From the NCBI GenBank assembly GCA_015490605.1, contig WFXL01000003.1:1-54768 (forward strand): a stretch of 54,768 nucleotides of DNA, read 5' to 3'. This DNA comes from Rhodospirillales bacterium. GTDB taxonomy: Bacteria; Pseudomonadota; Alphaproteobacteria; Geminicoccales; Geminicoccaceae. The translations under genes were made by a program, and so were the position numbers. The notes beneath the pieces were generated by a model. The model saw only the letters and a program-made list of their open reading frames with translations, searched no databases and was not told the DNA's origin. Of the stretch, positions 1-54,768 are shown piece after piece (the first letter of the stretch is position 1; the number at the start of each line of letters is the position of its first letter).

Positions 1-57
1 GTTTGAGCGAGCGCTTATATAAGAATTGACTGAAATGACAGCAAGGGAGCTCCCGCC

Positions 58-252
58 ATGACCATCGACCGCGCCGTCATGCTGTTCGCCGGGCTCGTGA
101 TCCTTGTGAGCGTCGCGCTGGCGCTGGTCCACTCCCTCTGGTGGCTGGCGCTGACCGCCTTCGTCGGGGCCAACATGGCCCAGGCCAGCCTCACCGGTTT
201 CTGCCCGCTCGCGAAGATCCTCAAGCGCCTCGGCGTCAAGCCCGGCGAACAG
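58..252 (+). pseudogene. DUF2892 (YgaP-like) inner-membrane protein, 3' end lost in the inverted repeat
   Basis: The frame starting at ATG 58 encodes two membrane segments followed by a Thr-Gly-Phe-Cys-Pro motif (about residues 46-50) and a Lys-Leu-Gly-Val-Lys-Pro-Gly-type end, the usual pattern of the roughly 65-residue DUF2892 family, which is often found with rhodanese and sulfur-stress genes. From base 241 the sequence becomes the reverse complement of the gene's own 5' end, so the natural stop is absent and the frame runs on into the efflux adaptor gene. The 3' boundary given is approximate. The right arm carries the same start codon on the minus strand (274-276), so the native gene may be divergent from the efflux genes. 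A good AG-rich ribosome site (AAGGGAG) precedes the start. Confidence 0.6.
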
Positions 253-310
253 CATGACGGCGCGGTCGATGGTCATGGCGGGAGCTCCCTTGCTGTCATT
301 TCAGTCAATT

Positions 311-320
311 CTTATATAAG
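311..320. promoter_or_regulatory. AT-rich palindrome, candidate operator for the efflux and DUF2892 genes
   Basis: CTTATATAAG is a perfect 10-bp palindrome in very GC-rich surroundings, 34 bp before the efflux adaptor ATG; its mirror copy is at 14-23. AT-rich palindromes of this kind are typical operators of ArsR/SmtB-family and related repressors, but no regulator gene is visible in the window, so the binding protein is unknown. Confidence 0.35.
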
Positions 321-354
321 CGCTCGCTCAAACACGACAAGGAGGCGGAGGCCG

Positions 355-1338
355 ATGGCGGCGTGGCGGATGCGGATGGCCCTGGTGGCAGCGCTGGTGC
401 TGGCGGCGACGACGGCCCGCGGCCAGGTCTATGAGGTCCGCGCGGAGCGGGTGGTGGACCGCAAGGCGGTGTTCGCCACCGTGGAGAGCGTCGATCGCAC
501 CCTCGCCCGCAGCCGCATCGCCGGCACGGTGGTGCGCCTTGAGGTGGACGAGGGGGATCAGGTGGAGGCCGGCCAGCTGCTGGCACAGGTGGAGGATCCC
601 AAACTCAAACTCCGGCTTGCTGCCATCGACGCCGGCATCGCCGCGCTCGAGGCCCAGCTGGAACTCGCCCGTACCGAGCTGCAACGCACCCGCGAGCTGC
701 GGCGGCGCAACGCCGTCTCCCAGGCGCGGCTGGACCAGGCTGAGGCCCAGTTCCGCACCGTCCGCGCCCAGCTCGCCGCCAAGCGGGCCGAACGTCGGGT
801 GCTGGAGGAGCAGCTGGCCGAAGGCGCGGTGCTGGCGCCGCAGAGCGGTCGCGTGCTGCGGGTGCGGGTCACCCGCGGCAGCTATGTGATGCCGGGCGAG
901 GTGGTGGCCGAGATCGCCCTGCAGCACTATGTGCTGCGGGCCCGCCTGCCGGAGCGCCACGCCCGCTTCCTCGCCCCCGGCCAGCGGGTGTGGATCGGCC
1001 CCCGCGGCCTCGGCCCCGGCGAGCCCGTGGGCGAGGGGGTGGTGGTCAAGGTCTACCCCGAGCTGGATGGCGGTCGGGTGGTGGCCGACATCGACGCTGC
1101 CGGCCTCGGCGAATATTTCGTCGGCGAGCGCGCCCGCATCGAGATCGCCACCGGCACCCGCACCGTGTTCCTGGTGCCGCCCGCCTATGTCGGCACCCGC
1201 TACGGCGTTGACTATGTCCGCCTCGAGAACGGCCGCGAGGTGATCGTCCAGCGGGGGATCACCCGCAACGGTCGCATCGAGATCCTGGCAGGGCTGCATG
1301 AGGGCGACCGGCTGGTGCCGGTGGAGGTGCGGCCGTGA
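355..1338 (+). CDS. RND efflux pump periplasmic adaptor subunit
   Basis: Membrane-fusion protein (HlyD/AcrA class, 327 aa) that links an inner-membrane RND pump to the outer-membrane channel. The first 23 residues form a signal peptide (Met-Ala-Leu-Val-Ala-Ala-Leu core, Ala-Arg-Gly-Gln cleavage region). A biotinyl-lipoyl half-motif follows (Ala-Gly-Thr-Val-Val, Val-Asp-Glu-Gly-Asp), then a long alpha-helical hairpin around residues 95-160, the second lipoyl half (Ala-Pro-Gln-Ser-Gly-Arg-Val) and a beta-barrel plus membrane-proximal domain. The open frame continues upstream to base 58, but ATG 355 is preferred because an AAGGAGG site lies just before it and the signal peptide starts there. The stop overlaps the permease start by 4 bp, indicating translational coupling. 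Confidence 0.85.
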   Translation: MAAWRMRMALVAALVLAATTARGQVYEVRAERVVDRKAVFATVESVDRTLARSRIAGTVVRLEVDEGDQVEAGQLLAQVEDPKLKLRLAAIDAGIAALEAQLELARTELQRTRELRRRNAVSQARLDQAEAQFRTVRAQLAAKRAERRVLEEQLAEGAVLAPQSGRVLRVRVTRGSYVMPGEVVAEIALQHYVLRARLPERHARFLAPGQRVWIGPRGLGPGEPVGEGVVVKVYPELDGGRVVADIDAAGLGEYFVGERARIEIATGTRTVFLVPPAYVGTRYGVDYVRLENGREVIVQRGITRNGRIEILAGLHEGDRLVPVEVRP

Positions 1339-4300
1339 GCGCGCCCCGTGTGCCCCTCGGCCTCTCGGGCCACCTCGCCCGCGCCTTCATCACCTCCCCC
1401 ATCACCCCGCTGCTGCTGATCGCCGCGCTGGTGGCCGGCGCCATCGCCCTCTTCGTGCTGCCGCGCGAGGAGGAGCCCCAGATCTCGGTGCCGATGGTGG
1501 ACATCTTCGTCGAGGCCAACGGCCTCAAGGCCGAGGATGCGGTCGAGCTGGTCACCAAGCCGCTTGAGGGGATCATCAAGGGCATCAAGGAGGTGGAGTA
1601 TGTCTACTCGCAGACCCGCGACGACCGCGTGGTGGTGACCGCGCGCTTCTATGTGGGTACCAGCGAGGACGACGCCATCCTGCGGGTCCATGAGCGCCTG
1701 CGGGCCAATTTCGACCGCATCCCGGTGGGCATTCCCGAACCGTTGGTGGTCAAGCGCGGCATCAATGACGTCCCGATCGTCACTCTCACCTTCTATCCGC
1801 GCCCCAATCTGCCGCCCGAGGTGCGCCACCGCTGGACCGACAATGCCCTCTACAATGTCGCCGAAGAGGTGCTCAACGAGCTCATCAAGACCGACGAAGT
1901 CGGCCTCACCTTCATCGTCGGCGGCCGCCCCGACCAGATCCGCATCGAGCCCGATCCCGAGCGCATGGCGCTTTTGGGCGTCACCCTCGAGCAGCTGGTC
2001 CAGAAGATCCGCAATGCCAACCGCCAGTTTCTCATGGGGCGGATGCGCGAGCTCGACCGCAGCATCGAGATCCTCGGCGGCCAGACGCTCCGGGGCATTC
2101 CCGACATCGGCCTGCTGCTCATCACCACCCGCGACGGCCGCCCGGTCTATGTCAAGGATGTGGCCGACATCGTCGTCGGCGGCCGCGAGAGCTTGGATCG
2201 GGTGTGGCAGCTGGTGCCCGATGGCCAGGGCGGGCTCGTACGGCTGCCGGCGGTGACCCTCGCCATCGCCAAGCGCGAGGGCGCCAATGCGGTGGTGGTG
2301 GCCGAGGAGCTGTTGCAGCGGCTCGAGACCCTCTACACCCGCCTGATCCCTGACGATGTGGCGGTGGAGGTTACGCGCAACTACGGCGAGAGCGCCTCGG
2401 AGAAGGCCGACGAGCTGCTGTTCCACCTGCTGCTGGCCACCTTCTCCATCGTCCTCATCATCGCCCTCTTCGTCGGCCTCCGCGAGGCCTACGTCGTCCT
2501 CTGGACGATTCCCGTCACCATCCTGCTCACCTTCTTCGCCTCCTGGGTGATGGGCTACACCATCAACCGGGTGAGCCTGTTCGCCCTGATCTTCTCCATC
2601 GGCATCCTCGTGGATGATGCGATCGTCTTCATCGAGAACATCGCCCGCCACTGGCGCATGGACCCGCGCGGCAATCCCGTGGACATCGCTGTGCGGGCGG
2701 TGGCTGAAGTGGGCAATCCCACCATCGTCGCCACGCTGACGGTGGTGGCGGCATTGCTGCCGATGCTGTTCGTCTCCGGACTCATGGGCCCCTACATGGA
2801 GCCCATTCCGGTCAACGCCTCGGCGGCGATGCTGTTCAGCTTCTTCGTGGCGGTCATCATCGCCCCCTGGATGCGGGTCAAACTCGGCCGCTCCAAAAAG
2901 GAGGAAGTGGGCGAGCCGGTGATGGAGGAGGGCATCGACCGCATCGGGCGCTTCTATATGCGCACCGCACCGTTTTTCTACCGCACCCGCCGCCGCGCCC
3001 TGCTGTTCCTGTTGGTGGTGGGTGTGGGCATGCTCGCCTCGCTGGCGCTGTTCTACACCCGGGACGTCACCGTCAAGCTCCTGCCCTTCGACAACAAGTC
3101 CGAGCTCCAGGTGGTGGTGGACCTGCCCGAAGGCTCGACGCTCGAGGCCACCGAGCGCACGCTCTTTGCCTTGGCCGATGCCATTGCCGACATGCCGGAG
3201 ATCGTCTCGATCCAGGCCTATGCCGGCACATCGGCGCCGTTCAACTTCAACGGTCTCGTGCGCCACTATTACATCCGCCAGAGTCCCGAACTCGGCGACC
3301 TCTACATCGTGTTGCTGCCCAAGGGCGAACGCGAGCGGGCGAGCCACGAGATCGCGCTTGCGGTGCGCGAACGCCTGCTGCGGGTGCCGGTGCCGGAGGG
3401 CACCGCCATCAAGGTGGTGGAAGTGCCGCCGGGGCCGCCGGTGCTGGCGACGCTGCTGGCGGAGATCTACGGGCCCGATGCCGAGACCCGGCGCGAATAT
3501 GCCCGCAAGGTGCGGGAGATCTTCGAGGAAGTAGATTTCATCGTCGATGTGGACGACAGCTTCGGTGTCGCCCCCGAGCGACTGCGCATCCGCATCGACC
3601 AAGCCAATCTCGAATATCTCGGCGTCGAGGAACAGGCGGTCTACGATACCATCCAGGCGCTTTTTGGCCCGGGCGTGGTGGTGGGTTATTCCCACCGCGG
3701 CGGCGGCGCCGATCCGGCGGAGATCGTGGTGCGGCTGCCCGAGAAGGCCCGCGCGGTAACCGAGCGGCTGCTGGCGACGCCGCTGCCGGCGCGCGGCCCT
3801 GCCGGCATCGGCACCGGCAATGTGGAACTGGGGGATGTGGTCACCATCGTGCGGGAGAAGGCGTCCCTGCCGCTGTTCCGCAAGAATGGCGTCTTCACCG
3901 AGATGGTGATGGGCGAGCTCGCCGGCCGCTATGAGGCGCCCATCTACGGCATGATCGAGGTGATGCGCCGGATCGAACAGCGGGACGACTGGGGACCGCT
4001 GGGCCCACCGACGATCCGCTACTATGGCCAGCCGCTTGATGAGTCGGTGCCCACACTGTTGTGGGACGGCGAGTGGGAAGTGACCTATGTGACCTTCCGC
4101 GACATGGGCGCGGCCTTCATCGCCGCCATGCTGGGGATCTATCTGCTGATCGTGTGGCAGTTCTACAACTTCAAGATCCCGCTGGTGGTGATGACGCCGA
4201 TTCCCCTGACGCTGCTGGGCATCCTCCCGGGCCACTGGCTCATGGGTGCCTATTTCACCGCCACCTCCATGATCGGCTTCATCGCCCTGGCCGGGATCAT

Positions 4301-4613
4301 CGTGCGCAATTCCATCCTGCTGGTGGACTTCATCAATCTTGAACGGGCCGAGGGCCGGCCGCTTACCGAGGCGATCGTCCGTGCCGGCGCCATCCGCTTT
4401 AAGCCCATCTTTCTCACCGCCATCGCCGCCATGGTGGGGGCCGCCTTCATCCTGCTGGATCCCATCTTCCAGGGGCTGGCCACCTCACTGGTGTTCGGCC
4501 TCGCCGCCTCCACCCTGCTCACCCTGCTGGTGATCCCGGCCATCTATATGGTCTTCCGCGGCCCCGGCCCGCTGCTCTTCGGCCGGGCGGTGAAGATCCG
4601 AATCCCCCTCTGA
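1335..4613 (+). CDS. RND efflux permease (AcrB/MMPL superfamily, ACR_tran)
   Basis: Inner-membrane proton-driven exporter, 1092 aa, close to the usual 1030-1090 aa. It has an N-terminal membrane helix, a large periplasmic loop, a block of helices, a second loop and a second helix block. Helix 4 carries the proton-relay pair Asp427-Asp428 (Gly-Ile-Leu-Val-Asp-Asp-Ala). In helix 10 the position of the AcrB lysine is Arg991 (Ile-Val-Arg-Asn-Ser-Ile-Leu). Translation starts at GTG 1335 inside the adaptor stop (GTGA overlap). The substrate cannot be read from sequence. No outer-membrane TolC-like gene follows, so an unlinked channel is presumably used. Confidence 0.93.
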   Translation: MSAPRVPLGLSGHLARAFITSPITPLLLIAALVAGAIALFVLPREEEPQISVPMVDIFVEANGLKAEDAVELVTKPLEGIIKGIKEVEYVYSQTRDDRVVVTARFYVGTSEDDAILRVHERLRANFDRIPVGIPEPLVVKRGINDVPIVTLTFYPRPNLPPEVRHRWTDNALYNVAEEVLNELIKTDEVGLTFIVGGRPDQIRIEPDPERMALLGVTLEQLVQKIRNANRQFLMGRMRELDRSIEILGGQTLRGIPDIGLLLITTRDGRPVYVKDVADIVVGGRESLDRVWQLVPDGQGGLVRLPAVTLAIAKREGANAVVVAEELLQRLETLYTRLIPDDVAVEVTRNYGESASEKADELLFHLLLATFSIVLIIALFVGLREAYVVLWTIPVTILLTFFASWVMGYTINRVSLFALIFSIGILVDDAIVFIENIARHWRMDPRGNPVDIAVRAVAEVGNPTIVATLTVVAALLPMLFVSGLMGPYMEPIPVNASAAMLFSFFVAVIIAPWMRVKLGRSKKEEVGEPVMEEGIDRIGRFYMRTAPFFYRTRRRALLFLLVVGVGMLASLALFYTRDVTVKLLPFDNKSELQVVVDLPEGSTLEATERTLFALADAIADMPEIVSIQAYAGTSAPFNFNGLVRHYYIRQSPELGDLYIVLLPKGERERASHEIALAVRERLLRVPVPEGTAIKVVEVPPGPPVLATLLAEIYGPDAETRREYARKVREIFEEVDFIVDVDDSFGVAPERLRIRIDQANLEYLGVEEQAVYDTIQALFGPGVVVGYSHRGGGADPAEIVVRLPEKARAVTERLLATPLPARGPAGIGTGNVELGDVVTIVREKASLPLFRKNGVFTEMVMGELAGRYEAPIYGMIEVMRRIEQRDDWGPLGPPTIRYYGQPLDESVPTLLWDGEWEVTYVTFRDMGAAFIAAMLGIYLLIVWQFYNFKIPLVVMTPIPLTLLGILPGHWLMGAYFTATSMIGFIALAGIIVRNSILLVDFINLERAEGRPLTEAIVRAGAIRFKPIFLTAIAAMVGAAFILLDPIFQGLATSLVFGLAASTLLTLLVIPAIYMVFRGPGPLLFGRAVKIRIPL

Positions 4614-4638
4614 GGGATCCACCAGTGTGGCGCACGCA

Positions 4639-4666
4639 CCCGGGCCCGGCCGCTGCCGGGCCCGGG
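4639..4666. terminator. GC-rich hairpin between convergent efflux and cytochrome genes
   Basis: A perfect 12-bp stem (4639-4650 with 4655-4666) and a 4-nt loop lie between the permease stop and the cytochrome stop. There is no T-run on either strand, so it may be a weak or Rho-assisted bidirectional terminator, or an mRNA 3'-end stabiliser. Confidence 0.5.
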
Positions 4667-4673
4667 CGCAGGT

Positions 4674-5168
4674 TCACCCGCCACCGCCCTCTTCCTCCAT
4701 CTCTTCCGCCTCGCCCCGTTCCAGCAGACGGCGAATCTCCGGCGGCATGTCGTCCTCGGAAAAGGCCTTCTGTTCCTCGGGACTCGCCAGGAAGGCGACG
4801 ATGTCGGCGAGCTCGTCGGCGGTGAGCTCGATCTGATAGCCCAGCTCCTCTTCCTGCATGGGGATCATGTGCGCCGCATGGGCCCACATATCGGCCGCGA
4901 TCTGGAAGGGGTTGATGGGGCCGCGCTCGGGATCGAAGTCGAGCGGCGCCGCATCCTCACCGCCGACGCTATTGACCGAATGGCACACCGCACACCCCTT
5001 GGAGGCAAACAATTGCCGCCCGCGGGAGGGATCCATCAAGGGGAACAGCAGCATCGCCCGCGGTGGCTCGGCATGTTCGGCATCCTCCCCGTCAGTGGCC
5101 CACGCCCAGGCCCCCACACCCGCCGCTAACAGACCGGCCATCAGCCATACCACCGGAGACCGCACCAT
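4674..5168 (-). CDS. Membrane-anchored or secreted class I c-type cytochrome
   Basis: A 164-aa protein with an N-terminal hydrophobic segment (residues 5-23) serving as a signal or anchor, one heme-binding Cys-Ala-Val-Cys-His motif at residues 59-63, and candidate axial methionines at 101 and 104. The C-terminal tail is very acidic (runs of Glu, then Gly). It should be an electron carrier on the periplasmic side. It converges on the efflux operon; no oxidase or sulfur-oxidation genes are adjacent, so its partner is unknown. A purine-rich ribosome site (AGGAGAGAGAG) supports the start. Family assignment is secure, specific function is not. Confidence 0.8.
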   Translation of the reverse strand: MVRSPVVWLMAGLLAAGVGAWAWATDGEDAEHAEPPRAMLLFPLMDPSRGRQLFASKGCAVCHSVNSVGGEDAAPLDFDPERGPINPFQIAADMWAHAAHMIPMQEEELGYQIELTADELADIVAFLASPEEQKAFSEDDMPPEIRRLLERGEAEEMEEEGGGG

Positions 5169-5311
5169 GGCTCTCTCTCCTGCTTACCCTCACCGGATCC
5201 GCCACATTTCACACCATCCGGCATTGATTTGCCACAAAAACCTTAAGGCCGTTGGCTTGAGTGTCGTCGACCCCGCGCCAGATCCGTACCGGATGCGGGG
5301 AGCTGTGGACC

Positions 5312-5962
5312 GTGCGGCTGGTGGTGTTCGACATCGACGGCACGCTGGTGGACAGCCAGGCCAATATCGTCGCCTGTATGCGCGAGGCGTTCCTGTGGAA
5401 CGGCCTGCCGCCGCCGGAGCCGGCCGCGATTCGCCGCATCGTCGGCCTCGCCATGCCCGAAGCGGTGCGCACCCTGCTGGGCCGCGAGGACGCGGCCCTG
5501 ATCGAGCGCATCATCGACCACTACCGCGAGGCCTTCCGCGCCCGGGTCAGCCGTCCCGGCTTTCGCGAAACGCTCTTTCCCGGAGCGCGGGAGGTGCTGA
5601 AGACACTGGACGAGGCGGGCCATCTCCTGGGCATTGCCACCGGCAAGAGCCTCGCCGGGGTACGGCGCTTTCTGCGAGACTTCGGCCTCGAGCGTCACTT
5701 CGTCACCATCCAGACGGCTGACCGCCATCCCTCCAAGCCCCATCCGGCCATGGTGCTGGCGGCCATGGCCGAGGCCGGTGTGGCGCCGGAGCACACGCTG
5801 GTGGTGGGCGATACGGTGTATGATGTGAAGATGGCCCGGGCCGCCCGCGCCCTGCCGGTGGGCGTGAGCTGGGGCAATCATCCGCCCACCGAGCTCGCCC
5901 GCGCCGGTGCGGCCCACATCCTCACCGACTTCGCCCAACTGCCGGAGCTGATGGCGGCATGA
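5312..5962 (+). CDS. HAD-superfamily hydrolase (phosphoglycolate-phosphatase-like)
   Basis: All four HAD motifs are present: the nucleophile loop Asp-Ile-Asp-Gly-Thr-Leu near the N-terminus, Ile-Ala-Thr-Gly-Lys-Ser (motif II), Lys in Pro-Ser-Lys-Pro-His-Pro (motif III) and Val-Val-Gly-Asp-Thr-Val-Tyr-Asp (motif IV). It is a soluble phosphatase of subfamily IA; the substrate cannot be inferred. GTG 5312 places the nucleophile loop at the usual distance from the start and has a GGGGAG site upstream; an in-frame GTG at 5261 would add 17 residues. Its stop overlaps the ATP12 gene by 4 bp. A HAD gene before the ATP12 gene is a common alphaproteobacterial arrangement. Confidence 0.85.
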   Translation: MRLVVFDIDGTLVDSQANIVACMREAFLWNGLPPPEPAAIRRIVGLAMPEAVRTLLGREDAALIERIIDHYREAFRARVSRPGFRETLFPGAREVLKTLDEAGHLLGIATGKSLAGVRRFLRDFGLERHFVTIQTADRHPSKPHPAMVLAAMAEAGVAPEHTLVVGDTVYDVKMARAARALPVGVSWGNHPPTELARAGAAHILTDFAQLPELMAA

Positions 5963-6684
5963 AGCGCTTCTACCACGAGGTGAGCACCGCCGCCACCGAA
6001 GGCGGCTTCGCCGTGCTGCTGGACGGGCGGCCGCTGCGCACGCCAGAGCGCCGCCCCCTCACCCTGCCCACGCCGGCGCTGGCCCAGGCGGTGGCGGCAG
6101 AATGGGAAGCCCAGGCGGAACGGGTGGACCCCCGCCGCATGCCGCTCACCCGTCTCGCCACCACCGCGGTGGACCGCATGCCGGCCCGGCGCGGGGATGC
6201 TCTCGCCCAGCTGCTGGAGCTCGGCCGCAGCGACACCCTGTGCTATCGGGTGGATCATCCGCGCGAGCTCGCGCGCCGTCAGCAGCAGGCCTGGCAGCCG
6301 TGGCTCGACTGGCTCGCGGCCGAGTTCGGCGTGCGCCTGGTGGCCACCTCGGGCCTCACACTCATTCCCCAGCCCGAACATGCCATCGCCCGTCTGGAGG
6401 CGGTGTTGCAGGCCCTGGACTCGTGGCGGCTCGTGGGTGTCCATGCGCTGGCGGTGGACCTCCATTCGCTGGTGCTGGCGCTGGCGGTGAAGCGGGGCGC
6501 GCTGACGGCCGAACGGGCCTTCGAGCTCGCCCATCTGGAGGAACTCTACGAGATCGAACAGTGGGGGGAGGTGGAGCTGCAGCGTCGGCGCCATGGCGAA
6601 CTGCGCGCCGCTCTCGAGGCCGCCGCCCGCTTCCTCGCACTGCTGCCGCCTGCCGAGGACGCGCTGCCGGCCGACAGGCGCTGA
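5959..6684 (+). CDS. ATP12-family F1-ATPase assembly chaperone
   Basis: The 241-aa protein begins with the Lys-Arg-Phe-Tyr pattern and the Leu-Asp-Gly-Arg-Pro-Leu-Arg-Thr-Pro motif of ATP12 proteins, followed by the conserved Ala-Ala-Glu-Trp-Glu-Ala-Gln segment and an Arg-Met-Pro-Leu-Thr-Arg-Leu stretch. In mitochondria ATP12 holds the alpha subunit before assembly into F1; the bacterial homologues are nearly confined to Alphaproteobacteria, which makes this gene a useful lineage marker. It overlaps the HAD gene by ATGA and is probably co-translated with it. The length matches the family. Confidence 0.88.
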   Translation: MKRFYHEVSTAATEGGFAVLLDGRPLRTPERRPLTLPTPALAQAVAAEWEAQAERVDPRRMPLTRLATTAVDRMPARRGDALAQLLELGRSDTLCYRVDHPRELARRQQQAWQPWLDWLAAEFGVRLVATSGLTLIPQPEHAIARLEAVLQALDSWRLVGVHALAVDLHSLVLALAVKRGALTAERAFELAHLEELYEIEQWGEVELQRRRHGELRAALEAAARFLALLPPAEDALPADRR

Positions 6685-6893
6685 TCCCTCCCCTGCCGGG
6701 GTAAAGCCGGCCACGAACACGCGATCCGATGGCCGATCCAGTCTGCGACCGTCGAATGGTGAGATGATGGTGTGGCGCGCGGCCGATTGCCCTCTGCCTC
6801 TCGACCTGCCCACGGGACGCTGTGCGCGCGGAGCTGAAGCCGCGACACTCCGCGTGGCTCCACGGCCGTAGGGGTGGCAACCTCCTGCGCGCG

Positions 6894-7139
6894 TCAGCCG
6901 GCCTTCTCCACCAGCACCACGAAGGTCCCCTCCCGCTCCTCCACCGCCAGCAGGCGGTGGCCCGAGGCCTCGGCATAGGCCTCCACATCAGCCGGCGTCT
7001 GCGGGTCGGTGGACAGCAGGCAAAGGCGCGCGCCCGCCTCCACCAGCATCAGCGCCTGCCGCAGGCGCACCAGCGGCAGCGGGCAGGCCAGCCCGCGCGC
7101 ATCCACCAGTATCGCACCCCGATGCCGGTCCTCGGCCAC
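6894..7139 (-). CDS. TusA/SirA-like sulfurtransferase (UPF0033)
   Basis: An 81-aa protein with the family signature Asp-Ala-Arg-Gly-Leu-Ala-Cys-Pro-Leu-Pro, whose cysteine carries persulfide sulfur. The fold (beta-alpha-beta-alpha-beta-beta) is consistent with its length. It stands alone on the minus strand, convergent to the HAD-ATP12 pair and divergent from the exonuclease gene, with no tus or dsr genes beside it. It may feed sulfur to molybdopterin, tRNA thiolation or a YeeE-type importer; a YeeE-family gene is present about 28 kb away. Confidence 0.85.
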   Translation of the reverse strand: MAEDRHRGAILVDARGLACPLPLVRLRQALMLVEAGARLCLLSTDPQTPADVEAYAEASGHRLLAVEEREGTFVVLVEKAG

Positions 7140-7268
7140 CGTGCGCTATCCTCCGCCCCCGCCGAGATGACTCGCCGCCCTCAAGGGGGCAAGTCCGCGG
7201 GCGCGCCACTCGCCGCTTGCCGCCGGCCTCCCGCGCGGGCACTCTCGCCGCGGGCTCCCGCCGGAGGC

Positions 7269-8075
7269 ATGCGCGTGCAGCGCGTGGTAGCCAGCTGGAA
7301 TGTCAATTCCATCAAGGCGCACCTCGATGTGGTGCGGCGCTGGCTTGAGGCCGTGCACCCCGACGTGGTGCTGCTGCAGGAGATCAAGTGTACCAAGGAG
7401 GCCTTCCCCCACGAGGCGCTGCGGGAGCTGGGCTATCATGCCGCCGTCAGGGGCCAGCCCGGCTTCCACGGGGTGGCGATCCTGAGCGTGGAGCCCATCG
7501 AGGTGCTGGCCTCCACGCTTCCCGGCGATCCCGCGGATTCCCAGGCGCGCTACATCGAGGGGCGTACCTGCGGGCTGCGGCTGGCCTCGGTCTATGCCCC
7601 CAACGGCAATCCCGTGGGCTCCGACAAGTTCGCCTACAAGCTCCGCTGGCTCGAGCGCATGCGCCGCTATGCCGCCGAGCTCCTGATGGCGGATGAGCTG
7701 CTGGTGCTGGGGGGTGACTGGAACGTCATCCCCGAGGAACTGGACTGCCACGACCCCGAGGCCTGGGCGGACGATGCGCTGTTCCAGCCGGAAAGCCGCG
7801 CCGCCTTTCGCGCCCTGCTTCACCTCGGCCTCTATGATGCTTTCCGCACGCGCCATCCGCAGGCGCGCGCCTACACCTTCTGGGACTATCAGGGGCGCGC
7901 CTTTCAGCTGGACCATGGCATCCGCATCGACCACCTGCTGTGTGGGCCGCTGGCCATCGACCGGCTGGTGGAGGTGTGGATCGACCGCGAGCCCCGCGGC
8001 TGGCGCCATACCTCCGACCACACGCCGATCCTCGCCCGCTTCGAGGTGCCCGCGGATGGGGCGTGGGAGCCATGA
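7269..8075 (+). CDS. xth: Exodeoxyribonuclease III
   Basis: AP endonuclease and 3'-5' exonuclease of base-excision repair, 268 aa. Diagnostic motifs: Ala-Ser-Trp-Asn-Val-Asn-Ser-Ile near the N-terminus, the metal-binding Leu-Leu-Gln-Glu-Ile-Lys-Cys, Gly-Gly-Asp-Trp-Asn-Val, and the C-terminal His-Thr-Ser-Asp-His-Thr-Pro catalytic motif. GGAGG at 7263-7267 sits only 1 nt from ATG 7269 but 7 nt from an in-frame GTG at 7275, so the true start may be 7275. The frame is open upstream but lacks homology there. The stop overlaps the next gene by 4 bp. Confidence 0.9.
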   Translation: MRVQRVVASWNVNSIKAHLDVVRRWLEAVHPDVVLLQEIKCTKEAFPHEALRELGYHAAVRGQPGFHGVAILSVEPIEVLASTLPGDPADSQARYIEGRTCGLRLASVYAPNGNPVGSDKFAYKLRWLERMRRYAAELLMADELLVLGGDWNVIPEELDCHDPEAWADDALFQPESRAAFRALLHLGLYDAFRTRHPQARAYTFWDYQGRAFQLDHGIRIDHLLCGPLAIDRLVEVWIDREPRGWRHTSDHTPILARFEVPADGAWEP

Positions 8076-8410
8076 AGGCCTATCTGCTGCTGGAGGTGGA
8101 GGTCCACGACCCCGAAGCCTACCGCCGTTATGCGGCTGCGGCCGCACCGTTGGTGGCGCGCTACGGCGGGCGTTTTCTCGTGCGCGGGCAAAGCGAACTC
8201 CTGGAGGGCGGTCCGCCGCCCAAGCGGCTGGTGCTGGTGGAGTTCCCCGATGAGGCAAGGCTTCGGGCCTTCTGGACCAGTCCCGAATACCGGCGTCTTG
8301 CCGCCGACCGTAGGGTCGCTGCCTCGGCGCGGGTGCTGCTGCTCTATGGGATGGCCGAGGATGGTGGGCGGAGTCCGACGCCGTCCGCCTCCCGCTCCGC
8401 GGGCACCTGA
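8072..8410 (+). CDS. DUF1330-family dimeric alpha-beta barrel protein
   Basis: The 112-aa product opens with the Tyr-Leu-Leu-Leu-Glu-Val strand and a Pro-Glu-Ala-Tyr-Arg-Arg-Tyr segment, followed by a Tyr-Gly-Gly-Arg-Phe turn and a Val-Leu-Val-Glu-Phe-Pro strand, the pattern of DUF1330 proteins, which form ferredoxin-like dimers of unproven function. It overlaps the exonuclease stop (ATGA), so the two are probably one transcript. The last 20 residues are low-complexity and extend beyond the domain. Confidence 0.75.
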   Translation: MKAYLLLEVEVHDPEAYRRYAAAAAPLVARYGGRFLVRGQSELLEGGPPPKRLVLVEFPDEARLRAFWTSPEYRRLAADRRVAASARVLLLYGMAEDGGRSPTPSASRSAGT

Positions 8411-8487
8411 CGCATCGGCCCGCCGCAGCCCCCCGGCTGGCATGGGCTTTCCGGCTGGGGCCGATCGTGGCTGGCGCCTGCGGACCC

Positions 8488-8518
8488 TTGACGGCTCCGC
8501 CCCTGGCGCCAAACTATG
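8488..8518 (+). promoter_or_regulatory. Candidate sigma-70-type promoter of tRNA-Gly
   Basis: TTGACG (8488-8493) is followed after 18 bp by AACTAT (8512-8517), ending 11 bp before the tRNA. It is the only recognisable -35/-10 pair immediately upstream of the tRNA gene. Confidence 0.5.
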
Positions 8519-8528
8519 GGCTCGCCGG

Positions 8529-8603
8529 GCGGGTGTAGCTCAGTGGTAGAGCAGCAGCTTCCCAAGCTGCGTGTCGTGGGTTCGATTCCCATCACCCGCT
8601 CCA
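8529..8603 (+). tRNA. tRNA-Gly (anticodon CCC)
   Basis: A complete cloverleaf of 75 nt including an encoded CCA. The acceptor stem GCGGGTG (8529-8535) pairs perfectly with CACCCGC (8593-8599). The anticodon arm is GCAGC-loop TTCCCAA-GCTGC, giving anticodon CCC for GGG codons. The T arm contains GTTCGATTC. The GGG-reading isoacceptor is useful in a GC-rich genome. Confidence 0.95.
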
Positions 8604-8758
8604 TTCCCTTTCCCCCAATCGGCTGAGAGTGCCGGCGCGAGTGCGTGCGCAGACGCCATCCGGCGTAGGCGCATGGCCGCCATGTGCCGCCGTGGCTGGT
8701 GGCATGCGCCTGCTGCCCCTAGCGTCGGGGCCGATGACGGCAGTCGGGGACCGGTGGC

Positions 8759-9646
8759 GTGCAGCAGCAGGAGCGGGACCGGCGGCGTGGTCTGCTGGCG
8801 GGAGCCCTGTGGATGGCTCTGGCGGCAGCCAGCTTCGCCGTGCTGGTCAATCTCGTGCGCTGGGCGTCGGCGGGCCTGCCGGTGTTCGAAATTGCCTTCT
8901 TCCGCAATCTCTTCGGCCTTCTGGTGATGCTCCCTTGGCTTGTGCGCCGCGGGCGCACCGCGCTCGCCACCCGCCGCCCCGGCCTCGTGCTGCTCCGGGG
9001 TGTGCTGGCGCTGGCGGCCATGCTCGGCTGGTTCGCCACCCTTGCGGCGATGCCGCTGGTGGAGGCCACCGCCCTCAGCTTCCTCGCCCCGGTGTTCGCG
9101 AGCGCGCTGGCGATCCCGCTTCTGGGCGAGCCGCCGAGCGCCCGGCGCTTTCTCGCCCTGGCGCTGGCGTTCGCCGGCGCTCTCACGATCCTGCGGCCCA
9201 CCGCTGCCGCCCTCCATCCGGCCGCACCGCTGGCGCTGGCCACCGCCCTCATCTGGGGGCTCGCCACCGTGGTGGTCAAACGCCTCACCCAGACCGAGAA
9301 TCCGGCGGCACTGGTGACCTGGATGGTGCTGTTCACCACCCCGGCCTCGCTGCTGCTGGCGCTGCCCGTCTGGCGCACACCGACACCAGAGGAGCTCGCT
9401 GGCCTCGCCCTCTTAGGAGCGGCCGGCAGCCTCGGCCACTATGCCCTCACCCGGGCGCTCGCCTCGGCCGACGCCGGGGCGGTGGCTCCGTTCGACTATC
9501 TCCGTCTGCCCTTCGTGGCGCTGTTCGCGTGGCTGGCCTTCGGCGAGGGCGCTGATGCCGTCACCTGGCTCGGCAGCGCCCTCATCGCCGCGGGCGGCCT
9601 TGTGGTGCTGCGGGGTGAGGCGGCAACCGGAAGGCCAGCGCCGTGA
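8759..9646 (+). CDS. EamA/DMT-family transporter (first of a pair)
   Basis: A 295-aa inner-membrane protein of the drug/metabolite transporter superfamily with about ten hydrophobic segments arranged as two five-helix EamA halves. The second-half pattern with a Pro-Phe-Asp-Tyr-Leu-Arg-Leu-Pro motif is typical of the group. It starts at GTG 8759. Its stop overlaps the start of a second EamA gene by 4 bp (GTGA). Such adjacent pairs may be independent exporters or a hetero-oligomer; the substrate is unknown. Confidence 0.82.
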   Translation: MQQQERDRRRGLLAGALWMALAAASFAVLVNLVRWASAGLPVFEIAFFRNLFGLLVMLPWLVRRGRTALATRRPGLVLLRGVLALAAMLGWFATLAAMPLVEATALSFLAPVFASALAIPLLGEPPSARRFLALALAFAGALTILRPTAAALHPAAPLALATALIWGLATVVVKRLTQTENPAALVTWMVLFTTPASLLLALPVWRTPTPEELAGLALLGAAGSLGHYALTRALASADAGAVAPFDYLRLPFVALFAWLAFGEGADAVTWLGSALIAAGGLVVLRGEAATGRPAP

Positions 9647-10557
9647 GCCCGCATCTGCGCGCCAGCGGCTGGATGCTCCTGGGGGTGGGCAGCTTCGTCC
9701 TCATGGGCCTGCTCGCAAAGAGCCTGGGCCAGCGGCTCCATCCCCTGGAAGTGGCCTTCGCGCGTGCCCTCTTCGGCCTGGCCACAGTGCTGCCGCTGGC
9801 GCTGCGTGAAGGCCTCGGTCTCTGGCGCACACCTCACTGGCGGCTGCACCTGGCCCGCGGTCTTCTCGGCACCATCGCCATGGCCTCGGCCTTCTATGCC
9901 GTCGCCCGGCTGCCGCTGGCAGAGGCCACCGCCTATGGCTATACCCGCCCGCTGTTTCTGGTGTGGCTTGCCGCCCTGCTGCTGCGGGAGCGCCCCGGCC
10001 CCATGCGGCTGTTGGCCACGGTGGTGGGCTTTCTTGGCGTGCTGCTGATGCTGCGCCCCACCGCGGCTGGCATCCAGCCGGGCGCGGCGGTGGCTCTGCT
10101 TGGAGCTGCCTGTGCCGCCGGCGTCGGGGTGCTGTTGCGGCGCATCGCCCAGCGTGACCGGCCAGCGGTCATGCTCGCCTGGCTCGGCACTCTCAGTACC
10201 CTGCTGCTGGCGGGCCCCGCCCTGTGGGTGTGGCGCACGCCCACGCCGGCCGAACTCGGCCTCATGGGGCTCATGGGGCTGGCCGGCACCCTCACCCAGC
10301 TGGCCTTCCTCCGGGCCTACCGTCTGGCGGAGGCCAGCGCCCTCGCCCCGCTGGACTATTTGCGGCTGCCGCTGGCGGCTCTTGCCGGCTGGCTGATCTT
10401 CGGCGAATGGCCACACGCGACCGCCTGGGGCGGAGCGGCGGTGGTGGTGGCGGCCAATCTGGCGTTGCTGCTGCGCGAACATGCCGCAGGTGGCGAACGG
10501 CTGCCCGCGGAGCCCTGCGGCAACCCGCCTCCATGGCGATCGCCTCGTGCGCGATAA
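9643..10557 (+). CDS. EamA/DMT-family transporter (second of a pair)
   Basis: A 304-aa, ten-helix EamA protein clearly related to the preceding gene: both have the Glu-Ala-Thr-Ala motif in the first half and a Leu-Asp/Phe-Asp-Tyr-Leu-Arg-Leu-Pro motif in the second. It starts with GTG inside the upstream stop. The two genes probably arose by duplication. The C-terminal 15 residues are polar and lie beyond the last helix. Confidence 0.82.
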   Translation: MSPHLRASGWMLLGVGSFVLMGLLAKSLGQRLHPLEVAFARALFGLATVLPLALREGLGLWRTPHWRLHLARGLLGTIAMASAFYAVARLPLAEATAYGYTRPLFLVWLAALLLRERPGPMRLLATVVGFLGVLLMLRPTAAGIQPGAAVALLGAACAAGVGVLLRRIAQRDRPAVMLAWLGTLSTLLLAGPALWVWRTPTPAELGLMGLMGLAGTLTQLAFLRAYRLAEASALAPLDYLRLPLAALAGWLIFGEWPHATAWGGAAVVVAANLALLLREHAAGGERLPAEPCGNPPPWRSPRAR

Positions 10558-10591
10558 CTTCTCGCGCGGTCGGAGCCACGGATCCCCCCCG

Positions 10592-10678
10592 GTGCAGCAC
10601 GAAGCCCTCTACATCCTCATCGCGAGTCTGGTGACCATTGCGGTGCTGGCGGCGGTGGCCACACTGCTGGCGAGCTGA
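10592..10678 (+). CDS. Possible 28-aa single-pass membrane peptide
   Basis: A GTG-initiated frame encodes a Gln-His-Glu-Ala-Leu-Tyr head and one 20-residue hydrophobic helix rich in Ile, Leu, Val and Ala, ending in Leu-Leu-Ala-Ser. It begins 34 nt after the second EamA gene and ends just before a terminator. Only a weak CGGAG ribosome-site candidate is present. The amino-acid pattern looks like a real transmembrane peptide rather than noise, but no homology is claimed. Confidence 0.3.
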   Translation: MQHEALYILIASLVTIAVLAAVATLLAS

Positions 10679-10701
10679 TGGCGACTGCCACTCCCGATGG
10701 A

Positions 10702-10728
10702 AAAGGCCGGGGAGACTCCCCGGCCTTT
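10702..10728. terminator. Rho-independent terminator between convergent transcripts
   Basis: AAAGGCCGGGGA (10702-10713) pairs exactly with TCCCCGGCCTTT (10717-10728) around a 3-nt loop. The A/T ends of the stem provide short T-runs on both strands, so it can stop both the EamA operon and the binding-protein gene that converges from the right. Confidence 0.85.
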
Positions 10729-10753
10729 CCTTCGGAGCATCGCACCAACGGCC

Positions 10754-11875
10754 TTACTTGGCCATCTGCTGATACTCGCTGTACTCCATGTACTTGCCGT
10801 CGGTCCAGATGTAGACGACGTAGTTGCTCCCGAGGACGTCGCCCTTCTGGTCGAACTTGATCTTACCGATGACCGTGTCGAACTCGGTCGAGTGCAGCAC
10901 CGGCAGGAGCTTGTCCAGGGCGGTGGAGCCGGCCTTCTCGGCCGCCTGGTCGAAAATCTGGATGGCGGCGTAAGTGTAGAGCGTGTAGCCCTCGGGATCG
11001 TAGCCCTGGTCGAGGAAACGCTGCACCACCTCCTTGGCGGCGGGGTTCTTGCGCGGATCGGGGCTGAAGGTCATGAGGGTGCCCTCGCCGGCCGCGCCGG
11101 TGATCTGCCAGAATTCGTCCGTCACCAGCGCGTCACCCGACATCAGCCGCGCCTGGAGTCCCTGCTCCCGCGCCTGACGGATGATGAGGCCGGCCTCGGT
11201 GTGGTAGCCGCCCAGATAGATGAGATCGACATTGAGGTCCTTGAGCTTGGTGATGAGGGCGGAAAAGTCCTTCTCGCCGGCGGTGATGGCCTCGTAGAGC
11301 ACCTCCTTCATGCCGCGCTCGTTGAGGCGCTTTCTGAACTCATCCGCCAGCCCCTTGCCGTAGGCGGTCTTATCGTGGAGGATGGCGATCCGCTCGCCGA
11401 TCTTGTTGTCTACTACGAAATCGGCCGCCACCTGCCCCTGCTGATCGTCACGGCCGGCCACGCGGAAGACGTTGGGCAGGCCGCGGTCGGTGAGCTTGGG
11501 GTTGGTGGAGGCGGGCGAGATCATCAGCACGCCTTCCTCGGCATAGACGTCGGAGGCGGGGATCGACGAGCCCGAGCAGAAGTGGCCGGCAACGAACACC
11601 ACGCCCTTGTTGACCAGCTGATTGGCCACCGCCACCGCCTGCTTGGGATCGCAGGCATCATCACCCACCTCGAGGGCGAGCGGCTCGCCCAGCGTGCCAC
11701 CGGCCGCATTGATGTCGGCCACGGCCATCTCGGCACCGCGCTTCATCTGCTCGCCGAACTTCGCATACTGGCCGGTCATGGGGCCGACCGTGGCGATCGG
11801 GACCTCGGCCGACGCCGACCCCACCGCCAGGGCCGCGATCGCCGCACCGGCAAGCCACACGGACAGACGGCGCAT
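10754..11875 (-). CDS. Branched-chain-amino-acid-type ABC transporter substrate-binding protein (LivK-like, Peripla_BP_6)
   Basis: A 373-aa periplasmic protein with a signal peptide (Arg-Arg-Leu, hydrophobic core, Ser-Ala-Ser-Ala cleavage) followed by Ile-Ala-Thr-Val-Gly-Pro-Met-Thr-Gly, the classic start of LivJ/LivK proteins, then an ABC-type two-lobe fold with an Ala-Gly-His-Phe-Cys-Ser-Gly-Ser ligand-pocket motif. ATG 11875 follows a strong GGGGAGAAGGA site; the upstream open frame is not part of the gene. No permease or ATPase genes (livHMGF) flank it, so it is an orphan here, perhaps serving a distant Liv system. Confidence 0.9.
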   Translation of the reverse strand: MRRLSVWLAGAAIAALAVGSASAEVPIATVGPMTGQYAKFGEQMKRGAEMAVADINAAGGTLGEPLALEVGDDACDPKQAVAVANQLVNKGVVFVAGHFCSGSSIPASDVYAEEGVLMISPASTNPKLTDRGLPNVFRVAGRDDQQGQVAADFVVDNKIGERIAILHDKTAYGKGLADEFRKRLNERGMKEVLYEAITAGEKDFSALITKLKDLNVDLIYLGGYHTEAGLIIRQAREQGLQARLMSGDALVTDEFWQITGAAGEGTLMTFSPDPRKNPAAKEVVQRFLDQGYDPEGYTLYTYAAIQIFDQAAEKAGSTALDKLLPVLHSTEFDTVIGKIKFDQKGDVLGSNYVVYIWTDGKYMEYSEYQQMAK

Positions 11876-12483
11876 GATTCCTTCTCCCCTGGATGGTCTC
11901 ATGGTCAGGCGGGCGCGCGCCCGCCTCCCGAGGTCATACGCGCCTTTTCGCCGAGCGCAAGGGCGCGCACCGGGAGGCGCTTGTCGCCGCACCCGATCCA
12001 CCCGCGCCTTCCTCGGACCACGGCAGGCCCGGCCGCCGCACCGCCCGCAGCCGCACTCGCCCCATTTCTGCGCGCCCGCCGGACCTGGCCGCGGTCCGCG
12101 CTCCCGAAGAGTGCCCGCCATGGCCACAGGGTTCCGGCGCCTAGGCACCAGGTGCTGCCGCAATCCCGTTCAACGCTCCCCGCAGAGTGGGCGTGGACCG
12201 GCAGACCCATCGTCCATGGGCACCACGGTGCCGGCATGGGCCGATCCCTCCGACACCGGCCGGGACGGGTGGTCGGATCACTCCCCCACACGCCTTGCCC
12301 GGAAACCCCGCCGACGCGCGGTGATGGTAAGACCGTGGCAACCTTCCACGCGCTCAGGATCGCGAGCGCGACCCACGCGGGGTGATCCGGAAGCTGACTC
12401 CGGCTCAGCCACGCCCTCCGCCACCCGACGGCGGCCTGTCCCGGCCCGAGCTGTGCCGGCTGGTTTACCGCCGGATACCCACC
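11876..12483. other. 608-bp region without a recognisable gene
   Basis: This stretch holds the 5' region of the binding-protein gene, including a perfect 20-bp palindrome at 11907-11926 (8-bp stem, GCGC loop) in its likely leader. The rest has several open frames on both strands, all Arg/Pro/Ala-rich with no ribosome sites or family motifs, as expected by chance at this GC content. No tRNA, terminator with T-run or repeat was seen. Confidence 0.5.
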
Positions 12484-13563
12484 TCAGCCCCCCTTGCTGC
12501 CGGCTGAGGGTGCCGCCGACGGAGTGCTGCCGGCGGTAGTGGCGCCCGCCGCGCCATCCAGCACCGACAGATCCGGGCGCTCGGGCACCTCGGCAAGGCG
12601 GCGGGTGAGCTCGCGGGCACGTTCCGGATTCATGGCCTGCAGCACCAGCGCCAGCCGGTTGGGGCGCATGCGCGCGGCAATCGGCAAGAGCGTGTCCATC
12701 TCCAGCCGGTCGAAGATGGCCGCTGCCTTCTTGGGTTTCATGCCCTCATAGATGCGCACCAGCCGCTGCAGGCGCTCGCGCTCTTTCTGATCCAGCTCAC
12801 CCACAAGCCGCTGAAGCTCGCCCCGCAATGCCTCGAGCCGCTGGATGCGGGCATCGAGCTCGTCGATGCGCTGCCCCACCCGTTCCAGCAACACCAACGC
12901 GGCGGCGCGATCGGCCTCCACCAGCCGTGCCCGGCGCACGAGCGCTTCGCGGAAGGCCCGAAGCTCCCGCACCACCTGGGCCTCGTCGAATACGCCCACA
13001 GGCGCCGACGTTGACGCGCCTTGCTGCGCCCGCCGCCCCTCCGCAGGCGTCGGAACCGCGTCCTCGCCTGCACCCGCGTCCTTCCCCTCGCCTTCGACGC
13101 CCGCGCTTCCTTCGCCGGCACCTGCCGCGCCATGTTCGCCGCCCTTGGCCGGTGTGCCCGCCATCGCCGGCTCACCCGGCGGTGTGCGCCAAGCACCGCC
13201 CAGGGCGAGGGCGAAGGCTAGCAGCGAAGCCAGGGCTGCCGCCACCGGCACCAGCGCCCGCGGCCGACCCCACACCGCCTGCGGCCGGCCGTCCCCGCAG
13301 GCGCCTGCAGCCGGGGGCAAGGGGCGCGCCAGCGGCTCGGCGGTGCGAGATGCGCATGCCCCAGGTGCCGGGTCTGCCCCCCGGCTCAGCTGTCGCCGTG
13401 GTTCGGCCTCGCCCGTCATCCGCGTGCCGTCGGCCGCCGGCATGCCGCAGCGCCGGCGCCGGGCGAGTGCGACCCGAGGCGTCCAACCGGCACCCCGCCA
13501 CCATCGCCGGGGCCAGCCGAGGCTCTTGAGGATGGCGAGGAGGATGCGGAGGCCACCCATCAT
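12484..13563 (-). CDS. MotE-like flagellar motility protein (MgtE-N-like domain)
   Basis: A 359-aa protein: an unusual Arg/Pro-rich N-terminal stretch, one membrane helix at about 103-124, a low-complexity linker, a coiled coil (about 210-270), and a C-terminal domain with Met-Lys-Pro-Lys-Lys-Ala-Ala-Ala-Ile-Phe followed by Leu-Pro-Ile-Ala-Ala-Arg-Met, the MgtE-N/FliG-like module of MotE. In rhizobia MotE is a periplasmic chaperone for MotC. The start at 13563 has a GAGGGAGG ribosome site and lies 9 nt after the preceding flagellar gene. The 100 residues before the helix are atypical; internal ATGs (residues 41 and 49) are possible starts. Confidence 0.75.
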   Translation of the reverse strand: MMGGLRILLAILKSLGWPRRWWRGAGWTPRVALARRRRCGMPAADGTRMTGEAEPRRQLSRGADPAPGACASRTAEPLARPLPPAAGACGDGRPQAVWGRPRALVPVAAALASLLAFALALGGAWRTPPGEPAMAGTPAKGGEHGAAGAGEGSAGVEGEGKDAGAGEDAVPTPAEGRRAQQGASTSAPVGVFDEAQVVRELRAFREALVRRARLVEADRAAALVLLERVGQRIDELDARIQRLEALRGELQRLVGELDQKERERLQRLVRIYEGMKPKKAAAIFDRLEMDTLLPIAARMRPNRLALVLQAMNPERARELTRRLAEVPERPDLSVLDGAAGATTAGSTPSAAPSAGSKGG

Positions 13564-13572
13564 CGCCCTCCC

Positions 13573-14094
13573 TCAGGCAAGCTCTTCGAGGGCCGCCCGC
13601 AGGGCTTCGAGGTCGGGCGGTGCGGGCTCCTCCGCGGCGACGCGGCCGGCGTTGGCGGATCTTCCCGCCTCCGCGTTCGATCGCATCCGCTCCCGGCGCT
13701 CGGGGGTCTCGCGCGCCCGGGGTGTGGCCGCCGATGGCGGTGCATCCTGCGCTGTGGCCATCTGCAGCCCATCATCGCCGGTGTCGCCCGCCCCTTCGAG
13801 CCGGCGGGCCAGCCGGGCGGCCGCCTCGCACAGCCGGCCGAGCTCCTCCACCCGACGGCGGGCCATCTCGGTGCGGCGCTCGAGGGCACGTTCGCCCACC
13901 ACCAGCTCGCTGCGCAGCTGCTCCAGGAGCTCACGCCCGCTCGTCACCGCCGCCTCCAGCCGCCGCGAGGCCTCCTCCAGCCCCGCCGCCTCAGCCCCGA
14001 GCCGCCGCAGTCGCCACCACAGCACCGCGCACCAGGCCATGTTGGCGAGGCTGAAGACGGCCACGGTGAGGGCGGCAAGCGCAAGCCCGCTCAT
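13573..14094 (-). CDS. DUF6468 flagellar-cluster membrane protein
   Basis: A 173-aa product with one N-terminal membrane helix (residues 3-26), a long predicted coiled coil rich in Glu and Arg (about 30-105), and a Pro/Ala/Glu-rich tail ending in an amphipathic segment. Its position between fliM and motE and its helix-plus-coiled-coil design match DUF6468 proteins found beside fliM in Rhodospirillales. Its ATG overlaps the fliM stop by 4 bp. Function unknown, presumably linked to motor or export-gate assembly. Confidence 0.65.
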   Translation of the reverse strand: MSGLALAALTVAVFSLANMAWCAVLWWRLRRLGAEAAGLEEASRRLEAAVTSGRELLEQLRSELVVGERALERRTEMARRRVEELGRLCEAAARLARRLEGAGDTGDDGLQMATAQDAPPSAATPRARETPERRERMRSNAEAGRSANAGRVAAEEPAPPDLEALRAALEELA

Positions 14095-15287
14095 GCCTCG
14101 TCTCCCTCGATGCGGTCCTCGATGCGCACCGCCACCCGATTGTGGCGGCGGCCGGCCTTGGCGCGAAACAGCGGAACGTCGCCGCAGCGGAGGATGAGAT
14201 CGGAATCCGGCCCCACCGTGAGTGGCAGGTGGGTGCCCACGCGGAAGGCCAGAGTCTCTCTGAGGGGCATGGTGAGTTCCTCGATCACCGCCGCCAGCTC
14301 CACCTCGGCCTCGCGGATCTCGCGGCTGAGGTGGCCCTCCCAGATGGAGTCGCGGCCGAACTTTTCGCCGAGGAACATCTGCAGCAGCACATCCCGCGCC
14401 GGCTCGAGGGTGGCATAGGGGAAGAGAAACTCCATGGTGCCACCGCGGTCTTCCAGATGAATGCGCATGTTGAACACCACACAGGCATTGTCCGGGCGGA
14501 CGATGGCCGCAAAGCGCGGATTGGTCTCCATGCGTTCGAACTGGAAGTGGACCTCGACGATGGGCTGGAACGCCACCTCGAGGTCCCGCAGCACCGCCCG
14601 GGCGAGTTTCTCCACCAGACGCATCTCGATGGTGGTATAGGGCCGCCCCTCGATGCGCATGGGCGAGGTGCCACGGCGCCCACCCAGGAGGATGTCGATG
14701 ACCGAATAGATCAGCGGACTGTCGATGGTCAGCAGCGCGAAATTGTCCCATTCGATCGCCTTGAAGATGGCGATCATCGCCGGCAGGGGAATCGAACGGA
14801 GATAATCGGCAAAGCGCTGCGCGGTGATGTTTTCGAGGTTGATGTCAACGTTCTCGGACGTGAAATTGCGCAGGCTCGTGGTCATGATGCGCTCGAGGCG
14901 GTCGAACACCACCTCGAGCATCGGCAGGCGCTCGTAGGTGACCTCCTTGGGATTGACCAGGAGGTCGAGGACCGAGTTGCCGCGCTCCTTCTGAGTCTCA
15001 CTGGTCCCGAGGAGAAGATCGATCTCCTCCTGGCTCAGCAGCTGCTCCTCGGCAGCCGCCGCCGCCGCGTCGGCCGACGGCTCCGACTGCGCCAGGGCGT
15101 CGTTGCGGATGAGCTCGGCCCATTCGGCATCCAGGTCGCCTACAGGATCGCCCCCGGCCTCACTCTCCTCGTCCCCGCCCCCGTCCTCGCCCTCGGGGTC
15201 GAGCCCGGCCATCTTGGCCCACTCAGCCGCCATCGCCTCCTGATCGGGCGGAGCCTCCTCGTCCGGCCGTTCGCGCTCGTCACTCAC
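14091..15287 (-). CDS. fliM: Flagellar motor switch protein FliM
   Basis: C-ring switch protein, 398 aa versus about 330 in enterics. The conserved Leu-Leu-Ser-Gln-Glu-Glu-Ile-Asp-Leu-Leu-Leu motif (normally the extreme N-terminal CheY-P binding segment) is at residues 83-93, behind an acidic extension containing two Ala-Glu-Trp-Ala motifs (residues 21-24 and 54-57). A Leu-Gly-Gly-Arg-Arg-Gly loop corresponds to the FliM Gly-Gly-x-Gly region, and a SpoA-like C-terminal domain follows (Gly-Asp-Val-Pro-Leu-Phe). It overlaps DUF6468 and lies 39 nt after fliL in the same direction, so an operon fliL-fliM-DUF6468-motE is likely. Confidence 0.95.
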   Translation of the reverse strand: MSDERERPDEEAPPDQEAMAAEWAKMAGLDPEGEDGGGDEESEAGGDPVGDLDAEWAELIRNDALAQSEPSADAAAAAAEEQLLSQEEIDLLLGTSETQKERGNSVLDLLVNPKEVTYERLPMLEVVFDRLERIMTTSLRNFTSENVDINLENITAQRFADYLRSIPLPAMIAIFKAIEWDNFALLTIDSPLIYSVIDILLGGRRGTSPMRIEGRPYTTIEMRLVEKLARAVLRDLEVAFQPIVEVHFQFERMETNPRFAAIVRPDNACVVFNMRIHLEDRGGTMEFLFPYATLEPARDVLLQMFLGEKFGRDSIWEGHLSREIREAEVELAAVIEELTMPLRETLAFRVGTHLPLTVGPDSDLILRCGDVPLFRAKAGRRHNRVAVRIEDRIEGDEA

Positions 15288-15326
15288 CGTCCGCCTCCAC
15301 CGCTCGCGCCGGACCGCCTGGCGCCG

Positions 15327-15935
15327 TCACTGGACCAGCATCTCCTTGAACAGCACGTCCTCCACTCGGTAGGGGCGGATTGCGCGATTGATGCGCGCCA
15401 ACATCTCCTCCTTGAGCTTCTCCATGCCGATGGCGCCGCGCACATCCTCCACCGTGAGCGCGCGCAAATAGAGCTGAATGCTGTCCATTACCCGCGGAGT
15501 GAGCCGGCGGACCGCCGAGGCCGCCTCGCCATCCCCCACTTCCAGCACCGCCTTGAGCTTGAGATAGCGCATCCGCCGACCGCTCGAGCGAAGGTTGACG
15601 AGGATGTCGGGAAGGTCGACGAAATAGACCCCCTCGGCAGCCGCCTCGGCTTCCTCCTCCGCGGCCGCTTCCTCGCCGCCCTTGGCCGCCTTCGGCGCCT
15701 CCTCGGCACCCTTGTCCTCGGCCTTGGCCTTCTCGCTGCCCTTGGCTTCCGCCTTGGCCTCCTCGCCCTTGGCGGCGGCCTCACCGCCGCCGAGGAGACC
15801 GAAATACCAGGCCGCGCCACCGCCACCGCCGCCCAGCACTAGCAGCCCCAGCACGACAAAGAGGATCAGCTTGAGCTTGCCGCCGCCCTTGCCCTCGGCC
15901 TCATCCTGCTGGGCGTCCTTGGCCTTGTCCGCCAT
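15327..15935 (-). CDS. fliL: Flagellar basal-body-associated protein FliL
   Basis: Stator-associated inner-membrane protein, 202 aa. Short charged cytoplasmic N-terminus, one membrane helix at about 22-46 with a Gly run, a Lys/Glu/Ala-rich low-complexity linker (about 50-100), then the periplasmic FliL domain starting at Tyr-Phe-Val-Asp-Leu-Pro-Asp and ending with Val-Leu-Phe-Lys-Glu-Met-Leu-Val-Gln, a typical FliL C-terminus. It is the first gene of the run, with a candidate CtrA site 45 bp upstream of the ATG and a GGAGTGGGG ribosome site. Confidence 0.92.
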   Translation of the reverse strand: MADKAKDAQQDEAEGKGGGKLKLILFVVLGLLVLGGGGGGAAWYFGLLGGGEAAAKGEEAKAEAKGSEKAKAEDKGAEEAPKAAKGGEEAAAEEEAEAAAEGVYFVDLPDILVNLRSSGRRMRYLKLKAVLEVGDGEAASAVRRLTPRVMDSIQLYLRALTVEDVRGAIGMEKLKEEMLARINRAIRPYRVEDVLFKEMLVQ

Positions 15936-15979
15936 CGCCCCACTCCACGCTTGCCGCCCTCCCTTCTAGCGGCGGATCC

Positions 15980-15994
15980 TTAACGGACCGTTAG
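15980..15994 (-). promoter_or_regulatory. Candidate CtrA-binding box upstream of fliL
   Basis: Read on the minus strand the site is CTAA-N7-TTAA, one mismatch from the Caulobacter CtrA consensus TTAA-N7-TTAA. Its core, TAACGG-A-CCGTTA, is also a perfect inverted repeat. It lies 45 bp before the fliL start in the fliL-fadL divergent region. CtrA control of flagellar promoters is established in several Alphaproteobacteria; binding here is inferred. Confidence 0.45.
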
Positions 15995-16092
15995 CGTCAG
16001 CCCGAAGTGTGGCGCGCCGACACTGGTGGCCTCGTGCCGGCAGTGCTAACCGCCCGGTCGTGGACAACTTGCAGTCGAGCGGAGGGAGAGGG

Positions 16093-17436
16093 ATGGATCG
16101 CGGCGTGGCGCTCGGGGCGCGTCTCGTGTGCGTGCTGGGGCTGCTGGTTGCCGGCAAGGCGATGGCGGCAGGCTTCGCCCTCAAGGAACAGTCGACGGCC
16201 GCTCTGGGCAATGCCTTCGCCGGTGCCACCGCCGGGGCGGAGGATCCGAGCTACAGCTTCTTCAACCCTGCAGCCCTGGCCTATCAGCCGGGGATCCAGA
16301 CCGCCGCCGCGCTCAGCTGGATCGCCCCCAGGGCCGAGCTCGAGACCGCAAATGCCAGCACCGCCATCGGCGTGCCGGTAGCAGGCCGCCGCCATAAGGG
16401 GGATGTGGCCGAAGATGCGCTCGTCCCGGCCCTCTATGCCAGCTGGCAGGTGGACCCGCGCCTGACCGTGGGGCTTGCCATCAACGCCCCCTTCGGCCTC
16501 ACCACCCGCTATCCGCGCAACTGGGTCGGCCGCTACCATGCGCTGGATTCGGAACTGCGCACCTTGAGCCTCACGCCGATGGTGGCGCTGCGGCCGACCG
16601 AGGGGTTGGCCGTGGGCTTTGGCCTGCAGCTGCTTCATGCCCAGGCCGAGCTCTCCAATGCCATCGACTTCGGCAGCATCGGTGCGGCCGTGGGCATTCC
16701 CGGAGCGATCCCGACCGCCCAGGACGGGCAGGTACGGCTTGAGGGCGACGGCTTCGGTGCGGGCGTGGTGGCCGGTATGCTGGTGGAGCCCTGGGCGGGG
16801 ACCCGCATCGGCCTCGGCTATCGCTCGCGGGTGGGGCTCAATCTCCGCGGCGACGCCGACTTCACTTTGGACGGTGCGGGCATCGGTGCCATCCTCTCGG
16901 CCCTCACCGGCCGCTTCGTGGACACCGGCGCCGAGGCCCGGCTTACCCTGCCCGATCTCATCTCCTTCGGCCTCTATCAGGAGCTGGGACGGGGGGTGGC
17001 GGTGATGGCCGAGGCCCAGCTTACCCGCTGGGGCGTGTTCGACGAATTGCGAGTGCGCTTCGACAATCCCGCCGAGGCGGACAATATCACCGAGGAGAAG
17101 TGGCAGGACTCCTGGTTCTTCGCCCTCGGCGCCAGCTGGCGTCCCATGGACGGGCTGGTGCTGCGCACGGGCATCGCGCATGACCAGACGCCCATCCGCA
17201 CCCGCTACCGCACCCCGCGGATTCCTGGTGATGATCGCTGGTGGCTCACCTTCGGCCTCAGCTGGCAGCCGCAGCCCGGGTTCACCCTCGATCTCGGCTA
17301 CACCCACATCTGGGTGGAAAGTTCGCGACTGCGGCTGACGGCTGCCGGGGCGGGCAATCTGTTCCGCGGCAATCTCACCGCCCGCTATGACAATGCCATC
17401 GACATCGTCACGCTGAACGGACGCCTGCGGTTCTGA
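16093..17436 (+). CDS. OmpP1/FadL/TodX-family outer-membrane transporter
   Basis: A 447-aa beta-barrel for long-chain fatty acids or other hydrophobic compounds. The signal peptide ends Ala-Met-Ala-Ala, after which the mature protein begins Gly-Phe-Ala-Leu-Lys-Glu-Gln-Ser, followed by Gly-Asn-Ala-Phe-Ala-Gly and Phe-Phe-Asn-Pro-Ala-Ala, the N-terminal hatch signature of the family. It ends in a Phe after a Leu-Asn-Gly-Arg-Leu-Arg strand, as outer-membrane barrels do. ATG 16093 has a GGAGGGAGAGGG site. Divergent from fliL and followed by a hairpin at 17439-17456. Confidence 0.92.
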   Translation: MDRGVALGARLVCVLGLLVAGKAMAAGFALKEQSTAALGNAFAGATAGAEDPSYSFFNPAALAYQPGIQTAAALSWIAPRAELETANASTAIGVPVAGRRHKGDVAEDALVPALYASWQVDPRLTVGLAINAPFGLTTRYPRNWVGRYHALDSELRTLSLTPMVALRPTEGLAVGFGLQLLHAQAELSNAIDFGSIGAAVGIPGAIPTAQDGQVRLEGDGFGAGVVAGMLVEPWAGTRIGLGYRSRVGLNLRGDADFTLDGAGIGAILSALTGRFVDTGAEARLTLPDLISFGLYQELGRGVAVMAEAQLTRWGVFDELRVRFDNPAEADNITEEKWQDSWFFALGASWRPMDGLVLRTGIAHDQTPIRTRYRTPRIPGDDRWWLTFGLSWQPQPGFTLDLGYTHIWVESSRLRLTAAGAGNLFRGNLTARYDNAIDIVTLNGRLRF

Positions 17437-17438
17437 GA

Positions 17439-17456
17439 CGGGAGGAAAGCCTCCCG
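17439..17456 (+). terminator. Hairpin just after the FadL-like gene
   Basis: CGGGAGG and CCTCCCG form a 7-bp stem with an AAAG loop, 2 nt after the stop codon. It lacks a T-run, so it is a weak terminator or a 3'-end stabiliser. Confidence 0.4.
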
Positions 17457-17556
17457 CCAGGATTGCCACGAGCGCTCGGGGTGCTGCGCGAGCAGGCCAA
17501 CCGCCGACTGCCGGTAGGACGCCTGCGCCAGCGGCCCGATGGCCGTGCCGATGTGC

Positions 17557-18435
17557 TTACGCGCCTGCAGCGAAACCCGGCGGCTTGACGGCCAGGAGCG
17601 CGCAGCGGATCCGCCGCAACACCGCCTCGGCGGTACTGCCGAGGGCGAGTCCCTCGAGGTGCGAGCGCACATGGGTGCCGAGCACCACCAGCTCCGCACC
17701 CAGCCGTTCGGCTGTCGCCACGATGGTAAGCGCCGGCGGCCCCTCCTCCACCACCAGCTCGACCCGGACACCGCGGTCGCTGAAGGGACGCACCAGCGGC
17801 TCGAGCCGCCTCCGCCGCTGCTCGGTCTCCTCGCGCTTCATGGCCTCCACCGCCGCCCGCGCCCGTTGGGTGAAGGCGCGCCCGCGGAGCTCCTCTTCTC
17901 CTTCCAAGTGCCAGGCATGGAAGACCACAAGCCGCGCCTCCTCCGCCTGCGCGAGCGACACCGCATGCTCGAGGATCAGCGCCTCGTAGGCGCCGTCGTC
18001 GGTGAGGTCGATGGCGGCGAGGATGCAGCCATACCGGACACCGGGCACGGGCTTGTCGATTAGCACCGGCGCCGGGGCCCGCTCGATCAACAGCGTATCC
18101 AGTGTCCCGAAGAGGTAGCTCGTGAGCGAATCGTCCGGCGCCGCCTTCTTCGCCACCAGGTCGAAGCCGCCGGCGGCGATGGCCCGGATCAGTGCTTCGC
18201 GTTCACGCGCGAACACCTGCACCGTTGCTGGCGCGGTGCCATCGAGGCTGCGCGCGAAGGCCTCGAGCCGGGTGTGGCGGGCGGTGGGGTCGTCGCCTGC
18301 GCCGGTGAGGGCGCCGAGGACCACCTCCCCCTCGAAGGCGGCGGCGAGCCCCAGCACCCGTTCGAGGGCCGGGTCGCGCACGGGCTCTCCCTCGATCAGA
18401 TAGAGGATACGGCGATAGCAGGTCATCTCCGGCAT
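17557..18435 (-). CDS. Tandem-domain universal stress protein (UspA family)
   Basis: A 292-aa protein with two Usp domains. The first half starts with Tyr-Arg-Arg-Ile-Leu-Tyr-Leu; the second starts with Ile-Leu-Ala-Ala-Ile-Asp-Leu-Thr at about residue 137 and ends with the ATP-binding pattern Gly-Thr-His-Val-Arg-Ser-His-x9-type loop then Gly-Ser-Thr-Ala-Glu. The first domain lacks this complete loop (Lys-Lys-Ala-Ala-Pro-Asp-Asp instead), so only the second is likely to bind ATP. Monocistronic; its promoter must lie in the 59 nt between the start and a terminator on the same strand, unless transcription reads through that terminator. An ATG 9 nt downstream is an alternative start. Confidence 0.85.
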   Translation of the reverse strand: MPEMTCYRRILYLIEGEPVRDPALERVLGLAAAFEGEVVLGALTGAGDDPTARHTRLEAFARSLDGTAPATVQVFAREREALIRAIAAGGFDLVAKKAAPDDSLTSYLFGTLDTLLIERAPAPVLIDKPVPGVRYGCILAAIDLTDDGAYEALILEHAVSLAQAEEARLVVFHAWHLEGEEELRGRAFTQRARAAVEAMKREETEQRRRRLEPLVRPFSDRGVRVELVVEEGPPALTIVATAERLGAELVVLGTHVRSHLEGLALGSTAEAVLRRIRCALLAVKPPGFAAGA

Positions 18436-18493
18436 CCGGCTGCCACCGCCGGCACAATGGCACGGGCACAGACCGGCGAAAAGCGGGCGGGGT

Positions 18494-18521
18494 GAAAAAA
18501 GGGGAGGCGCGCCGCGCCTCC
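18494..18521 (-). terminator. Strong Rho-independent terminator (minus strand)
   Basis: GGAGGCG and CGCCTCC (18503-18509, 18515-18521) form a 7-bp stem with a 5-nt loop, followed on the minus strand by CC and TTTTTT (18495-18500). It lies 254 nt after the tgt stop and can end the gyrA-coaD-queA-tgt transcript or a short RNA started at the promoter-like sequence at 18568-18595. Confidence 0.85.
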
Positions 18522-18561
18522 GTGCGAGATCGGACCTGCGTGTGGGCTTGCGCCTCTTCTC
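18494..18561 (-). ncRNA. Candidate short RNA between tgt and usp
   Basis: On the minus strand TTGCGG (18590-18595), a 16-bp spacer and TAGAAT (18568-18573) make a good sigma-70-like promoter. A transcript starting near 18561 would run about 68 nt to the terminator, beginning GCGAG, which can pair with CTCGC about 35 nt downstream. No ribosome site or open frame fits this stretch. It could instead be a leader of the stress-protein gene with a terminator in it. Confidence 0.3.
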
Positions 18562-18774
18562 GCAACAATTCTACTCAAATCCGCGCCATCCGCAAGCCGG
18601 GGATCATCGCCGCGCCGCGCCTGCGGCCGCGGGCCTATCGTCGGGTCCGGCGCCGGTCCGCGGCCGCGACCACCGGGTACCAGCGGTCGCCGCTCCGGCC
18701 GTCCCTCGTAAGCCTGCGCGCGATCTGCGCCTGCAGGACGGGAAAGTGTGGCCCGCTGCCGATGGACGGTCGGA
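18522..18774 (-). other. 253-nt 3' region of tgt without a gene
   Basis: Between the tgt stop and the terminator no coding frame with a ribosome site or family motif was found on either strand. It contains the promoter-like pair described for the candidate short RNA, in an A/T-richer patch around 18565-18580. Confidence 0.5.
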
Positions 18775-19983
18775 TCAGGGGCGGCTTTTCAGCTCTTCCG
18801 CCGCGCCCTTCGCGGAGGGCATGGACGGCACTGTCACCAGGGAGCGGCGGCCCTCCCAGGGCGGCAGGTCGCCCCGCTGCCAGTCGGCCGCAAAGCGGGC
18901 GGCGAAGGCCTCGAAGGTGCCCGCCTCGATGGCCGCGCGGATGCGGCGCATGAGGCTCTGGTAGAACCAGACATTGTTCCAGGTGAGGAGGATGCAGCCC
19001 AGGATCTCGCGGCTTCGCACCAGATGGTGTAGATAGGCGCGGGAATAGTCGCGCGCCGCCGGACAGTCGCTGGTCTCGTCCAGCGGCCGCGGATCGTCGC
19101 GGTGGCGGGCATTCCTCAGATTGACCGGGCCGAAGCGGGTGAAGGCCTGCCCGGTGCGGCCCGAGCGGGTGGGCAGCACGCAATCGAACATGTCGATACC
19201 GCGCGCCACCGCCCCGAGGATATCGAGCGGCGTGCCCACGCCCATGAGATAGCGCGGGCGGTCGGCGGGCAGATGCGGCACCGTCACCTCCAGCATGTGG
19301 AACATCACCGCCTGCGGCTCGCCCACCGCCAGCCCGCCCACGGCATAGCCGTCGAAGCCCATGGCCACCAGCGCCTCGGCCGAGCGCCGCCGGAGCTCCT
19401 CCTCGGCCCCGCCCTGGACGATGCCGAAGAGCCCATAGCCCGGCCGCGGATGGAAGGCGCAGCGCGAGCGCTCGGCCCAGCGCAGGCTGAGCTCCATCGC
19501 GCGCGCCACCTCCGCGCGCGGTGCCGGCAGCCGCACACATTCATCCAGCTGCATGGTGATGTCGGAATCCAGCAGGAACTGGAGCTCAACGGCCCGCTCG
19601 GGGGTCAGTTGGTGCAGGCTGCCATCCAGGTGCGAGCGAAAGCGCACACCCTTTTCGTCGAGCTCGCGCAGCGCTGCCAGCGACATCACCTGAAAGCCGC
19701 CGGAATCGGTGAGGATCGGCCCCGGCCAGTTCATGAAGCGGTGGAGCCCGCCCAGCCGAGAGATCCGCTCGGCCCCGGGGCGCAGCATCAGATGGTAGGT
19801 GTTGGCAAGCACCATCTCGGCGCCGGCAGCCCGCACCATGTCGACAGTCAGGGCCTTGACGGTGGCCTGGGTGCCCACCGGCATGAAGGCGGGCGTCTCC
19901 ACCGGGCCGTGGGCGGTGTGGATCCGCCCGCGGCGGGCATCACCGTCGGTGGCCAGGAGTTCGAACCGGATTCCCGTGCTCAT
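18775..19983 (-). CDS. tgt: tRNA-guanine transglycosylase with a degenerate zinc site
   Basis: Exchanges G34 for preQ1 in queuosine tRNAs; 402 aa. The catalytic barrel is intact: Thr-Asp-Ser-Gly-Gly-Phe-Gln-Val, Gly-Ile-Val-Gln-Gly-Gly, Tyr-Leu-Met-Gly-Val-Gly and [10 protein letters not shown]. The zinc site is not: at the four ligand positions, spaced exactly as in the Zymomonas enzyme (0, +2, +5, +31), the residues are Ser305, Cys307, Ala310 and Asn336 instead of Cys, Cys, Cys, His. The flanking [10 protein letters not shown] is normal. The gene overlaps queA by 4 bp. Either an unusual structural replacement or reduced activity is implied. Confidence 0.92.
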
Positions 19984-21038
19984 GACTCCTCCGGCGGCAC
20001 ATCGCCGCCCGCCTGGCGTTCCAGCAGCATGGCATCGCCATAGGAGAAGAAGCGATAGCGCCGGGCGATGGCAAAGCGATAGGCCTCATGCATCCGCCGC
20101 CAGCCGGCAAACGCACACACCAGCGCGAACAGGGTGGAGCGCGGCAGGTGGAAGTTGGTGAGCAGCCGGTCCACCACGCGAAAGCGGAAGCCGGGCAGGA
20201 TGAAGAGCCGCGTCTCCCCCGCACCCGCCACCAGCGTGCCGTCCTCCCGCGCGGCACTCTCGAGGGTGCGCACCACCGTGGTGCCCACCGCCACCACCCG
20301 CCCGCCGCGGGCGCGCACCTCCGCCACCGCCGCGGCGGTGGCCGCGGGCACTTCGTACCATTCGGCATGCATCCGGTGCTGGCGCAGATCCGCCGTCCGC
20401 ACCGGCTGAAAGGTGCCGAGGCCGACATGGAGGGTCACCCGCGCGAGCCCGACCCCGCGCCTGGCCAGCGCCTCCAGGAGCCGCTCGGTGAAGTGGAGGC
20501 CGGCGGTGGGGGCGGCCACCGCCCCCTCGCGGGCGGCGAAGATGGTCTGATAGTCGAGCCGGTCGGATGGCCGCGGCGCCGGCCGCTGGATGTAGGGCGG
20601 AAGCGGCATCGCCCCATGGCAGCGGATGGCCGCCAGCAACTCATCTCCGGCAAGGTTGAAGCCCAGCACCACTTCCCCGCCTGTGCGTGCCTCCACCGTG
20701 GCCACGAGTCCCGGCGCCAGCGCCAGCCGGTCACCCGGGCGCAGCCTGCGGGCATTGCGGGCAAGCGCCTTCCAGCGGCGATCATCGAGCGGCTGCAGCA
20801 GGGTGAGTTCGATACGGGCCTCGCCCCGGCGGGTGTGGAAGCGCGCGGGCAGCACCCGGGTGTCATTGACCACCAGCAGATCGCCCGGTCCTAGGAACTG
20901 CGGCAGGTCCAGCACCCGCGCCTCATGAAAGGGCCCCTCACGGGGCACCACCAGCAGGCGGGCGTGGTCACGGGGGCGCGCCGGCTCCTGGGCGATAAGC
21001 TCCGGTGGCAGGGCAAAGTCGAACCGTTCGAGCCGCAT
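19980..21038 (-). CDS. queA: S-adenosylmethionine:tRNA ribosyltransferase-isomerase
   Basis: Second step of queuosine formation after TGT: transfers and isomerises the ribose of SAM onto preQ1-tRNA to give epoxyqueuosine. The 352-aa protein begins [11 protein letters not shown] and has the family motifs [11 protein letters not shown], [10 protein letters not shown] and [10 protein letters not shown]. It is 2 nt downstream of coaD and overlaps tgt, so the enzymes of consecutive steps are co-expressed. Confidence 0.95.
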
Positions 21039-21040
21039 GA

Positions 21041-21565
21041 TCAGCCGGCGGGCGGCGTGCGCCCGCGCTTGCGGTCGAGCTCGGCCAGCACGAAGGGCGA
21101 GACGAAGCTGGAGACGTCGCCACCCAGAAGATGGATCTCCTTGACGAAGCGCGAGGAGACGAACTGCACCGTCTCCGAGGCCATGAGGAAGACCGTCTCG
21201 ATGCGCGGGCAGATGCGTTTGTTGTTGGCCGCCATCTGGAACTCATACTCGAAGTCGGACACCGCTCGGAGGCCGCGGACGATGAGATCGGCCCCCACCT
21301 CGGTGGCAAAGCGCACCAAGAGGTTGTCGAAGGCCTGCACCTCGATGCGGGCGCCATTGGCCTGATTGGCCGCCATCAGCCCGGCCACGTCGGCCTCCAC
21401 CATCCGCACCCGCTCCTCCACCGAAAACAGCGGGCTCTTGCCGGCATTGACCGCCACCGCCACCACCAGCCGGTCCACCAGCGCGGTGGCGCGACGGATC
21501 ACATCGAGGTGGCCGTTGTGAATGGGGTCGAAGGTGCCGGGATAGACGCCCACGCGCGTGCGCAT
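21041..21565 (-). CDS. coaD: Phosphopantetheine adenylyltransferase
   Basis: Penultimate step of coenzyme A synthesis: ATP plus 4'-phosphopantetheine to dephospho-CoA. The 174-aa length is typical. The N-terminal Tyr-Pro-Gly-Thr-Phe-Asp-Pro-Ile-His-Asn-Gly-His motif (His16 and His19) is the nucleotidyltransferase signature, and Ser-Ser-Arg-Phe-Val-Lys-Glu-Ile follows near residue 135. The gene lies 31 nt after gyrA and 2 nt before queA, the standard alphaproteobacterial order. Confidence 0.95.
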   Translation of the reverse strand: MRTRVGVYPGTFDPIHNGHLDVIRRATALVDRLVVAVAVNAGKSPLFSVEERVRMVEADVAGLMAANQANGARIEVQAFDNLLVRFATEVGADLIVRGLRAVSDFEYEFQMAANNKRICPRIETVFLMASETVQFVSSRFVKEIHLLGGDVSSFVSPFVLAELDRKRGRTPPAG

Positions 21566-21596
21566 GCGCCCTCTCCTCCCCCTGGGTGCGCGGGTC

Positions 21597-24275
<2,679 letters not shown>

Positions 24276-24454
24276 GGTCTGGATCCGCTTGTAGATGTGG
24301 ACGTTGCGCTTGCGAAACTAGCGCCCGCGCCCGCCCCTTACAAGTTGCTGCGCCGCAGCACGGAAGACCCGTGCGGCTTGCCGGGGGGCTGCCGGCCTCC
24401 TAGAACCCCTCGCAGCTGACGTCATGTTCCCCACAGACGAGGACCGGCGGCACC

Positions 24455-27100
24455 ATGCTGGACAAGACCTACCGCCCGAGCGAGGTGGAGGAGCGCATCT
24501 ATGCGGCCTGGGAATCTTGCGGCCATTTCCGGCCGAAGGCGCGCCCCGGGGCGGTGCCGTACTGTATCATGATGCCCCCGCCCAATGTGACGGGCAGCCT
24601 CCATATGGGCCATGCCCTCACCTTCACCCTGCAGGATACGCTCATCCGCTTTCATCGCATGCGCGGGCGCGAGACCCTGTGGCAGCCCGGCACCGACCAT
24701 GCCGGTATTGCCACCCAGATGGTGGTGGAGCGCAAGCTCGAGGCCGAGGGCAAGAGCCGCCGCGAGCTCGGGCGCGAGGCCTTCCTCGCCGAAGTGTGGA
24801 AGTGGAAGGAGGAGTCAGGCGGTCAGATCGTCCGCCAGCTGCGCCGCCTGGGCGCCTCGCCTGACTGGAGCCGCGAGCGCTTCACCCTCGATGAGGGGCT
24901 CTCGCGGGCGGTGGTGGAGGCGTTCGTGCGCCTGTGGGAGGAGGGCCTCATCTACAAGGACAAGCGCCTGGTCAACTGGGACCCGAAGCTGCAGACGGCG
25001 CTTTCTGACCTTGAGGTGGTGCCGGTGGAGGTGGACGGCCACCTCTGGTACTTCCGCTATCCCGTGGAGGGTGAGGAGGGCCGCTTTGTGGTGGTGGCCA
25101 CCACCCGCCCCGAGACCATGCTGGGGGATACCGGTGTTGCGGTCCATCCGGAGGATCCGCGCTATCGCGACCTGGCGGGCCGGCATGTGGTGCTGCCGCT
25201 GGTGGGCCGGCGCATCCCGGTGGTGGCGGACGAGGCGGTGGATCCGGAGTTCGGCACCGGCGCCGTCAAGATCACGCCCGCGCACGATTTCACCGACTTC
25301 GAGATCGGCCGCCGCCATGGCCTTGCCATGATCAGCGTGCTGGACGAGCGCGGGCGGCTCAATGACAACGCGCCCGAGGCCTACCGCGGGCTCGACCGGT
25401 TCGCGGCGCGCCGGCGCATCGTCGCCGACATGGAAGCGGCGGGTCTCCTGGAGAAGGTGGAACCGCACCGCCACACCGTCCCCCACGGGGATCGTTCGGG
25501 CGTGCCGCTGGAGCCGCTTCTGACCGACCAGTGGTATGTCAATGCCAAGGTGCTGGCGGAACCCGCCATCGAGGCGGTGGAGAGCGGCCGCACCCGCTTC
25601 GTGCCGCGGTCTTGGGAGAACACCTATTTCGAGTGGATGCGCAACATCCAGCCCTGGTGCATCTCGCGCCAGCTCTGGTGGGGCCACCGGATTCCCGCCT
25701 GGTACGGGCCCGACGGCGAAGTGTTCGTCGCCCGAAGCGAAGAGGAGGCGCAGGCCAAGGCCCGGGCCCACTACGGCCGCGAGGTGGCGCTCGCGCGCGA
25801 CCCCGATGTGCTCGATACCTGGTTCTCCTCGGCGCTGTGGCCGTTTTCCACCCTCGGCTGGCCGGAGCGCACGCCCGAGCTGGAGCGCTATTATCCCACC
25901 GATGTGCTGGTCACCGGCTTCGACATCATCTTCTTCTGGGTGGCCCGGATGATGATGATGGGGCTCCACTTCATGGGCGATGTGCCCTTCCGCGAGGTCT
26001 GCATCCACGGGCTGGTGCGTGATGAGCGCGGCCAGAAGATGTCCAAGACCCGGGGCAATGTGGTGGACCCCCTGGAAATGATCGAGCGCTATGGGGCCGA
26101 TGCGTTGCGCTATGCGATTCTCGCCAGCACCGCCCAGGGCCGCGATGTCCGCTTCGGCCCCCAGCGGGTGGAGGGCTATCGCAACTTTGTGACCAAACTG
26201 TGGAACGCCGCCCGCTTCGTGGAGATGAACGGCGGCCTGCTGGATCCCGACTTCGATCCGGCCGCCGCGGATCTCACCCTCAACCGCTGGATCGTGGGCG
26301 AGACGGCCCGCACCGGCCGCGAGCTCACCCTCGCCCTCGAGTCCTACCGTTTCAACGACGCCGCCCTCACCCTGTACCATTTCGTGTGGGACACCTTCTG
26401 CGACTGGTGGATCGAGCTGGCCAAGCCCCATCTCCAGGGCCAGGATGCGGCCGCGCGCGAGGAGACCCGGCGGGTAGGCGGCTGGGTGCTGGCGCAGGTG
26501 CTCCACCTGCTCCATCCGCTCGCCCCGTTCGTGTCGGAGGAGCTGTGGCAGCGGCTCTTCGGCGCACCCGGCGGGATGCTCATCGCCCGCCCGTGGCCGG
26601 AGCTGGATGAGGCGCTCGAGGATCCTGCCGCGCGCGCGGAGCTGGAGTGGCTGATCCGCACCGTCTCGGCCATCCGCGCGGCGCGCACCGAGCTCAATGT
26701 GCCGCCCTCGGCGCGGCTGGTGCTGCACCAGCACGGCGCCAGCCCCACGACCCGCGCCCGCCTCGCCCGCTGGGAGGAGGCGCTCGTGCGTCTCGCCCGC
26801 CTTGCCCGCATCGACCCCGAGCCGCGCGAGCCGGAGCCGCGCTCCATCGTCGCGGTGGTGGATGAGGTCACCTACAGCCTGCCGGTGGGCGAGGTGGTGG
26901 ACCTGGCGCGGGAGCGGGCCCGGCTCGAGCGGGAACTCGGCCGGGTGGAGAAGGAGATCCGCGGCCTCGAGGCCAAGCTGGCCAACCGCCAGTTCCTCGA
27001 ACGGGCGCCGGCGGAGGTGGTGGAGAGCCAGCGCCAGCGCCACGCCGAGGCGCTGCGCACGCGTGAGCGCCTGCAGCAGGCGCTGGCCCGCATCGCCTGA
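24455..27100 (+). CDS. valS: Valyl-tRNA synthetase
   Basis: Class I synthetase, 881 aa. The HIGH-type motif is Pro-Asn-Val-Thr-Gly-Ser-Leu-His-Met-Gly-His (residues 43-53) and the KMSKS-type motif is Lys-Met-Ser-Lys-Thr (528-532). The editing (CP1) domain contains Thr-Thr-Arg-Pro-Glu-Thr and Asp-Thr-Gly-Val-Ala-Val-His-Pro. The last 70 residues form the ValRS C-terminal coiled coil (Arg-Glu-Arg-Ala-Arg-Leu-Glu-Arg-Glu-Leu). A GAGGA site precedes ATG 24455. Divergent from gyrA and 14 nt before the aminopeptidase gene. Confidence 0.96.
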   Translation: MLDKTYRPSEVEERIYAAWESCGHFRPKARPGAVPYCIMMPPPNVTGSLHMGHALTFTLQDTLIRFHRMRGRETLWQPGTDHAGIATQMVVERKLEAEGKSRRELGREAFLAEVWKWKEESGGQIVRQLRRLGASPDWSRERFTLDEGLSRAVVEAFVRLWEEGLIYKDKRLVNWDPKLQTALSDLEVVPVEVDGHLWYFRYPVEGEEGRFVVVATTRPETMLGDTGVAVHPEDPRYRDLAGRHVVLPLVGRRIPVVADEAVDPEFGTGAVKITPAHDFTDFEIGRRHGLAMISVLDERGRLNDNAPEAYRGLDRFAARRRIVADMEAAGLLEKVEPHRHTVPHGDRSGVPLEPLLTDQWYVNAKVLAEPAIEAVESGRTRFVPRSWENTYFEWMRNIQPWCISRQLWWGHRIPAWYGPDGEVFVARSEEEAQAKARAHYGREVALARDPDVLDTWFSSALWPFSTLGWPERTPELERYYPTDVLVTGFDIIFFWVARMMMMGLHFMGDVPFREVCIHGLVRDERGQKMSKTRGNVVDPLEMIERYGADALRYAILASTAQGRDVRFGPQRVEGYRNFVTKLWNAARFVEMNGGLLDPDFDPAAADLTLNRWIVGETARTGRELTLALESYRFNDAALTLYHFVWDTFCDWWIELAKPHLQGQDAAAREETRRVGGWVLAQVLHLLHPLAPFVSEELWQRLFGAPGGMLIARPWPELDEALEDPAARAELEWLIRTVSAIRAARTELNVPPSARLVLHQHGASPTTRARLARWEEALVRLARLARIDPEPREPEPRSIVAVVDEVTYSLPVGEVVDLARERARLERELGRVEKEIRGLEAKLANRQFLERAPAEVVESQRQRHAEALRTRERLQQALARIA

Positions 27101-27114
27101 GGGAAGGCCATCGC

Positions 27115-28506
27115 ATGTCGCCCCCAGATCCCCATTTCGCCCCCGCCGACGCGCCCGCACGGCCGCTGCGGCTTGTGCCGGAGGATGGGGCGGAGGCGGC
27201 GCTGGCAGCCCTGCCGCCGGAGGCGCGCCGCTGGCTCGAGACCATCGGCTTTGAGCCCAGAGCCGGACGGCTCGGGCTCCATCCGGCCGAGGACGGGCTG
27301 CCGGCAGCCCTCTACGTCCTGCCCGAGCGCCCGAACCTGTGGAATGCGGCCGCCCTGCGCCAGGCACTGCCGCCGGGGGACTGGCGCATCGTCGCCGGCG
27401 CCGAGCGCTTGGATCCCACAGATCTCGCCCTCGGCTGGCAGCTCGAGGGCCAGCGCCCCGCCGCAGGGCCCGAAAAGAACGATGCCGGCGAACGGCCGCG
27501 ACCGCGGCTGGTGCTGAGCCCGCCGCCCGAGGCGCGGGCCCTGGCCGAGGCCATCGGCTTTGCCCGCCATCTCATCGACACACCGGCATCCGACCTCGGC
27601 CCCGAGGAGCTGGAGGCCGTCGCCCGTGAGCTCGCGCGCGAATTTGACGGCACCCTGAAGGTGGTGAAGGGTGAAGCCCTCGCACGCGAATTTCCGCTGA
27701 TCCAGGCGGTGGGCCGGGCGAGCCCGCGCCCGCCACGGCTGGTGGAGCTGCGCTGGCCGCACACCGACGGCCTGCGGGTGGCGCTGGTGGGCAAGGGCGT
27801 GTGTTTCGATACCGGCGGGCTCGATCTCAAGCCGCCCCAGTTCATGCGCCACATGAAGAAGGACATGGGGGGTGCGGCGGTGGTGCTGGGGCTGGCCCGG
27901 GCTCTGCGGGCGCTAGAGCTGCCGGTGGATCTGCGGGTGCTGCTGCCGGCGGTGGACAATGCCATCGACGGCGCCGCCTTCCGCCCGGGTGATGTGCTCT
28001 TGAGCCGCAAGGGCCTCACGGTGGAGGTGGGCAACACCGACGCCGAGGGCCGCCTGATCCTGGCCGATGCGCTGGCATGGGCGGATGAGGAGGCGCCGGA
28101 TCTGCTGGTGGATGTGGCCACCCTCACAGGTGCCGCACGCATCGCCCTGGGGCCGGATCTGCCGGCGCTGTTCACCCCGGATGACGCACTCGCGCGCGAG
28201 CTGCTCGAGGCCGGCGAGGCCAGCGGCTTTCCCCTCTGGCGCCTGCCGCTCTACCAACCCTACATGCGCTTTCTCGAAAGCCGTGTGGCCGATATGGACA
28301 ATGCCGGATCGAGCCGCTTGGCCGGCGCCATCACCGCGGCGCTGTTCCTTGCCCGCTTCGTCGAGCGCAGCCGCGCCTGGGCCCATCTCGATGTCTACGG
28401 CTGGAACGACGACAGCCGTCCGGGCCGGCCCCGGGGTGGTGAGGCCTCGGGCCTGGTGCCGCTCTTCCGGCTGATCGCCGCGCGGGCGCGGGAAGCGCGG
28501 CCATGA
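27115..28506 (+). CDS. M17-family leucyl aminopeptidase
   Basis: Cytosolic two-metal exopeptidase, 463 aa, a little shorter than E. coli PepA. It carries Gly-Lys-Gly-Val-Cys-Phe-Asp-Thr-Gly-Gly (metal-binding Lys and Asp), Met-Lys-Lys-Asp-Met-Gly-Gly-Ala-Ala, and the family signature Asn-Thr-Asp-Ala-Glu-Gly-Arg-Leu. The Pro/Ala-rich N-terminal 40 residues and reduced N-domain are typical of the alphaproteobacterial leucyl aminopeptidase subfamily. A GGGAAGG ribosome site precedes the ATG, and its stop overlaps the thioesterase start. Confidence 0.9.
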   Translation: MSPPDPHFAPADAPARPLRLVPEDGAEAALAALPPEARRWLETIGFEPRAGRLGLHPAEDGLPAALYVLPERPNLWNAAALRQALPPGDWRIVAGAERLDPTDLALGWQLEGQRPAAGPEKNDAGERPRPRLVLSPPPEARALAEAIGFARHLIDTPASDLGPEELEAVARELAREFDGTLKVVKGEALAREFPLIQAVGRASPRPPRLVELRWPHTDGLRVALVGKGVCFDTGGLDLKPPQFMRHMKKDMGGAAVVLGLARALRALELPVDLRVLLPAVDNAIDGAAFRPGDVLLSRKGLTVEVGNTDAEGRLILADALAWADEEAPDLLVDVATLTGAARIALGPDLPALFTPDDALARELLEAGEASGFPLWRLPLYQPYMRFLESRVADMDNAGSSRLAGAITAALFLARFVERSRAWAHLDVYGWNDDSRPGRPRGGEASGLVPLFRLIAARAREARP

Positions 28507-28943
28507 GCGAAGTGCGGCGCAGCCGGCGGCAGGACTATGTCTGGTTCTGCCCCATCACCACCCGCTGGCTGGACAATGACGTCTACGGCCACGTCAACAA
28601 TGTCCACTACTACAGCTGGATCGACACGGCGGTGAACGCCTGGCTCATCCGCGAGGGCGGCCTCGACCCGGTGCGGGATCGCATCGTCGGCTACTGTGTG
28701 GAAAGCGGTCTGCGCTACTTCCGGCCGCTGCGCTATCCCGAGGAGGTGGAGGTGGGGGTGCGGGTGGCCCACCTGGGCCGCTCGAGCGTGCGCTATGAGC
28801 TCGGCATCTTCCGCCGGGGCGAGGAGGAGGCGGTGGCCGAGGGCCATTTCGTCCATGTGTTCGTGGACCGCACCCGGGACCGCGCGACCCCGATACCGCC
28901 CACCATCCGCGCCGCCCTGGAACGACTGCAGCGGGCGGGCTGA
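28503..28943 (+). CDS. Acyl-CoA thioesterase (4HBT hotdog fold)
   Basis: A 146-aa hotdog protein with the 4-hydroxybenzoyl-CoA thioesterase pattern Trp-Leu-Asp-Asn-Asp-Val-Tyr-Gly-His-Val-Asn-Asn-Val, in which the early Asp is the catalytic residue and the Gly-His-Val-Asn-Asn helix contacts the substrate. It hydrolyses an acyl-CoA whose identity cannot be told. It starts with ATG inside the aminopeptidase stop (ATGA), so it is translationally coupled. Confidence 0.85.
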   Translation: MSEVRRSRRQDYVWFCPITTRWLDNDVYGHVNNVHYYSWIDTAVNAWLIREGGLDPVRDRIVGYCVESGLRYFRPLRYPEEVEVGVRVAHLGRSSVRYELGIFRRGEEEAVAEGHFVHVFVDRTRDRATPIPPTIRAALERLQRAG

Positions 28944-29036
28944 GGTCGCCGCAGCCACGGCCTTGTCCGGGGCTGAGAGAGTCTCAATTCCTGCGCGGGA
29001 AAGTGCGGCAGGGCCGCCGGCGATGGAGGCAGGGCG

Positions 29037-29576
29037 GTGGAGGATTCCACCCGTATTCGCATCAGTCTGACTCAGCAGGAGGTGGAGGTGGAGGGTCGCG
29101 AGGCGTTCGTCCGCGATCTCCTCCCCCGGCTCGAGGCGCTGCTGGCGCGGCTCGGCAAGGCGAAGGCGGACCTCCCGTCCCTGGCCGCAGGGCCGGCCGC
29201 GGCGACGCCACCATCCCCGGGCAGGGCAGAGACGGCAGTCCCCGCGAGCCCGCGGCGCGCCCTGCCGCTGTTCGGCGAATTCATCCATCATCTCCCGGCC
29301 GATGCCACCGAGGTGGACAAGATGCTGGCGGCCGGCTTCTGGGTGCAGCTCCACAGTCCCGAGCGCAGCTTCGCCACCGCCGAGGCCAGCCGCCGGCTGG
29401 CGGAACACGGCATCCGTATCGGCAATCCCTCCCAGTGCGTGCGCCAGAACATCCAGGCCAAACGGGTCTTTCTGGTGCGCAAGGGGCGCTATCGGGTGGC
29501 CCAGGCGGGGGTCGAGCATCTGCGCCGGCTCATGGGCGAGGTGGTGCCGCTGGCGCCTCCCGCGGGTGGGAGTTGA
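29037..29576 (+). CDS. Unknown protein with a putative winged-helix domain
   Basis: 179 aa, GTG start after an AGGCAGGG site. The N-terminal 35 residues form a beta-beta-alpha pattern (Ile-Arg-Ile-Ser-Leu, Val-Glu-Val-Glu-Gly-Arg-Glu-Ala-Phe-Val). A Pro/Ala linker (about 45-80) leads to a C-terminal region (about 85-168) with Thr-Ala-Glu-Ala-Ser-Arg-Arg-Leu, Asn-Pro-Ser-Gln-Cys-Val-Arg-Gln-Asn and a Lys-Gly-Arg-Tyr-Arg-Val wing, which reads like a helix-turn-helix with a beta wing. It could bind DNA or RNA. I do not recognise a named family. It stands between the thioesterase and another unknown gene. Confidence 0.7.
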   Translation: MEDSTRIRISLTQQEVEVEGREAFVRDLLPRLEALLARLGKAKADLPSLAAGPAAATPPSPGRAETAVPASPRRALPLFGEFIHHLPADATEVDKMLAAGFWVQLHSPERSFATAEASRRLAEHGIRIGNPSQCVRQNIQAKRVFLVRKGRYRVAQAGVEHLRRLMGEVVPLAPPAGGS

Positions 29577-29646
29577 CCCGCCTTGGTGGGAGGCGTAACC
29601 CCCGAGGGACCGCTGCCGACGGCCGTGCAAGCGGGAGGAACGTCTC

Positions 29647-30261
29647 GTGAACCCTGGCGCGCGAGGGGCCCTGGCGGGTCTGCTGCTGGTGGTGGCGGCA
29701 GTGCTCGCGGCGATGGCGGTGGGCCGTGCGGGGGACGATGGTGTCTGCGGCCTCCTCACCGTGCCGCCGGGCTTCGATGTGCGCTGCGAGCGGGATGCCC
29801 TCGGCACCCGACTGGTGGTGACCGATCCGAGCGCGGCCTATCCGTTCGAACGCCTCACCTTGCGCGAACTCTCCCGGGCGCGTGACGGGCTTGCCTGGAC
29901 CCGGCCCCGGCGCTGGCTCGAACGGCAACTCACCCTCGACACCCGCGCCCTCACCACCGGCCTCGAAGAACTCAGGCGCGAGGCCGAGGAGCCGGTGCTG
30001 GCGACGCTGTTGGAGGGGCTCGCGCGCCTGTTCGACCGTCTCGGCGGCGTGGCGCTTACCGCCTGCGATCACCGCCGCACGCGCACGGGTCAGCGGCTGC
30101 TGGCCTGCCGCTTCGGCCGCGATCCGCTGGAACTGCACCTGCAGCTGCGTCTCATCACCCTCGGCGAGCGCCGTTTTGCGATCAACATCACCACCCTCGA
30201 CCGCCGCCGGCTGCGCCGCTTCGAGGCCATCGCCAACGGCTTCCGCGGCACTGCCTCCTGA
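29647..30261 (+). CDS. Unknown exported or membrane-anchored protein
   Basis: A 204-aa protein with an N-terminal hydrophobic helix (residues 8-27) that is either a signal peptide or an anchor. Two cysteines (Cys34 and Cys47) bracket a Val-Pro-Pro-Gly-Phe segment, and another pair appears near 138 and 152. The rest is mixed alpha-beta with many Arg and Leu. No family is recognised. GTG 29647 has a strong GGGAGGA ribosome site 7 nt upstream, which makes it a convincing gene. It is 70 nt after the preceding gene in the same direction. Confidence 0.7.
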   Translation: MNPGARGALAGLLLVVAAVLAAMAVGRAGDDGVCGLLTVPPGFDVRCERDALGTRLVVTDPSAAYPFERLTLRELSRARDGLAWTRPRRWLERQLTLDTRALTTGLEELRREAEEPVLATLLEGLARLFDRLGGVALTACDHRRTRTGQRLLACRFGRDPLELHLQLRLITLGERRFAINITTLDRRRLRRFEAIANGFRGTAS

Positions 30262-30345
30262 CCTGCAACCGACAGGGCGCGCCCTTGCCCCACCTGGACC
30301 GTGCGCCCACATGCGGCCCGGCGCCTCGGCGCGCTGTCCTGGGAC

Positions 30346-31851
30346 ATGAGCGAGATGAGCGAGACCCCCACACCCGGCATCGTCCTTGCCCTGGTGGCGC
30401 CGGATATCGTCACCAAGGCGCCGGCCACCCGCCGCCGCTTCATCGAACGGCTGCGGGCCAACCTCGAGGATGCGCTCGCGCGCAACCGCATCCCTCATGA
30501 GACGGTGCTGCGCGGCACCCGCTTTGTGGTGCGCACACCCGATCCCGAGGCGGCTGCCTCGGTGCTGCGCCACGTCTTCGGCATCGCCACCGTGGCGGTG
30601 GTGGAGGCGGTGGCCCGGGCCGAGCTCGAGGACATCGTCCGGGTGGGGGCCGAGCGCTTCCGCGAGACGGTGGCCGGGCGGCGCTTTGCGGTGCGGGCCA
30701 AGAAGCTCGAACGCTACCCCTTCGGCACCCAGGAGATCGAACGGGCACTGGGCGCGCCGCTTGCACGGGTGGGCAAGGTGGACCTCACCCGTCCGGAGGT
30801 GACGGTCCATGTGGAGCTCTCCGGCCGCGAGGCCTTCCTCTTCACCCGCCGCCAGCCGGGCGCGGGCGGCCTTCCCGCAGGCATCCAGGGCCGGGCGGTG
30901 GTGCTGATCTCCGGCGGCTTCGATTCGGCCGTGGCCGCCTGGCGGATCATGCGCCGCGGCGTCGAGCTGCACTATCTCTACGCCAATCTCGGCGGCAGCG
31001 CCCATGAGCGCATGGTGCTGCAGGTGGTCAAGGTGCTCCACGAGCTCTGGGGCTTCGGCCTGCGGCCCAGATTGCACGTGCTCGACTTCGTGCCGCTGGT
31101 GGATGAGCTGCGCCGGCGCACCGCCACCGGCCTCTGGCAGATGGTGCTCAAGGTGCTGTTCTACCGGGCCGCCGCCGCCATTGCCCGGATCGAGCACGCT
31201 GATGTGGTGGTGACCGGCGAGGCGGTGGGCCAGGTCTCCTCCCAGACCCTGCCCAATCTCGCGACCCTCTCGCGCTTCGCCGAGGTGCCGGTGCTGCGCC
31301 CCCTGTGCGGCTTCGACAAGAGCGAGATCATGGCGGAGGCGCGGCGCATCGGCACCGCCCCCCTGTCGGAACGCATCCCCGAGATGTGCGGCCTCGCCCG
31401 CTCGAAGCCGGCGGTTAATGCCCGCGTGGGCGTCCTCCAGCGGGAGGTGGACAAGCTCGACCCGGCGCTGCTGGAGCGCGCCATCCGCGAGCGGCGGGTG
31501 ATCCGGGTGCACGAGGTGACACCCGAGGAGCTGCGCACCGACTATCTCTTCGTCAACGAGATTCCCCCGGATGCGGTGGTGATCGACTGCCGCGAGCCGG
31601 AACTCTACCGCATCTGGCACGTGCCTGGTGCGGTCAACATTCCGGTGGCAGAACTCTTGGAGACCTACCGCCGGCTGGACCGCAACAGGCGCTATGTGCT
31701 CTACTGCACCTTCGGCACGCAGACGCCGCTTCTGGCCGAACTGATGCAGCAGGCGGGCTTCGAGGCCTACGCCTTCCGCGGCGGCATCCGCCAGGTGGAG
31801 CGATTGGTGGGGCGCGGGGAGGCTCTTGTGGGCGATGTGATGGAGGGCTGA
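30346..31851 (+). CDS. thiI: tRNA 4-thiouridine synthase with C-terminal rhodanese domain
   Basis: Adds sulfur to U8 of tRNA and, in many bacteria, to ThiS for thiazole synthesis. 501 aa: ferredoxin-like and THUMP domains (about 1-175), PP-loop AANH domain with Leu-Ile-Ser-Gly-Gly-Phe-Asp-Ser, and a rhodanese domain from about residue 405. The two working cysteines are present: Cys348 in Glu-Met-Cys-Gly-Leu (E. coli Cys344) and Cys454 in Leu-Tyr-Cys-Thr-Phe-Gly (E. coli Cys456). The start could be ATG 30346 or ATG 30355; the frame is open further upstream. It lies 1 nt before hemW. Confidence 0.93.
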   Translation: MSEMSETPTPGIVLALVAPDIVTKAPATRRRFIERLRANLEDALARNRIPHETVLRGTRFVVRTPDPEAAASVLRHVFGIATVAVVEAVARAELEDIVRVGAERFRETVAGRRFAVRAKKLERYPFGTQEIERALGAPLARVGKVDLTRPEVTVHVELSGREAFLFTRRQPGAGGLPAGIQGRAVVLISGGFDSAVAAWRIMRRGVELHYLYANLGGSAHERMVLQVVKVLHELWGFGLRPRLHVLDFVPLVDELRRRTATGLWQMVLKVLFYRAAAAIARIEHADVVVTGEAVGQVSSQTLPNLATLSRFAEVPVLRPLCGFDKSEIMAEARRIGTAPLSERIPEMCGLARSKPAVNARVGVLQREVDKLDPALLERAIRERRVIRVHEVTPEELRTDYLFVNEIPPDAVVIDCREPELYRIWHVPGAVNIPVAELLETYRRLDRNRRYVLYCTFGTQTPLLAELMQQAGFEAYAFRGGIRQVERLVGRGEALVGDVMEG

Positions 31852-31852
31852 G

Positions 31853-33070
31853 GTGGCTCTGGCGGCGGCCCTGCCGGAGACGGTTGCGCCGGATGCCGCA
31901 GGCCGCGAGCGCGCGGCGCTTGAAGGCGGGTTCGCCCTCTATGTCCATTGGCCTTATTGCCGGCACAAGTGCCCCTATTGCGACTTCAACAGCCATGTCC
32001 GCCGGCGGATCGATGATGCGGGCTTCGCCCGCGCGCTACTGGCCGAGCTCGACCGCCACGGCGCCGAGACCCAAGGCCGCCGCCTCACCTCGGTGTTCTT
32101 CGGCGGCGGCACCCCCTCGCTGATGCCACCGGCGCTGGTGGCCGCGGTGCTGGATCGGGCAGCGCGCTGGTGGCAGCTTGGGTCCGATCTCGAGGTCACC
32201 CTCGAAGCCAATCCCACCAGCGCCGAAGCGGAACGCTTCCGCAGCTTCCGCGCGGCCGGCGTCAACCGCCTCTCCCTCGGCATCCAGGCGCTGGATCCGG
32301 AAGGGCTCGCGCGGCTCGGCCGCCGCCATACCGTCGAGGAGGCGCTCACAGCGTTGGATCATGCGGCGTCCACCTTCCCCTGCTGGAGCTGCGATCTCAT
32401 CACCGCCCGCCCGGGCCATACGCCCATGGGCTGGCGCCGGGAACTGCTGCGCTTGGCACCGCATCTGGGCGATCATGTGTCGGTCTATGAGCTCACCATC
32501 GAGCCCGGCACCCGCTTCTGGACCCTCTATCATGCCGGCCGCCTGCCACTGCCGGATGAGGACCTCCGCCTCCAGCTCGATGCAATCACCGCCGAGGTGC
32601 TGGGAGGCCTCGGCTTTTCGGCGTATGAGCCGAGCAACTGGGCGCGGCCCGGCGGCGCCTGCCGCCACAATCTGGTCTATTGGCGAAGCGGCGATTGGGT
32701 CGGCATCGGCCCCGGCGCCCACGGCCGCCTCACTCTCGATGGGGTGCGCCTTGCCATCGCCCGGGAACGCCGACCGGAGGCGTGGCTGCAGGCGGTGGCA
32801 GCGCGCGGCAGCGGTGAGGTGGAACGGCGGCCCCTGAACGCGCGCGAGATCGCCGAAGAGATGGTGCTCATGGGGCTGCGGCTTGCGGAGGGGATCCATC
32901 TTGCGCGGCTTGAGCGCCTTGCCGGCCTGCCGCTTGACGCGATCCTGCGGCAGGAGATGGTGGAATCGCTGGTGGCCAGTGGCGATCTGCAAGTCGATGA
33001 GGGCCGACTGCGCACCACCGGCCAGGGGCGCGCCCGCCTGGATGCGGTGATCGCCGCCATCCTCCGCTGA
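31853..33070 (+). CDS. hemW: HemW-type radical SAM protein (heme chaperone)
   Basis: A 405-aa relative of coproporphyrinogen III dehydrogenase that lacks that activity and instead hands heme to target proteins. The radical SAM cluster motif is Cys36-x3-Cys40-x2-Cys43 in His-Trp-Pro-Tyr-Cys-Arg-His-Lys-Cys. Gly-Gly-Gly-Thr-Pro (SAM binding) follows, and the His-Asn-Leu-Val-Tyr-Trp motif, implicated in heme binding, distinguishes HemW from HemN. GTG start one base after the thiI stop. Often found next to rdgB in other proteobacteria; here it follows thiI. Confidence 0.9.
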   Translation: MALAAALPETVAPDAAGRERAALEGGFALYVHWPYCRHKCPYCDFNSHVRRRIDDAGFARALLAELDRHGAETQGRRLTSVFFGGGTPSLMPPALVAAVLDRAARWWQLGSDLEVTLEANPTSAEAERFRSFRAAGVNRLSLGIQALDPEGLARLGRRHTVEEALTALDHAASTFPCWSCDLITARPGHTPMGWRRELLRLAPHLGDHVSVYELTIEPGTRFWTLYHAGRLPLPDEDLRLQLDAITAEVLGGLGFSAYEPSNWARPGGACRHNLVYWRSGDWVGIGPGAHGRLTLDGVRLAIARERRPEAWLQAVAARGSGEVERRPLNAREIAEEMVLMGLRLAEGIHLARLERLAGLPLDAILRQEMVESLVASGDLQVDEGRLRTTGQGRARLDAVIAAILR

Positions 33071-33160
33071 TGCCGGGAGCGGCTTGCGGGCCGTAGCACG
33101 GCGCCTTAGCCTCTGGCCGGATACGGCCTTGGCGCCGGTTGCCCCGCCGGGAGTCGCTCC

Positions 33161-34579
33161 ATGTCCCCTGTGCGCGCCTTCGCCCTGAGCCTCATGGCCC
33201 TGCTCCTGCTCACGAGCCTGCCGTTGCCGCAGGTCCGGGCGCAGGGCGGCGACAGTCTCGGCATCGTCCGCTTCGACCCGCCCTCGGGCGAGATCCGCCC
33301 GGTGGGGCGCAAACAGCGGCTGAAGCCGGGCAATTCCGTCAAGGTGTGGCTGCGCTATGCCCTCGCCAGCAGCGAACAGGCGCTGGTGGAGGTGGATCTC
33401 TTGGCGGATGAGGAGGATGTGCGCTATCAGCGGCTGACCGGAGGCGCCTATGTGGCGCGCGGCCGGGGGACGGTGGCGGTGCGCACCGGTGTCCGTTGCC
33501 GCAAGCGCTCGCCGGCGGTGATCCGCCTCACCCGTCTGAGCTACCGCCTCTGGGAGGTGGATCGCCAACGCTACAAGCGCAACCTTCTGGATGAGGGCAC
33601 GCTGGCGGTGAATTTCCGGGTGCGGTGTCCCGCCCGCGGGGCACCGCCGCCCTCGCCGACACCCGATGCACGCCTGCCGGATCTGGTGATCACCGGCCTG
33701 ACCGTTCCCGCCCGGGCAGAGCCGGGCGAAGCCATCGGCTCTGCCATCCGCATCGAGGTGACCAACCGTGGCCGTGGCCGCGCCCGCACCCGCGACGGCT
33801 TTCTCGCCCACATCGACCTGGTGCTGTCCAGCGACCGCCGCATCGAGCGGCTGCCCGCGCGGGTGGAGGACCGCTTCGTCGAGGACGTGCTGCTGGTGGG
33901 CGGCCGGCTCCAGATCCGCGAGGATCTGCGGCCGGGTGAGCGGGTGCGGCTCAGGGGCGAGGGCCGGCTGCCGCGACGCCTCCGTCCCGGCCGCTATTAT
34001 CTCTGCGCGGCGGTGGACTCCAACCGGCGGGTGCGGGAGTCCCGTGAGGACAACAATGTCGCCTGCGCGCCCCTGACCATCGGCCGTATGGGCCCGCCGC
34101 CGCCTCCGCCGCTGCGCGAGGATTGCGTGGGCTTCGACCCCGACTGGCTGGAGGTGGACTATGTGCGCGGCCGCTGGAAGGTGGTGGAGCTCCTGCCGGG
34201 CGGCCGCCGCCACTGGCTTTTGGACTTCCCCAGCCGGCGCGAGGCCGAAAGGGCGCTTCGCATCCTCCGCTATTATGGCGCGAATCGCATGTGCTTCGTG
34301 GGCCGGCCCTACCCTTCCCTCATCTATATCCTGCGCGGCCGCACCCCGCCCGAGGGTTATCTCCGGGGTGAGGACTGTGTGCGCTTTAGGCCGGAGGATC
34401 TTGAGGTGGTGCGCATCCGCGGGCGCTGGAAGCTGGTGGATGATCGCACCATCCTTCTGGACTTCGGCGCGCGTGAGGATGAGGCCTATCTCGCCCGCCG
34501 CATCATCCGCCGCTATGGGTTCCGCTATCTCTGTTTCGTCGGCCGGCCGGACCCCGACTTCACCTATCTGCGGCGTTAG
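33161..34579 (+). CDS. Secreted CARDB-domain protein with a duplicated C-terminal module
   Basis: 472 aa with a clear signal peptide (about 1-27, cleaved near Val-Arg-Ala-Gln). Residues 30-150 are an unassigned beta-rich domain; about 168-310 match a CARDB adhesion-type domain (Pro-Asp-Leu-Val-Ile-Thr-Gly-Leu ... Glu-Asp-Asn-Asn-Val-Ala). After a Pro-rich linker come two copies of a roughly 70-residue module, each starting Glu-Asp-Cys-Val (Cys322 and Cys406) and ending Cys-Phe-Val-Gly-Arg-Pro with an aromatic tail. The paired cysteines suggest disulfides. It is probably a cell-surface or periplasmic binding protein. The partner is unknown; flanking genes do not inform. Confidence 0.8.
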   Translation: MSPVRAFALSLMALLLLTSLPLPQVRAQGGDSLGIVRFDPPSGEIRPVGRKQRLKPGNSVKVWLRYALASSEQALVEVDLLADEEDVRYQRLTGGAYVARGRGTVAVRTGVRCRKRSPAVIRLTRLSYRLWEVDRQRYKRNLLDEGTLAVNFRVRCPARGAPPPSPTPDARLPDLVITGLTVPARAEPGEAIGSAIRIEVTNRGRGRARTRDGFLAHIDLVLSSDRRIERLPARVEDRFVEDVLLVGGRLQIREDLRPGERVRLRGEGRLPRRLRPGRYYLCAAVDSNRRVRESREDNNVACAPLTIGRMGPPPPPPLREDCVGFDPDWLEVDYVRGRWKVVELLPGGRRHWLLDFPSRREAERALRILRYYGANRMCFVGRPYPSLIYILRGRTPPEGYLRGEDCVRFRPEDLEVVRIRGRWKLVDDRTILLDFGAREDEAYLARRIIRRYGFRYLCFVGRPDPDFTYLRR

Positions 34580-34620
34580 CGATCCGACCGCAAGCCGGCA
34601 ACCGGCTTGGAGCTGCGGCC

Positions 34621-35409
34621 ATGCTCGGCGGCATCATCGGCGATGTGGTGGGTTCGCGCTTCGAGGGGCGCAGGCGGCGCATCAAGTCCAAGGACTTCGA
34701 ATTCTTCCACCCGGACTGCCGTTATACCGACGATACCGTCTGCACCTGCGCCGTCGCCCAGTGGCTGCTGGATGGCGGCGAGCTTGCCACCATCCTGCGC
34801 GACTGGGTGCGGCGCCATCCCGGCCGCGGCTACGGCGGCATGTTCCGGCGCTGGGCGGCGGATCCCGCCAGGGGCCCCTATGGCAGCTGGGGTAATGGCG
34901 CGCCCATGCGGGTGGGCCCGGTGGGCTGGGCCGCCCGCCATGAGGCCGAGGCGCTGGAGCTGGCCCGGCGTTCGGCGGCCATCACCCACGATCATCCCGA
35001 TGCGCTGGCCGCCGCCCAGGCGGTGGCGCTGGCGATCTTCTGGGGACCGCAGGGACGGCCGCGGGCGGCCGTGCGCCGTGAGCTGGCCCGGCGCTTCGGC
35101 TACGATCTTACCGCCAGCATCGACCAGCTGCGCCCGCGCCATCGTTTCGACGTCTCCGCCCGCGGTAGTACGCCGATAGCCTTGGTGTGCGCGCTCGAGA
35201 CCCAGGAGCTCGAGGATGCCATCCGCAACGCCGTCTCCATGGGTGGCGACAGCGACACCCTCGCCTGCATGGCAGGCTCGGTGGCAGAAGCCTTCTACGG
35301 CCTGCCCGATCGGCTGGCCCAGGGAGTGCGCCCCTTCCTGAGCGACGACATCCTGGCGCTGATAGCCCGCTTCCGCGCCCGCTTCCCGAAGGGCCCCACC
35401 TCTCCCTGA
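34621..35409 (+). CDS. ADP-ribosylglycohydrolase (DraG/ARH family)
   Basis: Removes ADP-ribose from modified targets. 262 aa with the family markers Gly-Gly-Ile-Ile-Gly-Asp-Val-Val-Gly-Ser at the N-terminus, Tyr-Thr-Asp-Asp-Thr (metal-binding), Asn-Gly-Ala-Pro-Met-Arg, Thr-His-Asp-His-Pro and Gly-Gly-Asp-Ser-Asp-Thr (second metal-binding motif). All metal-ligand motifs are intact, so it should be active. No ADP-ribosyltransferase or nitrogenase gene is nearby, so the substrate is unknown. It starts 41 nt after the CARDB gene. Confidence 0.88.
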   Translation: MLGGIIGDVVGSRFEGRRRRIKSKDFEFFHPDCRYTDDTVCTCAVAQWLLDGGELATILRDWVRRHPGRGYGGMFRRWAADPARGPYGSWGNGAPMRVGPVGWAARHEAEALELARRSAAITHDHPDALAAAQAVALAIFWGPQGRPRAAVRRELARRFGYDLTASIDQLRPRHRFDVSARGSTPIALVCALETQELEDAIRNAVSMGGDSDTLACMAGSVAEAFYGLPDRLAQGVRPFLSDDILALIARFRARFPKGPTSP

Positions 35410-35422
35410 GACCCCGCTGCCC

Positions 35423-36595
35423 TCAACCGCGAGGAAGGCCGAAGAGGGGCCGCAGGCGGATGCCCACGGCACTGCCGGCCAAAGCCGCCAGCAGCCACAC
35501 CCAGCCATGGAGGCTGCCGGAGACCACGCCCGAGAAGAAGGCCCCGATGTTGCAGCCGAAGGCAAGCCGCGCGCCATAGCCCAGCAGCAGCCCGCCCAGG
35601 GCGGCCGCCAGCCCTTCCCGCAGGCCCAACCGCCAGCGCAGCTGCAACCGCCCGCCCACTGCCGCCGCCAGCGCCGCCCCGAGGATGATGGCGATATTCA
35701 TCACCGTGGTGATGTCCCACAGGAGCGGCTGGTCGAGCACGCGGCCAGCATTCTGCCAATAGGGCCAGTCCCGCACCGACAGGCCCAGGGCCTTGGCGAT
35801 GCGCGCACCCCACAGCGCAAATGCGCCGGTGATTCCCCAGGGACGATAGGCCAGCAACAGGGTGGCATAGTTGAGCAGTGCCAGCGCCACCGCCCCCGCG
35901 AACAGGGGCCAGGGCCCCCGCAGCGGATGCCAGCGGACCCCGTCATCGGTGGCGGGCCGAAAGCCGCGGTGGCGTTCCCAGGCGCGACTGGCGAGAGCGA
36001 TCAACCCCAGAACGGCAAGCTGCAGCCCCACCGCCTGCCAGGGCGCCTCCCAGATACCGGGCAGAGTGAGAATCCCGAGGGAGGCCTGCTGCCACCACCA
36101 GGGGGCATGGGCGCTGCCGAGGAGCGAGCCGGCAACGAAAGCCACCAGCACCACCACCATGCGGCCGCTGCCGCCGCCCAGGGCGAACAAGCAGCCCGAG
36201 GCGCAGCCGCCAGCAAGCTGCATGCCGATGCCGAAGAGGAAGGCACCCACCACCACGCTCACCCCCACCGGCGCAAAGGCGCCGTAGAAGGGCTGCGAGT
36301 CCAGGGCACTGGCGGCGATGGTGGGGATGAACAGGACCGTGCCGAGGGCCAGCATCAGCAGCTGCGCCCGAAGCCCGCGCCCATCGCCATGGACCCAAAG
36401 GCGCCGCCAGGCGGAAGTGAAACCGAAGTTGGCATGATAGAGGGCCATGCCGAGGCCAAGCCCCACCAGGGCCAGGGCAAGCTGGCGAGTCCCGGCAACG
36501 GCCGTGACGGCATAGAGATAGGCCGCAATCCCCACGGCCAGAAGCGGCAACGGGGCTGCGGGGGTGACCCGTTCGAGGGCGAGGCGGCTGACCAT
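35423..36595 (-). CDS. YeeE/YedE-family (TsuA-like) sulfur-compound transporter
   Basis: A 390-aa inner-membrane protein with about ten hydrophobic helices in two homologous halves. Conserved cysteines that in TsuA relay thiosulfate are seen in Gly-Gly-Cys-Ala-Ser-Gly-Cys (first half) and Phe-Gly-Cys-Asn-Ile-Gly (second half). A thiosulfate or related sulfur importer is the likely role; in E. coli it works with a TusA-like partner, which here is not adjacent. Convergent with the ADP-ribosylglycohydrolase gene (13-nt gap). Its upstream region is A/T-rich. Confidence 0.85.
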   Translation of the reverse strand: MVSRLALERVTPAAPLPLLAVGIAAYLYAVTAVAGTRQLALALVGLGLGMALYHANFGFTSAWRRLWVHGDGRGLRAQLLMLALGTVLFIPTIAASALDSQPFYGAFAPVGVSVVVGAFLFGIGMQLAGGCASGCLFALGGGSGRMVVVLVAFVAGSLLGSAHAPWWWQQASLGILTLPGIWEAPWQAVGLQLAVLGLIALASRAWERHRGFRPATDDGVRWHPLRGPWPLFAGAVALALLNYATLLLAYRPWGITGAFALWGARIAKALGLSVRDWPYWQNAGRVLDQPLLWDITTVMNIAIILGAALAAAVGGRLQLRWRLGLREGLAAALGGLLLGYGARLAFGCNIGAFFSGVVSGSLHGWVWLLAALAGSAVGIRLRPLFGLPRG

Positions 36596-36888
36596 TTTAC
36601 ACGCTTTCGCCGTGCTTATGATTTAACAACAGATTAGCAGCGTGCTTTATCCCGTCAAGGGCGCTCCGCCCTTCCTTTCCGCCAACAGGTCCGGGAACGC
36701 ATCGCACGAGGGCGTGAGCCGGCGCGGACGGGCATCACGCATGTGCGAGGCCACCGCCCGGGTGGGCTTCATGGAAGATGTTGACGGTTCATGCGTCCCC
36801 CTTCAGGGTGGGATCGCCAGCGGGCAACACATCCGCGGCGATCCGGGATGGGTTCCGCCCTGCGGGCCCGTGAACAAGGCGCACGAGC
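36596..36888. promoter_or_regulatory. Divergent intergenic region between the YeeE and M23 genes
   Basis: The first 60 bp (36596-36655) are A/T-rich for this genome and hold the YeeE promoter region, with a direct repeat CGTGCTT at 36611-36617 and 36641-36647. A 7-bp hairpin lies at 36657-36673. The rest (36674-36888) has no recognisable gene, although frames are open by chance. Confidence 0.35.
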
Positions 36889-38262
36889 ATGCTGGGGAGT
36901 CTTCATGCGGCCTGGCGCCGACGGCCATCGGCCATGGTGGTCGGTGCCATCGTGGCGCTGTCGCTCGCAGGGGCGGTAGCAGCCGCGGTCCTGACGTGGC
37001 GGGGGAGTGAGGGCCCCGTAGGTGATATCACAGCGCTTCGCTCGGGTGGCGGCGAGCGCTGGCCAGCGGTGCCCGGTTTTGAGGTGCCAACCCGGCTGCC
37101 GGATCTCGACCCGGCGCTGGCCCCGCCGCGGGAGGCGCGGCTGCGTCCCATCGCCCGCCGGCTCGAGGTGAGCCGCGGCGATACCCTCATGGAGATGCTG
37201 GTGCGCGCGGGCATTCCTCGGGCGGAGGCGCACGAGGCCATCCGCCGGCTCACCCGTCGCTTCGACCCCCGTGACCTCAAGCCCGGTCAGGCGCTGCTGG
37301 TGGAGCTGCTGCCCGCCGCCGATGGTGCCGTGCGCCTGGCCTCACTGGCGCTGGATGTGGAGTTTGCCCGCCGACTGCGCCTCCAGCGCACCGGCGAGGG
37401 CTTCGCGCTTGAGGATGTGGCGCTGCCGGTGGTGCGCCGGCCGCGGCTTGCCACAGGCGTGGTCGAGGACAGCCTCTATCTCGCCGGCAAAGGGCGGGGC
37501 GTGCCTGATCAGGTGTTGATGGAGCTCGTGCGGCTGTTGAGCTGGGATGTGGACTTCCAGCGCGACCTGCAGCCCGGCGACCGGTTCGAGCTCCTGTGGG
37601 AGGAGCTGGAGCGGGCTGATGGCAGTGACCGGCGGGTGGGGGACGTGCTCTACGGCCGCCTCGAAGTGGCGGGCCGCACCGTCGCCTTCTACCGCTTTGA
37701 GCGTCAGGATGGCCGCGTGGGCTACTATGGACCCGACGGCCGTTCGCTCCGCAAGGCGCTGTTGCGCACACCCGTGGATGGCGCCCGCATCAGCTCGCGC
37801 TTCGGCAAGCGTCGCCATCCCATCCTCGGCTATACGCGCATGCACAAGGGGGTGGACTTCGCCGCACCCCGCGGTACGCCCATCTATGCCGCCGGTGATG
37901 GGGTGGTGACCTATGCCGGCCGCAAGGGCAGTTTCGGCGTCTATGCTCGGATTCGGCACAACGGGCGCTACGTCACGGCTTACGCCCACATGGACCGCCT
38001 CGCCAAGGGCATACGGCGCGGGCTGCGGGTGCGTCAGGGCCAGGTGATCGGTTATGTCGGCAGCACCGGCCGCTCCACCGGCCCACACCTCCATTTCGAG
38101 GTGCTGGAGAACGGCCGCCAGGTGAATCCGCTCAAGATCCGCCAGCCCGCGAGCGAACGCCTTGCCGGTCGCGAGCTCGAGCGCTTCCGTCGCACCGTGG
38201 CGGCCATCGATGCCCTGCGCACCCGCCTGGCGCGCGAGCCCGTGATCGCCAGCCGCGAGTGA
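36889..38262 (+). CDS. M23-family metallopeptidase (MepM-like murein endopeptidase)
   Basis: Periplasmic cell-wall peptidase, 457 aa. One N-terminal membrane helix (about 15-37), a LysM/OapA-like domain with Ser-Arg-Gly-Asp-Thr-Leu-Met-Glu-Met-Leu (about residues 95-150), and a C-terminal M23 domain with both zinc motifs: His in Met-His-Lys-Gly-Val-Asp-Phe and His-Leu-His-Phe. Also Gly-Arg-Ser-Thr-Gly-Pro-His. It cleaves peptide cross-links during wall growth. It stands alone, divergent from the YeeE gene. Confidence 0.9.
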   Translation: MLGSLHAAWRRRPSAMVVGAIVALSLAGAVAAAVLTWRGSEGPVGDITALRSGGGERWPAVPGFEVPTRLPDLDPALAPPREARLRPIARRLEVSRGDTLMEMLVRAGIPRAEAHEAIRRLTRRFDPRDLKPGQALLVELLPAADGAVRLASLALDVEFARRLRLQRTGEGFALEDVALPVVRRPRLATGVVEDSLYLAGKGRGVPDQVLMELVRLLSWDVDFQRDLQPGDRFELLWEELERADGSDRRVGDVLYGRLEVAGRTVAFYRFERQDGRVGYYGPDGRSLRKALLRTPVDGARISSRFGKRRHPILGYTRMHKGVDFAAPRGTPIYAAGDGVVTYAGRKGSFGVYARIRHNGRYVTAYAHMDRLAKGIRRGLRVRQGQVIGYVGSTGRSTGPHLHFEVLENGRQVNPLKIRQPASERLAGRELERFRRTVAAIDALRTRLAREPVIASRE

Positions 38263-38335
38263 GCGCCATTTTGCCGCTGCCGGGTCGGGCAGCGCGCCCT
38301 GGATGCGGGATCCGTCAACGCACGGGGGCGAGTTC

Positions 38336-39427
38336 ATGGTGCTCCATGTCCGCCCGCGTCTTGCATGGCTCCTTCTCACCCTTCTGCTCGCGGCCTGTGC
38401 CGGGCCGGGGCGGCCCCTGGCCCTGGAGGGGCCGCCGCGGCTTACGGTCCCCATCGCTAAGGCCGGCATCGAGGATGGGCGTGGGCGCTTTCGGCGGATC
38501 TTCTGCACCGTGCTCGCCCGCGAGGGCCCGGCAGTTCCCGGCTTTCGCCCGTGTGCGCAGGCGCTCTGGCGGGTGGGGGTGGAGCCGCCCGCCGACGACC
38601 GGCCGGTGCCGCGGGGGCCGATCCGTCCACCGCTCCGGCTGGTGCTGGTGAGCGGCTACGGCGCCCAGTGCTTCGCCCGGCTGGTGCGGCTCTTCGATGA
38701 GGCCGAGGCCCATGTGCGCCGGCTCGATGTGGCGGTGGTGCGGGTTCCTGTGACCGCCTTCGGCAGCGTGGCGCAGAATGCCGCCATCATTGCCCGCACC
38801 CTCGAAACCCTGCCGCGGGACGGCCGGCGGCTGGTGCTGCTGGGCTACTCCAAGGGCGCAGCCGATGCCATGGCAGCACTGGTGCGCCATCCCGACGCCG
38901 CCCGCCGGGTGGATGCCCTCATCACTCTCGCCGGGGCAATCGGCGGCTCGCCCCTGGCGGAGGTGGTGCCCGGCTGGATCGAGACCCTCATGGACCTGGT
39001 GCCGGGCACCCGCTGCGCCTGGGGCGATGGCGGTGCGCTCGCCGATCTGCGCCCCGATGCACGCCTTGCGGCTCTCGCCCGCTGGCCGACACCGCCGCCG
39101 GTGCCGCTGGTGATCTCGCTCGCCGCCTTCGTGCCCGCGCGTGAGACCTCGAGCCTGCTGCGGCCGTTCCATGCGCTCCTGGCCCGCATCGACCCGCGCA
39201 ACGACGGTGAGGTGCTGTGGACCGACCAGCTGGTGCCGGGCGGGGTGCTGGCCGCCTATCTGCGGGGGGATCATCTGGCGGTGGCGATGCCCATCGTGCG
39301 GCGACTGCCCTGGCTTGCGGTGCAGTTCGACCGCAACGCCTATCCGCGCACCGCCCTGTTGGAAGCGATCCTGCGCTTTACGGCAGAGCGGCTGCCGCCG
39401 TCGCCGGCAGCCGACGGCCCACCGTGA
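38336..39427 (+). CDS. Lipoprotein with an alpha/beta-hydrolase fold
   Basis: 363 aa. The lipobox Leu18-Ala-Ala-Cys21 after a hydrophobic stretch marks a lipoprotein; ATG 38336 is chosen because the signal peptide begins there and GGGGGCGAG precedes it, although the frame is open to 38303. The middle region has Leu-Val-Leu-Val-Ser-Gly-Tyr-Gly (oxyanion loop), a Gly-Tyr-Ser-Lys-Gly nucleophile elbow and a late Gly-Asp-His (likely catalytic His). It is probably a periplasmic esterase-like enzyme; the substrate is unknown. Its last 50 nt overlap the end of the convergent TIGR03032 gene. Confidence 0.75.
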   Translation: MVLHVRPRLAWLLLTLLLAACAGPGRPLALEGPPRLTVPIAKAGIEDGRGRFRRIFCTVLAREGPAVPGFRPCAQALWRVGVEPPADDRPVPRGPIRPPLRLVLVSGYGAQCFARLVRLFDEAEAHVRRLDVAVVRVPVTAFGSVAQNAAIIARTLETLPRDGRRLVLLGYSKGAADAMAALVRHPDAARRVDALITLAGAIGGSPLAEVVPGWIETLMDLVPGTRCAWGDGGALADLRPDARLAALARWPTPPPVPLVISLAAFVPARETSSLLRPFHALLARIDPRNDGEVLWTDQLVPGGVLAAYLRGDHLAVAMPIVRRLPWLAVQFDRNAYPRTALLEAILRFTAERLPPSPAADGPP

Positions 39428-40454
39428 TCACCCGGCCGATCTCCTCACCCCGCAGCCCCACCGCCCGCGGCCGGCGGACCCCCGGCAGCACCGCCACATC
39501 GTAGAGCTCGCGCACGATGCCCTCGAAGGTGAGCCACTCCACCACCACCCCGCGGGCCAGTTCCACCACCAGCACGCCGCAGCGGGGGCGCGCCCGCCGC
39601 CGTTGCAGCTCTTCCTCGAGCGGCAGGCCGCGGAAGGCGTCATCGCTGCGCGGCAGCGACAGGCCGATGAAGGCATGGCCATCGTGGAAGGCGAGCCCGC
39701 GGGCATAGCCCGGAAGGAACAGCAGCCGCTCCACCGTCCCCCGGTCGGGGTCGATCCGCACCAGCCGGCCGCGGCCCGATTCCAGCAGCCACAGGGCGCC
39801 ATCATGCCAGCGCGGCGAGTGAGGCATGGCGAGCCCCTCGGCGATGATGGAATCATCGCGGATGTCCACCACCACCCCGCCATCCCCGCGGAAATCGCGC
39901 CAGCCCTCCACCACATCCGAGCGGGCCACCGCCGTGGCGTAGCGGGCATGACCGTCGCGCAGGGCCAGACCGTTGAGATGGCAGCGGTCCTCCGGCACCA
40001 GGGCGGAGATGAAGCGCGGCTTCCACACCGGCACGAAGCTCGCCTCCTCCGACATGGTGGCCACCAGGTTCATGCGGGTGGCGGCGAACAGCAGGCGCCC
40101 ATCGGCCTCGCACACCATGTCGTGGACGTCGAGCTCGCCGGTGGTCCAGGCCACCCGCGGCACATACAGCCGATCGGCCTCGAGCCCCGGCGGGCGGGGC
40201 CCCTCGGCGAGGGCGTCCACCAGCCGCCAGATCTGGAAGCGGGTGGCGAGGTGGAGGCTGCGGGCGTCGGTGGCGGCCCAGAGGCCCATAGCGCGGTCGA
40301 AGCTGCGCTCGTGGATGGCAAGCCGCCCATCGGGCCGGTGACCGATGAGAAACAGCTTGCCGGTGCGGTAGGAGGTGACCGCCAGCGAGAGCCGCCGGGC
40401 GGCGAGGAAGGCGCCGAGGCCGCGGGAACAGGTGATGCGTAGGATCGGCTCCAT
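39378..40454 (-). CDS. TIGR03032/DUF4915-family protein
   Basis: 358 aa of propeller-like beta-strands. The pattern Thr-Gly-Lys-Leu-Phe-Leu-Ile-Gly near the N-terminus, Trp-Thr-Thr-Gly-Glu-Leu-Asp-Val-His-Asp and Cys-His-Leu-Asn-Gly-Leu-Ala in the middle, and Asn/His-Ser-Pro-Arg-Trp-His-Asp-Gly with Leu-Leu-Glu-Ser-Gly-Arg-Gly fit the TIGR03032 family, whose function is not established. No signal peptide is evident. The 3' end overlaps the convergent lipoprotein gene by 50 nt, which could cause antisense interference. Confidence 0.75.
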   Translation of the reverse strand: MEPILRITCSRGLGAFLAARRLSLAVTSYRTGKLFLIGHRPDGRLAIHERSFDRAMGLWAATDARSLHLATRFQIWRLVDALAEGPRPPGLEADRLYVPRVAWTTGELDVHDMVCEADGRLLFAATRMNLVATMSEEASFVPVWKPRFISALVPEDRCHLNGLALRDGHARYATAVARSDVVEGWRDFRGDGGVVVDIRDDSIIAEGLAMPHSPRWHDGALWLLESGRGRLVRIDPDRGTVERLLFLPGYARGLAFHDGHAFIGLSLPRSDDAFRGLPLEEELQRRRARPRCGVLVVELARGVVVEWLTFEGIVRELYDVAVLPGVRRPRAVGLRGEEIGRVITVGRRLPATAAAALP

Positions 40455-40656
40455 GCCGGTGCCCGGGGCTGACCGTCGCCACCATCGATAGCGCTACTAT
40501 GATATGCGGGCAACCATCGAGCGAGCTGCCCGGACCGGCGCACGCGCGGGAATTTTTCCGGCCGATGCAGCTGCTCCGCGCGCGCCCAAGCCCGAAACGG
40601 CCATCAGCGTGGGCCCATGGCAGGGCCATGCCGGTCCTGGCGCGGCTCCGGGCAGG

Positions 40657-41307
40657 TTAGAACACAAACCGCGGCTGCGGCCGCAGCGCCTCCAGCGGCG
40701 GGATCCAGGCATCGAAGGGAGCGAGCTGGCCGAAGGCGTCCCCCACCCGCTGGACCACCGTCACATGGCCGCAGTGGCCGTGGGTCACCACCGCCACCAG
40801 CCGGCCGCCATCGGCCAGCTGCGCCCGCAGATGCTCGGGGATGGCCACCACCGCCCCCGCCAGCAGGATCACGTCGAAGGGCGCCAGCTGCGGCAGCCCC
40901 GCGCGCGGGTCGCCCCGCTGCAGCACCACATTGTCGCAGCCGAGTGTGGTCAGCAGCCGCTCCACCGCATCCGCATCCACATGGGGCTCCACCAGCAGAA
41001 AGGCGGTGGCCACCAGCCGCGCCATCACCGCCGCCACATAGCCGGTATCATCCCCCACCACCAGCGCCGTCTCCTCGGGCCGGGGGGCCGCCGCCTGCAG
41101 CATCTTCGCCAGCGCCAGAGGCTCGATCAGCCGGCGGCCGTCACCCAGGTCCAGGTCCTCGTCGGAATAGGCCACCCCCCGCAGCGAGGACGGCACGAAG
41201 GGCTCGCGCGGCACCTCGCCCATGGCCGCGAGCACCCGCGGGTCCTCGATGCGGTTGGGGCGCAGCTGGTTCTCCACCATGTTGCGGCGCGCCGCGGCGA
41301 AGTCCAT
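40657..41307 (-). CDS. Protein-L-isoaspartate O-methyltransferase-like protein
   Basis: 216 aa. The N-terminus (Met-Val-Glu-Asn-Gln-Leu-Arg-Pro-Asn ... Pro-Arg-Glu-Pro-Phe-Val-Pro) is typical of alphaproteobacterial PCMT proteins. The SAM-binding loop reads Val-Val-Gly-Asp-Asp-Thr-Gly-Tyr, a variant of the usual Gly-Thr-Gly-Ser-Gly-Tyr, so cofactor binding may be altered. In many relatives this gene precedes tolC; no tolC is present here. It would repair damaged aspartyl residues if active. Confidence 0.82.
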   Translation of the reverse strand: MDFAAARRNMVENQLRPNRIEDPRVLAAMGEVPREPFVPSSLRGVAYSDEDLDLGDGRRLIEPLALAKMLQAAAPRPEETALVVGDDTGYVAAVMARLVATAFLLVEPHVDADAVERLLTTLGCDNVVLQRGDPRAGLPQLAPFDVILLAGAVVAIPEHLRAQLADGGRLVAVVTHGHCGHVTVVQRVGDAFGQLAPFDAWIPPLEALRPQPRFVF

Positions 41308-41389
41308 TCCGGGTCCCCTCGATGATGCCGGTGTCCGGCCGCCCTTCTAGCGGGCGCCCCGGGCGCCGGCAATTCGCACGAAGTCGCAC

Positions 41390-42640
41390 TCAGGGATAGC
41401 GGCCGCGCAGAATGAAGCGCGCCTCGAACGAGCCGATCAGGTCGAGATAGTCCTCCATCAGCCGGCTCATGAGAAAGCGCCGGCGCACCGTCTCGCGCGC
41501 GGCTGTCCCGAGCCGCCGCCTGAGATCGGGATCGCGCACCAGCTGGACGATGCGCTGGGCCGCCTGTTCCACCGTGTCCACCAGAAAGCCGTTGACCCCG
41601 TCCTGGATCTGGTGGCGGATGCCGCCGACCCGGCCACCCACCACCGCAGCCCCCTTCCACATGGCTTCGGTGACGGTGAGGCCGAACCCCTCGCGCAGCG
41701 ATTTCTGCACCACCACCGCCGCGCGCCGCTGGAGGGCATTGACCAGCGCCGAGTCCTGCACCGAGAGAATGTGAATGCGCTCGTTCTGGCACGCCAGTAG
41801 GGCACGGTAGATCTCCGGCCCCTCCGGATCATCGGTGGCCACATTGCCCAGCAGCACCAGCCGCGCATCCACCTCCCGCAGGGCCAGCTCGAAGGCCCGG
41901 ATCACCCCGTGCGGGTCCTTCCACGGATCGAAGCGGGAGATCTGCACCACCAGCGGCAGATCGTCGGGAATGCCGTAGTGCTGGAGCCGCTCACAGATCT
42001 CCGCTTCGCTCATCTCGCGGTTGGTGACGCTGAAGGGATCGATCGCCGGCATCACGAACCGCTGCGGCACCTGCAGGCGCTGCGCGTATTCCGGCAGATG
42101 CAGCACCACCAGATCGTAGCGCTCGATGAAGGGGACCAGATAGTCCCACACCTCCCGCTGGGGGGCGGTGAGATCCACATGGCAGCGCCAGATCCAGGGC
42201 GCCTTCTTGCGGTAGTGACGCACCAGCGGCAGCGGTTGGGGGTCGTGCACGATCACCACGTCGTGGTCGAAGTGCATCCGCACAGCGTTCTCGTACACGA
42301 CCTCCTCATAGATATTGCGCTTGAGCTCGGTAAAGTTGATCTGTGCTCCCTGGAGGGCATTGTGAAATTTCTTGGTGATACTGAAGAAATCCGGCCGCCC
42401 CTGGATCACGCGCCAGCCGGTGCGGATGCCGGTATTGTTCATCAGCAGGGTGAGGCTCGAGAGGATCTGGGCGACGCCGCCGCCGTAGTAGGTCGAATTC
42501 ACGTGGACGATGTGCAGATCGCACAGGCGCTCCGCCTTGGTGCGGATGCGGTCGGCCACCTCCGCCCCGATCAGCGGCTCATAGTCGTCCAGCGATACGG
42601 TGCGAAAGGGCACCGGGTCCGCCTGCACGAAACTGCCCAT
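41390..42640 (-). CDS. treT: Trehalose synthase TreT (GT4 glycosyltransferase)
   Basis: Joins NDP-glucose and glucose to trehalose in one reversible step. 416 aa, GT-B fold. N-terminal Ser-Thr-Tyr-Tyr-Gly-Gly-Gly-Val-Ala-Gln-Ile-Leu is the TreT-type acceptor loop, Pro-Ala-Ile-Asp-Pro-Phe-Ser and Gln-Ile-Ser-Arg-Phe-Asp-Pro-Trp-Lys-Asp-Pro lie in the middle, and Arg-Glu-Gly-Phe-Gly-Leu-Thr-Val-Thr-Glu is the GT4 E-x7-E motif. TreT is known from thermophilic archaea and scattered bacteria. No trehalose transporter or OtsAB gene is adjacent. It gives a compatible solute under stress. Confidence 0.88.
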   Translation of the reverse strand: MGSFVQADPVPFRTVSLDDYEPLIGAEVADRIRTKAERLCDLHIVHVNSTYYGGGVAQILSSLTLLMNNTGIRTGWRVIQGRPDFFSITKKFHNALQGAQINFTELKRNIYEEVVYENAVRMHFDHDVVIVHDPQPLPLVRHYRKKAPWIWRCHVDLTAPQREVWDYLVPFIERYDLVVLHLPEYAQRLQVPQRFVMPAIDPFSVTNREMSEAEICERLQHYGIPDDLPLVVQISRFDPWKDPHGVIRAFELALREVDARLVLLGNVATDDPEGPEIYRALLACQNERIHILSVQDSALVNALQRRAAVVVQKSLREGFGLTVTEAMWKGAAVVGGRVGGIRHQIQDGVNGFLVDTVEQAAQRIVQLVRDPDLRRRLGTAARETVRRRFLMSRLMEDYLDLIGSFEARFILRGRYP

Positions 42641-42676
42641 GGGCCCACCCCTGTCGCGACGACGTCGCCCTCGGCC

Positions 42677-42892
42677 TCATTCGGCCGGGCGCTCCACCTC
42701 GTAGCCGGCCTCCTCGATGGCGCGGGCGATGCGCTCGCGGTCAAGGCCGTTGGCCGTCTCCACCGTCACCAGGCCGCGGTCGAGATCCACCGCCACCCGG
42801 GCCCCGGCGGCCACCGTCTGGACCGCCTCCTCCACCGCCCGCACGCAGTGCTGACAGCTCATGCCGCGGACCCTCAGGGTGAGTGTGGTCAT
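42677..42892 (-). CDS. Heavy-metal-associated domain protein (CopZ-like)
   Basis: A 71-aa single HMA domain with the metal-binding motif Gly-Met-Ser-Cys-Gln-His-Cys at residues 10-16 and an Ala-Gly-Tyr-Glu-Val C-terminal signature. It should bind Cu(I) or a similar soft metal in the cytosol. No P-type ATPase or CueR-like regulator is beside it. It sits between treT and pepN on the same strand, with 61 nt from the pepN stop. Confidence 0.88.
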   Translation of the reverse strand: MTTLTLRVRGMSCQHCVRAVEEAVQTVAAGARVAVDLDRGLVTVETANGLDRERIARAIEEAGYEVERPAE

Positions 42893-42953
42893 GGGCTCTC
42901 TCCTTGGGGCTCGTTCCTGCCTGCCGGAGGTGGAGCTTCCTCCAACGGCAGGG

Positions 42954-45560
42954 TCAAGTCCGCCCCGTGGATAGCGCCCGGGTCAGCACCTCGCCGAGAT
43001 CACGCGAGACCGCCGGTCGGCGTGCCAGCGCCTCGACCGCCGCCCGCATGGCGCTGCGCCAGGGCTCCGACAGGCGGGCGAAACGGGTGAGGGGGACAGC
43101 GAGGCGGGCGGCGAGCTGGGGATTGTCGCGGTCGATGGTGGCCACCGCCTCGGCCAGCAGCCGATAGCCGGCGCCATCGGGCTGATGGAAGCCGCGCAGA
43201 TTGGTGCGGGCGAAGATCTCATAGAGGGCGCGCACGCGATTGGGGTTGCGCCGGTCGAAATCAGCACGCGCGCTCAGGCGCCGGATGCGCTCGAGGCATT
43301 CCGGATCCTCCCGCCGGGCCTGGAGCGCGTACCATTTGTCCATCACCAGCGGCTCGTGCGCGAAGCGGCGGGCGAGATCCTCGAGCAGTTGCTCGAGTGG
43401 GGCGAGCTCGCCCAGGAGTGCCGCCTCCAGCGCCGCCATGCGGTCGGTGAGATTGTCCGCCTGGCCCCAAAGCCGCAGGATGCGCCCCTCGGCCTCGGCC
43501 GGTGCTGCAAGCGCAAGCCACGCCAGAAGCTGCCCCCGGAGCGCCCGCGCGCCCATGTCGGCGAGATCCGGGCGAAACGGACCCGACACCTGGAGCCCAT
43601 CGAGCGCCAGGCTGAAGGCGGCCGCCAGCGGTTCGGCGAGCTCGCGGCGAAGCTCCCGCCAGCTGCGGTCCACCCGCAGGGGATCGAAGGGGGCGACCCG
43701 CTCGGCCAGCCGGTTGCGGCTGGGAAAGCCCAGGAGTTCGGCGGCCAGCAGCCGATCCTGCGGCAGTGCCGCCAGCACCCGGGCAAGCGCGCCGGCGAGC
43801 ACCCGCGCGGGCTCGTCCGAACCGCCCGCATAGCGCGCTTCAAGCGCCTGGAGCGCCAGCTTCTGGCCGGCGTCCCAGCGGGCGAAGGGATCATCCTCCC
43901 AGGCGAAGAGGGCGGCCAGATCCTCGGGCGCATAGGGCGCCTCCAGCATCACCGGCGCCGAGAAATCCCGCAGCAGCGAGGGCAGCACCGGCACCGCCCC
44001 GACCCGGAACACCGCCTCCAGCTCGGGGCTCTCCATCACCAGCAGATGATCTCGCGCCCGCCGGCCGTCGGGGCCCACCGCCTCCAGCCGGGCGCCGCTA
44101 CGACGGTCGAACAGCGCCAGCGCCACCGGGATCAGGAGCGGCGCCGGATCACCATCGGGCCGGTGCTGGCGCAGCCACAGGTGCAGCTGTTCGCCCTCCT
44201 GGCGCCAGCGGGCCTCGAGCCGGGGTGTGCCCACTGCCTCATACCAGCGGGCGAAGGCGGTGAGATCGCGGCCGCTGGCCTCGGCCATGGAGCGCAGGAA
44301 GTCCTCCACCGTGGCCGCGCGGCCGTCCATGGTGCGAAGATAGTGGCGCACGCCGCGAACGAAGCCCCGGCGCCCCAGCAGCACCTCCAGCATCCGCAGC
44401 ACTTCGGCGCCCTTGTAATAGACCGTGGCGGTGTAGAAATTGTCGATCGCCACATAGCGCTTCGGCCGGATGGGGTGGGCCAGCGGCCCAGCATCCTCGG
44501 GAAACTGCACCTCCTGCAACAGGCGCACGTCCTGGATGCGGGTCACGCCGCGCGACTGGCGGTCGCTGGCGAACTGCTGGTCGCGCAGGACGGTGAGGCC
44601 CTCCTTGAGGGTGAGCTGGAACCAGTCGCGCAGGGTGACGCGGTTGCCGGTCCAGTTGTGGAAGTACTCGTGCGCGACGATACGGGCGATGCGCAGGTAG
44701 TCGCGGTCGGTGGCAATATCCGGATCCGCCAGCAGCGCGGCGACATTGAAGATGTTGAGGCCCTTGTTCTCCATGGCGCCGAAGTTGAAATCCGGCACCC
44801 CCACGATCTGATAGAGATCGAGATCGCATTCGAGCCCATAGACCGCCTCATCCCACGCCATCGCGTCTGCCAGCGCCGCAAGCGCCCAGCGGCAGCGGCC
44901 GAGCTCCCCCCGTCGGCCATGGAGCCGCAGCACCACGTCGCGGCCCGATGGGGTGCGGTGGCGCGCCTCGAGATGGTCGAGATCGCCCGCCACCAGCGCG
45001 AACAGATAGCTGGGCTTGGGGAAGGGATCCTCCCATTCCGCGAAGTGGCGGCCGCCGGCGAGCGTGCCGGCGGCAACGGGATGGCCGTTCGCCAGCAGCA
45101 CCGGATAGCGCGCACGGTCGGCCTCGAGGCGCACATGATAGCGGGCGAGCACGTCGGGGCGGTCCTGCGACCACAGGATGCGGCGAAAGCCCTCGGCCTC
45201 GCACTGGGTCAGCAGCAACCCGCCGCTCTCATAGAGCCCCGAGAGGGCGGCATTGGCCCGCGGGTGAATGCGGGTGACGATCCGCAGCCGGGCATGATCA
45301 GGCACCTCATCAAGGCGCAGCACCTCACCCTCCACCGGCAGGCTCCGGGGATCCAGCGCGCGGCCGTCGACCGCAAAGGCCAGGGTCTCGAGCCCGTGGC
45401 CATAGAGTTCGAGCGGCCCCGGGCGCTGGCGCACCACCTCAAGCTCGCCCTCCACCAGCGTGGCCTCGGGATCGAGCTCAAAGCGCAGGCGCACCCTCTG
45501 GGTGGTGAAGGCCGGTGGGCGATAGTCCTCGAGCCGGTGTTCCGATAGCGGCAGGCTCAT
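42954..45560 (-). CDS. pepN: Aminopeptidase N (M1 family)
   Basis: 868 aa zinc aminopeptidase. Gly261-Ala-Met-Glu264-Asn is the substrate-binding exopeptidase motif, and His297-Glu-x2-His301 with a downstream Glu is the zinc site; the numbering matches E. coli PepN exactly. C-terminal domains cover residues 440-868. The frame is open up to 45878, but ATG 45560 is chosen because the family N-terminus (Tyr-Arg-Pro-Pro-Ala-Phe) follows and GGGAG lies upstream. A terminator on the same strand lies 70 nt before the start. Confidence 0.95.
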   Translation of the reverse strand: MSLPLSEHRLEDYRPPAFTTQRVRLRFELDPEATLVEGELEVVRQRPGPLELYGHGLETLAFAVDGRALDPRSLPVEGEVLRLDEVPDHARLRIVTRIHPRANAALSGLYESGGLLLTQCEAEGFRRILWSQDRPDVLARYHVRLEADRARYPVLLANGHPVAAGTLAGGRHFAEWEDPFPKPSYLFALVAGDLDHLEARHRTPSGRDVVLRLHGRRGELGRCRWALAALADAMAWDEAVYGLECDLDLYQIVGVPDFNFGAMENKGLNIFNVAALLADPDIATDRDYLRIARIVAHEYFHNWTGNRVTLRDWFQLTLKEGLTVLRDQQFASDRQSRGVTRIQDVRLLQEVQFPEDAGPLAHPIRPKRYVAIDNFYTATVYYKGAEVLRMLEVLLGRRGFVRGVRHYLRTMDGRAATVEDFLRSMAEASGRDLTAFARWYEAVGTPRLEARWRQEGEQLHLWLRQHRPDGDPAPLLIPVALALFDRRSGARLEAVGPDGRRARDHLLVMESPELEAVFRVGAVPVLPSLLRDFSAPVMLEAPYAPEDLAALFAWEDDPFARWDAGQKLALQALEARYAGGSDEPARVLAGALARVLAALPQDRLLAAELLGFPSRNRLAERVAPFDPLRVDRSWRELRRELAEPLAAAFSLALDGLQVSGPFRPDLADMGARALRGQLLAWLALAAPAEAEGRILRLWGQADNLTDRMAALEAALLGELAPLEQLLEDLARRFAHEPLVMDKWYALQARREDPECLERIRRLSARADFDRRNPNRVRALYEIFARTNLRGFHQPDGAGYRLLAEAVATIDRDNPQLAARLAVPLTRFARLSEPWRSAMRAAVEALARRPAVSRDLGEVLTRALSTGRT

Positions 45561-45629
45561 GGCGCACTCCCGTGGGCTCGCTTGCCATGGTAGGGCGGCC
45601 GGCGGAACCGTCACGGGGCCGGGACGGGC

Positions 45630-45658
45630 AAAAAGAAGCCGCGGCACACGGCCGCGGC
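45630..45658 (-). terminator. Rho-independent terminator upstream of pepN
   Basis: On the minus strand GCCGCGGC pairs with GCCGCGGC (8-bp stem, 5-nt loop CGTGT; 45638-45658), followed at once by TTCTTTTT (45630-45637). It faces the pepN direction, so it ends a transcript that starts upstream of pepN. Confidence 0.85.
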
Positions 45659-45718
45659 AGGTGGGGTAGGGAGGAAACGCCTCAAGTCGGGTGTCACAGG
45701 GGAAAACCCATGAACACG
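45630..45718 (-). ncRNA. Candidate small RNA with anti-Shine-Dalgarno segment
   Basis: Minus-strand layout: TTGTCA (45747-45752), 17-bp spacer, TATCGG (45724-45729), a predicted start near 45718, a 27-nt hairpin (45691-45717; outer GTGT/ACAC, inner GGG/CCC, two bulges), an unpaired stretch containing TTTCCTCCC (positions 45669-45677), then the terminator. Total about 89 nt. No ribosome site or family-like frame is present. The design recalls alphaproteobacterial sRNAs with CCUCC-type anti-SD motifs. The alternative is a pepN leader with an attenuator. Confidence 0.5.
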
Positions 45719-45913
45719 GCACCCCGATACGCCATATACGGGAATCTGACAAGGTGAATTTCCCGTTGAGGTTGGGCTTTCGTTTCGGATTCGTCCGGGA
45801 TTTGACTCGAATGCCGGATTTTCCCCGCACGGGCGCGACCGCGGCGCGCGGGGTGCTGGCCGCCGCCCCTGCGGCCACCTAAGTGCGGGGCGGAGATCCC
45901 TGGGAGAGGTGGG

Positions 45914-46297
45914 ATGGAGAGCCGCGACGTTCCCCACGCCGTCGACGTGGTGGCGCCGGACGGCTCGGAGATCCGACTGCTACCGCAGGTGCCGCGCGGC
46001 AGCATGGTCCACTGCCGGCTGCCGCCCGGAGCGGTGAGCCGGGCGGTACGCCATCGCACCGTGGACGAGCTGTGGTACGTGCTGCGCGGGCGTGGGCGGC
46101 TGTGGCGGGCGCGGGACGGCGAGGCGGCCGAAACCCCGCTGCTTCCTCACACCGCTCATGCCATCCCCTGCGGCACCCGTTTCCAGTTCCGCAACGACGG
46201 CGAGGAGCCGCTCGATATCGTCATCGTCACCATGCCGCCCTGGCCGGGGGAGGACGAGGCCGAGCGGGTGGCCGACCACTGGCCGCCCACCCTTTAG
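45914..46297 (+). CDS. Cupin-domain protein
   Basis: 127 aa single-domain cupin. The first cupin motif is degenerate but visible (His-Arg-Thr-Val-Asp-Glu-Leu-Trp-Tyr-Val-Leu-Arg-Gly-Arg-Gly), and the second reads Pro-His-Thr-Ala-His-Ala-Ile-Pro-Cys-Gly-Thr. The first-motif His, Glu and second-motif His could hold a metal. Enzymatic or sensory role unknown. It is followed 86 nt later by the metallo-beta-lactamase-fold gene in the same direction. Confidence 0.82.
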   Translation: MESRDVPHAVDVVAPDGSEIRLLPQVPRGSMVHCRLPPGAVSRAVRHRTVDELWYVLRGRGRLWRARDGEAAETPLLPHTAHAIPCGTRFQFRNDGEEPLDIVIVTMPPWPGEDEAERVADHWPPTL

Positions 46298-46383
46298 GGC
46301 GTACCGGAAGGTCGCCCCTTGTCCCGTGGCACCCCGAAGGGCGTTTTGGGGTTCATTCAACCTTTGAGGGGGAGAGCATCCAG

Positions 46384-47340
46384 ATGGCCAAGGCCTTCGC
46401 ATCCACCGCCGATCTCAGCGAGAAGCGGGTGAGTTTTGATGAGCTGGCGCCGGGAATCTACGCCTTTACCGCCGAGGGCGATCCCAATTCCGGAGTGGTG
46501 GTGGGCGAACGCGGCGTGCTGGTGTTCGACGCCCAGGCCACGCCCAAACAGGCCCGGCGGGTGATCGAACATATCCGCCGGGTGACCGACCGGCCGATTC
46601 GCCATGTGGTGCTGTCGCACTATCACGCGGTCCGGGTGCTGGGGGCCTCGGCCTATGGCGCGGACGAGATCATCGCCTCAAGCGGCACCCGCCATCTCAT
46701 CGAGGAGCGCGGCGAGCAGGACTTCGCCAGCGAGGTGGGGCGCTTTCCGCGGCTGTTCGAGGATGTGGACAGCATCCCCGGCCTCACCTGGCCGACCCAG
46801 TGGTTCGACCGCCGGCTGGTGATCGACCTGGGCGACCGCCAGGTGGAGCTGCTGCATCTCGGCCGCGGCCATACCGCCGGCGACATCGTCGCCTGGATGC
46901 CGGAATCCCGGGTGGTGTTCGCCGGTGATCTGGTGGAATATGGTGCCACCCCCTACACCGGCGACGCCCATCTGCGCGACTGGCCCACCACCCTCGACCG
47001 GCTGGCCGAGCTCGGCGCGGAGAAGCTGGTGCCGGGGCGCGGTGCGGCTGCCGCCAATCCCGAGCAGGTGCGCGAGGCCATCGGCATGACCCGCGCCTTC
47101 CTCACCGACCTGTTCGGCATCGTCGAGGCGGGGGTGAAAGCGGGCCGCTCCCTCAAAGAGGTCTATGACGAGGCCATGGCGCGGATGCGGCCCAAGTACG
47201 GCCATTGGGTGATCTTCGAACACTGCATGCCGTTCGATGTGGCCCGCGCCTATGACGAGGCCTCGGGCATCGACTGGCCGCGCATCTGGACACATGAGCG
47301 CGATCTGGAGATGTGGCGCCAGCTCGAGGGCGAAGGCTGA
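46384..47340 (+). CDS. Metallo-beta-lactamase-fold protein with an altered metal motif
   Basis: 318 aa. The HxHxDH motif is His79-Tyr-His81-Ala-Val83-Arg84: the first two ligands are kept, the Asp-His pair that binds the second metal is replaced by Val-Arg. His163 (Gly-Arg-Gly-His-Thr-Ala-Gly-Asp) and the Asp of Phe-Ala-Gly-Asp-Leu-Val are present. A recognisable subfamily has this His-Tyr-His-Ala-Val-Arg-Val-Leu-Gly-Ala pattern. A single-metal hydrolase or lyase is likely. ATG 46384 follows a GAGGGGGAGAG site; the open frame upstream is not coding. Possible operon with the cupin gene. Confidence 0.85.
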   Translation: MAKAFASTADLSEKRVSFDELAPGIYAFTAEGDPNSGVVVGERGVLVFDAQATPKQARRVIEHIRRVTDRPIRHVVLSHYHAVRVLGASAYGADEIIASSGTRHLIEERGEQDFASEVGRFPRLFEDVDSIPGLTWPTQWFDRRLVIDLGDRQVELLHLGRGHTAGDIVAWMPESRVVFAGDLVEYGATPYTGDAHLRDWPTTLDRLAELGAEKLVPGRGAAAANPEQVREAIGMTRAFLTDLFGIVEAGVKAGRSLKEVYDEAMARMRPKYGHWVIFEHCMPFDVARAYDEASGIDWPRIWTHERDLEMWRQLEGEG

Positions 47341-47377
47341 GGGGCGCACGCCGGCGCGGGACGGCGGCTTGCCGGAA

Positions 47378-47410
47378 GACCGCCGGCCACTGCCGGCGGT
47401 CTCAGTTTTG
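47378..47410 (+). terminator. Rho-independent terminator after the MBL gene
   Basis: A perfect 10-bp stem GACCGCCGGC/GCCGGCGGTC (47378-47387 with 47392-47401), loop CACT, followed by TCAGTTTTG. The T-rich tail overlaps the stop codon of the convergent formate-THF ligase gene. Confidence 0.75.
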
Positions 47411-49063
47411 TTCGCGCGAAAGGATGCGGCCGGTTGTGGGGTCCACATCGATGGCAAGCGCCGCCGGCCGGCGCGGCAGTCCCGGCATGGTCATGATGTC
47501 GCCGCAGATGGCCACCACGAAGCCGGCGCCAGCGGCAAGCCGCACCTCGCGGATGGGCAGCAGATGGTCCTCGGGGGCGCCGCGGCGCGCCGGATCGGCG
47601 CTGAAGCTGAACTGGGTCTTGGCGATGCACACCGGCAGCCGGCCGAAGCCCGCCTCCTCCAGCTCCTCGAGCTCGCGCGCGACCCGCCCCTCAGGCACCA
47701 CCTCCGCCGCACCGTAGAGAGTGGTGGCGATGGTGCGGATCTTCGCAAATAACGGCTGGTCGTCCTCATAGAGCAGGCGGAAGGGCTCGGCCCGTGGGGC
47801 TGCGAACAGCTCCCGCAGGTGGCGGGCGAGCGGCTCGATGCCCGCGCTGCCGCGGGCGAAATGCTCGCACACGAAGGCTTCCACCCGGAGCTCCCGGCGG
47901 CAGCGTTCCACCGCCCGCGCCAGCGCGGCGTCGCTGTCGCTGGCAAAGCGGTTGAAGGCCACCACCACCGGCACGCCGAAGCGGCGCACACAGGCCACAT
48001 GCCGGGCGAGATTGGCAAAGCCGCGGGCCTCCGCCTCGGCATCCTCGCGCGCGAGCGCTTCGCGGGCAGCCCCGCCATGCCAGCGCAGCGCCCGCAAGGT
48101 GGCCACCAGCACCGCCGCATCAGGCACGAGCCCGCCCACTCGGCACTTGATGTCGAAGAACTTCTCCGCGCCGAGATCGGCGCCGAAGCCGGCCTCGGTC
48201 ACCACCACATCCGCCAGCCGCAGGGCCAGGTCGGTGGCCACCAGACTGTTGCAGCCATGGGCGATGTTGGCGAACGGCCCGCCATGGACGAACACCGGTG
48301 TGCCCTCGCGGCTCTGCACCAGATTGGGGCAGAGGGCGTCTACCAGAAGTGCCGCCATGGCGCCGGCAGCACCCAGTTCCTCGGCCGTCACCCGCCGGCG
48401 ATCGCGCGTCTGGCCCACGACGATGCGCCCGAGACGGGCGCGCAGATCGGCCAGGTCGCGGGCAAGACAGAGAATCGCCATGACCTCCGAGGCCGGGGTG
48501 ATGTCGAAGCCGCCCTCCCGCGGCACGCCGTGGGTCGGCCCGCCAAGCCCCAGCACGAGATGGCGCAGGGCGCGGTCGTTCATGTCCACCACCCGGCGCC
48601 AGGCGATCCGCCGGACATCGAGCCCGAGCCCGTTGCCCCCGTGGAGATGGTTGTCGATCAGCGCCGCCAGCAGGTTGTGGGCAGCGCCCACCGCGTGCAT
48701 GTCGCCGGTGAAGTGGAGGTCGATCCGCCAGCTGGGCTCGATCCGGCTGCGGCCGCCGCCGGTGGCGCCGCCCTTGGCCCCAAAGCGCGGGCCGAGGCTG
48801 GGCTCGCGGAGACACGCCACAGCCCGCAGGCCGATCCGCCGGAGCCCGTCGGCGAGGCCGATGGAGGTGGTGGTCTTGCCCTCGCCGGCAGGTGTCGGCG
48901 TCATGGCGGTCACTAGCACGAGCCGTCCGCGGCGCGGCCGCTCGGCTGCGATCCGTGGATCCACCTTGGCGATGTAGGGCCCGTAGTGGAACAGGGCCTC
49001 CGTCGGAAGACCGAGCGCGGCCGCCACGGTCGCGATCGGCGCCGGTGCCTCCCCCTTGAGCAT
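47402..49063 (-). CDS. fhs: Formate-tetrahydrofolate ligase
   Basis: ATP-dependent activation of formate to 10-formyl-THF; 553 aa, normal length. P-loop [10 protein letters not shown] (about 57-66), Arg-Glu-Pro-Ser-Leu-Gly-Pro and the long conserved [10 protein letters not shown] block are intact. Residues 105-114 read [10 protein letters not shown], where the Moorella enzyme has Tyr-Ala-Gln-Val-Val-Pro-Met-Glu-Asp-Ile, an unusual divergence in an otherwise conserved loop. No folD or other C1 genes are adjacent. Divergent from tRNA-Ala. Confidence 0.93.
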
Positions 49064-49133
49064 GGTCTCTTCCCATGGACGCCGGCGACCTTGTGCGCGT
49101 GCCCCTGCCTGCGGTCAAGCCAGCGGCGCGCGC

Positions 49134-49163
49134 TTGACTTGGCCCGTGGGCCTCACCATACAT
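49134..49163 (+). promoter_or_regulatory. Candidate sigma-70-type promoter of tRNA-Ala
   Basis: TTGACT (49134-49139), a 17-bp spacer and CATACA (49157-49162), ending 12 bp before the tRNA gene. Position and match support it as the tRNA promoter. Confidence 0.55.
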
Positions 49164-49174
49164 CCGCTCGCGTT

Positions 49175-49250
49175 GGGGCCGTAGCTCAGTTGGGAGAGCG
49201 CCAGAATCGCACTCTGGAGGTCGGGGGTTCGACTCCCCTCGGCTCCACCA
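49175..49250 (+). tRNA. tRNA-Ala (anticodon CGC)
   Basis: 76 nt with encoded CCA. The acceptor GGGGCCG pairs with CGGCTCC and includes the G3-U70 wobble that is the alanine identity element. The anticodon arm is CCAGA-loop ATCGCAC-TCTGG, giving anticodon CGC for GCG codons. The T arm has GTTCGACTC. Confidence 0.95.
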
Positions 49251-49547
49251 ACGCCCAGCTCTTCCACCATCCTCCTCCCCTTTCCTCCTAAGATTGCGCG
49301 GCGCCCTTGAGGTCTGCGGCCATGCCGTGCGTGGCGCCGGTATGGCGGGCTGCCCCCGGCAGGTGTGGTGATGTGGCAACAGCGTGGTCAGGAGACGCAA
49401 TCGCGCCCGGAGCGATCCTTGCCGCCTGCCACACGACTGCCGATAAGTCGGAGCGCGCACAGGCGAACGGCTCGGTCTTCGCCATAACCTAGACCGGTCG
49501 GGATGGTCCCCCGAGACTGGACCAGCTGTTTGGAGGAGAGACGGAAC
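49251..49547. other. 297-bp region between tRNA-Ala and the porin gene
   Basis: Apart from the porin promoter candidate TTGCCG-N17-GATAAG at 49419-49447 and the ribosome site GGAGGAGAG near 49532-49540, I see nothing convincing. A CCATCCTCCTCCCC stretch follows the tRNA at 49267-49280. Short open frames have no ribosome sites. Confidence 0.4.
49419..49447 (+). promoter_or_regulatory. Candidate promoter of the porin gene
   Basis: TTGCCG (49419-49424), exactly 17 bp, then GATAAG (49442-49447), about 100 nt before the porin ATG, leaving a long leader as is common for porin mRNAs. Confidence 0.35.
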
Positions 49548-50597
49548 ATGACGGTACGCAAGACCCTTCTGGCGACGACGGCCTTGGCCGGCCTCGGCGC
49601 CATGGTGCTGGCCGCGCCCGCGTCGGCCGTTGAGGTGAAGGTGGGCGGCTTCATCCGCTCGGGCGTGCAGTTCGGCAACATTGACGACCTGCAGAACAAT
49701 CCTGCCGTCCGCAACTTCTTCTTCCGCACCGACACCGAGGTGATCGTCACTGTCAAGGGCAAGGACGACGCCACCGGGACGGAGTACGGCGCCCGCGTCG
49801 AGTTCGAGGGCGACCAGAGCGTCACCAACAATGTCGATGAGAACTGGCTCTGGATCCGTGGCAGCTGGGGCGAGGTTCGCTTCGGCAACGATGATGGTGC
49901 CTCGGACAACATGAAGGTCACCGCCGCCAATGTCGCTGCGGGCACCGGCGGTATTGACGGCTGGAGCAACATCGGCGTGGTGCCGTTCCACTTCATGAAC
50001 AGCTCCGATGCCACCAAGATCATCTACTACTCGCCCAAGGTGGGTGGGTTCCAGTTCGGCGTCAGCTATGCGCCCGATTCCGGCCAGAATGGTCCCAGCG
50101 CCGGCCCCACCTCCAACAACGCTGGCCAGTATGAGCACTGGATCGAGACCGGTGTGACCTACAAGGCCGACATGGGTGGCGCCTCGGTGCTGGTGGGTGC
50201 CCAGTTCTCCACCGCTCGTGGCGAGACCAACGCCACGCCCGACTTCCGCGGCTACAGCGTGGGTGCCACTGTCGAGGTCTCCGGCATCAAGGTGGGCGCG
50301 TCCTGGGCCCGCAACAGCACCGACGCCTCCGCCGGTGACGCCACCCGCTGGACGCTGGGTGCTGGCGCTTCGCTCGGGCCGGCCAATGTGTCGGTCACCT
50401 TCGTCAAGCAGATGGCCGACAGCAACAACATCGTGAACGGCGTGGGCGATGGCCGCAACATCGTGCTGTCGGCTGACGTCGGCCTGCTGCCGGGTGTCGC
50501 GCTCCAGGGTGATGTCGCGTTCTGGAACCTCGACAATCCCACCTGGAACGACGACAGCGGTGTTACCGGCACCATGCGTGTGCACATGGGCTTCTGA
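49548..50597 (+). CDS. Outer-membrane porin (alphaproteobacterial type)
   Basis: 349 aa general-diffusion trimeric porin type. Signal peptide: Met-Thr-Val-Arg-Lys, hydrophobic Ala/Leu core, Ala-Ser-Ala cleavage before Val-Glu-Val-Lys-Val-Gly-Gly-Phe. The mature part alternates beta-strands such as Val-Arg-Phe-Gly-Asn-Asp-Asp-Gly-Ala (the constriction-loop region) and ends in a Phe after Met-Arg-Val-His-Met-Gly-Phe. Asn/Asp-rich loops and lower GC than neighbours at wobble sites suggest a highly expressed gene. ATG 49548 has a GGAGGAGAG site; the upstream in-frame start at 49503 lacks a signal peptide. Confidence 0.9.
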
Positions 50598-50623
50598 TCT
50601 CCAGACGGGGATCGAGCCGGCGG

Positions 50624-50654
50624 ACGGCGGGCCTTGGCCCGCCGTTCGTCTTTT
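50624..50654 (+). terminator. Rho-independent terminator of the porin gene
   Basis: ACGGCGGGCC (50624-50633) and GGCCCGCCGT (50636-50645) form a strong stem with a tight loop, followed by TCGTCTTTT. It separates porin from uvrA. Confidence 0.85.
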
Positions 50655-50698
50655 CACGGAGGGGAGCGCCCGCACAGGGTCGGCCCCTTGCCGGCCGC

Positions 50699-53599
50699 AT
50701 GACCATGGGCACATCTGCGGGCGGAGCAGCGGGATCGCGGCAGCCGATGGAACGCTGGATCCGCGTGCGCGGTGCACGCGAACACAATCTCCGCAACATC
50801 GACGTGGACATTCCCCGCGACCGGCTGGTGGTGATCACCGGGCTTTCGGGCTCGGGCAAGAGCTCGCTGGCGTTCGATACCATCTATGCCGAGGGCCAGC
50901 GACGCTATGTGGAGAGCCTCTCGGCCTATGCCCGCCAGTTCCTCGAACTCATGCAGAAGCCCGATGTGGACCGCATCGAGGGGCTGTCGCCGGCCATCGC
51001 CATCGAGCAGAAGACCACCGCCCGCAACCCGCGCTCCACCGTCGGCACCGTCACCGAGATCTGGGACTATATGCGGGTGCTGTGGGCGCGGGTGGGCGTG
51101 CCCTACTCCCCCGTCACCGGCGAGCCCATCGAGGCGCAGACCGTCTCGCAGATGGTGGACCGGCTGCTGGCGCGGCCGCCGGGCACCCGCCTCTATCTGC
51201 TGGCGCCGGTGGTGCGCGGCCGCAAGGGCGAGTACCGCCGCGAGCTGGCCGAACTGCAGCGGCGCGGCTTTCTGCGGGTGAAGGTGGACGGCACCCTGTA
51301 CGAGATCGACGAGGTCCCGCCGCTCGACAAGAAGCGCAAGCACGAGATCGAGGTGGTGGTGGACCGGCTGGTGGTGGCGCCGGACATGGGCCCGCGCCTC
51401 GCCGAATCTCTCGAGACCGCCCTCGAGCTGGCCGATGGGCTTGCCATCGCCGAGGATGCCGATTCCGGCGAGCGCCTCCTGCTGTCGGCCAAATTCGCCT
51501 GTCCGGTCTCGGGCTTCACCCTGCCCGAGATCGAGCCGCGGCTGTTCTCCTTCAACAGCCCCTATGGCGCCTGTCCCGCCTGCGACGGCCTTGGCCGCCA
51601 TCTGGTGGCGGATCCCGAGCTGGTGGTGCCGGATCCGGAGCGTTCCATCGAAGAGGGCGCCATCGAGCCCTGGGCCAACAGCACCCTGCCCTGGTACCAG
51701 CAGGTGCTGCGAGCGGTCTGCCGCCACTATGGGGCCGATCCCGCCACCCCGTGGAAGCGGTTGCCCAAGCGGGTGCGGCGCGCGATTCTCTATGGCACCG
51801 GCGGTGAAGCCGTGACCATCCGCCTGCGGGATGGCAGCCGCCGGCTGGAGACGCGCAAGCCCTTCGAGGGCGTCATCCCCCATCTCCAGCGCCGCCTGCG
51901 CGGCCAGGATTCGGCCTTCCGTGAGGATCTCCAGCGCTATTTCGTGGAACAGCCCTGTGAGAGCTGCGGCGGCCACCGGCTGCGGCCCGAGGCGTTGTGC
52001 GTGAAGATCGCCGGCCGCCACATCGGCGAGGTGGCGGCCATGAGCATCGCCCAGGCGCGGGCCTGGTTCGAGGCGCTGCCGCAGCAGCTCACCCCCAAGC
52101 AGCGCACCATCGCCGAGCGGGTGCTGCGGGAGATCCGCCAGCGCCTCGGCTTCCTGGTGGATGTGGGCCTCGCCTATCTCACCCTCGCGCGCGATTCCGG
52201 CACCCTCTCGGGCGGCGAGAGCCAGCGCATCCGCCTTGCCTCCCAGATCGGCTCGGGCCTCACCGGGGTGCTTTATGTGCTGGACGAGCCCTCCATCGGC
52301 CTCCACCCGCGGGACAACGACCGGCTGCTGCGCACCCTCGAGCAGCTGCGCGATCTCGGCAACACCGTGCTGGTGGTGGAGCACGACGAGGAGGCCATCC
52401 GCCGGGCGGACCATGTGATCGACATGGGCCCGGGGGCCGGAGTCCACGGTGGCCGGGTGGTGGCCGCGGGGCCGCCGGCGGCCATCGCCGCCCATCCCGA
52501 CAGCCTCACCGGTCAGTATCTCGCTGGCCGGCGCGAGATCCCCGTGCCGCCGCGGCGGCGGCAGCCGGATCCGGCCCGCCGGTTGGTGGTGGAGGGCTGC
52601 CGCGCCAACAATCTGCGCGACATCGATGTGACCATCCCGCTGGGGCTGTTCGTCTGCGTCACCGGCGTGTCGGGCTCGGGCAAGAGCTCGCTGGTGGTGG
52701 ACACCCTCTATCCGGCCCTCGCCCGCCACCTCCACGGGGCCCGCCTGCCGGTGGGCGAGCACCGCGCCCTTCATGGGCTGGAGCTGGTGGACAAGGTGGT
52801 GGAGATCGACCAGTCGCCCATCGGCCGCACGCCGCGCTCCAATCCCGCCACCTACACCGGCGTCTTCACCCCCATCCGCGAATGGTTTGCGGGCCTGCCC
52901 GAGGCGCGGGCGCGCGGCTATCGACCGGGACGTTTTTCCTTCAATGTCCGGGGGGGCCGCTGCGAGGCCTGTCAGGGGGACGGGGTGCTGCGGATCGAGA
53001 TGCACTTCCTGCCCGATGTCTTCGTCACCTGCGATGTGTGCAAGGGGGCACGCTACAACCGCGAGACCCTGGAGGTCACCTGGAAGGGGCACTCGATTGC
53101 CGATGTGCTGCGGATGACGGTGGACGAGGCGTGTGCGCTGTTCGCCTCGGTGCCGGCCGTGCGCCAGCGGCTCGAGGTGCTGCAGCGGGTGGGCCTCGGC
53201 TACATCCAGCTGGGCCAGCCGGCTACCACCCTCTCGGGCGGCGAGGCCCAGCGGGTGAAACTGGCCAAGGAGCTGGCGCGCCGGGCCACCGGCCGCACCG
53301 TGTACATTCTCGATGAGCCCACCACCGGCCTCCATTTCGAGGATGTGCGGCGGCTCCTGGAGGTGCTGCATGCCCTGGTGGATCAAGGCAACACGGTGAT
53401 CGTGATCGAACACCACCTGGATGTGGTGAAAACCGCCGACTGGATCATCGACCTCGGCCCCGAGGGCGGCGACGGTGGCGGGCGGATCGTCGCCGAGGGC
53501 CCGCCGGAGGCGGTGGTGCAGGTGGCCGCAAGCCATACCGGCCGCCACTTGGCACCCCTGCTGGCGCGCCGCCGCGCCCGCCTGGCCGAGCCCGCCTGA
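50699..53599 (+). CDS. uvrA: Excinuclease ABC subunit A
   Basis: Damage-recognition ATPase of nucleotide excision repair, 966 aa. Two ABC modules: Walker A Gly-Leu-Ser-Gly-Ser-Gly-Lys-Ser and Gly-Val-Ser-Gly-Ser-Gly-Lys-Ser; signatures Leu-Ser-Gly-Gly-Glu-Ser-Gln-Arg and Leu-Ser-Gly-Gly-Glu-Ala-Gln-Arg. The C-terminal zinc finger Cys-x2-Cys-x19-Cys-x2-Cys is complete; the first finger has Cys-Pro-Val-Ser, losing one Cys, a pattern I recall from alphaproteobacterial UvrA. ATG 50699 has no clear ribosome site; ATG 50747 (Met-Glu-Arg-Trp-Ile) is an alternative that removes a low-complexity leader. Confidence 0.95.
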
Positions 53600-53718
53600 A
53601 GGATCCGCCCGCGCACATCCGGCGTGGTGGTGCCATCCGCGCCCGCCTTCCCCACCGCCTCTCGCCGCCTGCGCCAAACGCGCTAGACTCGGGACAGTGG
53701 GCTGTGGAGGTGTGGACC

Positions 53719-54285
53719 ATGGCCGAGCCGGCGGTGGCGCGGATGACGGTGGAGGCCTTCCTGCGCTGGGCCGAGGAACAGCCCGGTCGCTTTGAACTCG
53801 TGGACGGCGCAGTCGTGGCCATGGCTCCCGAGCGCGCCGCCCACGCCCGGGTCAAGGGCGAAGTGTTCGTCCAGCTGCGGGAGCAGGTCCGCCGCCGCGG
53901 CCTTCCCTGTGAGGTATTTCCCGACGGCATGCTGGTGCGGGTGGACGAGACCACCGCGTTCGAGCCGGATGCCCTGCTCCGCTGCGGCACGCCGCTGCCG
54001 CCGGAGGCGGTGGAGGTGCCCGACCCGCTGGTGGTGGTGGAGGTGCTGTCGCCTACATCCAGCACCGTCGACACCACCCGCAAACTTGAAGGCTACTTCC
54101 GCATCCCTTCGGTCCACCACTATCTGGTGGTGGACCCGCTGCGCCGGGCGGTGGTGCATCACGCCCGTGCGGGCGAGGAGATCCGCACCCGCATCCTCCA
54201 CACCGGCACCCTCACCCTCGATCCCCCGGGCCTCACCTTCGAGATCGAAACCCTCTTCCCCGAAACTCCACCCGCGCGCCGCTGA
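53719..54285 (+). CDS. Uma2-family putative endonuclease, copy 1
   Basis: 188 aa, PD-(D/E)xK fold. Candidate catalytic residues are Asp84 (Glu-Pro-Asp), Glu108 (Val-Val-Glu-Val-Leu-Ser-Pro) and Lys122 (Arg-Lys-Leu-Glu-Gly-Tyr). The family (DUF820) is widespread, often in multiple copies, and its biological role is not settled. ATG 53719 follows GGAGG by 8 nt. A second copy begins 649 bp downstream in the same direction, with a near-identical ribosome-site region. Confidence 0.85.
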   Translation: MAEPAVARMTVEAFLRWAEEQPGRFELVDGAVVAMAPERAAHARVKGEVFVQLREQVRRRGLPCEVFPDGMLVRVDETTAFEPDALLRCGTPLPPEAVEVPDPLVVVEVLSPTSSTVDTTRKLEGYFRIPSVHHYLVVDPLRRAVVHHARAGEEIRTRILHTGTLTLDPPGLTFEIETLFPETPPARR

Positions 54286-54367
54286 GGGCCGCGGACGCCC
54301 TGGCACCCCTGCCCACGGGCCCAAACCCGCGCTAGATGGAGGGGTGATGGCTGTGGAGGTGTGGGCC

Positions 54368-54768
54368 ATGGCCGAGCCGGCGGTGGCGCGGATGACGGTG
54401 GAGGCCTTCCTGCGCTGGGTTGAGAGGCAGCCCGGTCGCTTTGAGCTGGTGGACGGCGAAGTCGTGGCCATGGCCCCCGAGCGCGCCGCCCACGCCCGGG
54501 TGAAGTTCGAGGTGGCCAAGCGGCTCGATGCCGAGGTCCGCCGCCGCGGTCTTCCCTGTGAGGTATTTCCCGACGGCATGCTGGTGCGGGTGGACGAGAC
54601 CACCGCGTTCGAGCCGGATGCCCTCCTCCGCTGCGGTACGCCGCTGCCGCCGGAGGCGGTGGAGGTGCCCGACCCGCTGGTGGTGGTGGAGGTGCTGTCG
54701 CCTACATCCAGCACCGTCGACACCACCCGCAAACTTGAAGGCTACTTCCGCATCCCTTCGGTCCACCA
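54368..54768 (+). CDS. Uma2-family putative endonuclease, copy 2 (cut by the window end)
   Basis: The first 133 residues of a tandem paralogue of the preceding gene. In the shared part only ten residues differ, seven of them at positions 47-56 (Gly47Phe, Phe50Ala, Val51Lys, Gln52Arg, Arg54Asp, Glu55Ala, Gln56Glu); residues 57-133 are identical, with three synonymous base changes noted by eye. The catalytic Asp, Glu and Lys are present. The window ends within the gene, so its C-terminus and any third copy are not visible. Confidence 0.85.
   Translation, partial: MAEPAVARMTVEAFLRWVERQPGRFELVDGEVVAMAPERAAHARVKFEVAKRLDAEVRRRGLPCEVFPDGMLVRVDETTAFEPDALLRCGTPLPPEAVEVPDPLVVVEVLSPTSSTVDTTRKLEGYFRIPSVH

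Follow-up and report, generated by a model that had tools for sequence, protein, structure and literature searches.

We analyzed a window of 54,768 nucleotides (contig WFXL01000003.1, assembly GCA_015490605.1) from a bacterium of the family Geminicoccaceae (alphaproteobacteria). A first-pass annotation of this window had proposed a small trans-acting RNA on the minus strand, and all the elements that it described sit where it had put them, between 45752 and 45630. The features of the locus and its two neighbors are as follows.

45747..45752, minus strand: -35-like box TTGTCA; the preceding C makes CTTG, which recurs in relatives
45724..45729, minus strand: weak -10-like box TATCGG, with a spacer of 17 nt to the -35-like box
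45630..45717, minus strand: predicted sRNA of 88 nt, αr8-type (R1 model match at 45628-45717; RF00519 match of 32 bits at 45623-45698)
45691..45717, minus strand: 5' hairpin GUGUUCAUGGGUUUUCCCCUGUGACAC, 27 nt, kept within Geminicoccaceae
45680..45683, minus strand: GAGG, just upstream of the seed, predicted partner of the seed CCUC
45668..45677, minus strand: αr8 10-mer UUUCCUCCCU, anti-Shine-Dalgarno (anti-SD) seed, an exact match to the stated αr8 core (PMC12559287)
45630..45658, minus strand: intrinsic terminator GCCGCGGC-CGUGU-GCCGCGGC followed by UUCUUUUU, found by pattern scan, with compensatory changes in relatives
42954..45560, minus strand: pepN (M1 aminopeptidase; Pfam PF01433 and PF17432), a neighbor outside the sRNA that starts 69 nt past the terminator
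45914..46297, plus strand: divergent cupin-domain gene (PF07883), a neighbor across the promoter region from the sRNA

As read from the sequence, the predicted RNA runs from G45717 to T45630, and the 27-nt hairpin annotated at its predicted transcription start was located at 45717-45691. The pattern scan confirmed the claim of a strong terminator, with a hairpin at 45658-45638 (8 G-C pairs, loop of 5) followed by TTCTTTTT at 45637-45630; shuffles of the 2.5-kb region around the locus gave 0.7 terminator-like sites as the expectation. The fold of the predicted RNA was more stable than that of shuffled sequences (z of -2.77 for 91 nt and -3.51 for 88 nt). Both boxes of the annotated promoter-like pair TTGTCA-N17-TATCGG are in place with their spacing, but TATCGG makes a weak -10 box, and scanning under strict sigma-70 criteria found no promoter at the locus. 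Comparison of the copies showed that relatives repeat the CTTG of the -35 box and the 17-nt distance, and we regard the promoter as weak yet plausible. The pepN frame has no stop across the sRNA and extends as far as a GTG at 45878 (window 42954-45878, minus strand), probably as a chance effect of high G+C, and the start of PepN is most likely the ATG at 45560.

We then looked into the distribution of the locus in 31 genomes of the family, which is Geminicoccaceae according to the named records. A blastn search with a 131-nt stretch gave matches in 26/31 genomes, a few of which were chance-level terminator matches. A covariance model built from Geminicoccaceae copies only (model R1) retrieved 27 strong copies, defined as scoring >65 bits, in 23/31 genomes. 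Three genomes carry 2 to 3 strong copies each, and genome G030 has two copies 253 bases apart. Across 23 distinct aligned copies, GACACCCGACUUGAGGCGUUUCCUCCCUA hardly varies, and the 5' half and the seed are near-invariant: UUUCCUCCCU is present in 21/23 copies, the other two (L022 and L023) carrying UUUCCUCCCA instead. The terminator stem varies by compensatory changes, with three pairs changed on both sides, and the structure as a whole had more paired cells and a higher covariation score than any slid version. The first-pass annotation had suggested covariation analysis of homologous loci as a check and had named conservation of the hairpin and terminator as one point on which its proposal hung; the terminator shows two-sided changes, and both elements are kept in the Geminicoccaceae copies. 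The positions of the 5' hairpin are paired in 97% of the alignment cells and show one-sided changes only, and the alignment support for this hairpin is modest because it varies so little. Since it is conserved in 23/31 genomes, in 27 copies, the predicted sRNA unit is far from chance.

We then compared the locus with known sRNA families. Its best Rfam match was RF00519 (suhB/mmgR; 32 bits, E value of 2.9e-5 locally), and in a scan of the whole genome with RF00519, the window locus was the best match (E value of 8.3e-5). The locus does not reach the curated RF00519 cut-off of 41 bits, which is an Rfam annotation cut-off and not a biological property. RF00519 represents MmgR of Sinorhizobium meliloti, which together with SisA-D of Caulobacter crescentus forms the αr8 group. 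In the reverse test, R1 was run over 241 genomes of the class and gave 26 matches outside Geminicoccaceae; 17 of these fall in genomes for which an RF00519 scan was also made, and 15 of the 17 correspond to listed RF00519 matches. The exact UUUCCUCCCU was found in 20/26 of these matches, and 16/26 have a gene for formylglutamate amidohydrolase (FGase) nearby, linkage to FGase and the 10-mer core being the published marks of αr8 (PMC12559287). The Rho-independent terminator at the 3' end, another mark of αr8, is present at the window locus. The Geminicoccaceae RNA also shares with MmgR and SisA-D the GGCG ahead of the core, the short length (77 nt for MmgR, 88 nt here), a hairpin 5' of the core, and the occurrence of several siblings in some genomes. 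FGase adjacency, usual in αr8, is missing from the Geminicoccaceae form: FGase genes are present in 31/31 Geminicoccaceae genomes, and that of the window genome lies on another contig. This linkage is not required in αr8, as SisB-D lie elsewhere (PMC12559287). Two copies bear on the genomic context. One, in another family (L124), sits in the RNase J-glyoxalase-DUF1467 setting typical of Geminicoccaceae, and in genome G004 a divergent copy has been retained beside DUF1467. Given the reciprocal R1 matches, the 10-mer, the FGase linkage of the matches, and the context of these two copies, we treat the locus as an αr8 homolog; on sequence grounds, it is very probably the Geminicoccaceae representative of the αr8 (MmgR/SisA-D) sRNA genes. 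The first-pass annotation had the class of small RNA right and did not recognize its membership in αr8.

An independent sRNA family could instead have converged on the αr8 core, since anti-SD motifs recur in AbcR, NfeR1, CcsR, and SorX RNAs. The RF00519 score under the cut-off would fit this explanation, as would a 5' hairpin and a genomic location unlike those of canonical αr8 and the existence of another RNA, described below as sRNA B, with a similar layout and another core. In addition, two R1 matches of the class scan (L114 and L130), which count against the αr8 assignment, belong to another sRNA, which resembles SorX; the combination of a short anti-SD core and a terminator can therefore recur. 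We nevertheless consider convergence improbable: the block common to both groups, GGCGUUUCCUCCCUA, exceeds an anti-SD, the R1 matches in other families are mainly FGase-linked αr8 genes, and L124 shares a Geminicoccaceae-type context across families. SorX (RF02784) and SorY of Rhodobacter are likewise small anti-SD-type sRNAs with a terminator, but their core and 5' domain are unlike those of the window locus, which gave no match to the SorX model at E values up to 10 in a permissive Rfam scan. The same scan gave no match to the family models of AbcR1/2 (αr15), NfeR1 (αr14), and CcsR-type RNAs, which are also alphaproteobacterial anti-SD sRNAs (PMC7143759 and, in part, general background).

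Evaluation of the neighborhoods revealed that pepN, the cupin gene, and a beta-lactamase-fold gene are common only to the window genome (G000) and to its congener G003. Many other genera have the RNA downstream of RNase J, of a glyoxalase-fold gene (methylmalonyl-CoA-epimerase-like), and of DUF1467, with proS or a gene for a lytic transglycosylase following it; others have it beside crcB or unrelated genes. These variable neighbors rule out a fixed cis role and, together with the conservation of the RNA, bear out the annotated sRNA locus and support a genuine free-standing gene, whose predicted product is a regulatory RNA of ∼88 nt of the trans-acting type. Changes in loop length break any reading frame, and the only possible short frame shifts phase from species to species; we rejected a small protein read as AUG GGU UUU CCC CUG UGA, of which the frame and the stop vary between species. 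The alternative offered by the first-pass annotation, an attenuator-type pepN leader that acts in cis through premature termination, draws on the terminator placed 69 nt ahead of pepN on the same strand and on the pepN linkage in G003, but we reject it as highly improbable, because pepN is adjacent in only two genomes (G000 and G003) and the RNA is conserved across 23, other genera having a nearly constant RNA sequence without pepN next to it, and since no leader peptide is found (the frame differs among species) and the terminator stem has no competing partner in the predicted folds.

As a free-standing αr8-type gene, the locus would be transcribed from a housekeeping-type promoter into an RNA of ∼88 nt, starting near 45717 and ending at its own terminator. 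By homology, the RNA would probably bind Hfq via its 3' U-tail, and UUUCCUCCCU would probably base-pair with Shine-Dalgarno regions of the GGGAGGAAA type in several mRNAs; as for SisA, this pairing would block the entry of ribosomes and lower the levels of the target mRNAs. Experiments in Caulobacter showed that SisA represses mRNAs through the 10-mer with Hfq and that the sponge CrfA counters SisA (PMC12559287), and MmgR limits polyhydroxybutyrate granules in S. meliloti (PMC7143759). The hfq gene is present in 29/31 genomes of the family, including the window genome. In that genome, the 11-nt complement AGGGAGGAAAC does not occur a short distance ahead of the ATG of any gene, and GGGAGGAA-N(1-9)-ATG sites number 14 versus 1 in a reversed control, a difference expected of any SD-like pattern. 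An apparent excess of nutrient uptake genes among the candidate targets (transporter binding proteins accounted for 8 of about 20 usable AGGGAGGAAAC-before-ATG genes, as judged by eye) failed its control, as AGGGAGGBBBC genes gave about 5/20 (Fisher P = 0.50, no enrichment), and was discarded.

The anti-SD stretch UUUCCUCCCU had been annotated as unpaired; the stretch is there, but base pairing between its CCUC and the upstream GAGG is predicted, with an unpaired probability of 0.11 to 0.19 in the window copy. All four GAGG-CCUC pairs are kept in 22/23 aligned copies. The αr8 10-mer is, in contrast, described as single-stranded and downstream of a weak hairpin. In the comparison αr8 genes, the GGGC before the seed usually pairs with a GCCC just upstream, whereas the Geminicoccaceae form lacks this GCCC partner and has, instead of the core-touching GCCC/GGGC hairpin, a GUGUUCAUGGG/CCCUGUGACAC hairpin further upstream. 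The mean unpaired probability of the seed was 0.63 in Geminicoccaceae versus 0.81 in the comparison αr8 set, values that are predictions for rows related by descent, so a P value on this difference would not be fair. The GAGG-CCUC mini-hairpin may keep the seed half-closed, with Hfq or a target needed to open it; this is the weakest step of the proposed mechanism. Taken further, loss of the GCCC partner would leave GAGG free to close over the seed CCUC, and the Geminicoccaceae form would be a self-masked, gated αr8 RNA, active only once Hfq or another RNA opens the seed, in contrast to the open seed of MmgR and SisA; we advance this model tentatively and think it rather unlikely.

The window RNA is a real but ordinary member of the known family αr8, and its assignment extends this functionally studied group to Geminicoccaceae, for which we found no small-RNA paper. 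The pattern suggests that the gene moved and swapped its 5' domain with the seed fixed, which distinguishes what targeting needs from what can vary freely. The alignment collected here would let the Rfam mmgR model reach Geminicoccaceae.

The RF00519 scan also brought up sRNA B (G000:C145:31709-31814, minus strand; locus L148), which has a core UCCCAGACGUUCAGCCUCCCUGAUC and a terminator in a layout like that of the window sRNA, with AGCCUCCCUGA in place of the 10-mer. It is conserved in 30/31 Geminicoccaceae genomes and occurs in other alphaproteobacterial families, and it has subthreshold scores against the SorX, SorY, and mmgR models. Genome G025 contains four copies of sRNA B, and three of these share a contig at spacings of about 333 bases. 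A candidate for an FGase-linked αr8 copy in the window genome, head-to-head with FGase on contig C147, was rejected, as it scored only 20 bits with RF00519 and lacks the 10-mer; for this FGase-side candidate, the all-family scan lists CcsR1, below the cut-off of that model. L034 (G000:C147:18296-18369, minus strand), which stands head-to-head with that FGase gene, consists of a UUUCCCUUCCCUCCCUGA stretch followed by a terminator and has a weak CcsR1-like score. Finally, L033 (G000:C5:5662-5733, minus strand), in which a long hairpin ACGUCCCGUUGGGCAGCGGGACGU precedes a UCUCCUCC stretch and a terminator, is possibly another anti-SD-type RNA.
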